Shown here: positions 1-64,000 of the stretch, in pieces
Position numbering within the stretch: position 1 is the first letter of the stretch
Layout of the letters: every line of letters begins with the position of its first letter
NCBI RefSeq assembly: GCF_900155655.1
Contig: NZ_LT706987.1
Coordinates: forward strand, 2,399,466-2,463,465
DNA from: Prevotella ihumii
Lineage (GTDB): Bacteria; Bacteroidota; Bacteroidia; Bacteroidales; Bacteroidaceae
Direction: 5' to 3'
Length of the DNA: 64,000 nucleotides
Position numbers and translations under genes: made by a program
Notes under the pieces: model-generated
The model's database searches: none
The model's input: only the letters and a program-made list of their open reading frames with translations
What the model was told of the DNA's origin: nothing

Positions 1-82
1 GGGACAGGCGAAGGATACCCTGACGCATGTCCACAGGAGTGCAACAAACCCGAAAAACATTTGTTTCGTTGAGTACAAACAT
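1..82 (-). CDS. IS66-family orf2 (TnpB-like), 5' end only
   Basis: Reading leftward from an ATG at 82, the frame stays open to the window edge and gives 27 residues. They include PVDMRQGILRLS, which resembles the conserved N-terminal PVDMRKSFDGL-type motif of the IS66 Orf2 accessory protein, and they start MFVLNE. A Bacteroidota-type promoter lies just upstream (95-125). The rest of the protein and the IS66 transposase would lie beyond position 1. The family call rests on one short motif, so it is probable rather than certain. Confidence 0.6.
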   Translation of the reverse strand, partial: MFVLNETNVFRVCCTPVDMRQGILRLS

Positions 83-94
83 AAGTTTTTCGGG

Positions 95-125
95 CAAAGG
101 TAGTAAAGCAAGAATGCTACACAAA
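95..125 (-). promoter_or_regulatory. Promoter for the IS66 orf2 fragment
   Basis: On the minus strand a TACCTTTG -7 box (95-102) is preceded, after 19 bases, by TTTG (122-125). This matches the Bacteroidota TTTG/N19-21/TAnnTTTG consensus and would start transcription about 6 bases before the ATG at 82. Confidence 0.6.
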
Positions 126-442
126 GGCGGCTAATATTGGATGCTTACACAAAACTTTGTAGAAATATGCAAGTTTGAAAACGATTATTTTATTGATAAC
201 CAGATGGTTAAATATTTTTCAAGGGGAGACTACTTACTACATTGCTCATTTACGTCTATGGTGTGCAATGAAGTATTCTCTTTTTTCTCTATTTAGGGTG
301 TAAAACGATGATAAATGTAAAGGAATTGAGAAAAATAGTAGCGTGTTGGTTTGTGGAAGAATAGAACAACCTTATTTTTCACTTGATGTATTAAAATCCA
401 GTTTGTAACTTATTGATTATTAAAGCGTTATAATCCTATTTC

Positions 443-545
443 AAAACATATATGTTTTACCTTCCCAAACATATATGTTTTAGCCCCTCAAAGTTGAACT
501 TTGACAATGCCAAACATATATGTTTTGGAAACGAAACATCGATGT
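443..545 (-). repeat. Palindrome array 1 (P1-P1-P2-P1-P1')
   Basis: AAACATATATGTTT palindromes (P1) are centred at 450.5, 473.5 and 518.5. A P2 palindrome, CAAAGTTGAACTTTG, is centred at 496, and a degenerate P1-like site (ACATCGATGT) at 540.5. Centre-to-centre steps are 23, 22.5, 22.5 and 22 bp. The central G of P2 and the order P1-P1-P2-P1 make it the reverse complement of the arrays at 29827 and 48911. The sequence ATTGTTCTATTTTTC or close variants flanks the standalone arrays. Confidence 0.85.
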
Positions 546-640
546 ATGATTTTTAAAAGTATGGGCGAGGAAAAATAGGACAATAAGAGTCTTGTGTGGT
601 CTTGTTTTTGTATTGCAAATGTAAAGTTTATTTTCTGTTT

Positions 641-836
641 ATCCCAAATCGGTCGTTAGAATGAGAATGTATTTTGCGATTATTTTGAGATTTATTTTGC
701 ATATATCAAAGGAGCATAGCGGGCTATGTGACTGCAGATATAGGTAAAATAAAGCCAAAATAATCCAGAAGACAGCTCATAAGTTTCAAAAATAATAAAG
801 TAAGCACCTAAACTGGTCTAATGACCAAATTGGGTT
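641..836 (+). repeat. B element, copy 1
   Basis: 196 bp bounded by ATCCCAAATCGGTCGTTAG (641-659) and CTAATGACCAAATTGGGTT (818-836), which are imperfect inverted ends. The interior matches the copies at 20298, 35931 and 49119. It has nested A/T-rich inverted arms around CATAGC-GG-GCTATG (715-728). Confidence 0.9.
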
Positions 837-999
837 TATTTAGTGTCTCGACTTTGAAATCGCTTGTGTAAGTTGTATCTTTTTGTAATAAATGCGGTTA
901 TATAATAAGGTAGAGCAAAACAACAGTGTTTATTCTTGTACAATCAAGTAGAAATCAGTAACTTTGCGAAGACTCTATTTTAGTTCTTAAAAGTATCTT

Positions 1000-1647
1000 A
1001 TGGCTACACATCCTTTATGGTCTGACGAATATTGGCTACTGCTTTTGCAACTCTATTTGCAAAAACCTGTGGGCATCAAACCTCAATACTCACGCGAGTT
1101 GGTAGAATTGAGTTTGGATCTACATATCCCACCCGTAAACTTGTACGAACAGCAGTTTGTGTTGAGGCGCAGAGAAAGTGCTGTACTCCAACTCGTTTGG
1201 GACAGCTATGCCGAAAGTCCACGCAAGCTGAAACGAGACGTAAAACGGCTGAGAGAGCTGAAAGGGTTTGGACATCAAGAAGAATTTTATGAAGGGGTAG
1301 AGGTGAAAGAAACCTTTGAGACAGATTTTCTGCCTTTGGAAAGCAACAGCGAACTGAAGCCCGTAATGCTGATAATGGTACTCGACCTCTACTTCCGCTT
1401 GACGCCTATCACGATGGTAAAGGACACACCAGAGGTGCAAGACTTGGCACGAATGATGAAAATATCGCCCTCAACTGTGGTAGAGATTATGGACGTGTTC
1501 CAGTTTTGTGACCCCTATCTTAATCGTGACGACTTTATGATTTCGCCACTCTTGCTGCCTTGTAGGGCGATATGGGACAGATATGGCAACGAAAATCCTA
1601 CAAAACTTTCGGCTTTGGCAGCACAATTACGTGATTATTTCAAGTAG
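1000..1647 (+). CDS. Conserved hypothetical protein upstream of rpoN
   Basis: 215 residues, soluble, with no signal peptide or membrane segment. I do not recognise a named domain. Residues about 145-190 (DLARMMKISPSTVVEIMDVFQ) read like a helix-turn-helix, so DNA binding is possible but only inferred. The N-terminal half is rich in aromatic and leucine residues and in basic pairs (RRRE, RKLKRDVKRLRE). It ends 45 bp before rpoN on the same strand, so the two are probably co-transcribed. The stop is TAG, showing that TAG is a normal stop in this genome. A weak TAACTTTG box at 959-966 could be its promoter. Confidence 0.75.
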   Translation: MATHPLWSDEYWLLLLQLYLQKPVGIKPQYSRELVELSLDLHIPPVNLYEQQFVLRRRESAVLQLVWDSYAESPRKLKRDVKRLRELKGFGHQEEFYEGVEVKETFETDFLPLESNSELKPVMLIMVLDLYFRLTPITMVKDTPEVQDLARMMKISPSTVVEIMDVFQFCDPYLNRDDFMISPLLLPCRAIWDRYGNENPTKLSALAAQLRDYFK

Positions 1648-1692
1648 TTTGTCTTAGAAATTTAGTAATTTTGCATCGTAATTCAGGTTTCA

Positions 1693-3204
1693 ATGGCACA
1701 GAGAAATATACAAATACAAGAACAAAAGCTTTTGCAATTGCAGCGACTTTCTCAACAACAACTGTTGCAGGTGAAGTTGCTCGAAATGCCGTTGACCGAA
1801 TTGGAAGAAAGCGTTTATGCCGAATTGGACGATAACCCCGCCTTGGAAAAGGGAACAGACGAGGGAGAGACCAACGACAATGCTGACTTGGGAGAGGCGA
1901 ACGACTTAGATTTTGACTCGCAAAAGGAGCAGGAAGAGCGCCAAGACGCATTGGATACGGCTTTGGAACGTATGCGGTCGGACGACGATTTGCCCACATA
2001 CAGCGGTCAGATGCAAAACAACAATGCCGACTATGAGGAGATAGTGTATGGCGACACTACATCGTTTATCGACAAGCTCAACGAGCAAGTGGGCGAAAGA
2101 GAGATGAGCGAGAAGCAACGGAGTGTGTTGGAATATCTTATAGGTAGTCTTGATGACGACGGACTGTTGAGAAAAGAGCTTGATACTATAGCCGACGAAT
2201 TGGCTATTTATCACGGCATAGACTGTACAGAGGACGAGATAATGCAGGCATTGAAGCTGTTGCAGGATTTCGACCCTGCTGGTATTGGAGCTCGCTCGTT
2301 GCAGGAGTGTTTGTTGTTGCAGATAGACCGAAAGGTGATAAACGAGGAATGGCAGAAAGACAATCCTGTTTACGTTTATCTTCACAAGATATTTTCACGA
2401 TATTTTTATGCCTTTTCGCAGAACAATTGGGCAAAGATAAAGGAGCGTTTGCACCTTAACGATTTGCAAATAGGAGCTTTGCAGCGTGAAATACGTAAGC
2501 TCAACCCGAAACCGGGTGCAGCGATGGGCGAAACAATGGGCAGAAACTTGGAACAAATAACACCCGACTTCATTGTAGACACCGAAGACGATGGCACGAT
2601 AAGTTTCACGCTCAACAGCGGACACTTGCCCGAACTCTACGTTTCGGAGAGCTTTAGCGAGATGTTGGCTGCCTATAAAGAAAACAAAAAAGGTATGAGC
2701 CGACAAGAAAAGGAGGCTCTGCTGTATGCAAAAGGTAAAGTGGAAAAGGCGCAGGGCTTTATTGATGCCATCAAGCAACGCCGCCACACGCTCTATGTTA
2801 CGATGAAAGCTATTATTGACATTCAACGCCGATTTTTCCAAGAAGGCGATGAGGCCGAACTAAGGCCTATGACAATGAAGGATGTGGCTGAACGTACAAA
2901 GCTCGATATTTCTACTATTTCGCGTGTTAGCAATATCAAGTATGCGCAAACACGTTGGGGAACGTTTCCGTTACGCTTCTTCTTTACCGACAGTTATACC
3001 ACAGATGATGGCGAAGAGCTGTCGACAAGAACCATAAAGTTGGCATTGAAAGAAGTGGTTGAGGCGGAAGATAAGAAGCACCCGATGAATGATGACGAGT
3101 TGGCAAAGGCAATGAAAGAACGTGGTTATCCCATTGCACGCCGCACGGTGGCGAAGTATCGCGAACAATTGAATATACCTGTGGCAAGACTTCGCAAGGA
3201 GTGA
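1693..3204 (+). CDS. rpoN: RNA polymerase sigma-54 factor RpoN
   Basis: 503 residues. RpoN binds core RNA polymerase and recognises -24/-12 promoters that need an AAA+ activator to open. Evidence is the glutamine- and leucine-rich activator-interaction region at the N-terminus (about 1-50, with LLQVKLLEMPLTELE and a DNPALE segment), an acidic linker (about 55-90), the core-binding region, a helix-turn-helix region (about 395-425) and the diagnostic RpoN box ARRTVAKYRE at about 482-491 near the C-terminus. The length is normal for the family. It follows the hypothetical at 1000 and precedes a PAP2-like gene by 45 bp. No sigma-54 activator is encoded in this window. Confidence 0.97.
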   Translation: MAQRNIQIQEQKLLQLQRLSQQQLLQVKLLEMPLTELEESVYAELDDNPALEKGTDEGETNDNADLGEANDLDFDSQKEQEERQDALDTALERMRSDDDLPTYSGQMQNNNADYEEIVYGDTTSFIDKLNEQVGEREMSEKQRSVLEYLIGSLDDDGLLRKELDTIADELAIYHGIDCTEDEIMQALKLLQDFDPAGIGARSLQECLLLQIDRKVINEEWQKDNPVYVYLHKIFSRYFYAFSQNNWAKIKERLHLNDLQIGALQREIRKLNPKPGAAMGETMGRNLEQITPDFIVDTEDDGTISFTLNSGHLPELYVSESFSEMLAAYKENKKGMSRQEKEALLYAKGKVEKAQGFIDAIKQRRHTLYVTMKAIIDIQRRFFQEGDEAELRPMTMKDVAERTKLDISTISRVSNIKYAQTRWGTFPLRFFFTDSYTTDDGEELSTRTIKLALKEVVEAEDKKHPMNDDELAKAMKERGYPIARRTVAKYREQLNIPVARLRKE

Positions 3205-3249
3205 GAACAAAAGTAAATAGAAACAACGTAGGTTATAACACCATCTTTT

Positions 3250-3867
3250 ATGAGTGAAAAGAACATCATCTTGACAGCACGTGTGGTAAGTATGCTGCTT
3301 ACCCCATTCTATTTGCCTGTAATAGGTGTGTTGGCTATTCTTGTTTTCTCGTACCTTAGCACCTTTCCGTGGCAAGTAAAACTGTCGTTGGTGCTGATGG
3401 TTTACCTCTTTACGGTCTTGGTTCCCACCTTATTAATACATATATACAGACAGTATCACGGATGGACACTCCTTCAGTTGGGAACTAAGGAGCGACGAAT
3501 GATGCCTTACATCATTTCTATCCTTTGTTATTTTGGCTGTTTGTACATTATGGATCTCATTCATTTGCCCCACCTTATCACGTCAATGCTTATGGTAGCA
3601 TTGGTTATACAGGTGCTTTGTGCGGTTATTAATGTGTGGTGGAAAATCTCAACTCATACCGCTGGAATGGGAGGAGTATTGGGTGCGTTGGTTGCCTTTT
3701 CCTTTATTCTCAACTTCAACCCCGTGTGGTGGCTCTGTTTGGCCATTGTTGCATCGGGAATAGTGGGTTCGAGCCGTATCATATTGCGCCAACACACGCT
3801 TACACAGGTTACGGCAGGGCTTTTCTTAGGTATCGTCAGTGCGTTCTGCACCATTATGTTGATATAA
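3250..3867 (+). CDS. PAP2-like integral membrane protein
   Basis: 205 residues with about six hydrophobic segments. The layout is that of the PAP2/type 2 phosphatidic acid phosphatase fold: RRMMP at about 81-85, STHTAGMGG at about 134-142 where PSGH would be, and SSRIILRQHTLTQVTAG at about 174-190 where SRxxxxxHxxxD would be. The two histidines are kept, but the serine-glycine of PSGH and the final aspartate (Q here) are not canonical, so it may be a weak or altered phosphatase. It sits between rpoN and purE on the same strand, and the spacing suggests co-transcription with rpoN. The substrate is unknown. Confidence 0.7.
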   Translation: MSEKNIILTARVVSMLLTPFYLPVIGVLAILVFSYLSTFPWQVKLSLVLMVYLFTVLVPTLLIHIYRQYHGWTLLQLGTKERRMMPYIISILCYFGCLYIMDLIHLPHLITSMLMVALVIQVLCAVINVWWKISTHTAGMGGVLGALVAFSFILNFNPVWWLCLAIVASGIVGSSRIILRQHTLTQVTAGLFLGIVSAFCTIMLI

Positions 3868-3916
3868 TAAAACAAGAAATAAACGTTCGTCAAGAACAAA
3901 TTTAAAATCAGGAAAT

Positions 3917-4423
3917 ATGAAACCATTAGTAAGTATAATTATGGGTTCTACAAGCGACCTTCCTGTGATGGAGAAAGCTTGTAAGTGGTTGGAAGAGCAA
4001 GAAATACCATTCGAGATAAATGCACTTTCGGCTCATAGAACTCCTGCAGCCGTAGAAGCATTTGCCAAAGAAGCAAAGGGACGTGGCATTAAGGTGATTA
4101 TTGCAGCGGCAGGAATGGCAGCAGCCCTACCAGGAGTTATTGCTGCTTCTACCTCATTGCCTGTCATTGGTGTGCCTATTAAGGGTATGTTGGACGGCTT
4201 AGACGCAATGTTGTCTATCATTCAGATGCCTCCCGGTATCCCTGTAGCCACAGTTGGTGTGAACGGAGCGCAGAATGCAGCCATCTTAGCTGCTGAAATG
4301 ATTGCTCTTGGCGATGAAGAAGTGGCGAAGAAGGTAGACAATTGGAAGTCTACATTGGGCAAAAAGATTGAAAAAGCTAATCAAGAACTTGCTGAGATTA
4401 AGGACTACAAGTTTAAGTGCTAA
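3917..4423 (+). CDS. purE: N5-carboxyaminoimidazole ribonucleotide mutase PurE
   Basis: 168 residues, the usual size of a class I PurE. It converts N5-CAIR to CAIR in de novo purine synthesis, in the cytoplasm as an octamer. Key motifs are SIIMGSTSDLPVM at the N-terminus (phosphate-binding glycine/serine loop), SAHRTP with the catalytic histidine, AAAGMAAALPGVIAA, and GLDAMLSIIQMPPGIPVATVGVNGAQNAA. No purK is adjacent. It is 49 bp downstream of the PAP2-like gene. A 197-bp A element follows it and separates it from ispG, which could affect read-through. Confidence 0.96.
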   Translation: MKPLVSIIMGSTSDLPVMEKACKWLEEQEIPFEINALSAHRTPAAVEAFAKEAKGRGIKVIIAAAGMAAALPGVIAASTSLPVIGVPIKGMLDGLDAMLSIIQMPPGIPVATVGVNGAQNAAILAAEMIALGDEEVAKKVDNWKSTLGKKIEKANQELAEIKDYKFKC

Positions 4424-4452
4424 GGCTTTTTAAAGGAGTTAAGAGGCTTTTT

Positions 4453-4649
4453 AACCCAAATCGGTCATTAGCCCGCAAAGGCTTTTAAAAGCGTTTAGCT
4501 GTTATGCTTTTCTTCGTCTTTGCACCTTATTTTGGCTTTTTTCGTTTGTTTTTTCAGTTGTTTAGCTCGCTAAACGTCTTCAAAAACAACCAAAAATAGC
4601 TCAAAATAAGCTCGCAAATCTCGAAGAAGTCTAACGACCGATTTGGGTT
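4453..4649 (+). repeat. A element, copy 1
   Basis: 197 bp with ends AACCCAAATCGGTCATTAG and CTAACGACCGATTTGGGTT (18 of 19 complementary). Core palindrome GTTTAGC-TC-GCTAAAC at 4560-4575, with nested TTATTTT/AAAATAA arms. Lies between purE and ispG. Confidence 0.92.
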
Positions 4650-4700
4650 TAAACTTGTATTAGCGAAGGCTTTCCCTTGCTAAGAATAAATGTTTTTGAG

Positions 4701-6668
4701 ATGATAGATTTATTTAATTACGAGCGAAGACAAAGCTCTACAACTCACGTTGGCACACTCGATATTGGTGGAACTAATCCTATCAGAGTGCAGTCAATGA
4801 CCACCACCAACACAAACGATACAGAGGCAAGTGTAGAACAAGCCATTAAGATAATCGAAGCTGGAGGTGAATTGGTGCGACTGACCACTCAAGGAAAGCG
4901 TGAGGCTGAAAACTTGAAGCACATTAATGCGCTCTTACGCTCGAAAGGATACAATACACCGCTTTGCGCTGATGTACATTTCAATGCCAATGTGGCTGAT
5001 GTGGCTGCTTTATATGCCGAAAAAGTGCGCATCAACCCAGGAAACTATGTTGACCCTGGACGCACGTTTAAAGTGTTAGCGTACACCGAAGAGGAATATG
5101 CAAAGGAGTTGCAGCGCATAGAAGACCGTCTTGTTCCGTTTATCAATATCTGTAAAGAAAATCATACGGCTGTGCGTATAGGTGTAAACCACGGAAGTCT
5201 TTCCGACCGCATTATGTCGCATTACGGCGATACGCCCGAAGGTATCGTTGAAAGCTGTATGGAGTTCTTGCGCATATTCAAGAAGTACAACTTCCACGAT
5301 ATTGTGATTTCCATCAAAGCATCTAATACTGTTGTGATGGTACGTTCGGTTCGCTTGTTGGTAGACGCTATGGATAAGGAGGATATGCACTATCCGCTTC
5401 ATCTTGGAGTTACAGAGGCTGGCGAAGGAGAAGACGGCAGAATAAAGAGTGCGGTGGGTATCGGAGCATTACTCAATGATGGTATTGGCGACACAATACG
5501 TGTTTCGTTAAGCGAAGACCCCGAATGTGAAATCCCTGTGGCAAGCTATCTTGCACGTTATATACGCAAAAAACAAGGTCATCTTATCGTACCTGCAGAG
5601 GTTGCAGATGACTTCGATTACTTGCGTCCTGAGCGTAGAAAGACCACAGCTGTGGGCAATATCGGTGGCGAAAACGTACCTGTTGTCATCAGCACACGCA
5701 ATGCCAACGACAATAAAGTGATAGTAGTAGCGACAGGAACACCAACCCCCGACTATATATATGTGAATGATAGGCTGCCCGAACACTTAATAAAAGGTCA
5801 GAAATACATCATCGATTACAACGTATATATCGAGTTAGCAACCAAGGGCGAACTACCTTCTGAAGATATTTATCCCATCTTCCCAACTCCAGCTATTCCT
5901 TTTATAGGAACAGTAAATGCAAAGGTGAAGTTCCTTGTGTTGAAGTATGGAACACCTTCAGAAGAGTTTCTTGCTTGCTTAAAGTATCACCCTGAAGTAG
6001 TGGTGGTAGCGGTGAGCAATCATCAAAACAAATTGGCGGAGCAACGTGCATTGACCCATCAGATAATGAAGGCAGGACTACAAAACCCTGTAGTTTTTGC
6101 TCAAATGTATCAACACTCTAACGATGAGGCGTCAACCACCAACGATGGCGAACCAACAACAAAAGATAGCAAACCATTGAGCGCACTCACGCCAACAGGC
6201 AAGGAACAATTCCAATTAGAGGCTGCAGCCGATATGGGTGCATTGATGATAGACGGACTTACCGATGGTCTATGGTTGATGAATGAAGGTAATATCTCAC
6301 AAGACGATATAGAGCAGACTGCCTTTGCCATTCTTCAAGCTGGCAGACTCCGTATGGTAAAGACAGAATATATCTCTTGTCCAGGTTGTGGCCGCACGCT
6401 ATACGACCTTCGTAGCACAATAGCTCACATCAAGGAAGCCACCAAGGGAATGACAGGCCTCAAAATAGGCATTATGGGCTGCATTGTGAATGGTCCTGGG
6501 GAAATGGCAGATGCCGACTATGGATACGTAGGTGCAGGTGTAAAGAAAGTAAGTCTTTATCGCAAGAAAGTGTGCGTTGAAAAGAATATCCCCGAAGAAG
6601 AGGCTGTTGAACATCTTTTAGCCTTGATAAAAGGCGACCAAGACCAATCATCGCCAATAGAGAGATAA
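4701..6668 (+). CDS. ispG: (E)-4-hydroxy-3-methylbut-2-enyl-diphosphate synthase IspG (long form)
   Basis: 655 residues from the ATG at 4701, chosen over a TTG at 4677 because the family begins MIDLFNY-like. IspG is the 4Fe-4S enzyme of the MEP isoprenoid pathway that reduces MEcPP to HMBPP. The N-terminal TIM barrel holds PIRVQSMTTTNTNDTEA and CADVHFNANVA. The C-terminal iron-sulfur domain has the cysteine motifs CPGCGRTLYDL and GIMGCIVNGPGEMADADYGYVG. The roughly 250 residues between them form the extra domain typical of Bacteroidota, plant and Chlamydia IspG. A segment near 480-500 (NDEASTTNDGEPTTKDS) is low-complexity and probably a surface loop. An intrinsic terminator follows at 6690. 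Confidence 0.95.
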   Translation: MIDLFNYERRQSSTTHVGTLDIGGTNPIRVQSMTTTNTNDTEASVEQAIKIIEAGGELVRLTTQGKREAENLKHINALLRSKGYNTPLCADVHFNANVADVAALYAEKVRINPGNYVDPGRTFKVLAYTEEEYAKELQRIEDRLVPFINICKENHTAVRIGVNHGSLSDRIMSHYGDTPEGIVESCMEFLRIFKKYNFHDIVISIKASNTVVMVRSVRLLVDAMDKEDMHYPLHLGVTEAGEGEDGRIKSAVGIGALLNDGIGDTIRVSLSEDPECEIPVASYLARYIRKKQGHLIVPAEVADDFDYLRPERRKTTAVGNIGGENVPVVISTRNANDNKVIVVATGTPTPDYIYVNDRLPEHLIKGQKYIIDYNVYIELATKGELPSEDIYPIFPTPAIPFIGTVNAKVKFLVLKYGTPSEEFLACLKYHPEVVVVAVSNHQNKLAEQRALTHQIMKAGLQNPVVFAQMYQHSNDEASTTNDGEPTTKDSKPLSALTPTGKEQFQLEAAADMGALMIDGLTDGLWLMNEGNISQDDIEQTAFAILQAGRLRMVKTEYISCPGCGRTLYDLRSTIAHIKEATKGMTGLKIGIMGCIVNGPGEMADADYGYVGAGVKKVSLYRKKVCVEKNIPEEEAVEHLLALIKGDQDQSSPIER

Positions 6669-6689
6669 TAAAAAGAAAGCTAAAAGACC

Positions 6690-6744
6690 AATACGTGTTA
6701 AGAAAAGCCTTTAGAACGGCTTTCCTTAGCACGTATTTTTTTTG
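6690..6744 (+). terminator. Intrinsic terminator of ispG
   Basis: AATACGTG (6690-6697) pairs with CACGTATT (6730-6737). An inner AAAGCC/GGCTTT stem lies between, and a run of T follows (6736-6743). It starts 22 bp after the ispG stop. Confidence 0.85.
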
Positions 6745-6824
6745 CTGTCTAACATAGGAGAGCCAAGCTTTGTAGATTAGTCCTAATATAATATTATTAC
6801 TGTCCGCTAAACATAGAAATCCTC

Positions 6825-8100
6825 ATTCCAACTCATTGAGACACAATAGTTCGGATGACAGCATATTAGTGACAAGCCCCCTTATTCATTTTCTGTTACC
6901 TCCGGTGGCGATTCCGCCGCTGCTTCAAGCATGAGTTTCATGTCGGCATCCGGCATATTGAAGAAATTATTCATGTTAAGGTATTCCATAAGTACAATGC
7001 GCACCATAGTAGCCAGCCCTGAGAAACTCCACCGCCTCTGCAATGAGCTTTGCAGCAGTGACAGTAATAGATTGGCAATGAGTGTGACCCAAATCTGTAT
7101 CTTGATGGCGTTGGCACTCTCCCTATAGAAGTATCTAAGCGGGAAGTTCTGTTTTATCTACTTGAAAAGAGACTCTATCTGCCACCTTCTGCGGAAGATG
7201 GCTACGATAGTCTCCATGGACATATCAAAGTCGTTGGTAAGCAAGGACACCAACTTTGACATCTTTCCCTTCTTGATATCCACATAGGTGATGATACGCG
7301 CTATATGGTTGATATCGCCCTTCCTGAATACCACCACCTGCTCACGATATTCCATCAGCCCATCCTCGTTCATATCCATGCAGTCTGCCAACACCTCGTA
7401 TTTGAGATTTTTCTTCATCTTGGTGACATAGACGACGTTCCTCTCGGTCAGTTCCTCAAACTTTTCATAGTTGATATATGCACGATCCAGGGCAATGATT
7501 TCATCATGCTTGAAATGGCTGGGGGCGAGCATAAAGGAATCGTTGGTCGCGGCAGAGGTGAACTTCACGTCACAATGAACTCCTTCGTTTGCATGAATGA
7601 CGGAATGCACTTTTATGCCTCCCTTCTTCTTTCCCGTCTTAGGATGCCGTCCCACGCCCTTGAAGATGACGTTAGAGAATAGGGTTATCGTGGTGGAATC
7701 GATGATTCTCAGACGTTTTATCCATTCCTCCGTACCATTGCGTCGGCTGTCCGAAGAAAGTCTGTCTTTATTGGACTCGTAAAGGTCATGGTACACGTCC
7801 TCAAAGAACTTCTCCGAGCGTCTGGCGTTCGCATCTGACAGGGTACTGCGCTTAGGAACCCTGTCAATGCCAATGTGGCGAAGCTTGCGCACCTCAGCTG
7901 TCATTGCCGCCTCTATCTCGCGCAGGGAGTCGAAGCGTATGATGACTGCATACAGCATCGTAAGAAGATGGGTGAAGCCGTCAAAGGTCTTCACATACCG
8001 CTCACCGCCGTTTTGTCGGCTCATCGTAGCTCTTTTATAGTCTTTCGATGGGTCTTTCAAACCTAACATCAAGGCTTTTGCTGTCTCATAGTGGGTCAGG
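6825..8100 (-). mobile_element. IS4-family insertion sequence (approximate ends)
   Basis: About 1.28 kb around the transposase pseudogene. Reading inward, both ends carry a similar segment: CTCATTGAGACACAA on the left (about 6832-6846) and CCACTATGAGACAGCAA on the right (about 8095-8079, minus strand). The alignment needs small gaps, so the boundaries and any target duplication are uncertain. The right end lies within a few bases of the tyrS stop codon at 8104. Confidence 0.6.
6882..8072 (-). pseudogene. IS4-family transposase interrupted by an amber stop
   Basis: The open frame runs from about 8072 (TTG, or the ATG at 8069) to a TAG at 7158-7160. The same frame then continues for about 91 codons to TAA at 6882-6884. 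The joined product (about 396 residues) reads as one DDE transposase: first Asp in RIIDSTTI, second in IALDRAYIN, and the YREK-type block with RRRWQIESLFK, then the TAG, then IKQNFPLRYF. Relatives have glutamine at the stop position, so a CAG to TAG change is the simplest explanation. The lysine of the YREK signature lies just after the stop, so the truncated product lacks it and should be inactive. Confidence 0.85.
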
Positions 8101-8103
8101 TGG

Positions 8104-9405
8104 TTACTTCACGATAATGAGGAAGTAGTTCTTCTTACCCTTTTGAATAAGCAAGTATTTGCCGTCAATGAGGTCTTCGGCTGTGATAATTTGGTCGAAA
8201 GCTTGAAGTTTCTCTTTGTTGAGCGAAACTCCGCCACCCTTAACAAGCTTGCGCATTTCGCTCTTACTTGGGAAGATGTTCATTCCTTCTTGGTTGCAGA
8301 TTTCCACAGCTGGCTGTCCTAAGAGGTCTTTCGACACTTCAAAGTGTGGCACATCTTTGAATACATCGTTGAAAGTTTGTTCATCAAGTTGCAAAAGGTT
8401 TTCTTTTGTCGCCTTTCCGAACAAAATATTAGATGCAGCGATAGCCATATCAAGGTCTTCCTGTGAGTGTACCATACGTGTAACCTCTTCAGCTAAGCGA
8501 CGTTGCAATGAACGGCGACCAAGGTCTTCCTTATGTTCAGCAATAAGTGCGTCAATAGTCGGCTTATCCAACGATGTGAATATCTTAATGTACTTTTCAG
8601 CGTCATCATCGCTAACATTGAGCCAAAATTGGTAAAAAGCGTATGGAGTGGTGCGATTGCGGTCGAGCCAGATGTTGCCACTTTCGGTCTTACCAAACTT
8701 CTTACCATCAGCCTTTGTGATAAGTGGACAGGTTAAACAATACGCTTCAGCCTCTTGTCCGAGTGTGCGACGAATAAGTTCTGTACCCGTAGTCATATTT
8801 CCCCACTGGTCGTTACCACCCAATTGGAGCTTCACACCATACTTTTCGTATTGATAAAGGAAGTCGTAACCTTGTAAAAGTTGGTAAGTAAACTCGGTGA
8901 ACGATAAGCCATCACGGGTTTCACCGCTAAGACGCTTCTTCACACTGTCCTTTGCCATCATATAATTGACGGTGATATGCTTACCTACAAGACGAGCGAA
9001 ATCGAGGAAAGTAAAGTCTTTCATCCAGTCGTAGTTGTTCACCATCTCTGCTTTGTTAGGTGCATCGCCATCAAAGTCTAAGAATTTGCTAACCTGCTTC
9101 TTAATCGCTTCTTGGTTATGGTAAAGCGTTTCAGAGTCAAGAAGGTTGCGTTCTTGGCTCTTACCTGATGGATCGCCAATCATACCTGTTGCTCCACCCA
9201 CTAAAAGATAAGGTTTGTGGCCGCAAAGCTGAAAGTGGCGCAACATCATAATGCCACAAAGGTGTCCGATATGCAAAGAGTCGGCTGTAGGGTCTGTACC
9301 AAGATAAGCCGAAACCATTTCTTTCTGAAGAAATTCTTCAGTTCCTGGCATTACTTGTGCCACCATTCCACGCCAACGGAGTTCTTCTACAAAGTTTTTC
9401 ATCAT
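8104..9405 (-). CDS. tyrS: Tyrosyl-tRNA synthetase
   Basis: 433 residues (432 if the second of two adjacent ATGs is used). A class I synthetase that charges tRNA-Tyr. The HIGH motif is in [14 protein letters not shown], the tyrosine pocket in [18 protein letters not shown], and the KMSKS-like loop is [10 protein letters not shown], with threonine in place of the usual last serine. The C-terminal S4-type RNA-binding domain ([15 protein letters not shown]) ends [11 protein letters not shown], a normal terminus, so the neighbouring IS did not truncate the protein. The IS lies immediately downstream and may have displaced the terminator. Upstream is a tandem palindrome array at 9445-9585. Confidence 0.96.
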
Positions 9406-9444
9406 CGTCTATTTTGCTTCCTTATTATAGGAAATATTTGTTAC

Positions 9445-9585
9445 AAATTGAGAGTTTTATTGTTATAAACCGAAGTTTAATCATTGCAAACTGCGAGTTT
9501 AATTTGTTATAAACCGAAGTTTATCATTACAAACTACGAGTTTTATTAGTTGAAAACTGCAAGCTTTTATTGTTATCAATTGATT
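9445..9585. repeat. Tandem AAAC....GTTT palindrome array upstream of tyrS
   Basis: Six or seven units of about 22 bp. Palindromic cores alternate between AAACCGAAGTTT and AAACTGCGAGTTT-like forms, with centres near 9451, 9472.5, 9494, 9516.5, 9537 and 9560.5, and a last ATCAATTGAT centred near 9579.5. Spacer bases are mostly TTATT/GTTAT. The array fills the gap between yidD and tyrS, both minus strand. The pitch matches that of the CATATATG arrays elsewhere in the window, although the sequence differs. Confidence 0.75.
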
Positions 9586-9605
9586 CTTATCGCCTTGAGA
9601 ATTGC

Positions 9606-9848
9606 TTATGGAACGGGGTCGTATCCACTTCCGCCCCACGGATTACATCTTAATATGCGCCATACGGCTAACGCTAATCCTTTGATAGGCCCGTGTTTTA
9701 GCAATGCTTGTCGAGCGTATTCCGAGCAAGTAGGCGTAAATCGGCACGAAGGAGGTGTGAAAGGACTAATCATTCGTTGATAAAACAACACTGGAATGAT
9801 GAGCAGCCACGTCATAGTCTTCGATATGTAATGCAGTAACTTTTTCAT
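9606..9848 (-). CDS. yidD: Membrane protein insertion efficiency factor YidD
   Basis: 80 residues from the ATG at 9848 (MKKLLHYI). An upstream in-frame ATG at 9890 would add 14 charged residues that do not fit the family. YidD is a small membrane-associated protein that assists YidC-dependent insertion. Seen here are an N-terminal amphipathic/hydrophobic stretch ([19 protein letters not shown]) and the family cysteine motif [46 protein letters not shown], broken here only by my reading. It follows rnpA, as in many bacteria. The end of the operon is at 9606, with no obvious intrinsic terminator before the palindrome array. Confidence 0.92.
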
Positions 9849-9942
9849 TCTTGTATGTTTATCGTTTGTTGTTCGCCCTTGTTCATTCACGTTTGAGCTT
9901 GTAGCAGTTGCCCTCTTTCTTGCAGCAGTTTCCCCTTTTAGC

Positions 9943-10536
9943 TTATAATTTTTCGCTTATGCGCTGCAATAGGTTCACCACTTTGGCTTCCACCTCTGCC
10001 GTTTCGTGTAGCGAATTGTCTAACCAAATAAAGGATAAGAGCAATTCTTTGTTTGGGAAAGCTGCCATTTTATCTATCAGAATGTACTTATTCTTTCGAT
10101 AAGCCTCCCTCACTTGTCGCTTCACTCTGTTGCGTTTTACGGCTCGTTTGAAGTGCTTTTTGGGCACACTCACCATAATTTTAACGCTCGGAGCTGCAGT
10201 TCTTGGTTGCGTTGTTTCAACCTTATCTATTTCGTTATTGCTTTCTTGCTCGTTTTCAAAGCCTTCTTGCACTTCCTCATACCCCTCTTTCACTTCTTCC
10301 CCCTCTGTATTGTCCATCAGTTGGGTAGGTTGCAAAGCCGTGATAGTATCATTAAGCAAATAGACAGCCCTTAAAGGAAATGCTGCCATAGAGCGGCTTT
10401 TCCCTCCTCCAAAGAGCTTATCAATGAGAATTTTACTACATATTCGCTCTTCTTTGCTCAATGTATATCTGCGTTTTACAGCGTTTGGAGTAGTCTCCTG
10501 TTCTGTTTGCCGCATTTGAGGAGCTTGCATTCGCAA
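9943..10536 (-). CDS. rnpA: Ribonuclease P protein component, with acidic insertion
   Basis: 197 residues, long for RnpA (usually about 110-140). It binds the RNase P RNA and helps mature tRNA 5' ends. The fold landmarks are [19 protein letters not shown] at the start (about 24-42) and the signature [20 protein letters not shown] at about 130-150. Between the first and later strands is an acidic insertion of about 45 residues (about 75-115) rich in E, N and Q, ending before [13 protein letters not shown]. The insertion is probably a flexible loop. It lies between hemD (14 bp gap) and yidD in a minus-strand operon. The exact start (10536 or 10515) is uncertain. Confidence 0.9.
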
Positions 10537-10550
10537 TATTGTTTTTTATT

Positions 10551-11297
10551 TTATTTGTTCTCTTCTAAGTACGCACGCAATGCACCTGTCATAGAAGGGT
10601 GTTTAGCAGATGGAGCCTCGAGGTCGAGACGGAATCCCTGTTCCACTACTTCTTTGGCTGTAGCAGGTCCAAAAGCTGCAATTTTTACATCGCCTTGTAC
10701 AAAGTCTGGCACATTTTCTTTCAATGCCTTAACGCCTGTAGGACTAAAGAATACGAGCATATCATAGTCGAAATTCTTCTTTTCGTCCTCTGTCAAGTCG
10801 TTGCTCACTGTGCGATACATCACACATTCTTTGTGCTTCAACTTATGTTGTGTAAACATTGTGTTGATAGCATCTGTATGAACCGAGCTTTGTGGAATGA
10901 GGTATTTCTCCTCTTTATGCTTCACTATTGTAGGCATCAAGCTATCTATCTTGCCCGAATTGCCAAAGAAGATTTTGCGTTTTCTGTACTGAGTGTACTT
11001 CTGAATGTAGAGTGCTATGGTTTCTATTACGCAGAAATATTTCATAGTTTCAGGAATTGTAATGCGCAGTTCCTGTGCTAACTTGAAATAATTGTCTATT
11101 GCGTGACGTGATGTAAATACCACAGCAGTGTAGTCAAGTAAATTTATCTTCTGTTGACGGAACTCCTTAGCCGATAGTCCCTCAACCTTAAAGAATGGTC
11201 TAAATACCAATTCCACACCTAAATCCTTCTCAATATCGTAATATGGAGATTTGTCGCTACCTGGCTTAGGCTGTGATATTAAAATCTTCTTTATCAT
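10551..11297 (-). CDS. hemD: Uroporphyrinogen-III synthase
   Basis: 248 residues. The enzyme cyclises hydroxymethylbilane with inversion of ring D in tetrapyrrole synthesis. HemD proteins are poorly conserved, but the two-domain pattern is visible: ILISQPKP at the start, DYTAVVFTSRHAIDNYF at about 55-71, PQSSVHTDAI near the hinge, and FDYDMLVFFSPTGVKALKENVPDF followed by IAAFGPATAKEVVEQGFRLDLEAP in the second domain. It is 7 bp downstream of the DUF4271 gene and 14 bp upstream of rnpA, so it belongs to the same transcript. No other haem gene is nearby, consistent with a partial or scattered pathway. Confidence 0.9.
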   Translation of the reverse strand: MIKKILISQPKPGSDKSPYYDIEKDLGVELVFRPFFKVEGLSAKEFRQQKINLLDYTAVVFTSRHAIDNYFKLAQELRITIPETMKYFCVIETIALYIQKYTQYRKRKIFFGNSGKIDSLMPTIVKHKEEKYLIPQSSVHTDAINTMFTQHKLKHKECVMYRTVSNDLTEDEKKNFDYDMLVFFSPTGVKALKENVPDFVQGDVKIAAFGPATAKEVVEQGFRLDLEAPSAKHPSMTGALRAYLEENK

Positions 11298-11304
11298 TTT
11301 GTCC

Positions 11305-12270
11305 TTAAAAATTTATAGTCAAATAGTTATCGGTGTATTGCAAAACACCCAATAGTGCTGCCAACGGCATTATTTCAAGGGTGCAAAAGTACAAAATTAT
11401 TTGCAGACTTACAGCTGTTCTTCTGAAAAAGATGAGATACCCTTGATAAAACTGTACGATTTTCACCAATCCCACTATAGCAGCTATGTAGATAAGGGTG
11501 TAATACGGGCTCAAACCGAAATAAATGAGCAAGAGTACAGCAGGAAAAATAAGCACTCCTTCTGTTGAAAATAGGAACAAACTCAACTGCGACCACTGAA
11601 TACTGCTTTTGCGGTCGAAGAACACCCAATTGACAAGCGAGTAGAGTAAGTTCTTGATAAGGAAATAACTTAAAAAGATGCCAGCAAAGATGCCCACAAC
11701 TGCCAACTGTGAGTCTAATATGTAGTCGCCCCCATCGCCAGGCTTGGTAAAAAGGTAGTAGGCAACACTCATTAGCAGTGCCGTTTGCAACACGAGGAAG
11801 AACTGAAAGCGTATCTCGTGTGCTGTTTCGCCTACTGTGGTTCTGCGATAAGGCAGATTAAATATACTCTTGATTTGCCGAAGAATGAAGTTGCTCGACA
11901 TTGAGGCTGCCAGCATTGCCAATACGAAACAGATAAGCACTGTGCCCGACACCAAGTTGTCGTTACTCACGTTGTAGGGCGCAGGGTCGCCCAACACGCC
12001 GCTGTGCGTCATTCCCAACTCTGGGCGATAGTAAGGATTGTTCTTAAAATAGCCCTCGTTTTGAAATCTTATCTCTCTGATGTTGAAAGCCTTCGGTGCT
12101 TTCCATTGCAGCAGACTTTTTCCCGTCTTAGCTTTCGTAGCCGATGAATCGGTTTTAGCCACATCGTTTACCGCCATTAAGCCATTAGCAGAAGCCTTTT
12201 CAGACTTCTGCTTTTTGGTATCTAATCTCTTCAGCAATGGCGGAACAGCTATGGAGTCGGATTTCGACAT
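11305..12270 (-). CDS. DUF4271-family integral membrane protein
   Basis: 321 residues. The first 110 are soluble, with low-complexity Lys/Ser/Ala sequence and a PYYRPELGMTHSGVLGDPAPY block. The rest has about six or seven hydrophobic segments (for example LVSGTVLICFVLAMLAASM and LAVVGIFAGIFLSYFLIKN). It matches my memory of the Bacteroidota DUF4271 family, which is often found between hemD and metK as here. The function is unknown. Gaps to metK and hemD are 7 bp each, strongly suggesting one operon. Confidence 0.8.
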   Translation of the reverse strand: MSKSDSIAVPPLLKRLDTKKQKSEKASANGLMAVNDVAKTDSSATKAKTGKSLLQWKAPKAFNIREIRFQNEGYFKNNPYYRPELGMTHSGVLGDPAPYNVSNDNLVSGTVLICFVLAMLAASMSSNFILRQIKSIFNLPYRRTTVGETAHEIRFQFFLVLQTALLMSVAYYLFTKPGDGGDYILDSQLAVVGIFAGIFLSYFLIKNLLYSLVNWVFFDRKSSIQWSQLSLFLFSTEGVLIFPAVLLLIYFGLSPYYTLIYIAAIVGLVKIVQFYQGYLIFFRRTAVSLQIILYFCTLEIMPLAALLGVLQYTDNYLTINF

Positions 12271-12277
12271 TGCTTAT

Positions 12278-13570
12278 TTATAGGCTGAAATTCTTCTTTA
12301 TATTGTCTACTTGGTCAAGCTTTTCCCAAGTAAAGAGTTCCACTTCCATTTCTTTTTCTTCGTGATAAAGACTTGTAAAGGTCTTCTTCACAACTTCGTT
12401 CTTTCTGCCCATATGTCCGTAAGCCGCCGTCTCTAAGTACATAGGTTGGCGGAGCTTCAATTGGCGTTCGATAGCTTTAGGGCGGAGGTCAAACATCTCT
12501 TTTACCTTCTGTGCTATCTCGCCATCGGTCATATTTACCTTCGAGCGTCCGTAAGTATTTACGTACACACTCATAGGCTGTGCCACGCCGATAGCGTAAG
12601 CCAACTGTACAAGAATTTCGTCGCTCACACCTGCAGCCACCATATTCTTAGCTATCCATCGTGCTGCGTAAGCTGCCGAACGGTCCACCTTGCTTGAGTC
12701 TTTGCCTGAGAATGCGCCACCACCGTGTGCGCCCTTACCGCCGTATGTGTCAACAATAATCTTACGACCTGTCAAACCTGTATCGCCGTGAGGACCACCG
12801 ATAACAAACTTTCCTGTAGGGTTGACAAAGTACTTTATATCCTCGTTGAACAATGCCAAAACCGTTTCCGACTTGATTTGAGCCTTCACACGTGGAATAA
12901 GTATTTCTATGACATCTTTTCTAATCTTAGCCAACATTTCCTCGTCAGCCTTCAATTGTGCCTCAACAGAGTTGTCGGCAGGCTGTACAAAGTCGTCGTG
13001 CTGGGTAGAAACCACAATAGCATCAATGCGTTGTGGAATATTGTCATCGCTGTACTCGATGGTTACTTGGCTCTTTGAGTCGGGACGGAGGTAAAGCATT
13101 TCCTTTCCTTCCTTACGAATATCAGCCAATGTGGTCATCAAAAGATGCGCCAAATCCAAAGTTACAGGCATATAGTTTTCGGTTTCATTACAAGCGTAAC
13201 CAAACATCATACCTTGGTCGCCTGCACCCTGATTGTCTTCGTCTTCACGGTCTACACCACGATTGATGTCCGAACTTTGTTCGTGAATAGCTGAAAGAAT
13301 ACCACAGCTGTTGCCATCAAACTGGTATTCAGCCTTGGTATAACCTATCTTGTTAATGGTTTTACGAGTAATGGCAGGAATGTCTATATACTCGCTTGAG
13401 CGCACTTCGCCCATAATCACTACCTGCCCAGTGGTGTTAAATGTCTCTATAGCACAACGAGAGTTCTTGTCGTAAGCCAAAAACTGATCTAAGAGTGCAT
13501 CACTAATTTGGTCTGCCACCTTGTCTGGGTGTCCTTCTGAAACTGATTCTGATGAAAATAAATATGCCAT
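12278..13570 (-). CDS. metK: S-adenosylmethionine synthetase
   Basis: 430 residues, slightly longer than the usual 385-400. It makes S-adenosylmethionine from methionine and ATP. Motifs: [18 protein letters not shown] at the N-terminus (Mg/ATP-binding aspartate and histidine), [16 protein letters not shown] in the middle, [21 protein letters not shown], and the glycine-rich [19 protein letters not shown] loop. It heads the minus-strand operon metK-DUF4271-hemD-rnpA-yidD. A promoter lies at 13615-13645, giving a leader of about 40 bases, too short for a SAM riboswitch. Confidence 0.97.
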
Positions 13571-13614
13571 TTCTATTTTGATGATTATCTATTAACTAAT
13601 TATATTTGAATTTG

Positions 13615-13645
13615 CAAAATTACAGCAAGTTGAGCAGATAACAAA
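13615..13645 (-). promoter_or_regulatory. Promoter of the metK operon
   Basis: Minus strand TTTG (13642-13645), 19-base spacer, then TAATTTTG (13615-13622), a good match to the Bacteroidota consensus. The predicted start is near 13609. Confidence 0.7.
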
Positions 13646-13747
13646 ATAAACAACAAATATTTAGCGTTTATTAGCCACAAATAGCCCGTAGGCAAGGGCT
13701 TAACATTTTATTTATACCTGTTGGCGGAATTAATTTAGTGAGTATTT

Positions 13748-13853
13748 AACCCAATGGGTCATTAGCCCAGTCGGACCAGTCGGACCAGTCGGACTTGTCT
13801 GACACGTCCGACTGGTCTGACTGGTCTGACAGGGCTAATGACCAACTTGGGTT
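13748..13853. repeat. C element, copy 1, inserted in E copy 1
   Basis: 106 bp with ends AACCCAATGGGTCATTAG and CTAATGACCAACTTGGGTT. The interior is a palindrome built from short GTCGGACCA-type units (GTCGGAC on the left, GTCCGAC/GTCTGAC on the right). Copy 3 of E has no such insertion at the matching point (near 56228). Confidence 0.88.
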
Positions 13854-13970
13854 TAATTCTCCCAATGAGTTTTGCTGTTGTGCTGATTTAACATTTTAAT
13901 TCCCCAAATAGAATTGTTTGATATTTCCTATTATATATTCTAAATCTCTTTTATTGATATTATAGAAAGC

Positions 13971-14051
13971 CAAAGTTCAACTTTGACAATGCCAAACATA
14001 TATGTTTTACCACCTCAACATTGATGTTTGGCAAAGCTAAAGTTCAACTTT
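13971..14051 (+). repeat. Palindrome array 2 (P2-P1-P1'-P2), inside E copy 1
   Basis: P2 CAAAGTTCAACTTTG centred at 13978, P1 AAACATATATGTTT at 14000.5, variant AACATTGATGTT at 14022.5, and P2 core AAAGTTCAACTTT at 14045. Steps are 22.5, 22 and 22.5 bp. Confidence 0.85.
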
Positions 14052-14382
14052 TACCTTCTAAAATACCACTTAATAGCACTTTTCTTGTTCATATTCTTCT
14101 TTTATTCATTCTATATTTCCGTAATCTAAGCACTATATTCTTGCACACTTTTTCCTGTTTACTCATTACTCATTATCAATCAACAGTTTACAATTGCACA
14201 CCCATTTATGCCACTTTTGTGTATCACGCTTCTTTTCAACGCATATACGAGAATTATGACCCTTGTATTTAACACTTATCCGAAGTAAAACGGAAAAATA
14301 GAAAAAGATAAAAGAGAAATACGCTATCTATCGAATAAGGTAACAATTGGTATAGTAGCTAAAAAATAATTCCGCCAACGGG

Positions 14383-14760
14383 TCAGGTATAGATATTCAG
14401 CACATACCGCCTTGATGTCCTGATCCACTTCTCTGGTACAGAGATAAACCTGAAGACAAAGGCTTTTATGCGACTTGTTGCATTGCGTCCGAACTTCTTT
14501 ACGGCTGGTTCTATAAATTAGCTTTGTTAGATTTTGACCTCAAAAACGGAGCAAGCCGAATGCAATCAATATTCTCTGCCATGAAGGATTTGGGCAATCT
14601 GTCCCACCCGAAACCATTGTTCATATCATCGAAGATACGTTGGATTTCATCCTTCGTTTTCTCTCCATGGCATAACTCGAACAAGCTCGATTCTGCTCAT
14701 TTGGCTTAACGAAAACGTTCCCATAGGTGCCTCGCTGTGGGTCGCCTTGTGTGAAGAATA
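14383..14760 (-). pseudogene. Degraded DDE transposase, C-terminal fragments
   Basis: Three pieces of one transposase can be read on the minus strand. Near 14750-14695 there is YGNVFVKPNEQNRA. After a frameshift, 14700-14560 gives SSLFELCHGEKTKDEIQR and then FDDMNNGFGWDRLPKSFM. After a D-element fragment, 14500-14383 gives KKFGRNATSRIKAF, then RFISVPEKWIRTSRRYVL and NIYT with a TGA stop at 14383-14385. The pattern is that of IS4/IS1380-type transposases (GWDRLPxSFM followed by KWIRTxRxxVLNIYT). It differs from the IS4 copy at 6.9-8.1 kb. The E-copy-1 right end abuts its stop. Confidence 0.7.
14503..14549 (-). repeat. D element fragment
   Basis: GGCTGGTTCTATAAATTA followed by GCTTTGTTAGATTTTGA matches one terminal arm of the full D element (30037-30233). 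Only about 45 bp remain. It splits the transposase remnant. Confidence 0.75.
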
Positions 14761-14982
14761 TCTAAAGTAGGAGATTGTAGGGTTTCAAATGCGTTGTTTC
14801 TTCACCTTTTTCCAATAAGTCATTGGGGTAATGTGATTTGAATTATGAGATAACAGCGCAATATCATACATCTAAGGAGACTAAGTAGGGTCTGCTAATT
14901 AGCTTTAACTATCTAATAATTAACTATTTATGTTGTATGAAATTTAATCAATTCGCCCAAAAATGACTACTTTGGGATGTTA
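14550..14982. other. Gap with transposase debris only
   Basis: Apart from the transposase fragments that reach about 14760, I see no coding frame or recognisable repeat between the D fragment and the A element at 14983. Confidence 0.5.
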
Positions 14983-15179
14983 AACCCAAATCGGTCGTTA
15001 GCCCGCAAAGGCTTTTTAAAGAGTTTAGATGTTATGCTTTTCTTCGTCTTTGCACCTTATTTTGGCTCTTTTTGTTTGTTTTTTCAGTTGTTTAGCTCGC
15101 TAAACGTCTTCAAAAACAACCAAAAAAAGCTCAAAATAAGCTCGCAACTCTCGAAGAAGTCTAACGACCGATTTGGGTT
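14983..15179 (+). repeat. A element, copy 2
   Basis: 197 bp with perfect 19-bp inverted ends AACCCAAATCGGTCGTTAG / CTAACGACCGATTTGGGTT and the core palindrome GTTTAGC-TC-GCTAAAC. A short hairpin, CAAAGTGCAA-cat-TTGCACTTTG (about 15202-15224), follows and could terminate the regulator gene at 15312 (minus). Confidence 0.92.
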
Positions 15180-15311
15180 CAAAGTGCAATTGAGGATGCT
15201 CCAAAGTGCAACATTTGCACTTTGAATACTAAAAAATGGCAGCAATGCGATAGACCTATCACGTTGCTGCCATTTTAGTTTTATAGAATGAATTGTATTC
15301 TTGCATCGCAT

Positions 15312-15620
15312 CTACTTTATTGTATCCATATTGAGATACGACCGCAGAACCTTCACATGGTCGGCTAACGCCTGTGTGCCTGTGGGGGTAATGCTACACA
15401 AGGTTTGTGGCATCTTGCCTTTAAAGGTCTTTTTCACCTTTATATATTTAGCCTTTTCCAATTTGTCGATTTGTATGCTGAGGTTGCCCGATGTGGCTTT
15501 TGTGGTGTTCTTGATATAGGTAAAGTCAGCATACTCTGCCGTAGTGAGTATCGACATTATGCCCAATCTTAACTCATTGCTAAGGAGAGGGTCTAAGGGG
15601 AGAAACACTTTATCTGTCAT
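15312..15620 (-). CDS. Winged-helix transcriptional regulator
   Basis: 102 residues. The pattern LRLGIMSILTTAEYADFTYIKNTTKATSGNLSIQIDKLEKAKYIKV (read in pieces) is the classic helix-turn-helix plus wing of small MarR/ArsR-like proteins of the winged-helix DNA-binding type (PF13601-like): LSxQIDKLEKAxYIxVKKTFKGKxPxT. The start overlaps the 3' end of the upstream membrane protein gene by 11 bp, so they are translationally coupled. Such pairs usually regulate their own operon; that is inference here. No metal-binding cysteine cluster is visible. Confidence 0.85.
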   Translation of the reverse strand: MTDKVFLPLDPLLSNELRLGIMSILTTAEYADFTYIKNTTKATSGNLSIQIDKLEKAKYIKVKKTFKGKMPQTLCSITPTGTQALADHVKVLRSYLNMDTIK

Positions 15621-16224
15621 TGCTAAACTTTAAATATAGTCCTGGAATAAGAAGGGTAAACACACCTGTTATAGCTATGTACAACAACACGTTGACACCC
15701 GGGTTGACGAGTGAAAGGTAGGAACAGACAATACTTGCGCCTGCACCCATAAAGGCGATAAACTTGTGTTTCATCAGCAATCCTGTTATCGATACAGCCA
15801 CACCCATAAGCAGCAAAATGGTGGCAGCCATAGGCATTATTACGATGGGCGAAACGTGGCTTGTTGAAACAACACAAATATTAATAGCCCATAGCACGAA
15901 TACGAAGACACCAAACGTACCCCACGTATAGCCTATGGCTTTGCTTACAATGCTTTCAGGCACAACCCATTGTTTGCTCATTCTGAATTGTAAAAGCATT
16001 CCAATAACAGTCATTGCTATCCACAACAAATGCCAAAGATTGGTATCTGTAGTGGGTTCAGCCAGCATATTGACCCCATAAATGACGAGTGAGGTTACGA
16101 TTACCAATACACCCCACGAAATGATGAATTGAGCCGAGGCTTTAGCAATGTCGTTGCGACTTTGTTCGATAGTGCTTTCAATGAGTTTCAAACTCTCGAT
16201 AGCGTTCAATGTTTTTTCTTCCAT
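15610..16224 (-). CDS. Six-TM membrane protein paired with a winged-helix regulator
   Basis: 204 residues. A short cytoplasmic N-terminus (EKTLNAIESLKLIESTIEQSRND) is followed by about six hydrophobic helices, including AQFIISWGVLVIVTSLVIYG, NLWHLLWIAMTVIGMLL and VNVLLYIAITGVFTLLIPG. No enzymatic motif is visible. It overlaps the regulator gene and is transcribed first. I do not recognise a named family; this membrane/regulator pair is common in Bacteroidota. Confidence 0.75.
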   Translation of the reverse strand: MEEKTLNAIESLKLIESTIEQSRNDIAKASAQFIISWGVLVIVTSLVIYGVNMLAEPTTDTNLWHLLWIAMTVIGMLLQFRMSKQWVVPESIVSKAIGYTWGTFGVFVFVLWAINICVVSTSHVSPIVIMPMAATILLLMGVAVSITGLLMKHKFIAFMGAGASIVCSYLSLVNPGVNVLLYIAITGVFTLLIPGLYLKFSNDR

Positions 16225-16476
16225 AGCTGTGATATATTTTAATTGTTAAACATAAAAAGTTCATACGCAAAGTTCGTAAAGAATGGTCTTCAAAGAGCTG
16301 TTTATCAACTTTAATAAGTTTATTATTTTATTTATATTTGCAAAGCTATATTAGTTTACGTTATAAACCAAATAATAAGTCCTTTTTATTCTTATCTATA
16401 ACCTTCTTTAACACTTACCTTGTATCTTCTTTCGTCATACCTTATTATATATAAGGCTCAAAAAAATAAGGCTATG

Positions 16477-16508
16477 TTTGCAATTTTGCCCATTTTAGTG
16501 TATCTTTG
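16477..16508 (+). promoter_or_regulatory. Consensus promoter, leaderless start
   Basis: TTTG (16477-16480), a 20-base spacer, then TATCTTTG (16501-16508). The predicted transcription start falls at about 16513-16514, where the ATG of the next gene lies, so the mRNA should be leaderless or nearly so. Confidence 0.75.
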
Positions 16509-16513
16509 TACCT

Positions 16514-17134
16514 ATGAATTTACAAGAAACTCAAAACGTAAAACTGAGCGAAAATATCATTATCGTAGATGGTGATTATGTGGACAATGTGGCTTTCAAC
16601 CTCGTTGTCAACTTTGAGCGAATGTTGAACCGAAAGATTTCGGAAACCGACCTTAGTCAGTGGATTGTAAACATTGCACTTGACGGGCGAATGAAGCAGG
16701 GAAACCACGAAACACAGGTGGTAATATTGCACGATAAAGCAAAAGAGAAGTTGGACAATTTTGTGCCTTCAGTCTTTGCTGACGAAATAGATAGGCAGGC
16801 TTTTCGTGACGAGCATTTGGGCGAGTTTTGCATCAATACCATTGCTACGGGGGGCGAACTGACCAACAAAGACGAAGTAATGGCAGACTTAGTGAAAACC
16901 ATTGTCAGCCACGAGGAGGTGCGACGCATAATGATAGTACCTAATGCAGAAGAGGGCAACACGTACAGCACGCTTCGTAATTTGCTCCGCAACGTGGACG
17001 ATGAGGAAAAGCACGTTACAATGTTTGCAATGATGCCAATGGAGGGAGGCAACTTTAAGCAACAAATATTGGGTTATTCGCTGATGAATGCTATGGGAAT
17101 AACTGCCAACGAAATAGAAACAAAAATAAAATAA
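16514..17134 (+). CDS. Conserved Bacteroidales hypothetical protein
   Basis: 206 residues, soluble, acidic. It opens MNLQETQNVKLSENIIIVDGD and holds a DYVDNVAFNLVVNFERMLNR segment. I do not recognise a characterised domain; it resembles uncharacterised Bacteroidales proteins found beside the saccharopine-dehydrogenase-like gene. The fold looks alpha/beta, with alternating strands (IIIVDGD, TQVVILHD, RRIMIVP, HVTMFAMMP). It is the first gene of a cluster with the dehydrogenase 15 bp downstream. The start is fixed by the promoter at 16477-16508. Confidence 0.8.
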   Translation: MNLQETQNVKLSENIIIVDGDYVDNVAFNLVVNFERMLNRKISETDLSQWIVNIALDGRMKQGNHETQVVILHDKAKEKLDNFVPSVFADEIDRQAFRDEHLGEFCINTIATGGELTNKDEVMADLVKTIVSHEEVRRIMIVPNAEEGNTYSTLRNLLRNVDDEEKHVTMFAMMPMEGGNFKQQILGYSLMNAMGITANEIETKIK

Positions 17135-17149
17135 ACAGATATAAGAACT

Positions 17150-18388
17150 ATGGGAAGAGTATTGATGATAGGTGCTGGTGGTGTTGCCACGGTAGCCGCA
17201 TTTAAGATTGTACAAAATCAAGATGTATTTACTGAGTTTATGATAGCAAGTCGCCGCAAAGAAAAGTGCGACGAGCTTGTGGCAGCAATCCACGCCAAAG
17301 GCTATAAGGCTGATATAAAGACAGCACAGGTTGATGCGGACGATGTGGAGCAATTGAAGGAACTGTTCAATTCGTTCAAGCCCGAATTGGTGATAAATCT
17401 CGCTTTGCCTTATCAAGACCTCACCATTATGGACGCTTGTTTGGCTTGTGGCTGCAACTACCTTGACACTGCAAACTACGAACCTAAAGACGAGGCTCAC
17501 TTCGAATACAGCTGGCAGTGGGCTTACAAGGACAAATTTGAGAAAGCAGGTCTGACCGCTATTCTCGGTTGTGGCTTCGACCCGGGTGTTTCGCAGGCAT
17601 TTACAGCTTATGCAGCTAAACATCATTTCGATGAAATTCACTATTTGGACATCGTAGACTGCAACGCCGGAAACCATCACAAGGCTTTCGCAACCAACTT
17701 TAACCCTGAAATTAACATTCGTGAGATTACTCAAAAGGGACTTTACTATGAGAATGGCGAATGGAAAGAAACAGAGCCATTGGCTGTGCATCAGGACTTG
17801 ACTTATCCTAACATTGGTCCTCGTGATTCTTACTTGATGCACCACGAGGAGTTGGAGTCGCTTGTGAAGAATTTCCCAACTATCAAGCGTGCGCGCTTCT
17901 GGATGACTTTCGGTCAGCAATACCTCACTTATCTTGACTGTATTCAAAATCTTGGTATGAGCCGTATTGACGAAATAGAATACGAAGCACCATTGGCAGA
18001 TGGTTCGGGCAAGACTACTAAGGTGAAGATTGTACCTTTGCAGTTCCTCAAAGCTGTATTGCCTAACCCTCAAGACTTGGGCGAAAACTATGACGGAGAG
18101 ACCTCTATCGGCTGTCGTATTCGTGGTATAAAGGACGGAAAGGAACAGACTTACTACATCTACAACAACTGCAAACACCAAGAGGCATACGAAGAAACAG
18201 GTATGCAGGGCGTAAGCTACACTACAGGTGTGCCTGCTATGATCGGCGCAATGATGTTCTTCAAAGGATTATGGCGCAAACCTGGTGTGTGGAACCTTGA
18301 AGATTTCGACCCAGACCCATTCTTGGAACAACTCAACAAGCAAGGTTTGCCTTGGCACGAAGTGTTTGGAGGCGACTTGGAGCTCTAA
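17150..18388 (+). CDS. Saccharopine dehydrogenase family; carboxynorspermidine dehydrogenase-like
   Basis: 412 residues. The N-terminal NAD(P)-binding Rossmann fold is clear (RVLMIGAGGVATVAAFKI), followed by VINLALPYQDLTIMDACLACGCNYLDTAN and GLTAILGCGFDPGVSQAFTAYA. These match carboxynor/carboxyspermidine dehydrogenases of the LYS1 family, which make carboxyspermidine from a diamine and aspartate semialdehyde. In such polyamine pathways a decarboxylase (nspC) follows; it is not in this window. The family call is strong; the exact substrate is inferred. It is 15 bp after the hypothetical and 38 bp before a TfoX-like gene. Confidence 0.88.
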   Translation: MGRVLMIGAGGVATVAAFKIVQNQDVFTEFMIASRRKEKCDELVAAIHAKGYKADIKTAQVDADDVEQLKELFNSFKPELVINLALPYQDLTIMDACLACGCNYLDTANYEPKDEAHFEYSWQWAYKDKFEKAGLTAILGCGFDPGVSQAFTAYAAKHHFDEIHYLDIVDCNAGNHHKAFATNFNPEINIREITQKGLYYENGEWKETEPLAVHQDLTYPNIGPRDSYLMHHEELESLVKNFPTIKRARFWMTFGQQYLTYLDCIQNLGMSRIDEIEYEAPLADGSGKTTKVKIVPLQFLKAVLPNPQDLGENYDGETSIGCRIRGIKDGKEQTYYIYNNCKHQEAYEETGMQGVSYTTGVPAMIGAMMFFKGLWRKPGVWNLEDFDPDPFLEQLNKQGLPWHEVFGGDLEL

Positions 18389-18426
18389 TCCGTTAGGGAT
18401 ATTTTTTTAGGAGTAAAGGGGAGAGT

Positions 18427-18747
18427 ATGGCGTGTTCTTTAGATTTTATAGCGTTTGTTTGCAAGCAAATAGAGGCAGTTGGCGAAGTGAGATACCAAAA
18501 GATGTTTGGTGACTATATGATTTATGCTAACGAAAAGCCTGTTATTATAGCTTGCGACAATATAGCTTTTGTGAAGCAACACAAAGCTATTGAAGCACTA
18601 ATGACGGAAGCAGAAAAAGGCTTTCCGTATGATGGAGCTAAAGAACACTACATACTTGATGTATCAAAAGCAGACTTTGCTGTTAACGTTGTGAAGATAT
18701 TAGCAGAGGTTCTGCCGTATCCTAAAAGTAGAAAGAAGAAAAAATAA
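18427..18747 (+). CDS. TfoX N-terminal domain protein
   Basis: 106 residues, a single TfoX_N-like domain: [39 protein letters not shown], given here as a description of the block at about 6-45, with the [15 protein letters not shown] core. It lacks the C-terminal TfoX domain of the competence regulator. Such short proteins are widespread and uncharacterised. The C-terminus is strongly basic (KSRKKKK). It is 22 bp upstream of recA on the same strand; a link to recombination or competence is only suggested by position. Confidence 0.8.
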
Positions 18748-18769
18748 TAATTTTAAGACAAAGAAAGAA

Positions 18770-19798
18770 ATGGCAAAAGATAATATAGAAACCCCATCAA
18801 CCAATGAAGGCAAACTCAAAGCCTTACAGGCTGCAATGTCGAAGATAGAAAAAGACTTTGGCAAAGGCTCTATTATGCGTATGGGTGATGAACAGATAGA
18901 AGATGTGGACGTAATTCCATCGGGCAGTTTGGGACTTGATGTTGCGCTTGGTGTGGGTGGTTATCCACGTGGACGTATCATTGAGATTTACGGTCCTGAA
19001 AGTTCGGGTAAGACAACATTGGCTATTCACGCCATTGCAGAGGCACAAAAGCGAGGTGGTATTGCAGCCTTTATTGATGCGGAACACGCTTTCGACCGTT
19101 TCTATGCACAGAAATTGGGCGTAGATGTTGACAATTTATGGATTTCACAGCCAGATAATGGCGAGCAAGCTTTAGAGATAGCCGACCAACTGATACGCTC
19201 TTCGGCTATCGATATTCTTGTTGTAGACTCGGTAGCTGCACTTACACCTAAGAAAGAGATAGAGGGCGATATGGGAGACTCGAACGTCGGTTTGCAAGCA
19301 CGCTTAATGAGTCAGGCTTTGCGCAAACTTACATCTACCATCAGCAAGACAAACACTTGCTGTATCTTTATCAACCAGTTGCGCGAAAAGATTGGTGTGA
19401 TGTTTGGAAACCCAGAAACAACCACGGGCGGTAATGCGTTGAAGTTTTATAGCTCGGTGCGCTTGGATATTCGCCGTGTTACATCGTTGAAAGACGGTGA
19501 CAATGTAATTGGTAATCAAGTGCGTGTGAAGGTGGTAAAGAACAAGGTTGCACCTCCATTCCGTAAAGTTGAGTTCGAAATACTCTTTGGTGAGGGTATC
19601 TCAAAGATTGGTGAAATCCTTGATTTGGGTGTAGAATACAACATTATTCAGAAGAGTGGAAGTTGGTTCAGCTACAACGGTACAAAGCTTGCACAGGGTC
19701 GTGATGGCACTAAGACAATGTTGAAAGATAATCCAGAATTGGCAGAAGAAATCTCAGGATTGATAGCTGAAGCCATCGCTGCTAAGCAAGACAAATAA
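18770..19798 (+). CDS. recA: Recombinase RecA
   Basis: 342 residues, normal length. RecA polymerises on single-stranded DNA, drives strand exchange and triggers LexA-type autocleavage. Walker A is GPESSGKTT (about 70-78), Walker B is [11 protein letters not shown] (about 140-150), and the L2/DNA-binding segment is in [20 protein letters not shown]. The N-terminal [11 protein letters not shown] is typical. The sequence ends EAIAAKQDK, with a short C-terminal tail. It is followed by an intrinsic terminator, so it ends the transcript. I see no obvious SOS box by eye. Confidence 0.98.
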
Positions 19799-19875
19799 TA
19801 TAGGCAAACGATACGTGAATAAAACCGTGATAGACTAAAGTCTGATGATGGTTTTATACATAATAAAAGGAAACT

Positions 19876-19921
19876 AAAAAAGGTCTGCAAAGAAGTTTTA
19901 AGCTCTTTGCAGACCTTTTTT
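19876..19921 (+). terminator. Intrinsic terminator after recA
   Basis: AAAAAAGGTCTGCAAAGA (19876-19893) pairs with TCTTTGCAGACCTTTTTT (about 19904-19921). The arms carry A and T runs on both sides, so it could work in both directions. Confidence 0.88.
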
Positions 19922-19942
19922 GTGTATGTACGCAAGGGGTGT

Positions 19943-20020
19943 GTAGGGGCTCGATTTATCGAGTTCCGCTTAACAACCTATGATAGGAGGAACTCGATAC
20001 GTGTTGATGAGCTTGCGAAT
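19943..20020 (+). repeat. F repeat, copy 1 (truncated at C2)
   Basis: Contains GGGGCTCGATTTATCGAG, then an inverted GGAACTCGATACGTG arm and the TTGATGAGCTTGCGAATAA segment that is also present in copy 3 at 31821. The expected closing GAGCCCC arm is missing where the C element begins. Confidence 0.75.
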
Positions 20021-20021
20021 A

Positions 20022-20128
20022 AACCCAAATTGGTCATTAGACCAGTCGGACCAGTCGGACTATTCAGACGTGTCAGACAAGTCCGACTGGTCCGACTGAT
20101 CTGACTGGTCTAACGACCGATTTGGGTT
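20022..20128. repeat. C element, copy 2
   Basis: 107 bp with ends AACCCAAATTGGTCATTAG and CTAACGACCGATTTGGGTT. The interior is the GTCGGAC/GTCCGAC palindrome, as in copy 1, built from short units. Confidence 0.88.
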
Positions 20129-20191
20129 TAACAAAAATATTGCCATAAGAAAGCTCCTTTTGAAACAGATTTTAATGTGCACAAGGGGCGT

Positions 20192-20262
20192 GTAGGGGCT
20201 CGATTTATCGAGTTCCGCTCAGTATAAACTGTTAAGCGGAACTCGGTAAATCGAGCCCCTAC
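20192..20262. repeat. F repeat, copy 2 (complete hairpin)
   Basis: GGGGCTCGATTTATCGAG and a following TTCCGCT arm pair with AGCGGAACTCGGTAAATCGAGCCCC, read in two parts. The whole is a 71-nt hairpin with a short central loop near AGTATAAACTG. Confidence 0.85.
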
Positions 20263-20297
20263 GTTACCCACACAAGCATTTGGGCATAATACCCTTT

Positions 20298-20493
20298 AAC
20301 CCAAATCGGTCGTGAGAATGAGAATGTATTTTGCGATTATTTTGAGATTTATTTTGCATATACCAAAGGAGCATAGCGGGCTATGTGACTGCAAATATAG
20401 GTAAAATAAAGCCAAAATAATCCAAAAGACATCTCATAAGTTTCAAAAATAATAAAGTAAGCACCTAAACTGGTCTAATGACCAATTTGGGAT
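20298..20493 (+). repeat. B element, copy 2
   Basis: 196 bp with ends AACCCAAATCGGTCGTGAG and CTAATGACCAATTTGGGAT. The interior is almost identical to copy 1, with the CATAGC-GG-GCTATG core. Confidence 0.9.
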
Positions 20494-20500
20494 AAAACAA

Positions 20501-21026
20501 CCCGTTGGCGGAATTATTTTTTAGCTACTATACCAATTGTTGCCTTATTCGATAGATAATGTATTTCTCTTTTATCTTTTTCTCTTTTTCCGTTTTACTT
20601 CGGATAAGTGTTAAATACACTGGTCATAATTTTCGTATATGCGTTGAAAAGAAGCGTGATACACAAAAGTGGTATAAATGGGTGTGCAATTGTAAACTGT
20701 TGATTGACAATGAATAATGAGTAAACAGAAAAAAGTGTGCAAAAATACACTGCTTAGATTACGGAAATATAGAATGAATAAAAGAAAAATGTGAACAAGA
20801 AAAGTGCTATTAAGTGGTATTTCAGAAGGTAAAAGTTGAACTTTAGCTTTGCCAAACATCAATGTTGAGGTGGTAAAACATATATGTTTGGCATTGTCAA
20901 AGTTGAACTTTTGCTTTCTATAATATCAACAAAAGAGATTTAGAATATATAATAAGAAATATCAAACAATTCTATTTGGGGAATTAAAATGTTAAATCAA
21001 CATAACAGCAAAAACCATTGGGTTAA
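20501..21026 (-). mobile_element. E element, copy 2 (reverse, truncated)
   Basis: CCCGTTGGCGGAATTATTTT starts at 20501, and the sequence then matches the reverse complement of E copy 1 closely. The match fades at about 21026 (CCAATGGTTTTTGCTG in reverse), so the far terminal repeat is missing. No C element is seen. It includes the same 83-residue frame as copy 1. Confidence 0.75.
20832..20911 (-). repeat. Palindrome array 3 (P2-P1'-P1-P2), inside E copy 2
   Basis: Centres: P2 core AAAGTTGAACTTT at 20838, variant AACATCAATGTT at 20860.5, P1 at 20882.5 and P2 at 20905. Steps are 22.5, 22 and 22.5 bp. The central G of P2 shows reverse orientation. Confidence 0.85.
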
Positions 21027-21079
21027 ACAGAGATGTCATAAAGAATAGAAGTCGTGTTATAGACTTCTTGAAAACATTC

Positions 21080-21135
21080 AGCCTACCTAATGCTTATTGA
21101 ACAACCAAATCGTTGCTATAAACATAAGGTAGGCT
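21080..21135 (-). terminator. Stem-loop after sprA, possible terminator
   Basis: AGCCTACCT (21080-21088) pairs with AGGTAGGCT (21127-21135) about 50 bp past the sprA stop. A second small hairpin (GAAGTC/GACTTC, about 21050-21069) follows on the minus strand. There is no strong T run, so confidence is moderate. Confidence 0.5.
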
Positions 21136-21184
21136 AAATGCTTTATTATCAAGTTATGCGTATGCTACTATCGCTTTGAAAACC

Positions 21185-24100
21185 CTATCGAGTTAGACTT
21201 AACTTGAGGCTTACACCGAAGTCGTGTGTCGTAGTAGGATAGCTGTTGGCAGCAAGCAATGGCGTATTGATTTGAATATCATAATACAGGCTTGCTGTAA
21301 TCATACGACTCAAGGTGTAATCGCCCGTAAACGATGCTTTAAAGGCGGTGTTACCACTTGAGGCTGCTGATGTTAGCGAGGCTATATCACGAGTAATGGC
21401 TGACTGTTGGCGATAGCTGAGGTCGAGACGGAGGTTGAGGTCGTGATTTATACCTCCCTTATTCCTATTGCTTATCGAATTGTTGGTTGATTGTTTTTGC
21501 TGGTTATCGTCTCCACCTTTAGCTTTTTTATTGTTCTTCACTATGCGTGAGTTGCGTCCACCGAAGAGATTAAAGTTGTTGATGCGATAACCCAAGCCCA
21601 CAACCCAATCCTTAGACACCGCTTCGCTCACCTGAACACTTGTCATAGAGAGCGAAATGACACGTGTTTGGCGGTATTCTAATCGGGCTGTAAGGTTGTT
21701 TTGCATTGTTACATCAATACCCAAGAGAGGCGAGAAGGCTTCGTTGATACTTACCTGACCAATGTTGTACATCGAACTTGGTATAGGTGCGCCCGTTGTA
21801 GCATCGGTTACGAAACCTAAACCATTCATGTACTCCTGCCACGTGCTATAACTTTGGTATGAGCCAATGGCAAAGATGCTCTTATAAGAGTGGTTCAGAT
21901 TGACGCTCTTGAATATACCTTCGAACAATGGCAATCGTGACAGACCGCTATAACGTACAGTCCAGTTAGGCAAAAGGCTCTTCAATTGTGGGAACACGTT
22001 CAGTCCGTTACCGCTCATACTTGTATAAGCATCAAGGAAAGCTGGTATCATTACGTCCGAACTATACTTATTCACAGTTCCATTAGCTGGATTAAAGTCG
22101 CCTCCACCGTGTGATAAAGGATACTGCGTTCCTATATATTGAGCCTCAACACGCTGCTGAAAACCTTCTAATGAGCGAACAAACTTTTCGAATGTTGCGC
22201 TATGATAGCCGTTATTAGCATTACCTTGACTTTCGAAAGCTGTGCCTAACGAGAGCGTTGTCATTGTAAGCGTTCCGCTCTGTGTAGTAGGATTGCCTGC
22301 GTACATATATTGTATGCTCTTGGCCACGGTCTCTGTACGACTTGCATTAAGGTCAATCTTGACATCTCGAACAGGCTCAAGCGTCATTCTTAGTTGCAAG
22401 TCTTCGGTCTTATTGGTTGTTGCAGGCGTTGCAATATTGTCTGCCATCAACAGCCAATTGTGTTCTCTTGCCTTCTCGATATAGCTATCGTCAACCAATC
22501 CGAATGCAAAGTCGAGACCCGGCGACATCAGTCCATGGCCACGAGTTTGTCCGAATGCGTCACCCACAGTTGGCATAAAGCCTGGCAGCGACATAGCGTA
22601 TTGATTGCGATAAGAAACGCTTGCCGAGCGTACCGTCATCAATGCGCGTGCTACGCATTGTGCTGTCTTATACCATCCCTTGTCGTCTAATGGTTCTTTA
22701 GGCGTTACGGTGAGTTTCAAACGTAGCACCGAGTCGGTTTTATTGTAAAGTTTCAGCTTATTAGCGTCCATCTTTTTCCACTTCAACTTCACAGTGTGTC
22801 CGTCTGCATCTTTAAAGGCCACACGTATGCGCTTGGTATTTTTCGAGTGCGAAATAACCATTGCTGTATCAGCATTAAGGGTTATTTCTTGCTCATAGCT
22901 CTTTTGGTTCTTTGGCAACTCTGTCTTTTTCTTATCGTCATCATCGTCACCATTGGTTAGCGATTTGATGGTACGATCTGCTAAAGCTATGTTTTCTATA
23001 CGCTTAGTTGCCTCTTTATTTATTGCTTTAACAGCTGCAGAGACGTTTTTAAAGCCCTGTCCTTTCTTTTTTGATAGCGATCTACTAAACCTTTCGTTCG
23101 TTTTCTTGAGGAACGGAATATGGTTGTACAATCGTTCAAAGTTGAGCGTTCCATTGATATTGAGTGTGCGATTGGCTGTAATGGTATTGCCCAACGATGT
23201 TCCATCTTCCAGACTTGTTCCACGTACCCACGTATAAGCTGCATTATAGTTTGCATCGGTATTCACCCAATCGAAAGCAGGGATAAGGTTTAGTGGCAAC
23301 TGATACGAGAGTGTGAAGTTCTGTTGATAGTCCAAAGGTGTACCCAAATTCTTAATACTTGTCCACACCGAGTCTTTCCACGCTTGATATTGGTCGGCGT
23401 ATAAGTCCTTATTGATAGGCGTATAAGGCTCTTCTATCTCAGCGTGAGTAGCACTTTGGAAGGTCATGTGCAGATTGCGTGTCAAGTCCCAACGCAACGT
23501 AAAGTCACGATTCCACAAGAATTGCTCGTTAAAGGTGAGTGGTAGCATTGAGTTTTCGGTAGCTTCCATATCTCGCTGTTGCAACTCGTAGTAGTTACGG
23601 GTTATCTCTGTGTTGAACGCAACATTCTGTGGCAACCAATTCAACTCAAATCGCTTGAGTATGTCAAACCATTTCGACTTGCTCTTAATTAGATTATTGA
23701 ATGGTTTTAAAGCCTTGTAAACAGGTGTCCAACTATAATTCAATGCGCCTCGCCATTGGTCTTCTTTCTCATAAACCGTTGTTTCTCCGCTTGTGTGAGA
23801 ATGAGAGTGGCTGTATGAGAATGAGAAGTTGGCAGGGTCGTAAGGCATTGGGTGACGCTTGTTCTGTATGCCTACACGCACATTCGACAAAGAGAAGTTT
23901 GTAGTAGTTCGCCTTGTTACAGCTATCGACTCAATAGAGTCGCGCTCGTGTTGCGTTGCTGCAGCATCAAGCGATGCATCTAAGTCCATATCGGTGTCCA
24001 ACGGATTGTACTTTGGACGGCTCTCGCTCTTTGTAACACTATAATATAAAGGTGCAGAAACACGAGCCTTGTCGGGGAAGAACTTACCCAATTCCAAAGA

Positions 24101-27100
24101 AGTAGTTACAGACATATCTGTCTTGGTTTCTTTTTGGCGTTGGCTTACACCTTGTTCCAATCCTCCAAAGCCATCTGTGCTGTGGCTGGCGTTGACATCT
24201 ACTGTACCAAAGTCGGAGAGTTGAATGTTCAATTGTCCACGTGCAGCCCAACCACCTTCGTTGTTGAACTCCAAGAGGCGCAACTCGTTACACCATACCT
24301 CACCACTTTTTTCGCCTGTTGTAAGGTTTCGTACACCCACAATCATTGTCTTTATTTCGCCCAAGGTAGGATTACCCATCACCGAAACACGATTTGCAGG
24401 TTTTTTGTCGTCGTACATTGAGAACTCACGATTGAAACTTGCCGTTCCGTTTGCACGACCTTCATTGCGCTTACGCTTTACATTGGTGAATAAAGAGATA
24501 GGCACATCAAGCATATTCTCTAAAGGCCATACCGCCTCACTACCCTGTCTTGAATAGGTATCATATCGTCCAGGGGCAGTGAGCTTCAATGGTATTTCGT
24601 ATTCGTAGTAGTTGTTCTTGTAGTCAGAACCCAAACGAATGAATACTGCCAATTGATTGTCCGTAAGGTTTGTGGTATTCTGTTCCAATGCGTTAGCGTG
24701 TACAAACATCTGCAAACGCTTGTACTGTCGAATGTCAAGCGTAGTATTCTTATACACCGCCTTCGATTCTTTGTTGCCCAAGTTGTTCACTGTAATCGCC
24801 AAAGCCTGCTCGTTGCTCTGTACAAGTTGGGGTTGTGTAGGGTCTTGCTCACGAGAGATGCCGGGAGGAAGAACGTAGTTTACAGGCACTTTGTCGTTGT
24901 TCTCCTCAATGCTCACTGCACTTACAGCCATTGTTCCTGAGGTACTTGCCGAGTTGGTGAGGTTCTGTTGGTATTGTCGCCATTCACCTCTCACAAGGTC
25001 GAATGTGGCAAAGCGCAATACGATAGGTTTCTCAAAGTTGGTCAAGAACATACGCATAAAACGGATACTTGTAAAGTCGCTAATGCTACCCACACGCTTT
25101 TGATAGTCGCGCACTGGTATTCTGAACTGATACCACGTAGCGTCTTCGGTCTTACCATTGCGCAATTTCACCGAAGCAACACGTTTATCAACGATATGGT
25201 TTTGACCTACCACCAAGTCTTCTGGACGTATGCTCACCTTGTACTGGTAGTATTTCTCGTACTCGTTCAACGTATAGTCTTGATTGATGTCTTCTACGTC
25301 AGGTGTAGTTTTATACGAGGTGTCGTAACGTTCGTTTCTACTGTCGCTATCGGGCGAGTTTCCTTGCGGATTGTTAATGCGTTTGTAGCGTTGAAGTATA
25401 GGTGCTTGTATTCTATCCCAATCCGAACCGCGATAATAATGGTAGTCGTCGTTGGCTGGGTCAGCCCATATAGAGTCGAATACGGCTTGATTGGTATGGC
25501 TTCGAGCGTATGTAAGGAATTCTTGATACGACTCAAACTTCTGTTCCTCTTCGTCTGTAAGCCCATTAAAGCCCACATCTTGCTTTGCACGGCTACCACT
25601 TGTAGTTGCGAAAGCATAGGTTACAGTGCTCTGTGTTGGTATTTTACCCCACTGTGTTGTAACCCACGACTGGCTACCATCGACAGGCATACCGCTTTCG
25701 TAGAATTTCTTTCCATCACGAAGCACGTCTTCCGACACTTCACCAAGGTTGATGTAGAAGTCGCCACCATATTTTGCAGCTTCTCCCGTTTTATTAGTGT
25801 AAATGAAAGGGTCGAGCATCCAGAATTCAACATACTCGATATTGGCTGTTTCAAAGTCGTTTGTATCCAACTTACGCATCATTCCACCCCACTTCTGACG
25901 AGGGTTTGGAAGATGACCATTCAAAGTGAGGGTTGGACTAAAGTTATACGGGCCACGCTCTTCTGGGTAGTAAGCGAGGTTAAGGATAGCCAATGTAGAT
26001 GTAGAACCATTATAACTGCTTTGGTCACGATTAGGGAAAAGCTCGTGAACGTACACTTCGCGCACATAGTGGTTCGACAATTGGTCTAAATCGCTCTTGA
26101 TATGACCTGGGGTAAGCGAACTGCTACGACGTGTAAACAAAGGATCAATGTTGTACCAAGCCAACAAACTGCGGTTGAAACCACTACGCAAACCTGTTTT
26201 GTCGGCAGCTTCGGGAAAGTCGGTGGGCACACTTGATATAATCCAACTTGTAGGTTGGCTTACGTCAATGGTATTTTTGGTATTCTCAAAGTCGTCCAAG
26301 TAAGACGCATTGTCTTGTGTTCCGCTGCTCTGACCTGCAATAAGCTGTGCGAACTCTGCTGTTAGCGAGATATGCGAAGGCTGTGTAAGGTGGAGGAAAG
26401 GTATCTTGTCGAGCATATTGGTCAGCCATTGGCTTTCCTTCTTCCAACTCATATTCAGTCCCCACAAGGTGTTGTTGATAGGTTCGGCACCCATATTCAC
26501 CTTTGTGGTTAAGGCTTGTTCAGACAAGTGCATAAACGTACCGCCGAGCATAAAGTTCTTTGAGAAGTCGTACTGCCAGTTTACGCCCACCATCGTTTTG
26601 CGTTGCTGTCCGTAATCGCTCTGACTTTCCAACGAAACATTCACCGCTGTACCTGCATCTATAATGCTTTGGTTAAGAATGGTTACCTCTCCCGCATTGT
26701 AGTCTACGCTATAATCCGAGCCTTCCATCAGTTTTACACCGCCAGCCGTTACCACTACTGAGCCTTGAGGAACATTGAACGCACCGAGCGAAATAACATT
26801 TGCACTCGTTCCGCGGAACTGTCCTGTGAGTTGATATTTGTTTTTCTCAGCTATCTGTTTTGCAATGGTCTTTGTAGAGTCGTACAATTCGGTGAAAGCA
26901 TACTTCTTTGCCTGTTCGTCAGGTACACCCTTTGAAATCAAGAACTTGTACATATACTCGCCAAAAGGTTCGGCAGCAGGGAAGAACACACGACCATTAG
27001 AAACCGTGTAACCGTCCACATAGTCGAAATAGCCGTTGGAATGTGGATTGTTGTTATTGTCCAAGCGGTCTGCGCCCAATAGTTTTATAATAGGCAGTTT

Positions 27101-28831
27101 CTTCACTTGGGGTTCAGGGATATAGGGTAGATACACACCTGCCGTATCGCTTTGGAACTTCACATCAAGGCGGAACTTCTCACGCTCTACATTTGAGGCG
27201 AGATAGTACACGTTTTTCATCATCAAGTCCCAGTTGGCTTGGCGTGGGTTATTGCTTGTGTTCTTCAGTGCCTTCACAAACAAGGCTTCGTTCACATTGG
27301 TGCGGTCGCTTGCAAACTCACCCACCTGATGCGTTTGCCCATTGTAAGTGTACTCATAAGCCACTGCCAAAACTTGGTCGCTCTGCAGTCCCGTGCGCAA
27401 AGATACATATCCGAGAGCCTGATTTAAGCTGTATTCAGAGCTATTGAGCAATCGTGCGTTCGACAACTTTTCGTAATCCGCCCCTCCAATCATTCCTAAG
27501 CCGTCAAGCACTGTAGCCGTTTGGTCTATATTGCGTGCTTCGGGATGATTTTGGGCTATGGTTTGGTATTCCGAGTTTGCGCTGTTGCTTGGCACATCTC
27601 CTGTTCCCATACCCCAAAGGTCGGTTCTGCCCACCTTGGCATTCTCTCCAAGGTCGGTCAAAGCTATGATATTACGGGTGTTGTTGGTAGTTCCCGTCTT
27701 GTTAGTTACCCATATTTCCACACGATTGATGGTTACACCCGTTGCAAGGTTGGGCAATGTCTTCATAGCCTCATCATAATGATTGCGGAAATGATGCGAG
27801 AGGAAGAAGTGGCGGTTCTCTTCATAGTCGGCTGCCGACATATCGAATGGGGTCAGCTGCTTACCACCCTTAGAACTTACACTCTTATTAGACGATTTCT
27901 TTTGCGAAAGCACAGTCTGCAAAGAGAGCTTGCCAAACTGCATATCGGTACGAATACCAAAGAGCGACGATGCACCTTGCACCAACGAGTTGTTGGAAGG
28001 GAACGACACGTTACCGCCTTCCACCAGTTTTATGATTTCGTCTTCCTTACCCTCATACTTCAGCTTAAAGTTTTGAGCATCAAAGTCGAACGTAGCATCA
28101 GTGTTGTAGTTGAGGTTCATATTCACCTTGTCACCCACCTTACCATTGACGTGAAGATTTATCTTTTCGTCAAAATTCATTGTCGTAGTCTTACGATTGC
28201 GAATAGGGAGCGAAGGGTTGTCGATGTTTTTGAGCGTAGCACCAAACTTTATTTCTGCTGTTCCTTGAGTTTTAATGCTCACTCCTCCAGGACCAAATAT
28301 CTTTTCGGCAGGTCCGAGCGAGAAGTGCATATCGGTGAAATCAAACTTCTCTTTGCCTTGTTTTTCAAGTATTTCTTTGTTTTTAAGACGATAATAATCG
28401 GCAAAACTTCGTTTCTCGCTCCACGCACGATACTCTTCTGGTGTCATCATAATAGGGGCTGTGATATAGGTATCTCCTATCTTGTTGCCTATCACGTACA
28501 TATTGAGCGTATCGTTGTAAACAATGCTCTGCTTCAGGTTTTCGGGATGTTTCAGGTCGGTAGAACCTTGGTTTAAGTCGTTGTAAGTTACAGGCGTAGT
28601 GCGTTGCACCTTCCATCGTGGGTGGAGCAACGAGTCGGGTATCGACTCTTCGTCTATCACAACCTCCTGTACAGCAGCAGGCTTTGTCTTTTTAGCTGTA
28701 TCGGGCGGAGCAACCAACGACAAAAGCGTGTTGGCCAATGGAGAAGAACGCTTAATAAAGCCTCCCCACGCTAACAAACTAATGCCAACGCACAGAAAAA
28801 GTAGAGATATGATGTATTTCCTTTGTCTCAT
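21185..28831 (-). CDS. sprA: Cell-surface protein SprA/Sov, type IX secretion translocon
   Basis: 2548 residues, close to the published sizes of the family (about 2400-2500). In the type IX secretion system SprA forms the giant outer-membrane beta-barrel through which cargo passes. Seen here are an N-terminal membrane anchor/signal (IISLLFLCVGISLLAWGG), the IFGPGGVSIKTQGTAEI segment and the TTTMNFDEKINLHVNGKVGDKVNMNLNYNT region typical of the SprA N-terminal domain. A long aromatic-rich barrel region follows, and the end is KLSLTR. A low-complexity DDDDDKKK stretch occurs near 1960. It lies downstream of ruvA, a common Bacteroidota arrangement. No other T9SS core gene is in this window. Confidence 0.93.
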   Translation of the reverse strand: MRQRKYIISLLFLCVGISLLAWGGFIKRSSPLANTLLSLVAPPDTAKKTKPAAVQEVVIDEESIPDSLLHPRWKVQRTTPVTYNDLNQGSTDLKHPENLKQSIVYNDTLNMYVIGNKIGDTYITAPIMMTPEEYRAWSEKRSFADYYRLKNKEILEKQGKEKFDFTDMHFSLGPAEKIFGPGGVSIKTQGTAEIKFGATLKNIDNPSLPIRNRKTTTMNFDEKINLHVNGKVGDKVNMNLNYNTDATFDFDAQNFKLKYEGKEDEIIKLVEGGNVSFPSNNSLVQGASSLFGIRTDMQFGKLSLQTVLSQKKSSNKSVSSKGGKQLTPFDMSAADYEENRHFFLSHHFRNHYDEAMKTLPNLATGVTINRVEIWVTNKTGTTNNTRNIIALTDLGENAKVGRTDLWGMGTGDVPSNSANSEYQTIAQNHPEARNIDQTATVLDGLGMIGGADYEKLSNARLLNSSEYSLNQALGYVSLRTGLQSDQVLAVAYEYTYNGQTHQVGEFASDRTNVNEALFVKALKNTSNNPRQANWDLMMKNVYYLASNVEREKFRLDVKFQSDTAGVYLPYIPEPQVKKLPIIKLLGADRLDNNNNPHSNGYFDYVDGYTVSNGRVFFPAAEPFGEYMYKFLISKGVPDEQAKKYAFTELYDSTKTIAKQIAEKNKYQLTGQFRGTSANVISLGAFNVPQGSVVVTAGGVKLMEGSDYSVDYNAGEVTILNQSIIDAGTAVNVSLESQSDYGQQRKTMVGVNWQYDFSKNFMLGGTFMHLSEQALTTKVNMGAEPINNTLWGLNMSWKKESQWLTNMLDKIPFLHLTQPSHISLTAEFAQLIAGQSSGTQDNASYLDDFENTKNTIDVSQPTSWIISSVPTDFPEAADKTGLRSGFNRSLLAWYNIDPLFTRRSSSLTPGHIKSDLDQLSNHYVREVYVHELFPNRDQSSYNGSTSTLAILNLAYYPEERGPYNFSPTLTLNGHLPNPRQKWGGMMRKLDTNDFETANIEYVEFWMLDPFIYTNKTGEAAKYGGDFYINLGEVSEDVLRDGKKFYESGMPVDGSQSWVTTQWGKIPTQSTVTYAFATTSGSRAKQDVGFNGLTDEEEQKFESYQEFLTYARSHTNQAVFDSIWADPANDDYHYYRGSDWDRIQAPILQRYKRINNPQGNSPDSDSRNERYDTSYKTTPDVEDINQDYTLNEYEKYYQYKVSIRPEDLVVGQNHIVDKRVASVKLRNGKTEDATWYQFRIPVRDYQKRVGSISDFTSIRFMRMFLTNFEKPIVLRFATFDLVRGEWRQYQQNLTNSASTSGTMAVSAVSIEENNDKVPVNYVLPPGISREQDPTQPQLVQSNEQALAITVNNLGNKESKAVYKNTTLDIRQYKRLQMFVHANALEQNTTNLTDNQLAVFIRLGSDYKNNYYEYEIPLKLTAPGRYDTYSRQGSEAVWPLENMLDVPISLFTNVKRKRNEGRANGTASFNREFSMYDDKKPANRVSVMGNPTLGEIKTMIVGVRNLTTGEKSGEVWCNELRLLEFNNEGGWAARGQLNIQLSDFGTVDVNASHSTDGFGGLEQGVSQRQKETKTDMSVTTSLELGKFFPDKARVSAPLYYSVTKSESRPKYNPLDTDMDLDASLDAAATQHERDSIESIAVTRRTTTNFSLSNVRVGIQNKRHPMPYDPANFSFSYSHSHSHTSGETTVYEKEDQWRGALNYSWTPVYKALKPFNNLIKSKSKWFDILKRFELNWLPQNVAFNTEITRNYYELQQRDMEATENSMLPLTFNEQFLWNRDFTLRWDLTRNLHMTFQSATHAEIEEPYTPINKDLYADQYQAWKDSVWTSIKNLGTPLDYQQNFTLSYQLPLNLIPAFDWVNTDANYNAAYTWVRGTSLEDGTSLGNTITANRTLNINGTLNFERLYNHIPFLKKTNERFSRSLSKKKGQGFKNVSAAVKAINKEATKRIENIALADRTIKSLTNGDDDDDKKKTELPKNQKSYEQEITLNADTAMVISHSKNTKRIRVAFKDADGHTVKLKWKKMDANKLKLYNKTDSVLRLKLTVTPKEPLDDKGWYKTAQCVARALMTVRSASVSYRNQYAMSLPGFMPTVGDAFGQTRGHGLMSPGLDFAFGLVDDSYIEKAREHNWLLMADNIATPATTNKTEDLQLRMTLEPVRDVKIDLNASRTETVAKSIQYMYAGNPTTQSGTLTMTTLSLGTAFESQGNANNGYHSATFEKFVRSLEGFQQRVEAQYIGTQYPLSHGGGDFNPANGTVNKYSSDVMIPAFLDAYTSMSGNGLNVFPQLKSLLPNWTVRYSGLSRLPLFEGIFKSVNLNHSYKSIFAIGSYQSYSTWQEYMNGLGFVTDATTGAPIPSSMYNIGQVSINEAFSPLLGIDVTMQNNLTARLEYRQTRVISLSMTSVQVSEAVSKDWVVGLGYRINNFNLFGGRNSRIVKNNKKAKGGDDNQQKQSTNNSISNRNKGGINHDLNLRLDLSYRQQSAITRDIASLTSAASSGNTAFKASFTGDYTLSRMITASLYYDIQINTPLLAANSYPTTTHDFGVSLKLSLTR

Positions 28832-28879
28832 ACGTATTTATCGCCTATCAAATCGATTTATTCGATAGCGTCTTTGCAA

Positions 28880-29497
28880 CTATTTTATTTGTTTCAATGC
28901 CAATTTCACTACTTGTTCCACTGGCAATTCAGGCTCTTTGGTCAATATATCGACCACCACTTTGGCTGATGGAGCAGGCGAAAAGCCCAACATCGTGAGT
29001 GCGCTTACCGCCTCATCTTTCACGGCTGCGTTCACATTCGCTGTGCTTGCATCACGGCTCACGTGCAGTTCTTCGGCTATACCGCTCTGCATTATCTTAT
29101 CTTTCAGGTCTACAATGATGCGTTGCGCTGTTTTCAGTCCTATTCCTTTCACAGCTTTGAGCATCTTTTCGTCGCCATTGGCTATAACGTTGCACAATTC
29201 GACAGGGGTGAGCGATGACAATATCATTCGAGCCGTATTAGCCCCCACGCCCGACACAGTGATGAGCAGGCGATAGAGCGAACGTTCTTGCTGAGTAGCA
29301 AAGCCATAGAGCGTGTAACTATCATCGCGTCCTCCTGTCGTAATAGCCTCGTGTACAAATAGTTTCACTTCCTTCTTACCCTGTACAGCAGTGTATGTAT
29401 TGAGCGAAATATTGAGGGCGTAACCCACTCCGTATGCTTCAACAACAGCCATAGCAGGGGTAAGGTCAGCCAATTCGCCTCGGATATATTCTATCAT
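28880..29497 (-). CDS. ruvA: Holliday junction DNA helicase RuvA
   Basis: 205 residues from the ATG at 29497 (MIEYIRGEL); an ATG two codons upstream at 29503 is less family-like. RuvA tetramers bind Holliday junctions and load the RuvB motor. The OB-fold domain I is at 1-65, the helix-hairpin-helix repeats are in [20 protein letters not shown] and [22 protein letters not shown] (described here in parts), and the C-terminal domain III ([20 protein letters not shown]) contacts RuvB. The sprA gene follows 48 bp downstream. No ruvB or ruvC is in the window. Confidence 0.96.
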
Positions 29498-29604
29498 AAT
29501 CAACTAAAAAAATTGCGTTCTGCTTCGAGGGCAGAAACATTGTATATATACAAAATAAAAAACGAAGAATAAGGCTTTTTATTGCATAGAAGGAGAGAAA
29601 GTTT

Positions 29605-29661
29605 AACCCAAATCGTCATTAGAAAAAACTTTTTGTCATTTTCTAATGACCTATTTGGGAT
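29605..29661. repeat. Minimal AACCC-ended element
   Basis: 57 bp: AACCCAAATCGTCATTAG, a core of about 20 A/T-rich bases, and CTAATGACCTATTTGGGAT. It has the same ends as elements A, B and C but almost no interior, forming a simple hairpin. Confidence 0.8.
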
Positions 29662-29826
29662 AAACGTATTGTTATTCACATATCTTTCTACTTGGACTTG
29701 GTTGTGTTTCGATTTTAGCAGTACAGCACATAATATGTATAAGGTGAGAAATGGTACAAGGCTATTTATTGTTCTATTCTTCCTTTGCTTATCCCGCAGA
29801 TTTAATACATCAATCTTTTGTTTGCA

Positions 29827-29908
29827 AAACATATATGTTTGGCAGTGTCAAAGTTCAACTTTGGGAGGGTAAAACATATATGTTTTGGGTGGTGAAACAT
29901 ATATGTTT
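29827..29908 (+). repeat. Palindrome array 4 (P1-P2-P1-P1)
   Basis: P1 centred at 29833.5, P2 (CAAAGTTCAACTTTG) at 29856, P1 at 29878.5 and P1 at 29901.5. Steps are 22.5, 22.5 and 23 bp. The ATTGTTCTATTTTTC motif follows near 29983. Confidence 0.87.
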
Positions 29909-30036
29909 TAGAATGGGTTTGTAAACACCTTATTATCAAAAGGTTACATTGTTGATTTTTATTTTTTTAGTCTCTTCCGTTATTGTTCTATTTTTCTGTT
30001 ACCACAATATAGTTTTTGCCCTTGATAACTCCACTT

Positions 30037-30233
30037 AAGGCTGGTTCTATAAATTACCACCGCATATCGTCATTAAATTTTTATGAAATACGTTTTGTTA
30101 TCTTTTGGCTTCTTTTGGGTTCAAAATGTAAGTTCGTTCAGTCGTGTAGCTCGCTACACTCCTTCACGCTCTTGCATTTTGACCTCAAAAATAAGCTCAA
30201 AATCTAACAAAGCTAATTTATAGAACCAGCCTT
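30037..30233 (+). repeat. D element, full copy
   Basis: 197 bp with perfect 20-bp inverted ends, AAGGCTGGTTCTATAAATTA and its complement; two more flanking bases on each side (TT/AA) extend the symmetry. Nested inverted arms (TTTTGGGTTCAAAATG and CATTTTGACCTCAAAA) enclose GTGTAGC-TC-GCTACAC (30144-30159). Ends differ from A/B/C, but size and plan are the same. Confidence 0.9.
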
Positions 30234-30299
30234 AATTGGGTGCAATATGGCGAAATTGTATAGGCAAACAACAACTTTGAGCGAATAAGACCCTAAATA

Positions 30300-30331
30300 T
30301 TTGGTGCTATAAGTGAAGATAGCTATATTTG
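30300..30331 (+). promoter_or_regulatory. Promoter upstream of the interrupted small ORF and patatin
   Basis: TTTG (30300-30303), a 20-base spacer, and TATATTTG (30324-30331). Predicted start near 30337. Confidence 0.65.
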
Positions 30332-30372
30332 CAAACTAAGCAACAATTACATTTATGCAAGCTGCATAGAGA

Positions 30373-30792
30373 ATGAAACGCAAAGATAGGACACTCATCA
30401 TCGTTAGTGACGCACTTTTTCTATTGTCCTATGCCGTAGGACAGTGTAACAGTGAAAGGAAGCGTAGCACACGTGTTGGCACGCCTTCTTTATAGAGCGA
30501 TACTGCCCAAACGCATATACCGAACAAAACGAATTGGACTATTACCCCCTCGGCATCAAAGACTGATGTGCAAGCCGTTGTTGACCCTTTTCAAGAAGGA
30601 TATGAGGAAGGGTTTCCTGACGGAAAAATGGACGCACGCAAAGAAACAGAGGGCTTTTTGTATGATGACACAAACGATTTTGAAGGCAAGGCTAAGCGTG
30701 AGTACGAGGAAGGTTACGAGGAGGGTTATGGCGACGGGTATGATGCCGAACTATCGCGAATAGAAGATGGTGAAGAACCTGAAGAAGAATGA
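30373..30792 (+). pseudogene. Small secreted-type acidic protein interrupted by TAG
   Basis: An ATG at 30373, about 36 bases after the predicted transcription start, opens a frame with a hydrophobic N-terminus (LIIVSDALFLLSYAVGQC) that resembles a signal or lipoprotein leader. The frame meets TAG at 30493-30495 (codon 41) and then stays open for 99 codons to TGA at 30790. The second part is very acidic and repetitive, with YEEGF and EEGYEEGYGDGYDAE blocks. A GTG at 30568 could start a free 74-residue product. Either the gene is broken by one amber codon or only the distal part is expressed. I do not recognise the family. Patatin follows 19 bp later. Confidence 0.55.
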
Positions 30793-30811
30793 GAAAGCAT
30801 AGTATTGAAAT

Positions 30812-31789
30812 ATGAAACTTAAAACTTTTATAACGCTACTTTTCATCGCCGCATCCTTGTCGGTATGGGGGCAACGCCCTAAAATAGGTTTGGTATTAGG
30901 TGGAGGTGGAGCGAAAGGAGCTGCCGAAGTGGGCGTGCTGCACGAAATAGAGCGTGCAGGGGTGCATATCGACTATATTGCAGGAACAAGCATCGGGGCG
31001 ATTGTGGGCGGACTGTACAGTGTGGGCTATCGGGCTGCCGACCTCGATACGCTGTTTCGGTCGCAAAATTGGCTCACACTATTATCGGATAGAGACACTA
31101 CGCACTGCAAAAAAATTGTGAGAGAGGAAGATGGCGTAACTTATCTTTTTGGCTTTCCTGTACGAAGAACCAAAGCGGTGGGTAAAAAGGCTAAAGGCTT
31201 CGGACTGCTCCGTGGCGACAATGTTTATAATTTTTTGGATTCGTTGGTCGCAAATGCGCCTATCTATCGCCAAAGGAACACACACTTGCAGCGTATTCCT
31301 TTCCGTTGTGTGGCTTTCGATGTGCGCCGACAAAACGAGGTAATTCTCACGGAGGATAGTTTGGCACGCAATATGCGAGCAAGTATGGCTATCCCTGGTG
31401 GCTTTAAGTCGGTATCTATCGACTCGATGACCTTGGTAGACGGGGGAATGATAAACAATCTGCCTGTGGACATTGTGCGAGCAATGGGGGCTGAGATTGT
31501 GATTGCTGTCGACCTGACACAGACCAAACACGATGATTTTGATGCGCCACTGAGTTTCCTTAGAGGATTGGGTGGATTTATAAAATGGTTAGTGGAACGC
31601 CCTGATATTGTGCGTTATAACGAAAATCGTAAACAAGCAGATGTGTATATCAACCCCAATTTGAAGGATTATGGTGTAACAAGTTTCAATCCAAACGCCA
31701 TTGCAGATATGATAGAGATAGGAAAGAAAGCTGGCGAGGCACAACGTGAGGCGTTGAAAGGGGTAAAGCTAAAAAAGCAAGCCTTATAG
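30812..31789 (+). CDS. Patatin-like phospholipase, secreted
   Basis: 325 residues. A signal peptide is visible (FITLLFIAASLSVWG before Q). The patatin domain follows, with the oxyanion loop LVLGGGGAKGAAEVGVL, the nucleophile motif GTSIG, and the catalytic aspartate in LVDGGMINNLPVDIVRAMGAE. The Ser-Asp dyad is therefore complete, and a lipid acyl hydrolase active in the periplasm or outer membrane is expected. Many Bacteroidota patatins carry a C-terminal outer-membrane barrel; this one stops after the hydrolase domain. It lies 19 bp after the interrupted small ORF and probably shares its promoter. Confidence 0.9.
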   Translation: MKLKTFITLLFIAASLSVWGQRPKIGLVLGGGGAKGAAEVGVLHEIERAGVHIDYIAGTSIGAIVGGLYSVGYRAADLDTLFRSQNWLTLLSDRDTTHCKKIVREEDGVTYLFGFPVRRTKAVGKKAKGFGLLRGDNVYNFLDSLVANAPIYRQRNTHLQRIPFRCVAFDVRRQNEVILTEDSLARNMRASMAIPGGFKSVSIDSMTLVDGGMINNLPVDIVRAMGAEIVIAVDLTQTKHDDFDAPLSFLRGLGGFIKWLVERPDIVRYNENRKQADVYINPNLKDYGVTSFNPNAIADMIEIGKKAGEAQREALKGVKLKKQAL

Positions 31790-31820
31790 AAAGGTTTTTT
31801 TAAGTCTGCCCTTTCAGCGG

Positions 31821-31868
31821 GTAGGGGCTCGATTTATTCGCAAGCTCATCAACACGTATCGAGTTCCG
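31821..31868 (+). repeat. F repeat, copy 3
   Basis: GGGGCTCGATTTATTCGCAA followed by a stretch ending CACGTATCGAGTTCC. It shares this middle segment, in reverse, with copy 1 at 19988-20020. Confidence 0.7.
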
Positions 31869-31892
31869 AATAATACAAAAGGGGCGTGTGTT

Positions 31893-31995
31893 TGTTATTT
31901 CAGTTGTTTAGCTCGCTAAACGTCTTCAAAAACAACCAAAAATAGCTCAAAATAAGCTCGCAAATCTCGGAGAAGTCTAACGAACGATTTGGGTT
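31893..31995 (+). repeat. A element, right half only
   Basis: About 103 bp matching the right half of A elements, including TTTAGC-TC-GCTAAA and the end CTAACGAACGATTTGGGTT (31977-31995). The left half and left end are missing. Confidence 0.85.
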
Positions 31996-32049
31996 TAATA
32001 ATTCATATAAAATTCTCTTAAAAGTACTACAAAGATAATAAAAAATTTA

Positions 32050-32114
32050 TATCTTTGCATTGTAACCCCCCAGAGTCCCTGATGTTTCATCAAACTTTGG
32101 GGTTAAGTTTTTCT
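32050..32114 (+). ncRNA. Candidate short RNA: promoter plus immediate terminator hairpin
   Basis: A TATCTTTG -7 box (32050-32057) is followed within about 7 bases by a hairpin: AACCCC (32064-32069) pairs with GGGGTT (32099-32104). An inner TGATG-TTT-CATCA stem lies between, and a T run follows at 32108-32112. If active, this makes a structured RNA of about 52 nt. There is no clear TTTG at -33. The hairpin could also simply be the terminator between patatin and rluA. Confidence 0.4.
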
Positions 32115-32148
32115 ATATGGGAAGTATCTTTTCTCAACCTTTCCTCCC

Positions 32149-33834
32149 TCAAAGTTCCTTATCGAAACATTTTCGCTCACCACTTCTTGGGTGCGTAAAC
32201 GCTAAGTGCGCAGCGTGCAGGTAAAGTCTGTCGGCAGCAGTGCCATAGAGCGTGTCGCCAATGATGGGAGTAGAAAGCCCCTCGCAGTGTGCGCAATGCA
32301 CACGAAGCTGATGTGTGCGCCCTGTTTTCGGACTTAATTCCACCTTGACAGCTCTCTTTATCTTGCTATCTGTCAATATTGTTTCGCCTATGATGCGATA
32401 TTGCGTAAGTGCTTGCTTGCCATTTTGGAAGTCTACTTTTTGTCGTGGACGGTCTAATGGGTCAGGGGTAAGGGGTAGAGCGATGCTGCCCTCACGAGGT
32501 AAATTAGCCTTCAGGATAGATACATCAAGTAGGGCGGTGTAGCGTTTAACGATGGTATGCGCTTTAAATTGGGCTTGGAGGTGCTGATGGGTCTCTTTAT
32601 TGCGTGCCACAACCATTAGTCCACTCGTTGCCATATCCAAACGATGCACCATAAAGGGCTCGTTCTCGTTTTCCCACCTTTGCTTTAAGATGCTATAAAC
32701 CGACTCTCGCTGGCTTCTTCCCTGTACGCTCAACATACCAGAGGGCTTGTTGACAACAGCCAAGTCATTGTCTTCGTACACTATTTCAAGACTTTGTGCA
32801 GCTTGCTGTTCTAAGGGGTTCGGAGCAACGTTGAGCCCTTTGAGCATCCAAGTCAGCAAGGGCTTGCACTTACCATTGCACGCAGGATAGAAATTGGCGT
32901 GCTGACGGATTTCGGTGCGTGGCGATGCACCCCACCAGAACATAGCCATAGAGAGGGGACGCATATTGTGTGTGTAGGCATATTGCAGGAGTTTAGGCTC
33001 GCAACATTCGCCCGTACCCGATGGTGGGAGAAGGGTTTCGGGAGTAAAACGTTGGGTAATAGCCGTAGTAGGGTGAAGCGTGAAATAGTAATCACGGAAG
33101 ATGTCGAGCAGGTTACGTTCCTCGTTCTTGCCGTTGCGGAATATGAATTGGGCGAAAAGCCAACGTTGCAGATGGTCAGACTTTTGCTTTCTACTTCGTT
33201 TCAATGTGTTTATCTGCCCTTTAAAATCGTTGCAGACACTTTCTGCCGCTGTTATCTGTGCTGCATAATAGCGTTTTACACGATGCAACTCTGCTTTTAA
33301 GAATTGGCTTTCACGCACCATTTCCGCCTTGTCGTTCTCGGATATGAAAGTCTCTTTACGTCTTTTGTCGCGCATCATTTTAGCCACAGTCATTGCATCT
33401 TGCTTTCGTGCAATAGCTTCTTGGGCGTCGTATTGAATACGGTTCAATGCGTTTTGAGCTTCAAGATAAGATTTGGTGTTTTCAATTTCAGTAATTTGTC
33501 GGTTCAAAGCCGATATTTCAGCCTCGTGAGTTTTGAAATAACCATCGGGTTGTAGATAGTCGTAAACCGCAGGCACAAAGTTGTCGTTCTCATACGCCTC
33601 TACTTGCCCTGAATAGGCTTGCAAATAACCTATTTGCCCTTCGTATTCCACCACCAAAACACCATACATTTTTCCTTCATTGGTCGTCGTTAGCTCGCTT
33701 TGCAACTGTTGGGCAGCCGTGAGCGACAAAGTATCGGGTTCGTAAAAGAAAGGATTGGGGAATGGAGCGTGGTGCAATGCTTCTTTATCGCATTGCTTTA
33801 ATTGGTCGGGGGTGAAAGGGTGAAAGTATTTCAT
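32149..33834 (-). CDS. RluA-family pseudouridine synthase with long N-terminal extension
   Basis: 561 residues. The C-terminal half (about 345-561) is an RluA/RluD-type pseudouridine synthase: VYEDNDLAVVNKPSGMLSVQG, the catalytic motif HRLDMATSGLMVVARN with its aspartate, and KTGRTHQLRVHCAH. The first 340 residues include a basic/acidic helical stretch (about 105-215) that looks like a coiled coil and a region with cysteines (SGTGECCEPKLLQYA and PACNGKCKPLLTWML) seen in Bacteroidota homologues. The rRNA or tRNA target cannot be told from sequence. The minus-strand TATCTTTG at 33839-33846 puts the transcription start almost at the ATG, so translation may be leaderless. Confidence 0.9.
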   Translation of the reverse strand: MKYFHPFTPDQLKQCDKEALHHAPFPNPFFYEPDTLSLTAAQQLQSELTTTNEGKMYGVLVVEYEGQIGYLQAYSGQVEAYENDNFVPAVYDYLQPDGYFKTHEAEISALNRQITEIENTKSYLEAQNALNRIQYDAQEAIARKQDAMTVAKMMRDKRRKETFISENDKAEMVRESQFLKAELHRVKRYYAAQITAAESVCNDFKGQINTLKRSRKQKSDHLQRWLFAQFIFRNGKNEERNLLDIFRDYYFTLHPTTAITQRFTPETLLPPSGTGECCEPKLLQYAYTHNMRPLSMAMFWWGASPRTEIRQHANFYPACNGKCKPLLTWMLKGLNVAPNPLEQQAAQSLEIVYEDNDLAVVNKPSGMLSVQGRSQRESVYSILKQRWENENEPFMVHRLDMATSGLMVVARNKETHQHLQAQFKAHTIVKRYTALLDVSILKANLPREGSIALPLTPDPLDRPRQKVDFQNGKQALTQYRIIGETILTDSKIKRAVKVELSPKTGRTHQLRVHCAHCEGLSTPIIGDTLYGTAADRLYLHAAHLAFTHPRSGERKCFDKEL

Positions 33835-33998
33835 ACCACAAAGATACGCCTTTTAGCTGAATATTGATAGTTGTAGCGTTACAAAAGTGTAGGTGTGTAC
33901 ACACAGGTATAACGAATTGGACGTGCAGGAATAACATAATATACACGTGTGTACAATCTAAAAAGAGTGAGAAGAACGTGAGTTACAAAGAATTTTAT

Positions 33999-34006
33999 TA
34001 CCTTTG
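33999..34006 (+). promoter_or_regulatory. -7 box of argS
   Basis: TACCTTTG, 29 bases before the argS ATG at 34035. It argues against the longer frame that begins at 33864. No clear TTTG at -33. Confidence 0.55.
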
Positions 34007-34034
34007 CAGTCTAAAAAACAGAACTATAAAAGAT

Positions 34035-35855
34035 ATGAAGATAGAAGACCAAATAACAACCGCAGCACTCGCTGCCGTAAAGGAATTGTATGGCGCAGAG
34101 GTGCCTGCACAGATGATACAGTTGCAAAAGACGCGTACCGACTTCGAGGGTAATCTTACGCTCGTGGCTTTCCCATTGCTCAAAACTTCACGCAAGAAGC
34201 CTGAAGATACAGCGCAGGAAATAGGAACATACTTGAAAGCAAATTGTAAAGCGGTGGCAGACTTTAACGTGGTGAAGGGTTTCCTCAATCTTGTTATAGC
34301 TCCTGCTGCTTGGATAGGCTTGTTGAACGATATTCACGCTGATGAGAAATTTGGCGAAAAGCGTGCCACAGCAGACAGTCCGTTGGCAATGGTGGAATAT
34401 TCTTCGCCCAATACCAACAAGCCTTTGCACCTTGGACACGTGCGCAACAATCTTATTGGTTGGTCATTATCGCAGATTATGGAGGCAAACGGCTATAAGG
34501 TGGTGAAGACCAATATTGTGAACGACCGTGGTATTCATATCTGTAAGTCGATGTTGGCTTGGCTCAAATGGGGCGAAGGCATTACTCCTGAAAAGGCAGG
34601 CAAGAAGGGCGACCACCTCATTGGCGACTTCTATGTGGCTTTCGATAAGCATTATCGCGCTGAACTCAAGGCGTTGACAGAGCAATTCCTTGCTGAGGGA
34701 ATGACAGAAGATGCTGCTAAGGAGCGTGCAGAGAAGGAATCGCCGCTGATAAAGGAAGCTCACGAGATGTTGGTGAAATGGGAAGCTAACGACCCTGAAG
34801 TGCGTGCGCTTTGGAAAAAGATGAACAACTGGGTGTACGAGGGCTTTGATGAAACCTATAAAGCACTTGGCGTGGGCTTCGACAAGATATATTACGAAAG
34901 CAACACTTACCTTGAAGGAAAGAAGAAAGTAGAGGAAGGCTTGAAAAAGGGCTTGTTTATCCGCAAAGAAGACAACTCTGTGTGGGCAGACCTTACCAAT
35001 GAGGGCTTGGACCAAAAGCTTTTGCTCCGTAGCGATGGTACATCTGTGTATATGACACAAGACATTGGTACAGCAGATATGCGCTTTAAGGACTTCCCTA
35101 TCGATAAGATGATTTACGTTGTAGGCAACGAACAGAACTATCACTTCCAGGTGCTTTCTATCTTGCTCGACCGCTTAGGCTTCAAATGGGGTAAGGACTT
35201 GGTTCACTTCTCATACGGAATGGTGGAATTGCCTAACGGTAAGATGAAGAGCCGTGAGGGTACAGTAGTTGATGCTGACGATTTGGTGGCTTCAATGATT
35301 GAGAATGCGAAGACCTTGAGTGAAGACAAAGTGAACAAACTTGACAATATCACCGAAGAAGAGAAGAACGAAATAGCTCGGATTGTGGGAATGGGTGCGT
35401 TGAAATACTTTATCTTAAAGGTGGACGCACGTAAGAATATGCTTTTCAACCCTGAAGAGTCTATCGACTTCAATGGCAACACTGGTCCTTTTATTCAATA
35501 TACTTACGCTCGTATTCGCAGCATTCTTCGCAAGGCAGAAGCACAAAGCATAGCTGTGCCAGCTGTATTGGCTGACGATGCGCCATTGAACGAAAAAGAA
35601 ATAGCTTTGGTACAAAAGCTCAACGACTATGCAGCCGTTATCGCTCAGGCAGGCATCGATTACAGCCCAAGTGGCATTGCCAACTACTGCTACGAATTGA
35701 CTAAGGAGTTCAATCAGTTCTATCACGACTACAGCATTCTCAATGCTGACACCGAAGCAGAGAAGACCACACGCCTTGTCTTGGCACAGAATGTGGCTAA
35801 GATTATTAAGAATGGTATGGCACTCCTCGGTATCGAAGTTCCTGAACGTATGTAA
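34035..35855 (+). CDS. argS: Arginyl-tRNA synthetase
   Basis: 606 residues from the ATG at 34035 (MKIEDQITTAALAAV). Class I synthetase charging tRNA-Arg. The HIGH motif is in SSPNTNKPLHLGHVRNNLIG (PLHLGH), and a KMSKS-like loop is KMKSREGTVVDADDLV. The C-terminal anticodon-binding domain includes IQYTYARIRSILRKAE. The frame upstream to 33864 has no matching residues and precedes the -7 box, so it was excluded. A strong terminator follows at 35864, so the gene is probably monocistronic. Confidence 0.96.
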   Translation: MKIEDQITTAALAAVKELYGAEVPAQMIQLQKTRTDFEGNLTLVAFPLLKTSRKKPEDTAQEIGTYLKANCKAVADFNVVKGFLNLVIAPAAWIGLLNDIHADEKFGEKRATADSPLAMVEYSSPNTNKPLHLGHVRNNLIGWSLSQIMEANGYKVVKTNIVNDRGIHICKSMLAWLKWGEGITPEKAGKKGDHLIGDFYVAFDKHYRAELKALTEQFLAEGMTEDAAKERAEKESPLIKEAHEMLVKWEANDPEVRALWKKMNNWVYEGFDETYKALGVGFDKIYYESNTYLEGKKKVEEGLKKGLFIRKEDNSVWADLTNEGLDQKLLLRSDGTSVYMTQDIGTADMRFKDFPIDKMIYVVGNEQNYHFQVLSILLDRLGFKWGKDLVHFSYGMVELPNGKMKSREGTVVDADDLVASMIENAKTLSEDKVNKLDNITEEEKNEIARIVGMGALKYFILKVDARKNMLFNPEESIDFNGNTGPFIQYTYARIRSILRKAEAQSIAVPAVLADDAPLNEKEIALVQKLNDYAAVIAQAGIDYSPSGIANYCYELTKEFNQFYHDYSILNADTEAEKTTRLVLAQNVAKIIKNGMALLGIEVPERM

Positions 35856-35863
35856 GATTTGCC

Positions 35864-35904
35864 CGTTGTATCCCTTCTCGGAAGGGATACAACGAGCATT
35901 TTTT
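35864..35904 (+). terminator. Intrinsic terminator of argS
   Basis: CGTTGTATCCCTTC (35864-35877) pairs perfectly with GAAGGGATACAACG (35881-35894), followed by AGCA and six T. Confidence 0.93.
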
Positions 35905-35930
35905 ATACCTATAGCCTAATTTCATAATTA

Positions 35931-36126
35931 AACCCAAATCGGTCGTTAGAATGAGAATGTATTTTGCGATTATGTTGAGATTTATTTTGCATATATCAAA
36001 GGAGCATAGCGGGCTATGTGACTGCAGATATAGGTAAAATAAAGCCAAAATAAGGCAAAAGACAGCTCATAAGTTTCAAAAATAATAAAGTAAGCACCTA
36101 AACTGGTCTAATGACCGATTTGGGTT
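35931..36126 (+). repeat. B element, copy 3
   Basis: 196 bp with ends AACCCAAATCGGTCGTTAG and CTAATGACCGATTTGGGTT. It ends 9 bp before the start of the RNase H-like gene, so that gene's promoter would have to lie within or across the element. Confidence 0.92.
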
Positions 36127-36135
36127 AAAAAGCCA

Positions 36136-36597
36136 ATGTTAGAAAACCCTCCATCGTACCGCAATGATACTGTTTTATCACTTCCCACAGAAGTGTCCGC
36201 TTCCGCTTGGGCAGTAGATGCTGCTTGTTCGGGAAACCCCGGACCGATGGAATATCAGTGCATAGACCTTGCAACGGGGGGGCAGGAGTTTCATTTCGGA
36301 CCTGTTCTGGGTACAAACAACATTGGTGAATTTTTAGCTATTGTACACGCATTGGCATTGATGGAGCAGCGAGGAATTAAGGATAAAGTGATTTATAGCG
36401 ACTCGTACAATGCCATTTTGTGGGTCAAAAAGAAGAAGTGCAAGACCACTTTAGTGCGCAATGAAAAGACTGAAAAGCTGTATCAAATCATTGCACGAGC
36501 TGAACAGTGGCTACGTTCGCACGCTGTAACCACACCTATTATTAAATGGGAAACAAAGCTTTGGGGCGAAATACCTGCAGACTTCGGTCGCAAATAA
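36136..36597 (+). CDS. RNase HI-like protein
   Basis: 153 residues. The RNase H fold is recognisable: the first aspartate in AWAVDAACSGNPGPMEYQ (about residue 28), the glutamate in GTNNIGEFLAIVHALAL (about 63), the aspartate in VIYSDSYNAILWV (about 94), and a last acidic site near IPADFGRK at the C-terminus. It would cleave RNA in RNA/DNA hybrids. Bacteroidota homologues of this shape are often annotated as a ribonuclease H family protein. The start is 9 bp after a B element, which is tight; a TTG or downstream start is possible. Confidence 0.85.
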   Translation: MLENPPSYRNDTVLSLPTEVSASAWAVDAACSGNPGPMEYQCIDLATGGQEFHFGPVLGTNNIGEFLAIVHALALMEQRGIKDKVIYSDSYNAILWVKKKKCKTTLVRNEKTEKLYQIIARAEQWLRSHAVTTPIIKWETKLWGEIPADFGRK

Positions 36598-36655
36598 CCT
36601 CTTCTTATCTATTGTTCTCACCACTTATAGTGTACGAAAGTAAAGACTTCAGCCT

Positions 36656-37633
36656 CTAATATCTGCCTTTCAGCACCATTCTACGTGAAGCAAAAAGCAA
36701 CACAGTATAGATAATAGCTGCCGAAACTAAGCCACCGAAAACATCTACAAGGTAATGGGCTTGGATATAAACCGTAGCACAGCAGAGGAAGAAATAGAAA
36801 GGTAAGAGGCAATAGAGCAACCGCTTATTGCGACTATGCCACACCAACAACATACAAATGGTGCTTACACCAACGTGCGAACTTGGGAAAGCTGCCGTTG
36901 GACGTTCGCCTGCTTCTTTCGCATCTTCAACAAGTCGATAGAAGAAACCATCGGTATAACCTGGGCTTGGCAGGCAGTCCTGATGCGTATTGAAGTAGTC
37001 GTGAACATTAGGGAACACACCTTGCGCTATCTCTTTCAAGCCCACTGCCTTATAATAAAAGGTAGGTCCTGTTACGGGAACAAAGATGTAAATAATGTAA
37101 TAGATGAAGAATGAAGCCAACATAATAAAGGCTACACGTTCGAACTCTTGGTATTTATAAATGAAATAATAGAACACCGTGAGCGCAATCATAGGATAAT
37201 AAGCCGCATAACCCATATCGAACAGCTCGCTAAACACAGCATCGGGCAACTCTTTAGAGAAGTGGAGTGCAGGCTGACACCCAAACCACGCTTGTTCCCA
37301 TTGGGCAAAAAGATGGTCGAGGTTGGGGAAAAGGCGGTTAAACTCGTAAGTATCGGGATACCACCACGCCAACAATCCCAATTGAGCGGCTACTCTTACA
37401 AAGCGAGTAAACCTACACGGTGCTATGCGATAGACCAACCAAAGCGCAGCCGTCATAGCCACTACTTGCAGTCTACCAAAGATTAAGGCTTGCGGATTGT
37501 CCATCTTGGTGTAGAGAAAGAACACCATTACGAGCGTAAACACGAGGTAGGCAAGCATTGCCCACTCTAACGCCATCAATCCTTTTAGTGGTTTATTTTC
37601 TTTTCTAAAAAGGTCTACTATGAATTTTATCAT
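36656..37633 (-). CDS. PAP2-family membrane phosphatase/transferase
   Basis: 325 residues with about six membrane segments. The PAP2 motifs are AAFPSSHVGVST (PSxH) and YIQAHYLVDVFGG (HxxxD, second histidine and aspartate). The periplasmic loop before the first motif (about 205-240) is long. The shape is that of the PAP2_3 group, which includes inositol phosphorylceramide synthases of sphingolipid-making Bacteroidota; that specific role is a guess. It is 51 bp downstream of the epimerase gene on the same strand and is probably co-transcribed with it. Confidence 0.85.
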   Translation of the reverse strand: MIKFIVDLFRKENKPLKGLMALEWAMLAYLVFTLVMVFFLYTKMDNPQALIFGRLQVVAMTAALWLVYRIAPCRFTRFVRVAAQLGLLAWWYPDTYEFNRLFPNLDHLFAQWEQAWFGCQPALHFSKELPDAVFSELFDMGYAAYYPMIALTVFYYFIYKYQEFERVAFIMLASFFIYYIIYIFVPVTGPTFYYKAVGLKEIAQGVFPNVHDYFNTHQDCLPSPGYTDGFFYRLVEDAKEAGERPTAAFPSSHVGVSTICMLLVWHSRNKRLLYCLLPFYFFLCCATVYIQAHYLVDVFGGLVSAAIIYTVLLFASRRMVLKGRY

Positions 37634-37684
37634 CGTTTCTTTGTATTTGTTTTACGGTTTTAGAACATTTATATTCTCATCGTT

Positions 37685-38677
37685 TTAAAGCCATTTCTCA
37701 GCCTTATACCACGCAATGGTTTCTTTCACACCTCGCTGCAAGTCGTATTCGGGCTTGTAACCCAATTCCTTTCGGGCAGGTTCGATGTTGCATCTCCAAT
37801 TGCGTTGTTTCAGTATCTGAAACTTATCGCTGTTCAATGCCGAGATATTGCCTGTTGTTCTGCCAATAAAATCGCCAATGCACGTTATCACACGCAGCAC
37901 CCAAATGGGAGCTGTAATGCGTATCCACCACGGCTTACCCAATTCCTCGTGAATGAGATTGCTAAAGGTTTCGCTCTGATACACATTGCCGTCGGAAAGA
38001 AAATAGGCACGCTTGGAAGTTCCACGTGCCAAGGCAAGGAACACAGCCTGCACCACATCTTGCACATAAACAAAAGTGATGTCTTGCTGCTGATAACCCA
38101 CAGCAAAGTCGATATGTCCCTTTATGGATTTAGCCATCAAGAAATAATCTTTCTCGCGTGGGCCATAAACACCCGTAGGACGAAGAATAATGGTTGGAAG
38201 TTTCGATTTCTGCACCAATGCTTCTGCCTTTAGCTTGCTTTCGCCGTATGCCGTGTTGGGCTGAGGTTGGTCTGCTTCGTCTATATCTTGATAAGGTTGC
38301 TGCTCGTGGATAGCTCCAAAGATGCTCAAACTTGACAGATATACAAACCTTTCCACAGGCATTGCCAATGCTACGATAGCGTTAAGAAAGTTCTTAGTGC
38401 CATCGGTATTGTTGCGGAAGAAGTCTTCACGATGCAAACACTTGGTTGCACCTGCTGCGTGAACAATATAATCGAACTTGTGGGGACGAAGTTGTTCACA
38501 GAGTTTCGCCTCTGATGAGAAGTCCAACTCTATGAAATGAATACGTGGGTCTTGCAAGTATTTGCGTGACGAACTTGCCCTTACGGCTGCCCAAGTTTCC
38601 ATTCCTAACTGCAAAGCTTGTTCTACAATAAACGAGCCGATGAAGCCTGATGCTCCTGTAATTAGTATCTTTTTCAT
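37685..38677 (-). CDS. NAD-dependent epimerase/dehydratase family protein
   Basis: 330 residues from the ATG at 38677 (MKKILITGASGFIGSF). A longer frame from 38788 runs through the promoter and was rejected. An extended SDR with the GxxGxxG dinucleotide motif (TGASGFIGS), catalytic YGESKLKAE with Tyr and Lys, and RPTGVYGPREKDYF. The substrate is unknown; relatives act on nucleotide sugars or 3-beta-hydroxysteroids. A minus-strand TATCTTTG at 38699-38706 supports the start. It is divergent from rnr and upstream of a PAP2 gene, which could fit a lipid or glycan modification role. Confidence 0.88.
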   Translation of the reverse strand: MKKILITGASGFIGSFIVEQALQLGMETWAAVRASSSRKYLQDPRIHFIELDFSSEAKLCEQLRPHKFDYIVHAAGATKCLHREDFFRNNTDGTKNFLNAIVALAMPVERFVYLSSLSIFGAIHEQQPYQDIDEADQPQPNTAYGESKLKAEALVQKSKLPTIILRPTGVYGPREKDYFLMAKSIKGHIDFAVGYQQQDITFVYVQDVVQAVFLALARGTSKRAYFLSDGNVYQSETFSNLIHEELGKPWWIRITAPIWVLRVITCIGDFIGRTTGNISALNSDKFQILKQRNWRCNIEPARKELGYKPEYDLQRGVKETIAWYKAEKWL

Positions 38678-38698
38678 TAAAATATTGTGAAACGCTTG

Positions 38699-38706
38699 CA
38701 AAGATA
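38699..38706 (-). promoter_or_regulatory. -7 box of the epimerase gene
   Basis: TATCTTTG on the minus strand, 21 bases before the ATG at 38677. It decides the start over the upstream in-frame ATG at 38788. Confidence 0.6.
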
Positions 38707-38753
38707 CAAACTTTTTCGTTACTTTGTCATTACAATCAAAGTGCAATTTAGTT

Positions 38754-41078
38754 ATGGGCAAAGAAAAGAAAGGTAAGAAACGACTCAATAAAGTTCAGAT
38801 GGCAGAGTTGCTGACATCATTTTTCTCACAGCAACCGGGCGAAACATTCAGTTTTAAACAGATTTTTCGTGCCTTAAAACTCACCACTCACCCAGCCAAG
38901 ATGTTGGCAATAGACGTGATGGAAGAGATGGCTTGGGATGACTTCCTTGCAAAGGTGGGCGAAAGTGCTTACACCCTTAATACCAAAGGACAGGTGCAAG
39001 AAGGCGTTTTCCTGCGCAAATCGAATGGCAAGAACTCGTTTCTTCCTGACGAGGGAACACCTATCTTTATTTCCGAACGCAACTCTATGGCTGCTTTCCA
39101 TGGAGATAGGGTGCGTGTACAGCTATTAGCACGCCGAGAAAACCATATCAAGGAAGGTATGGTTATCGAAATATTGCAACGCAAGAAAGACACTTTCGTC
39201 GGCAGACTGCAAGTGGAAACGGACATAGCTTTCCTTATTACACAGGAAAACCTCTTTGTTCACGACATTCTTATTCCTAAAAAGGCTCTCCACGGTGGAA
39301 AGACTGACGACAGGGCATTGGTGAAAATCACCAAATGGCCCGATGCACAGCACAAAAACCTTGTAGGCGAAGTGGTTGATGTATTAGGTCAGGCAGGCGA
39401 CAACGACGTGGAAATGAATACCATACTTGCCCAATACGGCTTGCCTTATAAATATCCAAAGGCTGTAGAAGAAGCGGCTGAAAAGATAAGTAGTGAGATT
39501 ACCCCACAAGACTTTGCCGAACGTGAAGACTTCCGCAACGTTTGGACTTGCACCATCGACCCTCGCGATGCCAAGGACTTTGACGATGCCTTGTCGCTGC
39601 GCAAGTTGGAAAGCGGATTGTGGGAAGTGGGTGTACACATTGCCGATGTTTCGCACTACGTAAAGCAAGGCGACATCATCGACCGTGAAGCGCAGAAGCG
39701 TGCCACATCTATCTATCTTGTGGACAGAACCATTCCGATGCTGCCCGAACGTTTGTGCAACTTCATCTGTTCATTGCGTCCGAACGAAGAAAAGTTGGCT
39801 TATAGTGCCATCTTCGACCTTGACGACGAGGCTAATATACACAATTTCAGAGTGGTACACACCATCATCAAGAGCAACAGACGCTACGCTTACGAAGAGG
39901 CACAACAACTTTTGGAGGACAACGGTGTAGTGGACGGAACTGGCGAACCAGCTCCTAAACTCAAAAAGGGCGAAACGTACAAGGGAGAGTTTGCCGATAA
40001 GATTATTACGCTCGACCGTCTTGCCAAGCTCATTCGAAAAGAACGATTTAAGAGTGGTAGCGTGAAGTTTGATTCGGAGGAACTCCACTTCGATATAGAT
40101 GAAACAGGAAAACCTACTCGGGCTTACTTTAAGCGATCTAAAGACGCCAACAAGCTCATCGAAGAGTTTATGCTTTTGGCCAATCGCTATGTGGCACAAA
40201 GCATAGGAAAGGTAGCTAAGGGCAAGAAGGCCAAGACCCTTCCTTATCGTGTGCACGACAATCCAGACCCTCAAAAGTTTGAGAACCTGCGCCAATTCAC
40301 AGCCAAATTTGGCTATAAGCTCAAGTCGTCAAGCACAAAGGGGGCTACTGCACGTGCGTTGAACGCCTTAATGGACGAGGTAGAGGGCAAACGAGAGGCA
40401 AAAGTGATACAGACCATCGCCCTACGCTCAATGATGAAGGCGAAATACACCACCCACAACATTGGACACTTCGGACTTGCATTCGACTATTATACACACT
40501 TCACATCGCCTATTCGTCGCTATCCCGACACAATGGTGCATCGTTTGCTCACCCGATATGCAGCGGGCGGTCGGTCGGTGAACCAAGACGCAACCGAGGA
40601 GTTGTGCGAACACTGCTCGGATATGGAGCAAGTGGCTCAAAATGCCGAACGTGACAGCATAAAATACAAGATGGTAGAATTTATGGGCGACCACCTTGGC
40701 GAATGTTACGATGCACATATCAGCGGTATTCAGAGCTTTGGTATCTATGCCGAAATAGACGAAAACCACTGCGAGGGTATGATACCTATGCGCGACTTGG
40801 ACGATGATTACTACGAGTTTGATGAGAAAAACTACTGCCTTGTAGGGCGTCGCCGTCACCACATTTACCAATTGGGCGACCCTATCCGTATAAAGGTGGC
40901 ACGTGCCAACCTTGAGCGCAAGCAGTTAGACTTCACCTTGGCAGACGATGTAGAAGGGTCTAAACTGCATCCTATTGGCGAGAATAAGCCTACAAAATCG
41001 CACGCTGCATCGAACGGAAAGGCAAGTGCAGGAAGTAAAGGCAAGTCTGCCAAAAGAGGCAAAAGCCGTCACAGATAA
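38754..41078 (+). CDS. rnr: Ribonuclease R
   Basis: 774 residues from the ATG at 38754 (MGKEKKGKKRLNKVQ); a TTG at 38724 is less likely. RNase R is a 3'-5' exoribonuclease that degrades structured RNA. Order of parts: a basic N-terminus and helix-turn-helix-like segment (about 1-70), cold-shock domains, the RNB catalytic domain with TIDPRDAKDFDDALSLRK holding the metal-binding aspartates, FTSPIRRYPDTMVHRLL (the RNB C-terminal signature), and an S1 domain with YDAHISGIQSFGIYAEI. The tail is basic and low-complexity (GKSAKRGKSRHR). The next gene starts on the base after its stop codon. Confidence 0.95.
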   Translation: MGKEKKGKKRLNKVQMAELLTSFFSQQPGETFSFKQIFRALKLTTHPAKMLAIDVMEEMAWDDFLAKVGESAYTLNTKGQVQEGVFLRKSNGKNSFLPDEGTPIFISERNSMAAFHGDRVRVQLLARRENHIKEGMVIEILQRKKDTFVGRLQVETDIAFLITQENLFVHDILIPKKALHGGKTDDRALVKITKWPDAQHKNLVGEVVDVLGQAGDNDVEMNTILAQYGLPYKYPKAVEEAAEKISSEITPQDFAEREDFRNVWTCTIDPRDAKDFDDALSLRKLESGLWEVGVHIADVSHYVKQGDIIDREAQKRATSIYLVDRTIPMLPERLCNFICSLRPNEEKLAYSAIFDLDDEANIHNFRVVHTIIKSNRRYAYEEAQQLLEDNGVVDGTGEPAPKLKKGETYKGEFADKIITLDRLAKLIRKERFKSGSVKFDSEELHFDIDETGKPTRAYFKRSKDANKLIEEFMLLANRYVAQSIGKVAKGKKAKTLPYRVHDNPDPQKFENLRQFTAKFGYKLKSSSTKGATARALNALMDEVEGKREAKVIQTIALRSMMKAKYTTHNIGHFGLAFDYYTHFTSPIRRYPDTMVHRLLTRYAAGGRSVNQDATEELCEHCSDMEQVAQNAERDSIKYKMVEFMGDHLGECYDAHISGIQSFGIYAEIDENHCEGMIPMRDLDDDYYEFDEKNYCLVGRRRHHIYQLGDPIRIKVARANLERKQLDFTLADDVEGSKLHPIGENKPTKSHAASNGKASAGSKGKSAKRGKSRHR

Positions 41079-41921
41079 ATGAAATGTAAACGACTGACAA
41101 GCATTGCTCTAATGCTTCTCCTTGTTGCTCTTACCCTTCAGGGGCAGGAGCAACAATTTGTACGCTTGAAAGGCTACTATCGGGTTTATCAAGCCACAAA
41201 TGCTATGCTTGCATACTTTATTGATGGTATGGTAGAAATGTATGTTCCGATAGCCGACACTTCACAATCTTCTTCTTCCACAACCCACGCTCGTTCTACC
41301 TTTGTAGACCGAAAATTTCTTGGCGAACGTCGTTGCAAAGCTCCGCAAGCCAATGGTGACGAAACGTTTGTGCGTATGAATATGCCTCAATTGGAAACTA
41401 TTCCACTTGTCGAAAGTATCAATAGCGAGGAATACTCTACACGAAACAATGGTGACGTGTACCGATGGGCTGACAAGTGTGGACAAATAAACCACCACAG
41501 ATTGGACAATGAGCCACACACAAACACAGGACTGACCATAGAAATAGACAATCTTGCAGGGCAACCCAACCACGAATTGGAGCTGAACCAACTGAAAATG
41601 TATGGCATCGTAGCAAGAATGACAGCTTTTGAGGAAAGCGAAACCTATGCAGAACAAAACGCTCGTAACTATACCTTGGCTGACTTGCACGCAGCCCATA
41701 AGCATCAAACCTTTATGGCACACTACCGTGGCGAGGACGAAGATGAACAGATAGATGTTTGGAGCGACTTCTTTGTAACCGACAAAATGGTGATTTCGGA
41801 ACGTGAAATGAAACGAATAAAGAAAGAAAAGCCCCAAAGTCGCACCTTCACCATTCCCTCTTCTGTGCCACAATTAGAAGAGAACATAGCTGAAGCGTGG
41901 GCAAAGATGGTGGAATACTAA
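41079..41921 (+). CDS. Secreted hypothetical protein
   Basis: 280 residues. The N-terminus is a signal peptide (LTSIALMLLLVALTLQG, cleavage probably before QEQQ). The rest is soluble and polar, with no domain I recognise. It has FVRLKGYYRVYQATNAMLAYFIDGMVEMYVP (about 25-55, read in two pieces), which hints at a beta-rich region monitoring a computed field, but nothing firm. The start ATG directly follows the rnr stop, so it is translated from the same mRNA, an unusual partner for an RNase. Confidence 0.75.
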   Translation: MKCKRLTSIALMLLLVALTLQGQEQQFVRLKGYYRVYQATNAMLAYFIDGMVEMYVPIADTSQSSSSTTHARSTFVDRKFLGERRCKAPQANGDETFVRMNMPQLETIPLVESINSEEYSTRNNGDVYRWADKCGQINHHRLDNEPHTNTGLTIEIDNLAGQPNHELELNQLKMYGIVARMTAFEESETYAEQNARNYTLADLHAAHKHQTFMAHYRGEDEDEQIDVWSDFFVTDKMVISEREMKRIKKEKPQSRTFTIPSSVPQLEENIAEAWAKMVEY

Positions 41922-42147
41922 TTGGATGAAAGGCTCAAATCGTATTCCATTATTTTTTAACCACTACCCCACTCCCTTCCCCCAATAAGTCCTAACAAGC
42001 CTTTCGCTTATTCTTTTCCATATTTCTCCTTAACCAAGCAATTGTGTTAAAACCACCCTTCATATTTCCAATCAATAGCGTCAAGGGCTGTTATTTCGAA
42101 AACTACCTCCACTAAAACAAAGCACACCCAAAAGAGGAGCACCTTTA
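41922..42147. other. Gap with no visible feature
   Basis: Between the secreted protein stop and the first of two A elements I see neither gene nor clear terminator. The sequence is C-rich on the + strand in places (CCACTACCCCACTCCC near 41960). Confidence 0.4.
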
Positions 42148-42344
42148 ATCCCAAATCGGTCGTTAGACTTCTTCGAGATTTGCGAGCTTATTTTGAGCTA
42201 TTTTTGGTTGTTTTTGAAGACGTTTAGCGAGCTAAACAACTGAAAAAACAAACGAAAAGAGCCAAAATAAGGTGCAAAGACGAAGAAAAGCATAACAGCT
42301 AAACGCTTTAAAAAGCCTTTGCGGGCTAATGAGCGATTTGGGTT
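42148..42344 (-). repeat. A element, copy 3 (reverse)
   Basis: 197 bp, ATCCCAAATCGGTCGTTAG to CTAATGAGCGATTTGGGTT, in reverse orientation relative to copy 1, with core GTTTAGC-GA-GCTAAAC. Confidence 0.92.
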
Positions 42345-42345
42345 T

Positions 42346-42542
42346 AACCCAAATCGGTTGTTAGACTTCTTCGAGATTTGCGAGCTTATTTTGAGCTATT
42401 TTTGGTTGTTTTTGAAGACGCTTAGCGAGCTAAACAACTGAAAAAACAAACGAAAAGAGCCAAAATAAGGTGCAAAGACGAAGAAAAGCATAACAGCTAA
42501 ACGCTTTAAAAAGCCTTTGCGGGCTAATGAGCGATTTGGGTT
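42346..42542 (-). repeat. A element, copy 4 (reverse, tandem with copy 3)
   Basis: 197 bp, AACCCAAATCGGTTGTTAG to CTAATGAGCGATTTGGGTT. It starts one base after copy 3 ends, in the same orientation, and is nearly identical. It differs from copy 3 at several positions, including GCTTAGC in place of GTTTAGC on one arm of the core. Confidence 0.92.
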
Positions 42543-42609
42543 AATATGTATTGCAAATACTTGTTGCTAATATTCATCATTCTATCTGTTCTGTTATAAA
42601 GGGTGATAT

Positions 42610-42650
42610 ACAACAAAAGGCAGATACCCACGAGGAATATCTGCCTTTGT
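42610..42650 (-). terminator. Intrinsic terminator of secDF
   Basis: AAAGGCAGATA (42616-42626) pairs with TATCTGCCTTT (42638-42648); on the minus strand the hairpin is followed by TTTTGTTG. It lies 34 bp past the secDF stop and has a T-rich flank on the + side too. Confidence 0.85.
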
Positions 42651-42683
42651 TTAAAGTGTTATTATTCTCAAAGTAATAAGAAC

Positions 42684-45600
42684 TTACTCTGCATCTTCCT
42701 GACCTATGCGGTTCTCAATGCGCTTGCCCAATACAAGGTAAGCCACAGGAGAAGCAATGAAGATAGAAGACAATGTACCGAAGAATACACCGAGAATCAT
42801 TGCGAATGCGAAGCTACGAATGCTATCACCACCGAGGATGAAGATAGAGAGCAACACAATCAAGGTAGAGAATGATGTATTGATAGTACGTGTCAATGTT
42901 TGATTGATAGAGTCATTGAACAGTGTCTGATAATCTTGTTTTGGGTGGAGTCGCATATTTTCACGAATACGGTCGAACACTACCACCTTATCGTTGATAG
43001 AATAACCGATTACGGTCAAAATAGCACCAATGAATGTTTGGTCGATTTCGAGTGAGAAACCTATCCAACCGTGACAAACAGAGTAGAAACCAATTACAAT
43101 CAAAGTATCCAACGCCAATGCAACAATAGAGCCTACTGAGAAACCAATGTTGCGGAAACGTACCAAAATGTAGATAAAGATGAAGAACAATGCCAAAGCA
43201 ACGCTTATCATGGCACCATTTGTAATATCCTTAGCCACAGATGGACCTACCTTAGACGAACTTACGATAGAACCACCTTCACGAATGTCAGGGTTCTTGA
43301 ACGCATCTACATTTGCTTGACTTACAAAGTTACCCTTCTTCAAAGCATTGTAGAGCAATGTTTCTGCGTGGTCGTCTTCCTTAGGATCGTTCGACTCGAT
43401 GTTATAGTTGGTAGATACACGAATGGTGTTGCCTTCTGTACCCAACGCAATTACATTTGTTGTTGCTTGTTTACCCTTGTTTTCACCTATTGTATTTACG
43501 AACGCACCGTTCAAAACCTTACGTACATCTTCTACGTGTACTTGCTTATTGAGGGTGATAACATAGTTGCGACCACCTGTAAAGTCGATACTCTTGCTCA
43601 AACCACGTACAAACAAGATGCTTACGAGGAAGAGTACAGCTGCAACTCCCCAAATAGTAAAGGTAGTCTTGTAAGTGCTCATAAAGCGGAAACGAGTGTT
43701 CTGCAGCAAAGACTTGCTTACAGAAGTGCAGAACTTCTGGTTCAACCACTTATCCTTCTTCAAACGATTTTCGAAAACGATACGTGTCAAGAATACAGCA
43801 GTGAAGAATGAACATACGATACCAATAATCCAAGTTGTAGCAAAACCACGGATAGGACCTGTACCTGCAACGAGAAGAATGATACCTGTAATGAGTGAAG
43901 TCAAGTTAGAGTCGAAGATAGCAGAGAAAGCATTGCTGTAACCAGCATTTAAAGCTTCCTTCAATACCTTACCAGCTCGGAGTTCTTCCTTGATACGCTC
44001 GTAAATAAGCACGTTAGCGTCCACAGCTGTACCGAGTGTCAATACAATACCCGCAATACCAGGCATAGTCAATGCCGACTGGAAAGATGCCAAAATACCG
44101 AGTGTGAAGAACAAGTTGGCCAACAAAGCACAGTTTGCCAACATACCAGGAATGAGGTCGTACATCACAACCATATATACCATCAAGAGCACGAATGCGA
44201 TTGCGAATGACCAAAGACCCTGTTGGATAGACTGTGCACCCAATGTAGGACCTACTACCTCTTCTTGTACGATACGTGCAGGTGCAGGCATACGACCTGA
44301 TTTCAAGGTGTTAGCCAAGTCTTTAGTATCTTCGATAGTGAATGAACCACCTGAGATAGAAGACTGACCACCATCAATCTCGCCATTGATACGAGGTGCA
44401 GTGTAAACAAGTCCATCGAGCACTACAGCAATTGCTTTACCAACATTTGCCTTGGTAATAGCCGACCACTGACGAGCACCATCCGAGTTCATTGACATAC
44501 TAACTTCAGGACGTCCAAATTGGTCGAACTGGTCTTTAGCGTCTGTAATAACGTCACCTTCCAATGGAGCGCGGCCGTCTGAAGTTGTTACCTTCAAAGC
44601 GTGAAGCTCGTAAACATTCTTCTGTTGGATTCCATCTGCTGGTTTAGCACTCCAACGTAAACGAAGGTCGGCAGGCAAAACCTGTTGTGCCAACTGGCTG
44701 TAAATAATCTTGTTGATAGCAGCAGTATCACGAACGCTTGCATAACCTACAATGCTCAAAGCATCACCAGGGATAAGCTGAAGCATAGAAAGCAATGGGT
44801 TAGCCTTCTTTGCTGCTGCTCTCAAAGCATCGTCCTTAGCATTTGCGCCCAATTTCTTACCCTTCAAAGAGAGCTTAGAAGCAGCTGGCTTGGTTTCAGC
44901 CTTTGCCATTTGCTTGGTAGCATCTGTAGCTGTTGTGTCTTTTGCTTCTACCTTTGTATCGCCATTAGCCAATCTTTGGTCTAACTGACTCAAGTAAGGA
45001 GCAATCTCTTGGCTGTTGTATGTTTCCCAGAACTCAAGGTTAGCCGAACCTTGGAGCAACTTACGCATACGTTCAGGTTCACGAATACCTGGCATTTCTA
45101 CCATCAATCGACCTTCCTGACCTTCAAGTTTCTGAATGTTAGGCTGTACTACACCAAATTGGTCGATACGGTTGCGCACTACGTTGTATGAGTTGTCGAT
45201 AGCTGCAGTAACCTCTTCACGGAGTGCAGCTTCCACTTCTTTGTCTGTGCTTTGTGTGCTTACTTTACCCTTCAACTGCTGTGTTGCAAAGATTTCAGCG
45301 AGCTTTCTACCTGGTGCATTCTTGTGGAAAGCATCGATAAAGAGCGAAATGAAGTCGGTCTGACTTGTTGTTTCCAACTCGCGAGCTTCCTTCATCGACT
45401 TTACGTAAGCAGCATCTGTCTTGTGATCCGCCAATACATCGACAACATCTGGCACAGATATTTCGAGAATAACGTTCATACCACCCTTTAAGTCAAGACC
45501 AAGTCCGATTTGGGTTTCAAGACACTTTTGGTAAGAATAAATACCCAAATACTTCACAGAGTCCTTGTAGTCCTGCTGCTCAATAGGGTCTTTAATCTCT

Positions 45601-45707
45601 GCTGCCTTACCATCGTAGTAGCTTGTAGCCACCGAGAACGACAAGTAGAATATACTTGCGAGCGTGAGTAAGACAGCAATACAAATTACTAATCCTTTGT
45701 TTTGCAT
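42684..45707 (-). CDS. secDF: Protein translocase subunit SecDF (fused)
   Basis: 1007 residues, SecD and SecF in one chain, as is usual in Bacteroidota. It uses the proton motive force to help Sec-dependent export. SecD half: first TM (LVICIAVLLTLASIFYLSFS), the GLGLDLKGGMNVILE motif, a long periplasmic domain with an Ala/Lys-rich insertion (about 250-305), and TLGTAVDANVLIYERIKEELR. SecF half: SKSIDFTGGRNYVITLN and YSINDKVVVFDRIRENMRL. Total about 12 TMs. A minus-strand -7 box at 45951-45958 gives a leader of about 240 nt. Confidence 0.96.
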   Translation of the reverse strand: MQNKGLVICIAVLLTLASIFYLSFSVATSYYDGKAAEIKDPIEQQDYKDSVKYLGIYSYQKCLETQIGLGLDLKGGMNVILEISVPDVVDVLADHKTDAAYVKSMKEARELETTSQTDFISLFIDAFHKNAPGRKLAEIFATQQLKGKVSTQSTDKEVEAALREEVTAAIDNSYNVVRNRIDQFGVVQPNIQKLEGQEGRLMVEMPGIREPERMRKLLQGSANLEFWETYNSQEIAPYLSQLDQRLANGDTKVEAKDTTATDATKQMAKAETKPAASKLSLKGKKLGANAKDDALRAAAKKANPLLSMLQLIPGDALSIVGYASVRDTAAINKIIYSQLAQQVLPADLRLRWSAKPADGIQQKNVYELHALKVTTSDGRAPLEGDVITDAKDQFDQFGRPEVSMSMNSDGARQWSAITKANVGKAIAVVLDGLVYTAPRINGEIDGGQSSISGGSFTIEDTKDLANTLKSGRMPAPARIVQEEVVGPTLGAQSIQQGLWSFAIAFVLLMVYMVVMYDLIPGMLANCALLANLFFTLGILASFQSALTMPGIAGIVLTLGTAVDANVLIYERIKEELRAGKVLKEALNAGYSNAFSAIFDSNLTSLITGIILLVAGTGPIRGFATTWIIGIVCSFFTAVFLTRIVFENRLKKDKWLNQKFCTSVSKSLLQNTRFRFMSTYKTTFTIWGVAAVLFLVSILFVRGLSKSIDFTGGRNYVITLNKQVHVEDVRKVLNGAFVNTIGENKGKQATTNVIALGTEGNTIRVSTNYNIESNDPKEDDHAETLLYNALKKGNFVSQANVDAFKNPDIREGGSIVSSSKVGPSVAKDITNGAMISVALALFFIFIYILVRFRNIGFSVGSIVALALDTLIVIGFYSVCHGWIGFSLEIDQTFIGAILTVIGYSINDKVVVFDRIRENMRLHPKQDYQTLFNDSINQTLTRTINTSFSTLIVLLSIFILGGDSIRSFAFAMILGVFFGTLSSIFIASPVAYLVLGKRIENRIGQEDAE

Positions 45708-46007
45708 TTTGTTTATATGTTTTAATTATTATCTTTCAACGTAGTTTGCCTCTGTAGGGTATTACTAACAAGAGACCAAGTATTAGCTTTTGCCGTGTAG
45801 AGGTTGTTTTTCACATTCCTTACACCCAACTATTGCTGCTATCTTTGCGAAGCGGTACTTGATAAATCAAGCCCTACTCTTTGCCAATCTATTGCCAACG
45901 AGCGCAATACAAACGTGTTTGTAAATTGCCGAGTGCAGCTATAGAGTATGCAAAGATAATTATTTTTTCATATTTTGGAAAATTTAAACGCTTTTATTCG
46001 TCAATTT
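45708..46007 (-). promoter_or_regulatory. Long leader region and -7 box of secDF
   Basis: Minus-strand TATCTTTG at 45951-45958 would start transcription near 45945, leaving a leader of about 240 nt. The leader contains an ACAAACACGTTTGT palindrome (near 45910) and a degenerate F-repeat segment (GGGCTTGATTTATCAAG, minus strand, near 45870). A + strand TATCTTTG (45840-45847) also occurs. No convincing small ORF was found. Confidence 0.4.
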
Positions 46008-47108
46008 TTAAGGTTTTGGGCGGTATTTTAGCCAAGTAAGCAACGGATAATGGTCCGATGCGTTCACTTTGTTATCCACTTTAGCTTCAAATGGTTCAAA
46101 TTCATCAGAGCAGAATATGTTGTCTATACGTACAAACATTCCGCTTTTATGATACGAGAACCCAGGCCCATTGCCTGTCTTTATGTAGCAGTCTGTCAAT
46201 TGTTCAGCTATCTTTCTTCGAGTATAGCTCAACGGATTATCATTGAAGTCGCCACAAAGAATAACGGGTACATTGCGTTCACGATATTTTTTAACATACG
46301 AGGTCACAGCGTCCACTTGTGGTGCACGCACTTTAGATGCTTCTCCGAGCTTATGTAGCAAGCTAAACGACTCTTTTTTAACAGCATCACCTTCAAAGGG
46401 CTTGGTTATCATACGTTTGTATTCGTGCTTGTCCTCTTCACTAAGATGATTGCTTTCGAAATGGTTGTTCACCACCAACACTTCTCGTCCGTTATAATTG
46501 ATGATGTATGCCATACTGATATTTCCTTGTGAAGCATACTTGATGCGCTCTTTTTTAAGAATTTTATACTTGCTTAGGAACATCATGTGCTGATCGCCCG
46601 TCTGCCATGTTCTGATATTATCCGAATATGGGTAAGCCGCTTTAAGTGTATCGTATATCCCTGCTCCGCCTTCGTAGTAAGCCTGTGTTTCTTGCAAACA
46701 AACAATGTCGGCTTTGCTATCAAGTATATAGCGAAGAATAGGATTTTCTTTGCTATCCAAATAGTCCCACGTATTGAAAAGAAATACATTGTAAGTCAAT
46801 ACTTTCAACGATTTAGCAGGGTGTTTCGCTGTTAAGTTGAAAGGGGTATAAATGCGTATTGAGCCATAGCATAGCAGCAAACCAACGATAGGCAACCATA
46901 CCATACGAAAGCGCACCACCGTCCACAGCACCAAGAAGCCCAAATTGAGAGCCAAGAGAAGCGGAAAGCCCAAGGGGATATTGGATAACAAAGGGTGTTC
47001 CACAGGGCTTAATTTATCAATATTTCCAACAAGAAACATCAATATAATAGCCACACCATTGCTTACCACAAGTGCCCAATAAGCTGTCGATTTGAGGGTA
47101 CGAAACAT
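46008..47108 (-). CDS. Endonuclease/exonuclease/phosphatase family membrane protein
   Basis: 366 residues. Three N-terminal hydrophobic segments (to about residue 95) anchor a C-terminal EEP domain: LKVLTYNVFLFN, ADIVCLQETQAYYEGG (catalytic glutamate), VILCGDFNDNPLSYTRR (aspartate and asparagine) and NKVNASDHYPLLTWLKY (terminal DH pair). All key residues of the fold are present. The substrate may be nucleic acid or a phospholipid/inositol phosphate; sequence alone cannot decide. It starts 7 bp after the rhomboid gene stop, so the two form an operon. Confidence 0.88.
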   Translation of the reverse strand: MFRTLKSTAYWALVVSNGVAIILMFLVGNIDKLSPVEHPLLSNIPLGFPLLLALNLGFLVLWTVVRFRMVWLPIVGLLLCYGSIRIYTPFNLTAKHPAKSLKVLTYNVFLFNTWDYLDSKENPILRYILDSKADIVCLQETQAYYEGGAGIYDTLKAAYPYSDNIRTWQTGDQHMMFLSKYKILKKERIKYASQGNISMAYIINYNGREVLVVNNHFESNHLSEEDKHEYKRMITKPFEGDAVKKESFSLLHKLGEASKVRAPQVDAVTSYVKKYRERNVPVILCGDFNDNPLSYTRRKIAEQLTDCYIKTGNGPGFSYHKSGMFVRIDNIFCSDEFEPFEAKVDNKVNASDHYPLLTWLKYRPKP

Positions 47109-47114
47109 GCTTTA

Positions 47115-48068
47115 TCACTTACTGCTGTCAAATAGTTTTTGTTTCTCTTCCTTGCTCAAACTATCGTATCCGCTCTTGCGAATTTTATCCAATATGCGGT
47201 CTATTTCGGCTTGTTCCTTGTGTTTGCGTGCGTTATAGTCCCAGTCGCTTTCGGGTTGTTGTTGCTTCGCTGTAGTATTGGTATTCCATTTGAAACCGTC
47301 AGCCCCTCCTTGCTGCTGATTTGCCGAACGATGGGTGCGATTTTCCCAATTGTTACGCATCTTATCAAAGAACTGTTGACCCTTATTTGCGCCAAAGTCG
47401 CCCCCACTATAAGGGTGCTTCTGCCAATACTTTATGAGCAAATAGCCAAAGAACATACCGCCCAAGTGTGCCAAATGAGCCACACCATCACCATTCATTC
47501 CGATGGCATAGAACAGCTCCATTGCGATAGAACCGATTATTATCCATTTTGCTTTGACAGGGAATGGGATAGGAATGATAAACATACGCTCTTCGGGGAA
47601 GCTCATCCCGAAAGCCAACAGCACACCATAAACCGCCCCCGAAGCACCTACCGTAGTCCAAAGGTTAAGATAATCGGCCATCGGAATACGTGCCGTTCCT
47701 GTGTTCACATACTCGTATTGTGCCAAATTTTCAATCATATACGAGCCATACTGCGCCAACTCTTGGCACAAGCCTGCACCAATGCCACACACGATGTAAT
47801 AAATGAGAAACTTCTTCGAGCCCCACACGTTTTCCATCACCACGCCGAACATCCACAACATAAACATATTCATCAATATGTGGGTAAATCCGCCGTGCAT
47901 AAACATATAGGTAAGCAACTGCCAAAGATGGAAATCTTCAGCCATAAAGAAGTGTAAACCAAACAAGTCGTTGAGGTCTATCCCCATACCTTTCAGTACG
48001 TAAGAAGCCGCAAAGGCAAGTACATTAATAAGGAGAAGATTTTTTGTTACTGTGGGTATATTGCGCAT
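47115..48068 (-). CDS. Rhomboid family intramembrane serine protease
   Basis: 317 residues. The rhomboid core has about six TMs, with the catalytic serine in GASGAVYGVLLAFG and the histidine in VAHLAHLGGMFFGYLL. The WGSKKF and GGFTHILMNMFMLWMFG segments also match the family (HxxxN loop). The C-terminal cytoplasmic tail (about 220-317) is long and hydrophilic, with low-complexity Gln/Asn stretches and a charged end (LSKEEKQKLFDSSK). It is upstream of the EEP gene by 6 bp. A minus-strand TAAATTTG at 48220-48227 is a possible promoter. Confidence 0.93.
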   Translation of the reverse strand: MRNIPTVTKNLLLINVLAFAASYVLKGMGIDLNDLFGLHFFMAEDFHLWQLLTYMFMHGGFTHILMNMFMLWMFGVVMENVWGSKKFLIYYIVCGIGAGLCQELAQYGSYMIENLAQYEYVNTGTARIPMADYLNLWTTVGASGAVYGVLLAFGMSFPEERMFIIPIPFPVKAKWIIIGSIAMELFYAIGMNGDGVAHLAHLGGMFFGYLLIKYWQKHPYSGGDFGANKGQQFFDKMRNNWENRTHRSANQQQGGADGFKWNTNTTAKQQQPESDWDYNARKHKEQAEIDRILDKIRKSGYDSLSKEEKQKLFDSSK

Positions 48069-48388
48069 AATTTTATTCGTTTATGGGTTTGCAATACATC
48101 GATTTATGCTTTGACGGGCAAGCCAAGACCTTAGCTTCTTTCGCCCCTCAATGCCTCGCTATCCTATGATTTTAAGCAGAGTGCGCACAAGCAAATGCAT
48201 CGCATATCTATTATAAGTGCAAATTTACTAAAAAATCCAATTAATGAGCATAAAATCAAGGAATAAGGGCTTTTTTAAAGAAAAAATTTGCATTTCTTTC
48301 ACTTTTTGTTTGTTTTCTAAAACTAAACAAGTATATTTGCAGACAAAGATAGAATAATTCATAGATAATCAATTAATAATTCAAAATT
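48069..48388. other. Divergent promoter region between rhomboid and HU
   Basis: No coding frame. Minus-strand -7 candidate TAAATTTG (48220-48227) serves the rhomboid gene, and a + promoter (48309-48339) serves HU. The segment 48230-48345 is very A/T-rich. Confidence 0.5.
48309..48339 (+). promoter_or_regulatory. Promoter of HU gene
   Basis: TTTG (48309-48312), a 19-base spacer, TATATTTG (48332-48339). The predicted leader is about 44 nt. Confidence 0.75.
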
Positions 48389-48664
48389 ATGAACAAAACA
48401 GAGTTAATCGATAAGATTGCAGCCAACGCCGGAATGAGCAAGGCTGACGCAAAGAAAGCATTAGACGCTACAACTTCAGCTATTAAGGAAGCACTCGTGG
48501 CAGGTGATAAAGTTCAGTTGGTAGGCTTCGGCACTTACTCTGTAACAGAACGTCCAGCTCACGAAGGTATCAACCCAGCTACAAAGCAGAAAATTCAGAT
48601 TGCAGCAAAGAAGGTTGCTAAATTCAAGCCAGGTGCTGAACTTACTGATGCTATCAACGCATAA
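48389..48664 (+). CDS. DNA-binding protein HU
   Basis: 91 residues, the standard size. HU is a dimeric nucleoid protein that bends DNA. N-terminal helices (NKTELIDKIAANAGMSKADAKKALDA, described in part), then the VQLVGFGTYSVTERPAHEGINPATKQKIQI arm region, with the conserved GFGTF-like motif (GFGTY) and RxxxxGxNPxT (RPAHEGINPAT). The end is FKPGAELTDAINA. Monocistronic between a consensus promoter and a strong terminator, as expected for a highly expressed gene. It lies between a rhomboid operon and tRNA-Leu. Confidence 0.97.
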   Translation: MNKTELIDKIAANAGMSKADAKKALDATTSAIKEALVAGDKVQLVGFGTYSVTERPAHEGINPATKQKIQIAAKKVAKFKPGAELTDAINA

Positions 48665-48770
48665 GCAATAGCGCAAAAGGCATACAAAGCTTTACACCTC
48701 CTATCCGCACACCTATCTTAAAGGTGCTGTAGGCATACAAGTTGTAACAACTTGAAAGGGAAACAGATCT

Positions 48771-48825
48771 AAAGGCATTTAAACGACAATTCACCAAACG
48801 AAGGGTCGCTAAATGCCTTTTGTTG
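48771..48825 (+). terminator. Intrinsic terminator after HU
   Basis: AAAGGCATTT (48771-48780) pairs with AAATGCCTTT (48811-48820), with an inner CGAC/GTCG stem, and TTTTGTTG follows. A separate CAAGTTGTAACAACTTG palindrome (about 48738-48754) lies upstream. Confidence 0.85.
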
Positions 48826-48910
48826 TATTCTATCTTTTATTCACAGCCCATTATTGTTCTGTTTTTCGGCTTTCCATCTATCCAAAATAAAACATCTATC
48901 TTTCATTTCC

Positions 48911-48993
48911 AAAACATATATGTTTGACATTGCCAAAGTTCAACTTTGACAGGGCAAAACATATATGTATTGGGTGATAAAACATATATGTTT
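48911..48993 (+). repeat. Palindrome array 5 (P1-P2-P1-P1)
   Basis: P1 centred at 48918.5, P2 (CAAAGTTCAACTTTG) at 48941, a slightly altered P1 (AAACATATATGTAT) at 48963.5, and P1 at 48986.5. Steps are 22.5, 22.5 and 23 bp, the same as array 4. ATTGTTCTGTTTTTC (near 48853) and ATTGTTCTATTTTTC (near 49066) flank it. Confidence 0.87.
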
Positions 48994-49118
48994 CAGAACC
49001 CAAATATAACCTATTGACTTTCAATTGTTTACAATCACGCTTCTTTAACATACACCTCCAACGAATATTGTTCTATTTTTCGGCTTCAAGAAATGAGGAA
49101 GAAGGACAAAAAGCATTG

Positions 49119-49314
49119 AACCCCAAGCGGTCATTAGACCAGTTTAGGCGCTTACTTTATTATTTTTGAAACTTATGAGATGTCTTTTGGATTATTTTGG
49201 CTTTATTTTACCTATATCTGCAGTCACATAGCCCGCTATGCTCCTTTGATATATGCAAAATAAATCGCAAAATAATCGCAAAATACATTCTCATTCTAAC
49301 GAGCGATTTGGATT
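49119..49314 (-). repeat. B element, copy 4 (reverse)
   Basis: 196 bp, AACCCCAAGCGGTCATTAG to CTAACGAGCGATTTGGATT, reverse orientation, with CATAGC-CC-GCTATG in the core. Ends are more diverged than in other copies. Confidence 0.88.
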
Positions 49315-49428
49315 GAACGAGGAAAAATAATAGGTCACCAACTACCATTTCTTCACATCAAGTCCAAAAGTAGCAAACCTTTTGTCCATAGGAATGAAAG
49401 GATAAAACGAAAAAAATAATCATAAATC

Positions 49429-49459
49429 TTGGTATATCCAACATTTTACATTAACTTTG
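49429..49459 (+). promoter_or_regulatory. Promoter of tRNA-Leu
   Basis: TTGG (49429-49432), a 19-base spacer, TAACTTTG (49452-49459), about 11 bases before the tRNA 5' end. Confidence 0.65.
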
Positions 49460-49469
49460 CAATCGGTTT

Positions 49470-49555
49470 GCCGCAATGGTGGAATTGGTAGACACGAGGG
49501 ACTTAAAATCCCTTGGCCAGTAATGGCTGTGCGGGTTCGAGTCCCGCTCGCGGCA
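49470..49555 (+). tRNA. tRNA-Leu (UAA)
   Basis: 86 nt with a long variable arm, as for class II tRNAs. The anticodon loop CTTAAAA (49502-49508) gives anticodon TAA at 49504-49506. The T arm GCGGG-TTCGAGT-CCCGC is perfect. The acceptor GCCGCAA/TCGCGGC has one A-C mismatch. The 3' CCA is not encoded. Confidence 0.95.
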
Positions 49556-49613
49556 CAAACTATTTAGATAGCTTATCTAAAACATTATAGAAACCTCCTA
49601 AACCCTTACTCCG

Positions 49614-50606
49614 ATGAAGCAGATAGTTTATGCGTTGTTAGTTGCCTTACTATTGGTTTCGTGTGGAAAAAAAAGCGAACATTTCAAAATCAATGGTCGA
49701 TTGTTACATATCAATCAGGGCGAATTGTATGTGTATAGCCCCGATGGAGCTATCAGCGGTATGGACACCATAAAGATAGAAGGAGGACGATTTACCTACG
49801 ACATTCCGTCGCAATATAAAGCAACCCTCATTATTGTATTTCCCAACTTTTCTACCCAAGCCATCTTTACCGAACCTGGCGAAAAGGTAGAAGTTAAGGC
49901 CGATGCGTCTCACTTGAAGGAAATGCAGGTGGAAGGTACGGACGATAACGAATTGATGAGCGACCTTCGCCAACAGATAGCATCGGTGTCGCCCCCTGAA
50001 GAGGTGAAGTTTGTAAAACAATTTATAAAAGACCATCCCGAGTCGGCAGTAAGCGTGTACCTCGTTGAGAAATATTTTATCCTCAACAATGCGCCCGACT
50101 ACAAGGAAGCCTCACACCTTATTAATATAATAACCAAGGCTCAACCCGATAATGGCAATGCCAAACGATTGAAAAATCAGTTGCAAGGCTTAGGCAAAAA
50201 TGTCGTAGGAGCAACAATGCCACAATTCACAGCTAAAGACATTTTTGGTAAAAACGTATCATCGGCTTCTCTAAAGGGCAAAGATGTAGTTGTGAATGTG
50301 TGGGCTTCGTGGAGCTATGAAAGTATGGAAATGCAACGTGCGCTCAACGAATGGGCGCAAAAAGATACTCACGTAGCAGTGATAGGCATCTGTTTAGACG
50401 CATCTAAAAAGGAAGCACGCCAATTAATAGAACGTGATAACATCAGTTTTCCTAACCTTTGCGATGGAAAAATGATGGAAAGCCCCTTGCTAAAAACATT
50501 CGGACTGAATACCATACCCGACAATATTGTTTTCAAAAATGGACGCATTGCCGAGCGTCACCTCAATGTGAATACGCTCAGACAACGTCTGCTAAATCTT
50601 TACTAA
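49614..50606 (+). CDS. DUF4369/TlpA-like thioredoxin-fold lipoprotein without CxxC
   Basis: 330 residues. A lipoprotein signal ends LLVSCGKK, so it is lipid-anchored. Residues about 22-115 look like DUF4369 (FKINGRLLHINQGELYVYSPDG, shown here in part), and about 195-330 like a TlpA/ResA thioredoxin fold (GATMPQFTAKDIFGKNVSSASLKGKDVVVNVWASW). At the active site, where WASWCxxC is expected, it has WASWSYES, so both redox cysteines are replaced by serine. It is therefore unlikely to be a disulfide reductase. cis-Pro is kept in NTIPDNIVF. yifB starts two bases after its stop. Confidence 0.88.
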   Translation: MKQIVYALLVALLLVSCGKKSEHFKINGRLLHINQGELYVYSPDGAISGMDTIKIEGGRFTYDIPSQYKATLIIVFPNFSTQAIFTEPGEKVEVKADASHLKEMQVEGTDDNELMSDLRQQIASVSPPEEVKFVKQFIKDHPESAVSVYLVEKYFILNNAPDYKEASHLINIITKAQPDNGNAKRLKNQLQGLGKNVVGATMPQFTAKDIFGKNVSSASLKGKDVVVNVWASWSYESMEMQRALNEWAQKDTHVAVIGICLDASKKEARQLIERDNISFPNLCDGKMMESPLLKTFGLNTIPDNIVFKNGRIAERHLNVNTLRQRLLNLY

Positions 50607-50608
50607 TA

Positions 50609-52156
50609 ATGCTTGTAAAAACATACTGTGCAGCGGTTAACGGTATGGAGGTAACTACCGTTACTGTGGAAGTAAGTATAACACGGGGAGTGATGTATCA
50701 CCTCTCGGGGTTGGGTGATACCGCAGTGAAAGAAAGTCACGACCGCATAGCCGCAGCCTTGCTCAATACAGGACACAAGTTTCCTTCTGCCGATATTACA
50801 GCCAATCTTTCGCCTGCCGATTTGCGCAAAGAAGGCTCAAGCTTCGACCTACCCTTAGCCATTGCCATCTTAGCCGCTAACGAGGATATGCAGACCGACC
50901 ATTTGGCGCAGTATATGCTTGTAGGCGAATTGAGTTTGGACGGAACATTGCAACCCATTAAGGGAGCATTGCCCATAGCTATCAAGGCAAGAGCCGAACG
51001 CTTTAAGGGGCTTATCGTTCCAAAGGCTAACGAGCACGAAGCGGCTGTGGTAGATACGCTCGAAGTATATGGTATGAGCAACATATCGGAGGTTATCAAC
51101 TTCCTAAATGGTAAATACCAGCCAGAGCCTTGTTATGTCAACACACGTGAAGAGTTTTACAACAATCAGTATGTAAGCGACCTCGACTTTGCAGATGTAC
51201 GAGGACAAGAGAATGTGAAACGTGCCTTAGAAGTGGCTGCAGCAGGTTCGCACAACGTCATCATGGTAGGTCCACCTGGTAGTGGTAAGAGTATGATGGC
51301 GAAACGCTTACCTTCTATTCTCCCTCCATTGGCTTTGTCGGAGAGTTTGGAGACTACTCAAATTCATTCCATTGCAGGTAAGCTGAAGAAAGATACAGGT
51401 CTGATAACCCAACGACCTTTCCGAAGTCCACATCACACCATCTCGGAGGTGGCACTCGTGGGTGGTGGCAACAATCCTATGCCTGGTGAAATAACGTTAG
51501 CACATAATGGTGTGCTTTTCTGTGACGAACTCCCAGAGTTTAACAAACACACCTTAGAGGTGCTTCGCCAACCCTTAGAAGACCGCAACATCACCATTTC
51601 GCGTGCCAAATATACCGTAACTTATCCTTGCAGCTTTATGTTTGTAGCCAGTATGAACCCTTGTCCGTGTGGCTACTATGGCGACCCAACCCACCATTGT
51701 GTATGTACACCAGGACAAATACAACGCTACTTATCGAAGATTTCAGGTCCGTTATTAGACAGAATTGATATTCAGTGCGAAATAGCTCCATTGCCTTTCA
51801 AAGATTTGTCGCAAGCTAAGGCAGGAGAGAGCAGTGCGGTGATACGCGAACGGGTAATAAAGGCACGTACTATACAGACCGAACGATTTAAGGATTACCC
51901 CGAAATACACTGCAATGCACAGATGTCTGAACGTATGATACATCAATTTGCAGAGCCTGACAGTCGGTCGTTAGACTTGCTTCGTGCAGCTATGGAGCGG
52001 TTGAAGTTATCGGCTCGTGCATACAATCGTATATTAAAGGTGGCAAGAACCATTGCCGACTTAGACGGTAGCGAGAAGGTGCAGTCGCATCACATCGCTG
52101 AAGCGATAGGCTATCGCAATTTGGACAGAGGCGATTGGGCGGAACGAGGCATCTAA
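50609..52156 (+). CDS. YifB/ComM family Mg-chelatase-like AAA ATPase
   Basis: 515 residues from the ATG at 50609 (MLVKTYCAAVNGMEV). The frame extends upstream inside the previous gene, but that part is out of family. N-terminal ChlI-like domain (about 15-140) with the GLGDTAVKESHDRIAAAL motif, Walker A GPPGSGKSMMAKRLPSILPPL, Walker B in GVLFCDELPEFNKHTLEVLRQPLE, and the C-terminal Mg-chelatase domain with MNPCPCGYYGD and RIDIQCEIAPLP. ComM proteins act as helicases extending branch migration in natural transformation; that role here is inferred. The TfoX-like gene and recA lie far away at 18.4-19.8 kb. Confidence 0.93.
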   Translation: MLVKTYCAAVNGMEVTTVTVEVSITRGVMYHLSGLGDTAVKESHDRIAAALLNTGHKFPSADITANLSPADLRKEGSSFDLPLAIAILAANEDMQTDHLAQYMLVGELSLDGTLQPIKGALPIAIKARAERFKGLIVPKANEHEAAVVDTLEVYGMSNISEVINFLNGKYQPEPCYVNTREEFYNNQYVSDLDFADVRGQENVKRALEVAAAGSHNVIMVGPPGSGKSMMAKRLPSILPPLALSESLETTQIHSIAGKLKKDTGLITQRPFRSPHHTISEVALVGGGNNPMPGEITLAHNGVLFCDELPEFNKHTLEVLRQPLEDRNITISRAKYTVTYPCSFMFVASMNPCPCGYYGDPTHHCVCTPGQIQRYLSKISGPLLDRIDIQCEIAPLPFKDLSQAKAGESSAVIRERVIKARTIQTERFKDYPEIHCNAQMSERMIHQFAEPDSRSLDLLRAAMERLKLSARAYNRILKVARTIADLDGSEKVQSHHIAEAIGYRNLDRGDWAERGI

Positions 52157-52221
52157 AAGGTTGCGCAAGCGAGTGGATATAGACATATATGATGTGGATA
52201 TAGACCTTATATTATAAGATG

Positions 52222-52236
52222 AAGGAGGAATAAGTA
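52222..52236 (+). promoter_or_regulatory. Strong Shine-Dalgarno site of the papain-like gene
   Basis: AGGAGG (52223-52228) 7 bases before the ATG at 52236. Such a full Shine-Dalgarno site is unusual for this genome and supports the chosen start. Confidence 0.6.
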
Positions 52237-53285
52237 TGAAGCGTTTTTTTATATTTGCAGTGGTAATGGCATTGCTTTACAGTTGTAAAAAGGAAGTAAA
52301 GTATGCTGTAAGAAGCGAGAAGATAAGCTGCGACATAAAGCTGAAAACTACACCCATAAAAAATCAAGATGCAAGCTCATTATGTTGGGTGTACGCTATG
52401 TTGGCTACCATCGAGACCGAACACTTGATGCAAGGAGACTCCGTTAATCTTAGTCCCGATTATGTAGCACGTATGTACCTTATGGAGCAAGCCAATCAAC
52501 GCTTGTTAAGTAAGAAGCGACACGCTGTATGGGGAAATTCGGCTGATGGTATCACCACACGTGGAATGTCGGCAATGGCGATAGACCTGATACAAACTTA
52601 TGGCTTGCAACATTTCGATGCGTATCACAGACGTGAGGAAACCAACTATAACGTGATTGCACGCAAGCTAAACCAAATGGTTATGGCACCTAAGGCATTC
52701 TCATTATCAAGTGTTCAGGGGGAGATAAACGAAATGTTGGATAAAGAAATCAATCTTTTGCCCAAACAGGTGTTTATGTTTGGGGCGATTTACACACCAC
52801 AAGAGTTTGCCCGAAGTGTGTGTCGTGCGGACGAGTATGTGGCGTTGACGAGCTTTTTGCACCATCCTTTTGGCGAACAATTTACATTGGAAGTTCCTGA
52901 TAATTATTTTCATAACACCTTTCTGAACGTTCCACTAAATACGATGATGGAACAAATAGAACGCACAGTACGAAGTGGACACCCTGTTTGTTGGGAGGGT
53001 GATACATCGGAAAATGGTTTCTTGTTTAATGAAGGTATAGCACGAAACGATGATGAATCGATGGTAATAACTCCAAAAGTGCGCCAAAAAGCCTTTGAAA
53101 ACCACCAAACCACGGATGATCATTGTATGGCTATCGTAGGAATGGGGCACGATAAGCAAGGCAATAAATACTTCTTGTGCAAGAATAGTTGGGGCAAAAA
53201 CAATCGTTATGGTGGCTATATGTACCTCAGTCATAAATATGTGATGTATAAAACCATAGCCGTTTATCTGCCTAAGATAGACTAA
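52236..53285 (+). CDS. Papain-like (C1) cysteine peptidase lipoprotein
   Basis: 349 residues. Lipoprotein-type leader (FIFAVVMALLYSC). The papain fold is indicated by the nucleophile cysteine in KNQDASSLCWVYAMLATIETE (about residue 49), a histidine in TTDDHCMAIVGMGHDKQG (about 298) and the asparagine in FLCKNSWGKNNRYGGYMYLS (about 318). The order Cys-His-Asn and the bleomycin-hydrolase-like NxxG insert (NYNVIARKLNQ) place it near the C1B group. Probably surface or periplasmic. It is preceded by a direct repeat GTGGATATAGAC at about 52171 and 52195. It stands alone between yifB and the kinase. Confidence 0.88.
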   Translation: MKRFFIFAVVMALLYSCKKEVKYAVRSEKISCDIKLKTTPIKNQDASSLCWVYAMLATIETEHLMQGDSVNLSPDYVARMYLMEQANQRLLSKKRHAVWGNSADGITTRGMSAMAIDLIQTYGLQHFDAYHRREETNYNVIARKLNQMVMAPKAFSLSSVQGEINEMLDKEINLLPKQVFMFGAIYTPQEFARSVCRADEYVALTSFLHHPFGEQFTLEVPDNYFHNTFLNVPLNTMMEQIERTVRSGHPVCWEGDTSENGFLFNEGIARNDDESMVITPKVRQKAFENHQTTDDHCMAIVGMGHDKQGNKYFLCKNSWGKNNRYGGYMYLSHKYVMYKTIAVYLPKID

Positions 53286-53389
53286 AAAGTTGGTTGAGGT
53301 CGTGGTGTACCATTTGGGAAGTTGAAACTTTTGGTCGAAAAGATTGCCCAAGTGGTCGAAAAAGATGGTAGGAAACAAAAGGATTATGG

Positions 53390-53397
53390 TATCTTTG
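53390..53397 (+). promoter_or_regulatory. -7 box of the LytS-like kinase
   Basis: TATCTTTG six bases before the ATG at 53403, so the transcript is probably leaderless. It rules out the in-frame start at 53322. No good TTTG at -33. Confidence 0.6.
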
Positions 53398-53402
53398 CAT
53401 TT

Positions 53403-54458
53403 ATGAAGAAGTGGAGAGAATACATCAAACAACGTGGCGTGATACTCTTTATCACGCATATTAGCATCTATCTTATGTTGGTTGGGGCGTGGTCGTTGGT
53501 GGCATACGTTACCGAGGAAGACCATTTGGCAATGATACATTCTATTTCTATCAATGCCATTGTGCTTTTTATGCTTTTAATGGTCTATCTATTAAACTTC
53601 TACTTCCTTGTTCCAATGTTTTTCGAGCCTAAAGGGCGGTTGCGAAAATGGCTGTTTGCGCTCTTCAATATGGGTTATATAATGGGCGTAAACGTTTATT
53701 TGGTATTTCCAAGTACCTCGTCTATTGCTATCCCCATTATGCGTGTAGGCTATTATCAGTTCTTTATCATTTGGATAATGCTCAATTATGCAATGGTTGT
53801 GGCAGCCATATTGGGCAGATACTTTCTAAGGCAGAGCGACTTGAAGGCACAGTTGATGAAAGAGAAACAAAAGAATATGGAGAGCGAGTTGGCGTGGTTG
53901 AAAAACCAACTCAACCCTCACTTTCTCTTTAATACGCTCAACAACATTTCATCGCTCACACAAATAGATGCTGACGAGGCACAAAACGCTATCGGACAAT
54001 TGAGCGACTTGCTGAGATATGCCCTTTATGAAACGCAACAAAAGGAAGTGGGAATAGACGGAGAAATAGAGTTTATGCAGAACTATATTGGTCTGATGAG
54101 TCTAAGATGTAGCGAAAATGTGGAAATAAAGACGCAGTTCAATATCGTAAACCATCATCGCACAATAGCTCCAATGTTATTGCTCTCGCCCATAGAGAAT
54201 GCTTTTAAACACGGCGTGAGCAACGGCAAGCCTTCGTTCGTACATATTTCGCTTACAGAAGATAATGACACGCTGCTCTTCACGTGCAAAAACAGCAACT
54301 ACCCAAAGGGTTCGCAGGACAGAAGCGGTAGTGGTATTGGCATAGAAAATATGTGTAAACGTTTGGAAATTATCTATCCTAAGGCTTACGAAATTAAGCA
54401 GTCGGTGGAGAATAATGTCTATTCGGTGAGCATAAAACTTAATTTGAAGAAAACGTAA
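53403..54458 (+). CDS. LytS/YehU-type sensor histidine kinase
   Basis: 351 residues from the ATG at 53403. Four N-terminal TMs (to about 160) form the input domain, without a separate periplasmic sensor. The His_kinase domain has the H-box QLNPHFLFNTLNNISSL (histidine in PHF), and the HATPase_c N-box PMLLLSPIENAFKHGVS with GSGIGIENMCKRLEIIY. This is the family that pairs with LytTR response regulators; the regulator at 54717 is the clear partner. A 197-bp A element lies between them. Ligand unknown. Confidence 0.93.
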   Translation: MKKWREYIKQRGVILFITHISIYLMLVGAWSLVAYVTEEDHLAMIHSISINAIVLFMLLMVYLLNFYFLVPMFFEPKGRLRKWLFALFNMGYIMGVNVYLVFPSTSSIAIPIMRVGYYQFFIIWIMLNYAMVVAAILGRYFLRQSDLKAQLMKEKQKNMESELAWLKNQLNPHFLFNTLNNISSLTQIDADEAQNAIGQLSDLLRYALYETQQKEVGIDGEIEFMQNYIGLMSLRCSENVEIKTQFNIVNHHRTIAPMLLLSPIENAFKHGVSNGKPSFVHISLTEDNDTLLFTCKNSNYPKGSQDRSGSGIGIENMCKRLEIIYPKAYEIKQSVENNVYSVSIKLNLKKT

Positions 54459-54468
54459 GTTAAGTTTA

Positions 54469-54665
54469 AACCCAAATCGGTCGTTAGCCCGCAAAGGCTT
54501 TTTAAAGCGTTTAGATGTTATGCTTTTCTTCGTCTTTGCACCTTATTTTGGCTCTTTTCGTTTGTTTTTTCAGTTGTTTAGCTCGCTAAACGTCTTCAAA
54601 AACAACTCAAAATAGCTCAAAATAAGCTCGCAAATCTCGAAGAAGTCTAACGACCGATTTGGGTT
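54469..54665 (+). repeat. A element, copy 5, between kinase and regulator
   Basis: 197 bp with perfect 19-bp inverted ends and core GTTTAGC-TC-GCTAAAC. It starts 10 bp after the kinase stop and ends 51 bp before the regulator start. Confidence 0.93.
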
Positions 54666-54716
54666 AAAGAGGGCATAACGTGAAACGTAAGAATATAAAA
54701 AACAAACAAGAAGAAG

Positions 54717-55466
54717 ATGAAACTAACTTGCACCATCATAGACGATGAACCATTGGCTATCAAACTTTTAGAGAACTTTGTTGCTCGCACACCTTTCTTG
54801 CAGCTTCAGGCATCGTTTACCGACTCGGTGGCTGCCCTATCGGCTATAAAGGAGCAACCTTCCGACTTGCTTTTCCTCGATATACAGATGCCCGACCTTA
54901 ATGGTATGGAGCTTGCACATATAGTTCCTACTGCTACTCGCATCATCTTTACAACGGCTTTTAAGGAGTATGCGTTCGACAGTTATGAAGTGAATGCACT
55001 CGATTTCTTGCTCAAACCCATTCGCTACAACAAGTTCTTAACGGCGGTAGAAAAAGCTAAAAACTGGTTTGAACTGAGTTTACAACACGCCGAGTTGAGC
55101 ACACAACCTACCGAACTTAATGCGCAGCGTCCCAAAGATGAAGTACGCACTATCTTTCTCAAGGTGAATGGCGAACTGCAACAGGTAGCTTTAGACAACG
55201 TGATATATATTGAGGGAATGAAAGACTATGTGACTTTCTATCTTACAAATAACAAATTAGTTACCCATCTTACAATGAAAGCCGTGGAAGAGCTCCTCCC
55301 AAGTCAACGTTTTATGCGTGTCAATCGCTCGTATATCGTAGCTTTGGAGCGTGTAAGAAAGGTAGATAGGAACGATTGTATCTACATTGGTAACGAAATA
55401 ATTCACGTTACCGACTCTTTTCTGCCCAAATTCAAAGAATATTTGAATAGCAAAGCATTGTTATAA
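54717..55466 (+). CDS. LytTR family response regulator
   Basis: 249 residues. Receiver domain (1-120): acidic pocket DDEP (about 7-10), phosphorylation site in LLFLDIQMPDLNGMEL (aspartate near 55), then TTAFKEYAFDSYEVNALDFLLKP with the conserved lysine. LytTR DNA-binding domain (about 145-249): IFLKVNGELQQVALDNVIYIEGMKDYVTFYL (in parts), RFMRVNRSYIVALERVRKV. It should be phosphorylated by the kinase upstream and bind a 9-bp direct-repeat type promoter element. The gene between them is not coding; separation by an A element leaves open whether one mRNA covers both. Confidence 0.95.
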   Translation: MKLTCTIIDDEPLAIKLLENFVARTPFLQLQASFTDSVAALSAIKEQPSDLLFLDIQMPDLNGMELAHIVPTATRIIFTTAFKEYAFDSYEVNALDFLLKPIRYNKFLTAVEKAKNWFELSLQHAELSTQPTELNAQRPKDEVRTIFLKVNGELQQVALDNVIYIEGMKDYVTFYLTNNKLVTHLTMKAVEELLPSQRFMRVNRSYIVALERVRKVDRNDCIYIGNEIIHVTDSFLPKFKEYLNSKALL

Positions 55467-55475
55467 GTCTTACCT

Positions 55476-56111
55476 TTACAATTGCCCAGCCTCAACTTGC
55501 AACACGATACGTTCTATCAATCGGTCTTTGCCTTTCGGGTCATACTGCTTCTTTAACGATGCGCCGAACATCCAAGCAAAGGCTTGATAAAACCCAGCTC
55601 TTACAGGTCCTAAGAACGCTTGTATAAGTTCGTAGCCCGTTGAGTTGGTTTCGCGGTCAATGAGCTTTATGAGTAGCTTGCCTTGAGAGTAAGTAAGTTT
55701 TTTGATGCGTGGGGTATATTGCTCTTTCAATCCCTTTTCCACTCGTTTTATATGTTCGTCTCTCAACTTCTTTGTTGGGAGAGTTTCAAGGTACGCACCT
55801 GTTTCTAAGATGATTTGATTGCACTCTTTTGCTATGGGTAATACCTTCTTTATATTCGCTAACAATCGGTTGTATGCTTGCCGTTGCTTATCGTTTTTGA
55901 ACGCTAAAGGCGGAAAGATGTACACCTTATTCGTAAGCACATACTGAATACTGTCTGCACCTACCTTTGTTTTGCCTACATTCACTAACGGTACAAACGT
56001 GGGCGAATTAATATCAACCACACGGTCTTCGGGGTTGATATGGTCTTGTGCTACGGCTTGAATGGTAGTCATTAGCAAGCAAAGCATAAAATATAATCGC
56101 CATCTTTTCAT
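55476..56111 (-). CDS. DUF4294 family secreted protein
   Basis: 211 residues. Signal peptide LYFMLCLLMTTIQAVAQ, then a DUF4294-type sequence: VLTNKVYIFPPLAFKNDKQRQAYNRLLANIKKVLPIAKECNQIILETG and later NSTGYELIQAFLGPVRAGFYQAFAWMFGASLKKQYDP (both read in pieces). The family is conserved in Bacteroidota and uncharacterised. It faces the regulator (convergent) with only 9 bp between the two stops, so transcripts must overlap. Confidence 0.88.
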   Translation of the reverse strand: MKRWRLYFMLCLLMTTIQAVAQDHINPEDRVVDINSPTFVPLVNVGKTKVGADSIQYVLTNKVYIFPPLAFKNDKQRQAYNRLLANIKKVLPIAKECNQIILETGAYLETLPTKKLRDEHIKRVEKGLKEQYTPRIKKLTYSQGKLLIKLIDRETNSTGYELIQAFLGPVRAGFYQAFAWMFGASLKKQYDPKGKDRLIERIVLQVEAGQL

Positions 56112-56200
56112 ATAGAAAGCAAAAGTAAGGATAAATTCTGAACTGCTGAACGATTTTAGGATTAATTTCGATTTCTCTATCTTTTCAGCATATCGGTTAA

Positions 56201-56764
56201 CCTATTGGCAAAATTAATTTAGTGCGTATTAACTTCTTCCAATGGGCTTTGCTCTATGCTGATTTAACATTTGAAATCCACAAATAGGATTGTTCGGTAT
56301 TTCTTATTATATATTCGAAATCTCTTTTGTTGATATTACAGAAAGTCAAAGTTCAACTTTGACAATGCCAAACATATATGTTTTACTGCCCAAACATTGA
56401 TGTTTGGCGTCCCCAAAGTTGAACTTTTACCGTCTAAAATACCACTTAATAGCACTTTTCTTGTTCATATTCTCTTTTTATTCATTCTATATTACCGCTA
56501 TCGGAGTACTATATTCTTGCACACTTTCTTCTATCTCTTCATTACTCATTACTAATCAGCTATTTACAATTGCACACGCATTTATACCACTTTTGTGTAT
56601 CACGCTTCTTTTGAACGCATATACAAGAATTATGACCAGTGTATTTAACACTTACCCAACATAAAACAGAAAAATAGAAAAAGATAAGCGATAAATGCGT
56701 TATCCATCGAATAAGGTAAGAATAGGTATAGTGGCTAAAAAATAAAAAGAACGCTGCCAACGGG
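56201..56764 (+). mobile_element. E element, copy 3 (uninterrupted)
   Basis: About 564 bp. It starts CCTATTGGCAAAATTAATTT and ends near CGCTGCCAACGGG. It is colinear with E copy 1 but lacks the C insertion: where copy 1 has the C element after GTGAGTATT, this copy reads GTGCGTATTAACTTCTTCC straight through (56222-56240). Confidence 0.75.
56346..56427 (+). repeat. Palindrome array 6 (P2-P1-P1'-P2), inside E copy 3
   Basis: Centres: P2 at 56354, P1 at 56376.5, variant AACATTGATGTT at 56398.5, and P2 (with central G) at 56421. Steps are 22.5, 22 and 22.5 bp. Confidence 0.85.
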
Positions 56765-56788
56765 TAATAGATACCTCCTTAATACAAG

Positions 56789-56834
56789 AAAACCATACCT
56801 CGTTGTTCATAAAGAGCAACCGAAGTATGGTTTT
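56789..56834. terminator. Hairpin downstream of E copy 3
   Basis: 10-bp outer stem AAAACCATAC/GTATGGTTTT with an inner GTTG/CAAC pairing, followed on + by TTTTGTTTT and a run of seven T. Its host transcript is not obvious. Confidence 0.6.
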
Positions 56835-57010
56835 GTTTTAACTTTTTTTATCAGCTTCACATCTCCACGATGTTACACCAAAAGTGTTAGATTCATTATT
56901 AGCGTTTTTATCAATCAATTATCACATCACATGATATTTCAAAATTATTTCATAATGTTTTATATATAAATAGTTTTTGTGTTGTACCCTCATTTTGCAA
57001 TGTGGGGTTT
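56789..57010 (-). ncRNA. Candidate non-coding transcript
   Basis: A minus-strand TACCTTTG (57018-57025) would start an RNA near 57010. The region has no ORF longer than a few codons on that strand. A long hairpin lies at the far end: AAAACCATAC (56789-56798) with GTATGGTTTT (56825-56834). The T-rich flank of that hairpin is stronger on the + strand (TTTTGTTTTAACTTTTTTT after 56830), so it could instead terminate a + transcript. No good -33 box. Low confidence. Confidence 0.3.
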
Positions 57011-57116
57011 ACAATTGCAAAGGTAATATTATATTTTATAAAACCTAACATTTCATCAAACAACTTCATTTCTAAGGTTCTATTTAGACTACATCAAAAT
57101 AAAGTTTATAGCAAAA

Positions 57117-57163
57117 AAAGATGGCAAAGTGCCTATCCTCGGATAGATACTTTGCCATCTTTG
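57117..57163 (-). terminator. Intrinsic terminator of the Na/Pi cotransporter gene
   Basis: AAGATGGCAAAGT and GCCTATCC pair with GGATAG and ACTTTGCCATCTT; seven T follow on the minus strand. It lies about 63 bp past the stop at 57226. Confidence 0.88.
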
Positions 57164-57225
57164 TATTGCGTCCTACCTTCTTTATTGCATATCGTTAGTA
57201 GGTTTTATTCAGATATATAGCATTT

Positions 57226-58944
57226 TTAGGCTTGCATTGCCGACTGTCTCACGCCCATTCTTGCCTCTACAACGTTCACCACATAGTCGCCCAACTTTTC
57301 GCATTCTTGTATAATGTCCATATACATTGTTCCTATGGCGTAGGTGTATTTGTGGTCGTTCACATCTTGAATATTCTGTGTACGCAATTGGTCACGGTAG
57401 CTGTTCATCTCGTTTTCGATGTTGAAACTGTGGTTCACATCGTTTTCCGATTTATGTCCTACCAATATATTGTTCATCTGTGTGAGTGCATCATCGGTGA
57501 GTTGGAACATCTGACCTATATTACTGTACTGCTTCTCTGTAAAGTCTTCTTTCATAGAGATGCTACGATTAACGGTTCGTGCTATGTTGTAGCAAGCATC
57601 ACCGATACTCTCAAGCTCTGAAATCTCACGCAACATAGAGCGCACTTTTTCCTTTGTATCGTCGCTAAGGTGGGCATTGCTCACTTGGTCGAGATACTTT
57701 GCTATCTCTATTTCCATATTGTCTGATATGCCTTCATACTTCTCTATACGTGAATAAAGCTTCACAAAGTCGGCCTCTTCACGTGTGTTGAGCAATTCTC
57801 TTACCATACCAAACATACGCTGCAAGCGTTCTGCAAACGACTGTATCTCCTTGCTTGCCTCCAACACAGAGAGCTCTGGGGTCTTCATAATACCAGCCTG
57901 AATAAAACGTAGACGGAAGTCTTCCTCGCATTCCTTCTTGCCTGTCTTTATCAAAGCGCAAACAAGGCGTTCCAACTGTGGAATAAACCAAATAAGAAGA
58001 AAAGTATTGATAACATTAAAGGTGGTGTGGAAAGCTGCCAAAACAATAGGCAACTTGAGTTTAATATCGCTTGTCATTGCGTGACTTGTAGGGTCGTAAT
58101 CTACAAACCCACATACCATATTTACAAAAGGATAATAAAGGCACAATACCCAAACCACACCAATAACATTAAACATCAAGTGTGCCAAGGCTGCTCGACG
58201 TGCTTGCGTATTTGCTGCCAAGGCTGCAAGGTTGGCTGTAATGGTTGTACCAATGTTTTCACCCATAACTAAAGCAATACCTAAGTAGATAGGTAAAACG
58301 CCCGTAGAGCAAAGTAAGATGGTAATAGCCATAACGGCTGCCGACGACTGCACAATACACGTAATGACTGTACCTATCGCCAGAAAGGCTATAATTGTGA
58401 AATAGCTATTAATATCAAACGACTTGAAGAACTCTATAACAGCAGGAGTCGTATCCAAGTGTAATGCTTTACCTGCCTCGCTCAGCAGTACAAGACTGAA
58501 GAACATAAACGAAAGACCGAAAAGGAAGTCGCCCACATACCTCATCTTTCGCATATAGATGAGCACAATGCCCGCCAAAAAGGCTGGAAAGACAAAGCTC
58601 GTAAGGTCTACCGAGTAGCCTAACGACATAATCCAAGCCGTCAGCGTGGTACCAATATTGGCTCCCATAATAACGGAAATGGCTTGTGCAAGGGTAAGCA
58701 ACCCAGCGTTAACAAACGAAACGGTCATCACCGTGGTTGCTGAAGACGACTGTACAGCACACGTAATAAACGTACCTGTAAGCATACCTGTAAATCGGTT
58801 GGTTGTCATTGCACCAAGGATGTGGCGCAACTGCGAGCCTGCCATTTTCTGGAGGGCTTCGCTCATTACTTTCATACCATAAATGAGTAATGCTAACGAA
58901 CCTACAATCTTAAAGAAAATGGCTAAATAAACACCTGTTGTCAT
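57226..58944 (-). CDS. Na/Pi cotransporter family protein with PhoU-like tail
   Basis: 572 residues. Two inverted Na_Pi_cotrans repeats: CAVQSSSATTVMTVSFVNAG with MGANIGTTLTA, and CIVQSSAAVMAITILLCSTG with MGENIGTTITA. The QSSSATT/QSSAA pairs are the substrate/Na-binding motifs. About nine TMs (to 350). The C-terminal 200 residues form a helical PhoU-like domain. The family imports phosphate with sodium. Monocistronic, ending in a good terminator, with the nucleoside kinase divergent upstream. Confidence 0.93.
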   Translation of the reverse strand: MTTGVYLAIFFKIVGSLALLIYGMKVMSEALQKMAGSQLRHILGAMTTNRFTGMLTGTFITCAVQSSSATTVMTVSFVNAGLLTLAQAISVIMGANIGTTLTAWIMSLGYSVDLTSFVFPAFLAGIVLIYMRKMRYVGDFLFGLSFMFFSLVLLSEAGKALHLDTTPAVIEFFKSFDINSYFTIIAFLAIGTVITCIVQSSAAVMAITILLCSTGVLPIYLGIALVMGENIGTTITANLAALAANTQARRAALAHLMFNVIGVVWVLCLYYPFVNMVCGFVDYDPTSHAMTSDIKLKLPIVLAAFHTTFNVINTFLLIWFIPQLERLVCALIKTGKKECEEDFRLRFIQAGIMKTPELSVLEASKEIQSFAERLQRMFGMVRELLNTREEADFVKLYSRIEKYEGISDNMEIEIAKYLDQVSNAHLSDDTKEKVRSMLREISELESIGDACYNIARTVNRSISMKEDFTEKQYSNIGQMFQLTDDALTQMNNILVGHKSENDVNHSFNIENEMNSYRDQLRTQNIQDVNDHKYTYAIGTMYMDIIQECEKLGDYVVNVVEARMGVRQSAMQA

Positions 58945-59054
58945 AAATTATATGCATTGAAATTCAATATTCTTTTGCGCTTTGACAGGAATTTGCTAAC
59001 TTTATCCCCATAATAAGAAATGTAAACAGCCTAAGTATATAAATCCTATAGTAT

Positions 59055-60716
59055 ATGAAACCAGTATTACAAATCCGTTGCAAAAATAATAAAAAAACTT
59101 TAAATGTAGCAATCGGCAGCACACTTTATGAGATTTATAAGCAATTAAATCTCAATATGGACTTTGGACCAGTGAGTGCAAAGGTTAATAATAAGGTAGA
59201 AGGACTGCATTACAGAGTGTACCACAACAAAGATATTGAGTTTCTTGACCTCCATTCTTCATCAGGACTGCGCACCTATATGCGCTCCGTATTTATGGTG
59301 TTGTGCAAGGCTGTACACGACCTTTATCGTGGTAGCAAGGTAGTGATAGACATCCCCGTATCAAATGGTTACTACTGCAATTTGCAGCTCGGACACCCCG
59401 TCACCGACGAAGATGCACACCGAATACGTGAACGTATGCAAGAGATAATTGATGCCAAAATGCCTTTTACACGTTACGAAACCACTACCGAAGAGGCAAT
59501 CGCAATGTTCCAAGAGAAGGGCGATGAGGCGAAAGTAAAGCTACTGAAAAGCACAGGCGCATTGTACACCACGTATTATGAGCTTGACGATTACGCCGAC
59601 TTTTATTATGGATCAATGCTCACCAACACCAAGCAGATATATCTTTTCGGTATAGAAAAATACTTTGATGGATTGATTCTTCGCTTGCCTTCTACTGAAA
59701 ATCCTGCCGTCTTAGGCGAAGCTATAAAACAAGACAAGATGTTCGAAGTATTTATGGAGCATCATCGTTGGCAACACATTCTTGGTATTCGCACCGTGGG
59801 CGACTTCAACGAAGCGGTGAAAAATGACCTCTCTAACGACCTTATCAACGTGAGCGAAGCCCTACAAGAAAAAAAGATAGCCCAGATTGCCGAAACCATT
59901 GCCCACAAAGAGGGTGTAAAGGTGGTACTCATAGCAGGACCTTCATCGAGCGGCAAAACCACCTTCTGCAAACGCCTTTCGGTGCAATTGCTCACCTGTG
60001 GTATAAAGCCAGTGCAGATTTCGTTAGACGATTACTTTGTAAACCGTGTGAATACGCCAAAGGACGACAATGGTCAATTGGATTATGAAAGCATCTATGC
60101 CCTCAATATTCCGCTTATCAACGAGCAATTCGCTGCACTCTTCCGTGGCGAAGAGATAGAACTGCCATTATACAACTTTATGACGGGCGAAAGCGAAAAG
60201 AGTGGTAAACACCTCCAACTCCAAGACAATAACATTCTCGTCGTGGAGGGTATTCACGCTCTCAACCCACTACTGACGGAGCAGATACCCGACGCACAGA
60301 AGTATAAGATTTATGCTTCGGCACTCACCACCATTCTTTTAGACGACCACAACTATATTCCTACCACCGACAATCGCCTACTTCGCCGCATCGTACGCGA
60401 CTATAAGTACCGTGGCTGTTCGGCTAAGGACACCATTCACCGCTGGCCAAGCGTGCGTGCAGGCGAAAACAAGTGGATTTTTCCTTATCAAGAGAATGCT
60501 GATGTGATGTTCAATACGGCAATGCTGTTCGAACTTGCCGTTATTCAAGCTCAAGCGCAAGCCGTATTAGAGGAAGTGCCCGAAAACTGCGAAGAATATG
60601 CCGAGGCGCATCGCTTACGCAAGTTCTTGGCTTATTTTGCCTCGTTACCTTACAGCAGCCTCCCTCCTACTTCTTTGCTTCGCGAGTTCTTAGGCGGTTC
60701 ATCGTTCAAGTATTAG
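59055..60716 (+). CDS. Nucleoside (uridine-type) kinase with TGS domain
   Basis: 553 residues. Order: TGS-like domain (about 1-65), a region resembling the second domain of threonyl-tRNA synthetase (about 75-210, with GYYCNLQLGHPVTDEDAHRIRERM in parts), and a uridine-kinase/phosphoribulokinase P-loop domain with Walker A IAGPSSSGKTTFCKRLS (about 293-309) and ISLDDYFVNR. This architecture is typical of Bacteroidota and Firmicutes nucleoside kinases. The expected reaction is phosphorylation of uridine or a related nucleoside; the TGS part may regulate. The gene stands alone, 110 bp from the divergent transporter. Confidence 0.9.
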   Translation: MKPVLQIRCKNNKKTLNVAIGSTLYEIYKQLNLNMDFGPVSAKVNNKVEGLHYRVYHNKDIEFLDLHSSSGLRTYMRSVFMVLCKAVHDLYRGSKVVIDIPVSNGYYCNLQLGHPVTDEDAHRIRERMQEIIDAKMPFTRYETTTEEAIAMFQEKGDEAKVKLLKSTGALYTTYYELDDYADFYYGSMLTNTKQIYLFGIEKYFDGLILRLPSTENPAVLGEAIKQDKMFEVFMEHHRWQHILGIRTVGDFNEAVKNDLSNDLINVSEALQEKKIAQIAETIAHKEGVKVVLIAGPSSSGKTTFCKRLSVQLLTCGIKPVQISLDDYFVNRVNTPKDDNGQLDYESIYALNIPLINEQFAALFRGEEIELPLYNFMTGESEKSGKHLQLQDNNILVVEGIHALNPLLTEQIPDAQKYKIYASALTTILLDDHNYIPTTDNRLLRRIVRDYKYRGCSAKDTIHRWPSVRAGENKWIFPYQENADVMFNTAMLFELAVIQAQAQAVLEEVPENCEEYAEAHRLRKFLAYFASLPYSSLPPTSLLREFLGGSSFKY

Positions 60717-60728
60717 GAACTAAAGGGA

Positions 60729-60771
60729 GTTAGGAGGAGTAAGGAGCGTTAGGAGGAGTAAGGAGCGTTAG
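60729..60771 (+). repeat. Tandem 19-bp repeat
   Basis: GTTAGGAGGAGTAAGGAGC occurs twice without a gap (60729-60747 and 60748-60766), followed by a partial third GTTAG. It starts just after the nucleoside kinase stop. Length-variable tracts of this sort can change by slippage. Confidence 0.85.
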
Positions 60772-60804
60772 AGGAATTAAAGCCAAATGTTTGTTCCGTG
60801 CAGC

Positions 60805-60868
60805 TTTGTCGGACTTGTCGGACAAGTCGGACAAGTCTGACCCGTCCGACAAGTCCGACAAGTCCGAT
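60805..60868. repeat. GTCGGAC palindrome, free of AACCC ends
   Basis: TTGTCGGACTTGTCGGACAAG and following units on one side pair with GTCCGACAAGTCCGACAAG on the other (shown in part), around CTGACCCGTC. It is built from 9-10 bp GTCGGACAA units, like the interiors of C elements, but without their 19-bp ends. Could act as a terminator for the nucleoside kinase. Confidence 0.8.
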
Positions 60869-60988
60869 AAAACCACAGCCCAACCACTAATAAGCTACTT
60901 ATTGGAGGGAGTGGAAAAATAGAACAATAGGGATAGGATAACTTCCAATATGTTATAGATGTGGCATAGATTGCTAAAAAGTTAGAAA

Positions 60989-61022
60989 TTTGTAGTTTTT
61001 ACAATATTTTTCTTTATCTTTG
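60989..61022 (+). promoter_or_regulatory. Promoter of the glutathione peroxidase gene
   Basis: TTTG (60989-60992), a 22-base spacer, TATCTTTG (61015-61022). Predicted start near 61028, leader about 44 nt. Confidence 0.65.
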
Positions 61023-61071
61023 CCGAAGTTAGAATTATAAGTTTGATAATATTTATTTTGAAATACCAATG

Positions 61072-61689
61072 ATGAAGAAAGTATTTGGCCTATTGCTACT
61101 CGTTATGGTAGCCGTATCGGCAGTGGCACAAAAGAATGTGTACAAGATTAGTGTGAAGGATGGCAACAACAAGGAAATAAAGCTCAAGGCGTATAAAGGA
61201 AAAGTGTTGTTGGTAGTAAATACGGCTACCAAGTGTGGTTTTACGCCCCAATATGAGGAACTGCAAAAGCTGTACGAAACGTATAAGGACAAGGGATTGG
61301 AGATATTAGACTTCCCTTGCAACCAGTTTGGCGAACAAGCTCCTGGGTCGTTGCAAGAGATACACGCCTTTTGTACAGGAACATACGGCATCACCTTCCC
61401 ACAGTTTGCTAAGATTGAGGTAAATGGAAAGAAGGAATCGCCGCTTTATACCTATCTTAAAGCACAGCAACCTTTCAAGGGCTTTGATAAGAACAATAAG
61501 ATTGGGGCATACTTAGACGAGAAATTTAAGGCACAAGACCCTAATTATGAGAAAGACCCAAGTATAAAGTGGAACTTTACAAAGTTCTTGATAGACAGCC
61601 AGGGGCACGTCGTTGACCGGTTTGAGCCCACGGCTGATATGAAAGATGTTGAAGCAGGCGTGTGTGCATTGCTGAAACTAAAGAAATAA
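61072..61689 (+). CDS. Glutathione peroxidase family protein, exported
   Basis: 205 residues from the second of two ATGs (61069 is also possible). Signal peptide VFGLLLLVMVAVSAVAQ. GPx fold: VNTATKCGFTPQYEELQKLYE with the peroxidatic cysteine (not selenocysteine, codon TGT), FPCNQFGEQAPGS with the catalytic glutamine, and WNFTKFLIDSQGHVVDRF with the tryptophan-asparagine pair. It reduces hydroperoxides, probably with thioredoxin rather than glutathione. The export signal means periplasmic action. A hairpin (61697-61726) follows the stop. Confidence 0.93.
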   Translation: MKKVFGLLLLVMVAVSAVAQKNVYKISVKDGNNKEIKLKAYKGKVLLVVNTATKCGFTPQYEELQKLYETYKDKGLEILDFPCNQFGEQAPGSLQEIHAFCTGTYGITFPQFAKIEVNGKKESPLYTYLKAQQPFKGFDKNNKIGAYLDEKFKAQDPNYEKDPSIKWNFTKFLIDSQGHVVDRFEPTADMKDVEAGVCALLKLKK

Positions 61690-61696
61690 AAATAAG

Positions 61697-61726
61697 ATTG
61701 TTCGATGCCAAAAGGTATCGAACAAT
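61697..61726 (+). terminator. Hairpin after glutathione peroxidase
   Basis: ATTGTTCGAT (61697-61706) pairs with ATCGAACAAT (61717-61726). The T run is short, so termination may be partial; the next gene starts 29 bp later. Confidence 0.55.
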
Positions 61727-61754
61727 TTGTATAAACACGATTGAGAATATAGGA

Positions 61755-62066
61755 ATGAAACAGGTATTGAACGATTATATTAAGATTTTTCTCTCTTGTC
61801 CATTGGGCGCACTGATGCAAGTGGCAAGAGACAAGATGGAAGAAGATGTACAGGCGTGGGCGAAAACTCGCTATGAGGAAATGCCAACCTTGGCAGAGGT
61901 GGAACAATTTATAGATACGTGCGCAGGTACACCTATCTATCCTGAATTTGTGGACAAAGTGTTAGTACCCTTAATCATTGAAGAAGAAAAGGTGGGAAAA
62001 CAAGATGCTGCTAACTATCTTGAGGAATTGAAAGAAGAAGGGATAATGATTGAAGAGATAATTTAA
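61755..62066 (+). CDS. Small acidic hypothetical protein
   Basis: 103 residues from the ATG at 61755 (MKQVLNDYIKIF). An upstream in-frame ATG at 61662 lies inside the peroxidase gene and was not used. All-helical and acidic, with VQAWAKTRYEEMPTLAEVEQFIDTC and LKEEGIMIEEII. I recognise no family. It may be read through the weak hairpin from the peroxidase promoter. A GTCGGAC hairpin lies just after its stop. Confidence 0.65.
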   Translation: MKQVLNDYIKIFLSCPLGALMQVARDKMEEDVQAWAKTRYEEMPTLAEVEQFIDTCAGTPIYPEFVDKVLVPLIIEEEKVGKQDAANYLEELKEEGIMIEEII

Positions 62067-62079
62067 CAAGAAAGTAAGC

Positions 62080-62126
62080 TTTGTCGGACGAGTCGGATGT
62101 GTCAGACAAGTCAGACAAGTCCGACA
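62080..62126. repeat. GTCGGAC-type hairpin after the small hypothetical gene
   Basis: TTGTCGGACGAGTCGGATG on the left and CAGACAAGTCCGACAA on the right, built from about 10-bp units. The fragment overlaps a spurious SDKSDKSD reading frame. It probably terminates one or both converging genes (the GT9 stop is at 62135). Confidence 0.75.
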
Positions 62127-62134
62127 ATAGTGAT

Positions 62135-63178
62135 TTAGCTTTTCAGCACAACTTGCACTATTTGCTTAGGCTCAATGGTTTGCATACACGCAAAGTCGCC
62201 CCTATGGCAAGGCTTATTGCCGAACACCGAACAAGGGCGGCACGTCAGATTGTGGTTCTGAATGACATCGTCAACCGACTGTCCCCAACCTAAGAAACCG
62301 CAATAAGGGTGAGTTGCGCCCCAAATACTTACAACACGAGTATCGACCAATGAAGCCAAATGCATATTGGCACTGTCCATTGATACCATCGTGTCTAAAT
62401 GACTCATAAGGATTAGTTCTTCGTTAAGACCACGCAACACCTCCGAAGCACAGGTGCAACGTGCATACTTCTTAGCCCATTGGTTAAGAATAGCTTTCTC
62501 TTCTTTCCCCCCACCAAAGAAGAAAAGGCGTAGTTGGGGCTGTTTCTCTACCAACATTCTGACCACTTCTTCCATCTTTTCTTTAGGATACATCTTGCCT
62601 CCGTGGGCAGCAAATGGAGCTATGCCTATCCATAGTTCGCCCTCGTGTTTCTCGCCTATTGCGGTAGGAAGGCTTGACAATAGGTTTTCGCCATTGTGGA
62701 AGATGGTTTTAAAATCGGGTGTGATGGGGTATCCTAACTTGCTGAATACATCTATATAATTTTGAAACGATGTAGGCTGCTGCACCATCACTTTGTTTTG
62801 CTTCCTACACAGACGGCGTTTACCGCTTTTATGCTTGTTGATATGAGCTGTTTTCACCCCACTAAGAAACAAGCCCGTACGAATAACCTTAGTTCTCAGC
62901 ACATTGTGCAAGTCGGCAACGGCAGAAGGCTGTTTTGCAAAAACTCTACCATACAATCGCTTCAGACCCTTTGCACCTTTGTGTTCGCCCTTGAGATCGG
63001 CATCGATAAAGTCGACATTCTTAGGCATAAATTGAAAGAAGGCACGTGCAAACGGACGCGAAAGTACGCTAATTCGCAAATTAGGGTACTTTCGTGCTAA
63101 AGCATCAACAACGGGAACGGTCATAGCAACATCGCCCATTGCCGATAAACGAATAATAATGATGTGGTCTTTCTTCAA
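62135..63178 (-). CDS. Glycosyltransferase family 9 (heptosyltransferase-like)
   Basis: 347 residues. GT9 pattern: IIIIRLSAMGDVAMTVPVVDALARKYPNLRISVLSR at the N-terminus (RLSAMGDV), IGIAPFAAHGGKMYPKEKM for the second domain, and SMDSANMHLASLVDTRVVSIWGATHPYCGFLGWGQ (in parts), the sugar-nucleotide site. Four or five cysteines near the C-terminus (CRPCSVFGNKPCHRGDFACM) are typical of the family. Acts on LPS/lipid A core in the cytoplasm. Its ATG lies two bases after the DUF4254 stop, so the two genes are one operon. Confidence 0.92.
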   Translation of the reverse strand: MKKDHIIIIRLSAMGDVAMTVPVVDALARKYPNLRISVLSRPFARAFFQFMPKNVDFIDADLKGEHKGAKGLKRLYGRVFAKQPSAVADLHNVLRTKVIRTGLFLSGVKTAHINKHKSGKRRLCRKQNKVMVQQPTSFQNYIDVFSKLGYPITPDFKTIFHNGENLLSSLPTAIGEKHEGELWIGIAPFAAHGGKMYPKEKMEEVVRMLVEKQPQLRLFFFGGGKEEKAILNQWAKKYARCTCASEVLRGLNEELILMSHLDTMVSMDSANMHLASLVDTRVVSIWGATHPYCGFLGWGQSVDDVIQNHNLTCRPCSVFGNKPCHRGDFACMQTIEPKQIVQVVLKS

Positions 63179-63180
63179 CT

Positions 63181-63783
63181 TTACTTCTTGTAAAGAATTG
63201 GGTTGGTTGAAGGGTCGTTGTACATTTTCATCTGTCTGTACACCTTCATATATTTACGTCCAGCCTTTATATCTTCCAACAATTGGTCGATAGCACTGCC
63301 CAAATCTACCTGCTGTTCTAAAAGAATGTTGAGCTTACCCTTACATTTCTCAATGTGTTCAGCCGAAGCATCGGTGCGCTCAGCTTGCTCTTTCATATGG
63401 TAAATTTTGAGTGCGAGGATAGAAAGGCGGTCTACTGCCCACGCTGGACTTTCGGTATTGATAGTTGCATCTTCAGCCACTTTCACATCAGAGTAAAGCT
63501 GACGGAAGTAAGAGTCTATCTGTTCCACCAAGTCGGTGCGGTCTTGATTAGAGCGGTCTATGCGTCTTTTAAGACTCATACCCTCTTCTGGCGCAATGTG
63601 TGGGTCGCGTATAAGGTCTTCAAAGTGCCACTGAACAGTGTCAATCCAGCACTTCAGATACAAGCGATTTTCGATAGAGTCTCTATCGTAAGGATTATTG
63701 ATAGGTGTGTCTACATTGTCCGTGATGTGGTAATCACGAATGGCTTGACTAAAAATCTCGTTACATTGCTCTGTAAATGACAT
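63181..63783 (-). CDS. DUF4254 family protein
   Basis: 200 residues, helical, matching the DUF4254 pattern: CNEIFSQAIRDYHITDNVDTPINNPYDRDSIENRLYLKCWIDTVQWHFED (in parts), with the RSNQDRTDLVEQID segment. In Bacteroidota it is commonly paired with a GT9 glycosyltransferase, as here, so a role in LPS assembly is likely but unproven. Translation of the next gene starts right after its stop. Promoter at 63807-63838. Confidence 0.88.
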   Translation of the reverse strand: MSFTEQCNEIFSQAIRDYHITDNVDTPINNPYDRDSIENRLYLKCWIDTVQWHFEDLIRDPHIAPEEGMSLKRRIDRSNQDRTDLVEQIDSYFRQLYSDVKVAEDATINTESPAWAVDRLSILALKIYHMKEQAERTDASAEHIEKCKGKLNILLEQQVDLGSAIDQLLEDIKAGRKYMKVYRQMKMYNDPSTNPILYKK

Positions 63784-63806
63784 CTTTTTTATGTTTTAAT
63801 TTTTTG

Positions 63807-63838
63807 CAAATATAATCTAAATAAATGATATAAGCAAA
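63807..63838 (-). promoter_or_regulatory. Promoter of the DUF4254-GT9 operon
   Basis: Minus-strand TTTG (63835-63838), a 20-base spacer, TATATTTG (63807-63814). Predicted start near 63801, leader about 18 nt. Confidence 0.7.
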
Positions 63839-63887
63839 ATTATTTTTACTTATTTTAACTTCGCAAAACTTATTTTTGAGGGCTTAT

Positions 63888-64000
63888 TTATTGTTTCGGA
63901 TTTATCTCACTTCTTATCTTTGTATAGAACTGGTCTAATATTTCCAACATATCATCTGGAAGGTAAGCAAATGTACGTTCCACCATCCAGTCGGGTATGC
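63888..64000 (-). CDS. 3' end of an unidentified gene
   Basis: The minus frame entering from the window edge ends at a TAA (63888-63890). Its last 36 residues include WMVERTFAYLPDDMLEILDQ and end EINPKQ. The helical amphipathic pattern looks coding, but I do not recognise the family. The 5' part lies beyond 64000. Confidence 0.6.
   Translation of the reverse strand, partial: IPDWMVERTFAYLPDDMLEILDQFYTKIRSEINPKQ

Follow-up and report, generated by a model that had tools for sequence, protein, structure and literature searches.

The repeats that recur through a 64,000-nucleotide stretch of the Prevotella ihumii genome (the window) are almost certainly MITEs of an IS1380-family element, and as a statement of class this is ordinary. 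It is less ordinary that a single hairpin module, with strand-specific pairing and carried in elements of nearly fixed length, is common to elements with two lengths of target-site duplication and several end sequences in Bacteroidales. Taken as a whole, the observations are best explained, with a probability that we put at about 0.7, by MITEs moved by an IS1380-family transposase, whose main interior is a single hairpin module selected in transposing lineages and whose ends are occasionally replaced.

Ends, lengths and target-site duplications

A preliminary description of the window had proposed 19-bp ends around interiors A and B, giving copies of 197 and 196 bp. The repeated ends are real: 23 matches to the 19-mer occur in the window at up to three mismatches and none in 100 shuffles, and the 3.32-Mb genome carries 247 + 233 ends, with none in a reversed-pattern control. 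The first two letters of the 19-mer, however, belong to the target duplication, so the true ends are CCCAAATCGGTCRTTAG, starting at CCC, and A measures 193 bp and B 192 bp. We paired the ends in a sample of 1,254,980 bases from this genome, window included, picked mostly around listed ends, so that element densities from it are biased; its 306 ends gave 116 pairs, with length peaks at 193 bp (48 pairs) and 192 bp (23). As in MITEs, the repeats are terminal and inverted, and the interiors are transposase-free, 111 of the 116 end pairs being only 50-204 bp. A target-site duplication of fixed length, likewise a MITE character, is also present: equal 5-bp flanks occur in 68 of the 116 elements, against a mean of 25.4 and a maximum of 36 in 200 shuffles of partners. 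The length is exact, with no excess at 4 bp (9 vs 16.5) or 6 bp (1 vs 0.6), and 51 of the 68 duplications are TTAAA or TTTAA. A matching 5-bp duplication is missing in 48 of the 116 elements, which counts against our preferred explanation.

Between these ends the window holds five full A elements and one half, four B elements and two C elements, the copy numbers that the preliminary description had given (A at 4453, 14983, 42148, 42346 and 54469; B at 641, 20298, 35931 and 49119; C at 13747 and 20022), and the 57-bp form that it had reported is present at 29605-29661. Measured from the true ends, and with the strand being that which reads the hairpin forward, A occupies 4455..4647 (193 bp, minus strand, TTTAA on both sides), 14985..15177 (minus, TTAAA/TTCAA, one mismatch), 54471..54663 (minus, TTAAA on both sides) and, as a tandem pair, 42150..42342 and 42348..42540 (both plus, outer flanks TTAAT/TTAAT, common inner TTTAA); the half A at 31890..31993 (about 31890-31995, minus) has a single end, the rest being other sequence. 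B occupies 643..834 (192 bp, plus, TTTAT on both sides), 20300..20491 (plus, TTTAA on the left and ATAAA on the right), 35933..36124 (plus, TTAAA on both sides) and 49121..49312 (minus, TTGAA on both sides). The C elements, given without strand, consist of NNGTCNGAC tandem units: that at 13750..13851 has a left end one base short, lies between two copies of TTTAA and forms the terminus of a larger repeat, and that at 20024..20126 has ATAAA on the left and TTTAA on the right, its outer flank being that of the B element at 20300. The short form (29607..29659, also without strand) is an IS1380 terminal region between two ends, with the unlike flanks TTTAA/ATAAA.

A perfect 5-bp duplication borders six of the 11 full elements in the window, and one more has a single mismatch. 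The other four form two adjacent pairs with matching outer flanks, ATAAA for 20022/20298 and TTAAT for 42148/42346. Across 20022-20493 and 42148-42542 it is the outer 5-bp flanks that match and not each element's own, which suggests that the members of each pair were jointly transposed.

Two exact empty sites support transposition. At one (L064), a B element has landed within the tail of one A copy with TTTAA on both sides, where other A copies have one TTTAA; at the other (L035), a copy of the IS1380-family element described below interrupts a gene, and its flanks joined via a single TTTAA form an open frame across the junction. At the site of the A element at 4453, no end occurs at up to five mismatches in five of six loci from the best-matching other genomes (L137-L142), and the sixth has one match at five; these loci are weak empty-site evidence, because they come from other species with flanking genes 71-82% identical.

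An IS1380-family relative with the same ends

The ends were found at up to two mismatches in 25 of 60 genomes in a scan of the genus, and in one genome the same ends enclose 1,465 bp, within which lies a gene of 443 aa. The protein is an IS1380-family transposase (NF033539, E 1.6e-72, 244.5 bits against a cut-off of 180) with the Pfam domains DDE_Tnp_1_4 and DDE_Tnp_1. A scan of named genomes returned 26 IS relatives, in Prevotella (including Prevotella sp. UBA1378), Hallella and others. We inspected the ends of 21 of these, leaving out L127, L128 and L130-L132; exactly CCCAAATCGGTCATTAG stands upstream of the transposase gene in 20 of the 21, the remaining locus (L112) being without that DNA. 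Both ends are visible in 13 of the 21, and eight of these 13 have equal 5-bp flanks, consistent with the 4-5 bp duplications of the IS1380 family; the five two-ended copies without them count against our preferred explanation. L035/L110 and 12 further two-ended copies thus represent an autonomous relative with the same ends, such as MITEs have. The proposal that one mobilising enzyme recognises the ends had been made with a gene-carrying relative as its check; one exists in several species, and together with the 5-bp duplications and the two empty sites it makes such an enzyme probable.

No intact IS1380 transposase was found in the P. ihumii genome itself by protein search, a point against our preferred explanation; the search returned two adjacent fragments only (76% and 86% identity, together residues 2-191), and the fragmentary gene breaks off at an A element. 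The 57-bp form, which had been taken for a near-empty element, is no emptied copy of either A or B, since 37 consecutive bases (29615-29651) are identical to the terminus of the IS remnant at 472 kb of the same genome (G000:C1), and the form is therefore an IS-end derivative. By contrast, two-ended 192-193-bp elements match the IS by blastn at their ends alone, and interiors of the 193-bp kind thus do not resemble simple internal deletions.

Core C and neighbouring repeats

Core C had been described as 106/107 bp long. Its length is not fixed: 23 of 24 C elements in the sample from this genome measure 58 + 9n bp, those inspected as sequence consisting of NNGTCNGAC units. A larger repeat with CCGTTGGCGGAATTA-like ends lies at 13720-14390, 20500-21030 and 56257-56556 of the window. 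Related genomes (L289, L290) contain insertion sequences with ACCCGTTGGCGGAATTAA ends and a PF01609 transposase, of which the larger repeats may be non-autonomous relatives. A palindromic repeat around TCGATTTATCGAGTTCCGC occurs at 19926-19999, 20175-20260 and 31820-31870; near 20 kb it adjoins the C and B elements, and at 31.8 kb the half A is fused to it. Arrays that alternate AAAGTTGAACTTT-like and AACATATATGTTTT-like palindromes are found at 462-528, 13944-14055, 20804-20910, 29822-29900, 48907-48973 and 56320-56453, and a frame resembling a transposase (PF01609), interrupted by a single in-frame stop, lies at 7074-7718 (G000:C1:2406539-2407183).

Cores A and B are relatives of one hairpin

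The interiors of A and B, previously called unrelated, align locally with a score of 61, against 37 for the best of 300 dinucleotide shuffles. Moreover, with a covariance model (R1) built from 28 cores of other species, the ends being excluded, all five full A elements and all four B elements in the window are recovered at E 2e-8 to 2e-6, and the C hairpins there are not. Cores A and B are homologous: they are diverged forms of one hairpin, not cargoes that were swapped. An element in another locus (L199:11503) resembles an A/B hybrid, as judged by eye. Searched with Rfam covariance models, the window yields only a tRNA at gathering score.

The hairpin family of the genus is about 193 bp long, with its centre near TAGCGGGCTA. 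We searched 25 genomes, picked because they hold many seeds, for interiors between such ends with 145-205 bp allowed, and obtained matches in 16 of them; among the matches listed (99 forward in all), 71 of 75 two-ended elements, from 13 other genomes, measure 191-196 bp. One element from another species (L240:500-692, genome G010) is so like the A of P. ihumii that A was dropped as its near-duplicate during alignment (score ratio >0.94), and it stands beside an 85% relative (L055). The likeness of this copy to A suggests a recent exchange between species.

Covariation and a strand-specific wobble bias

We aligned 32 elements (alignment A2) that had been preselected at 188-197 bp, near-duplicates being dropped; gaps are few, and the even length is partly by choice because of the preselection. 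On A2, a 50-pair hairpin has 86.8% of cells paired, compared with 70.4 in shuffles, and 274 cells are changed on both sides, compared with 90±9 in shuffles and 61-90 in slid controls; two-sided change affects 40 of the 50 pairs. The compared sequences are kin by descent, and P-values overstate their independence.

For counts of mismatches, structures were predicted with G·U forbidden, and single mismatches inside helices were taken from pairs kept on both strands. G·U outnumbers A·C by 28:2 in 14 IS1380-ended cores, by 22:2 in 21 other-ended cores (18:1 with one per genome) and by 46:3 with one core per genome and end type. The reverse-complement control gives the mirrored counts, and the method is therefore unbiased. 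Counted with a G·U-free structure, A2 has 94 G·U to 30 A·C over 43 pairs, with G·U in excess in 25 rows, fewer in three and tied in four; the forward strand folds more stably in 36 of 36 tested, one of which repeats another.

Compensatory changes and strand-specific wobble, the marks of a structured RNA, are thus seen across species, but not among the A and B copies of P. ihumii, and they are weak in genomes G053 and G365. Within P. ihumii, G·U to A·C is 22:20 in A copies and 5:5 in B copies; the four A/B-lineage rows of A2 (three from P. ihumii, one from G010) sum to 8:8, and two class V cores (see below) have 0:2. Counted by cells, the ratio is 8:0 in G053 and 34:16 in G365; the two together have 21:12 distinct events (P 0.16), in a test of limited power. 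Paired double changes are absent from the A and B copies of P. ihumii, and G365 has one against two unpaired. Paired sites take up substitutions more slowly than unpaired ones in three of the sets (A, G053 and G365) and faster in the fourth, B. We infer that selection for pairing acts mainly in lineages with continuing transposition and that a copy is little maintained once it has inserted.

Related hairpins between other ends

Among 121 genomes of the family, 34 have the core by R1, and they represent 17 of 30 genera. We inspected 23 of 30 R1 loci, omitting two same-genus class I loci, that of P. ihumii, L261 and L269-L271 (L271 was added later), with the ends of L248, L253 and L254 read by eye. 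The IS1380 ends (class I) border 12 of the 23, in some cases in degraded form, and the other 11 have different ends: close to AGAAACTGTTTNAATTT in seven (class II), AAGTAGGTGTTCAAAATTA in two (class III), TTAGTGATGGTTAAATAATAA in one (class IV) and class V-like in one. Class II and III ends occur in dozens in some genomes (93 + 79 in G462, 58 + 58 in G508, 46 + 56 in G459). An order-level search with a second model, R2, whose automatic structure of only 25 pairs served for finding and not for covariation, located the core in three of 40 genomes, that of P. ihumii included; a genome of another family (G822) has 42 matches, mostly with class II-like ends at the 14 loci examined, and one of a third family (G810) has one match, with class I ends. 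A phylum-wide search with R1 gave 0 of 296, the genome of P. ihumii likewise giving none although it carries the core, so that this negative is uninformative.

The relationship is also visible, in part, from primary sequence. A sequence-only profile of class I cores, with the targets run in one set with 378 controls, scores eight of 15 class II-IV elements above the best control (9.0-29.0 bits vs 8.5; E 8e-8 to 0.12); of the rest, four reach 5.6-8.1 bits and three have no notable match at the core, and class V elements are at noise, at about 2 bits. Pairwise, a class V core scores 55 with A, just above the best shuffle of 51, and 60 with B (best shuffle 37). The centre of the B element of P. 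ihumii, GGAGCATAGCGGGCTATGTGACTG, reappears, altered at a single position, in two elements of class II.

Class V ends, GGCTGGTTCTATAAATTA, number 82 + 86 in the P. ihumii genome at up to three mismatches. The window contains one such element, absent from the preliminary description: it is 193 bp long (30039..30231, minus strand, TTAA on both sides), with a related hairpin core at 30090-30213. Of 27 class V pairs in the sample from this genome, eight are exactly 193 bp long, and 22 have an exact 4-bp duplication (2.6 in shuffles, maximum 8) and none a 5-bp duplication; class I elements duplicate 5 bp, so a different enzyme is indicated. One of the 27 carries core A, with 93.6% identity to positions 24-147 of the A interior, between 4-bp duplications of ATAA. 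No other observation points so directly to the ability of a core to change ends and move again, but it is a single case. Because related hairpins, including core A itself, sit between other ends, the hairpin module has been combined with several kinds of end. The earlier suggestion that interiors are swapped or evolve separately was therefore half right: divergence from one hairpin, and not a swap, accounts for A and B, and a swap across end types was seen once.

No transposase for end classes II-V was found in a PF01609 scan of six genomes, of whose listed matches 30 loci were examined, nor in scans of viral contigs with class II, III and V ends (7, 0 and 4 stretches, respectively); a further scan with the apex returned nothing. 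One stretch of 1,887 bp enclosed by class V ends was considered as a gene-carrying candidate and rejected as a MITE interrupted by another IS. At L174:9495-11100, an IS with TTGCTGTCCGGTAAAACT ends and a DDE transposase is inserted into a class V element; a TTGCTGTCCGGTAAAACT end also interrupts a B element in L196 near 2010, and several IS copies with such ends were seen in the P. ihumii genome. On a viral contig (L356:1621-1793), class V ends enclose GTGGGACTAG-like tandem units, a parallel to core C.

Discussion

In the explanation that we prefer, an IS1380-family transposase would recognise CCCAAATCGGTCRTTAG ends, make 5-bp duplications at TTTAA-like targets and move the MITEs in trans. 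The main interior, A and B here and diverged relatives elsewhere, would be a single hairpin module around which elements of about 193 bp are built. Selection would have favoured it as a folded single strand, in all likelihood RNA, though possibly single-stranded DNA of one strand. This selection would act in lineages that keep transposing, a landed copy receiving little upkeep. We infer that the hairpin has a function, and it may help the element to spread or to be tolerated. Recombination between elements that share the hairpin would occasionally replace the ends and thereby bring the module under other transposases. A bolder version, which we entertain only tentatively and regard as somewhat doubtful, places the unit of selection in the hairpin RNA module: this would be a selfish folded RNA, specific to one strand and present in at least three Bacteroidales families, that multiplies by borrowing the ends of several unrelated transposases and whose fold is maintained only in jumping lineages.

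The paired changes might instead be the work of template switching. Long palindromes are self-correcting, and rewriting of imperfect palindromes could produce paired changes without selection in the passive interiors of ordinary IS1380-linked MITEs; the few paired double changes among copies inside genomes agree with this. Template switching should be strand-symmetric, however, and the 46:3 excess of G·U over A·C therefore speaks against it, as does the narrow length range of the listed elements in a search that allowed 145-205 bp, and we consider it unlikely. The hairpins could also serve the host, as 3'-end stabilisers, terminators or regulatory RNAs kept where they are useful to neighbouring genes. 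None of 79 A/B elements lies inside an ORF of at least 90 aa (by rule-of-thumb ORF calls), and gaps between convergent genes are enriched, with 27 of 78 elements against 143 of 848 gaps, but purging of harmful insertions would yield the same bias of location. Since, in addition, orientation to codirectional genes is unbiased (20 sense, 20 antisense) and paired sites, compared with unpaired ones, are the more conserved in A and the less conserved in B, selection for host use seems to us decidedly unlikely.

Long hairpins are common in MITEs, and each end class could have evolved its own independently, the likeness of the cores then not being due to descent. By sequence alone, seven of the 15 class II-IV elements and all class V elements are indeed not above the best control. 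Against such convergence stand the other eight, the recurrence of the B centre in class II, the outright presence of core A inside a class V element and the failure of R1 to match the C hairpins of the window, and we find it very improbable. As for the ends being a terminator or protein-binding site with no empty sites between strains, the outcome against which the preliminary description had set its own reading, they are indeed mutually inverted and intergenic; exact duplications, two exact empty sites and, in several species, the enclosure of a transposase gene by these very ends lead us to reject it, with practically no weight left to it.

The interiors of MITEs are commonly regarded as passive remnants. 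Between species, the length and fold of this hairpin persist and its sequence turns over, pairs covary, and a wobble bias marks one strand. If selection in transposing lineages is the right reading, then the weak or absent bias inside genomes separates it from host use, and the question of why many bacterial MITEs are long hairpins becomes testable. Exchange of ends around a conserved core would, moreover, let a non-autonomous element outlive its transposase.

Comparison with known elements

The repeats resemble IS1380 insertion sequences (NF033539) and their derivatives in transposase model, inverted ends and short W-rich duplication, and the 57-bp form, being built of IS terminal sequence, is alike as well; the 193-bp interiors differ, their likeness to the IS being confined to the ends by blastn. 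In the open-access full-text literature, we found no paper that combines IS1380, MITE and Prevotella. ERIC and Correia/NEMIS are small intergenic elements present in many copies, whose transcripts fold into long hairpins; they differ from the Prevotella elements in host, ends and sequence.

Within Bacteroidales, BrickBuilt, MITE239 and MITE464/PgRS are MITEs of Porphyromonas gingivalis (PMC4596501). BrickBuilt and 464/PgRS have tandem repeats between inverted ends, with units of 23 and 41 nt, and the ends of BrickBuilt are closest to ISPg1/ISPg9, classed there as IS5; elements with similar ends but unlike interiors were remarked on (PMC4596501). As a MITE that holds a minisatellite, BrickBuilt parallels core C, which has 9-bp units; a hairpin common to end classes does not figure in the relevant passages on the P. 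gingivalis MITEs (PMC4596501). Prevotella is named 0 times in the text on GTAG/CGTC REP elements, which are palindromic, high-copy sequences of 20-40 bp, those of the GTAG type being thought to be moved by RAYT enzymes (PMC3733652). There, G·T pairing in the stems was read as a hint of RNA function (PMC3733652). In being palindromic and high-copy, these REP elements are like the Prevotella hairpins, from which they differ in being shorter and, for the GTAG type, in their probable link to RAYT enzymes (PMC3733652).
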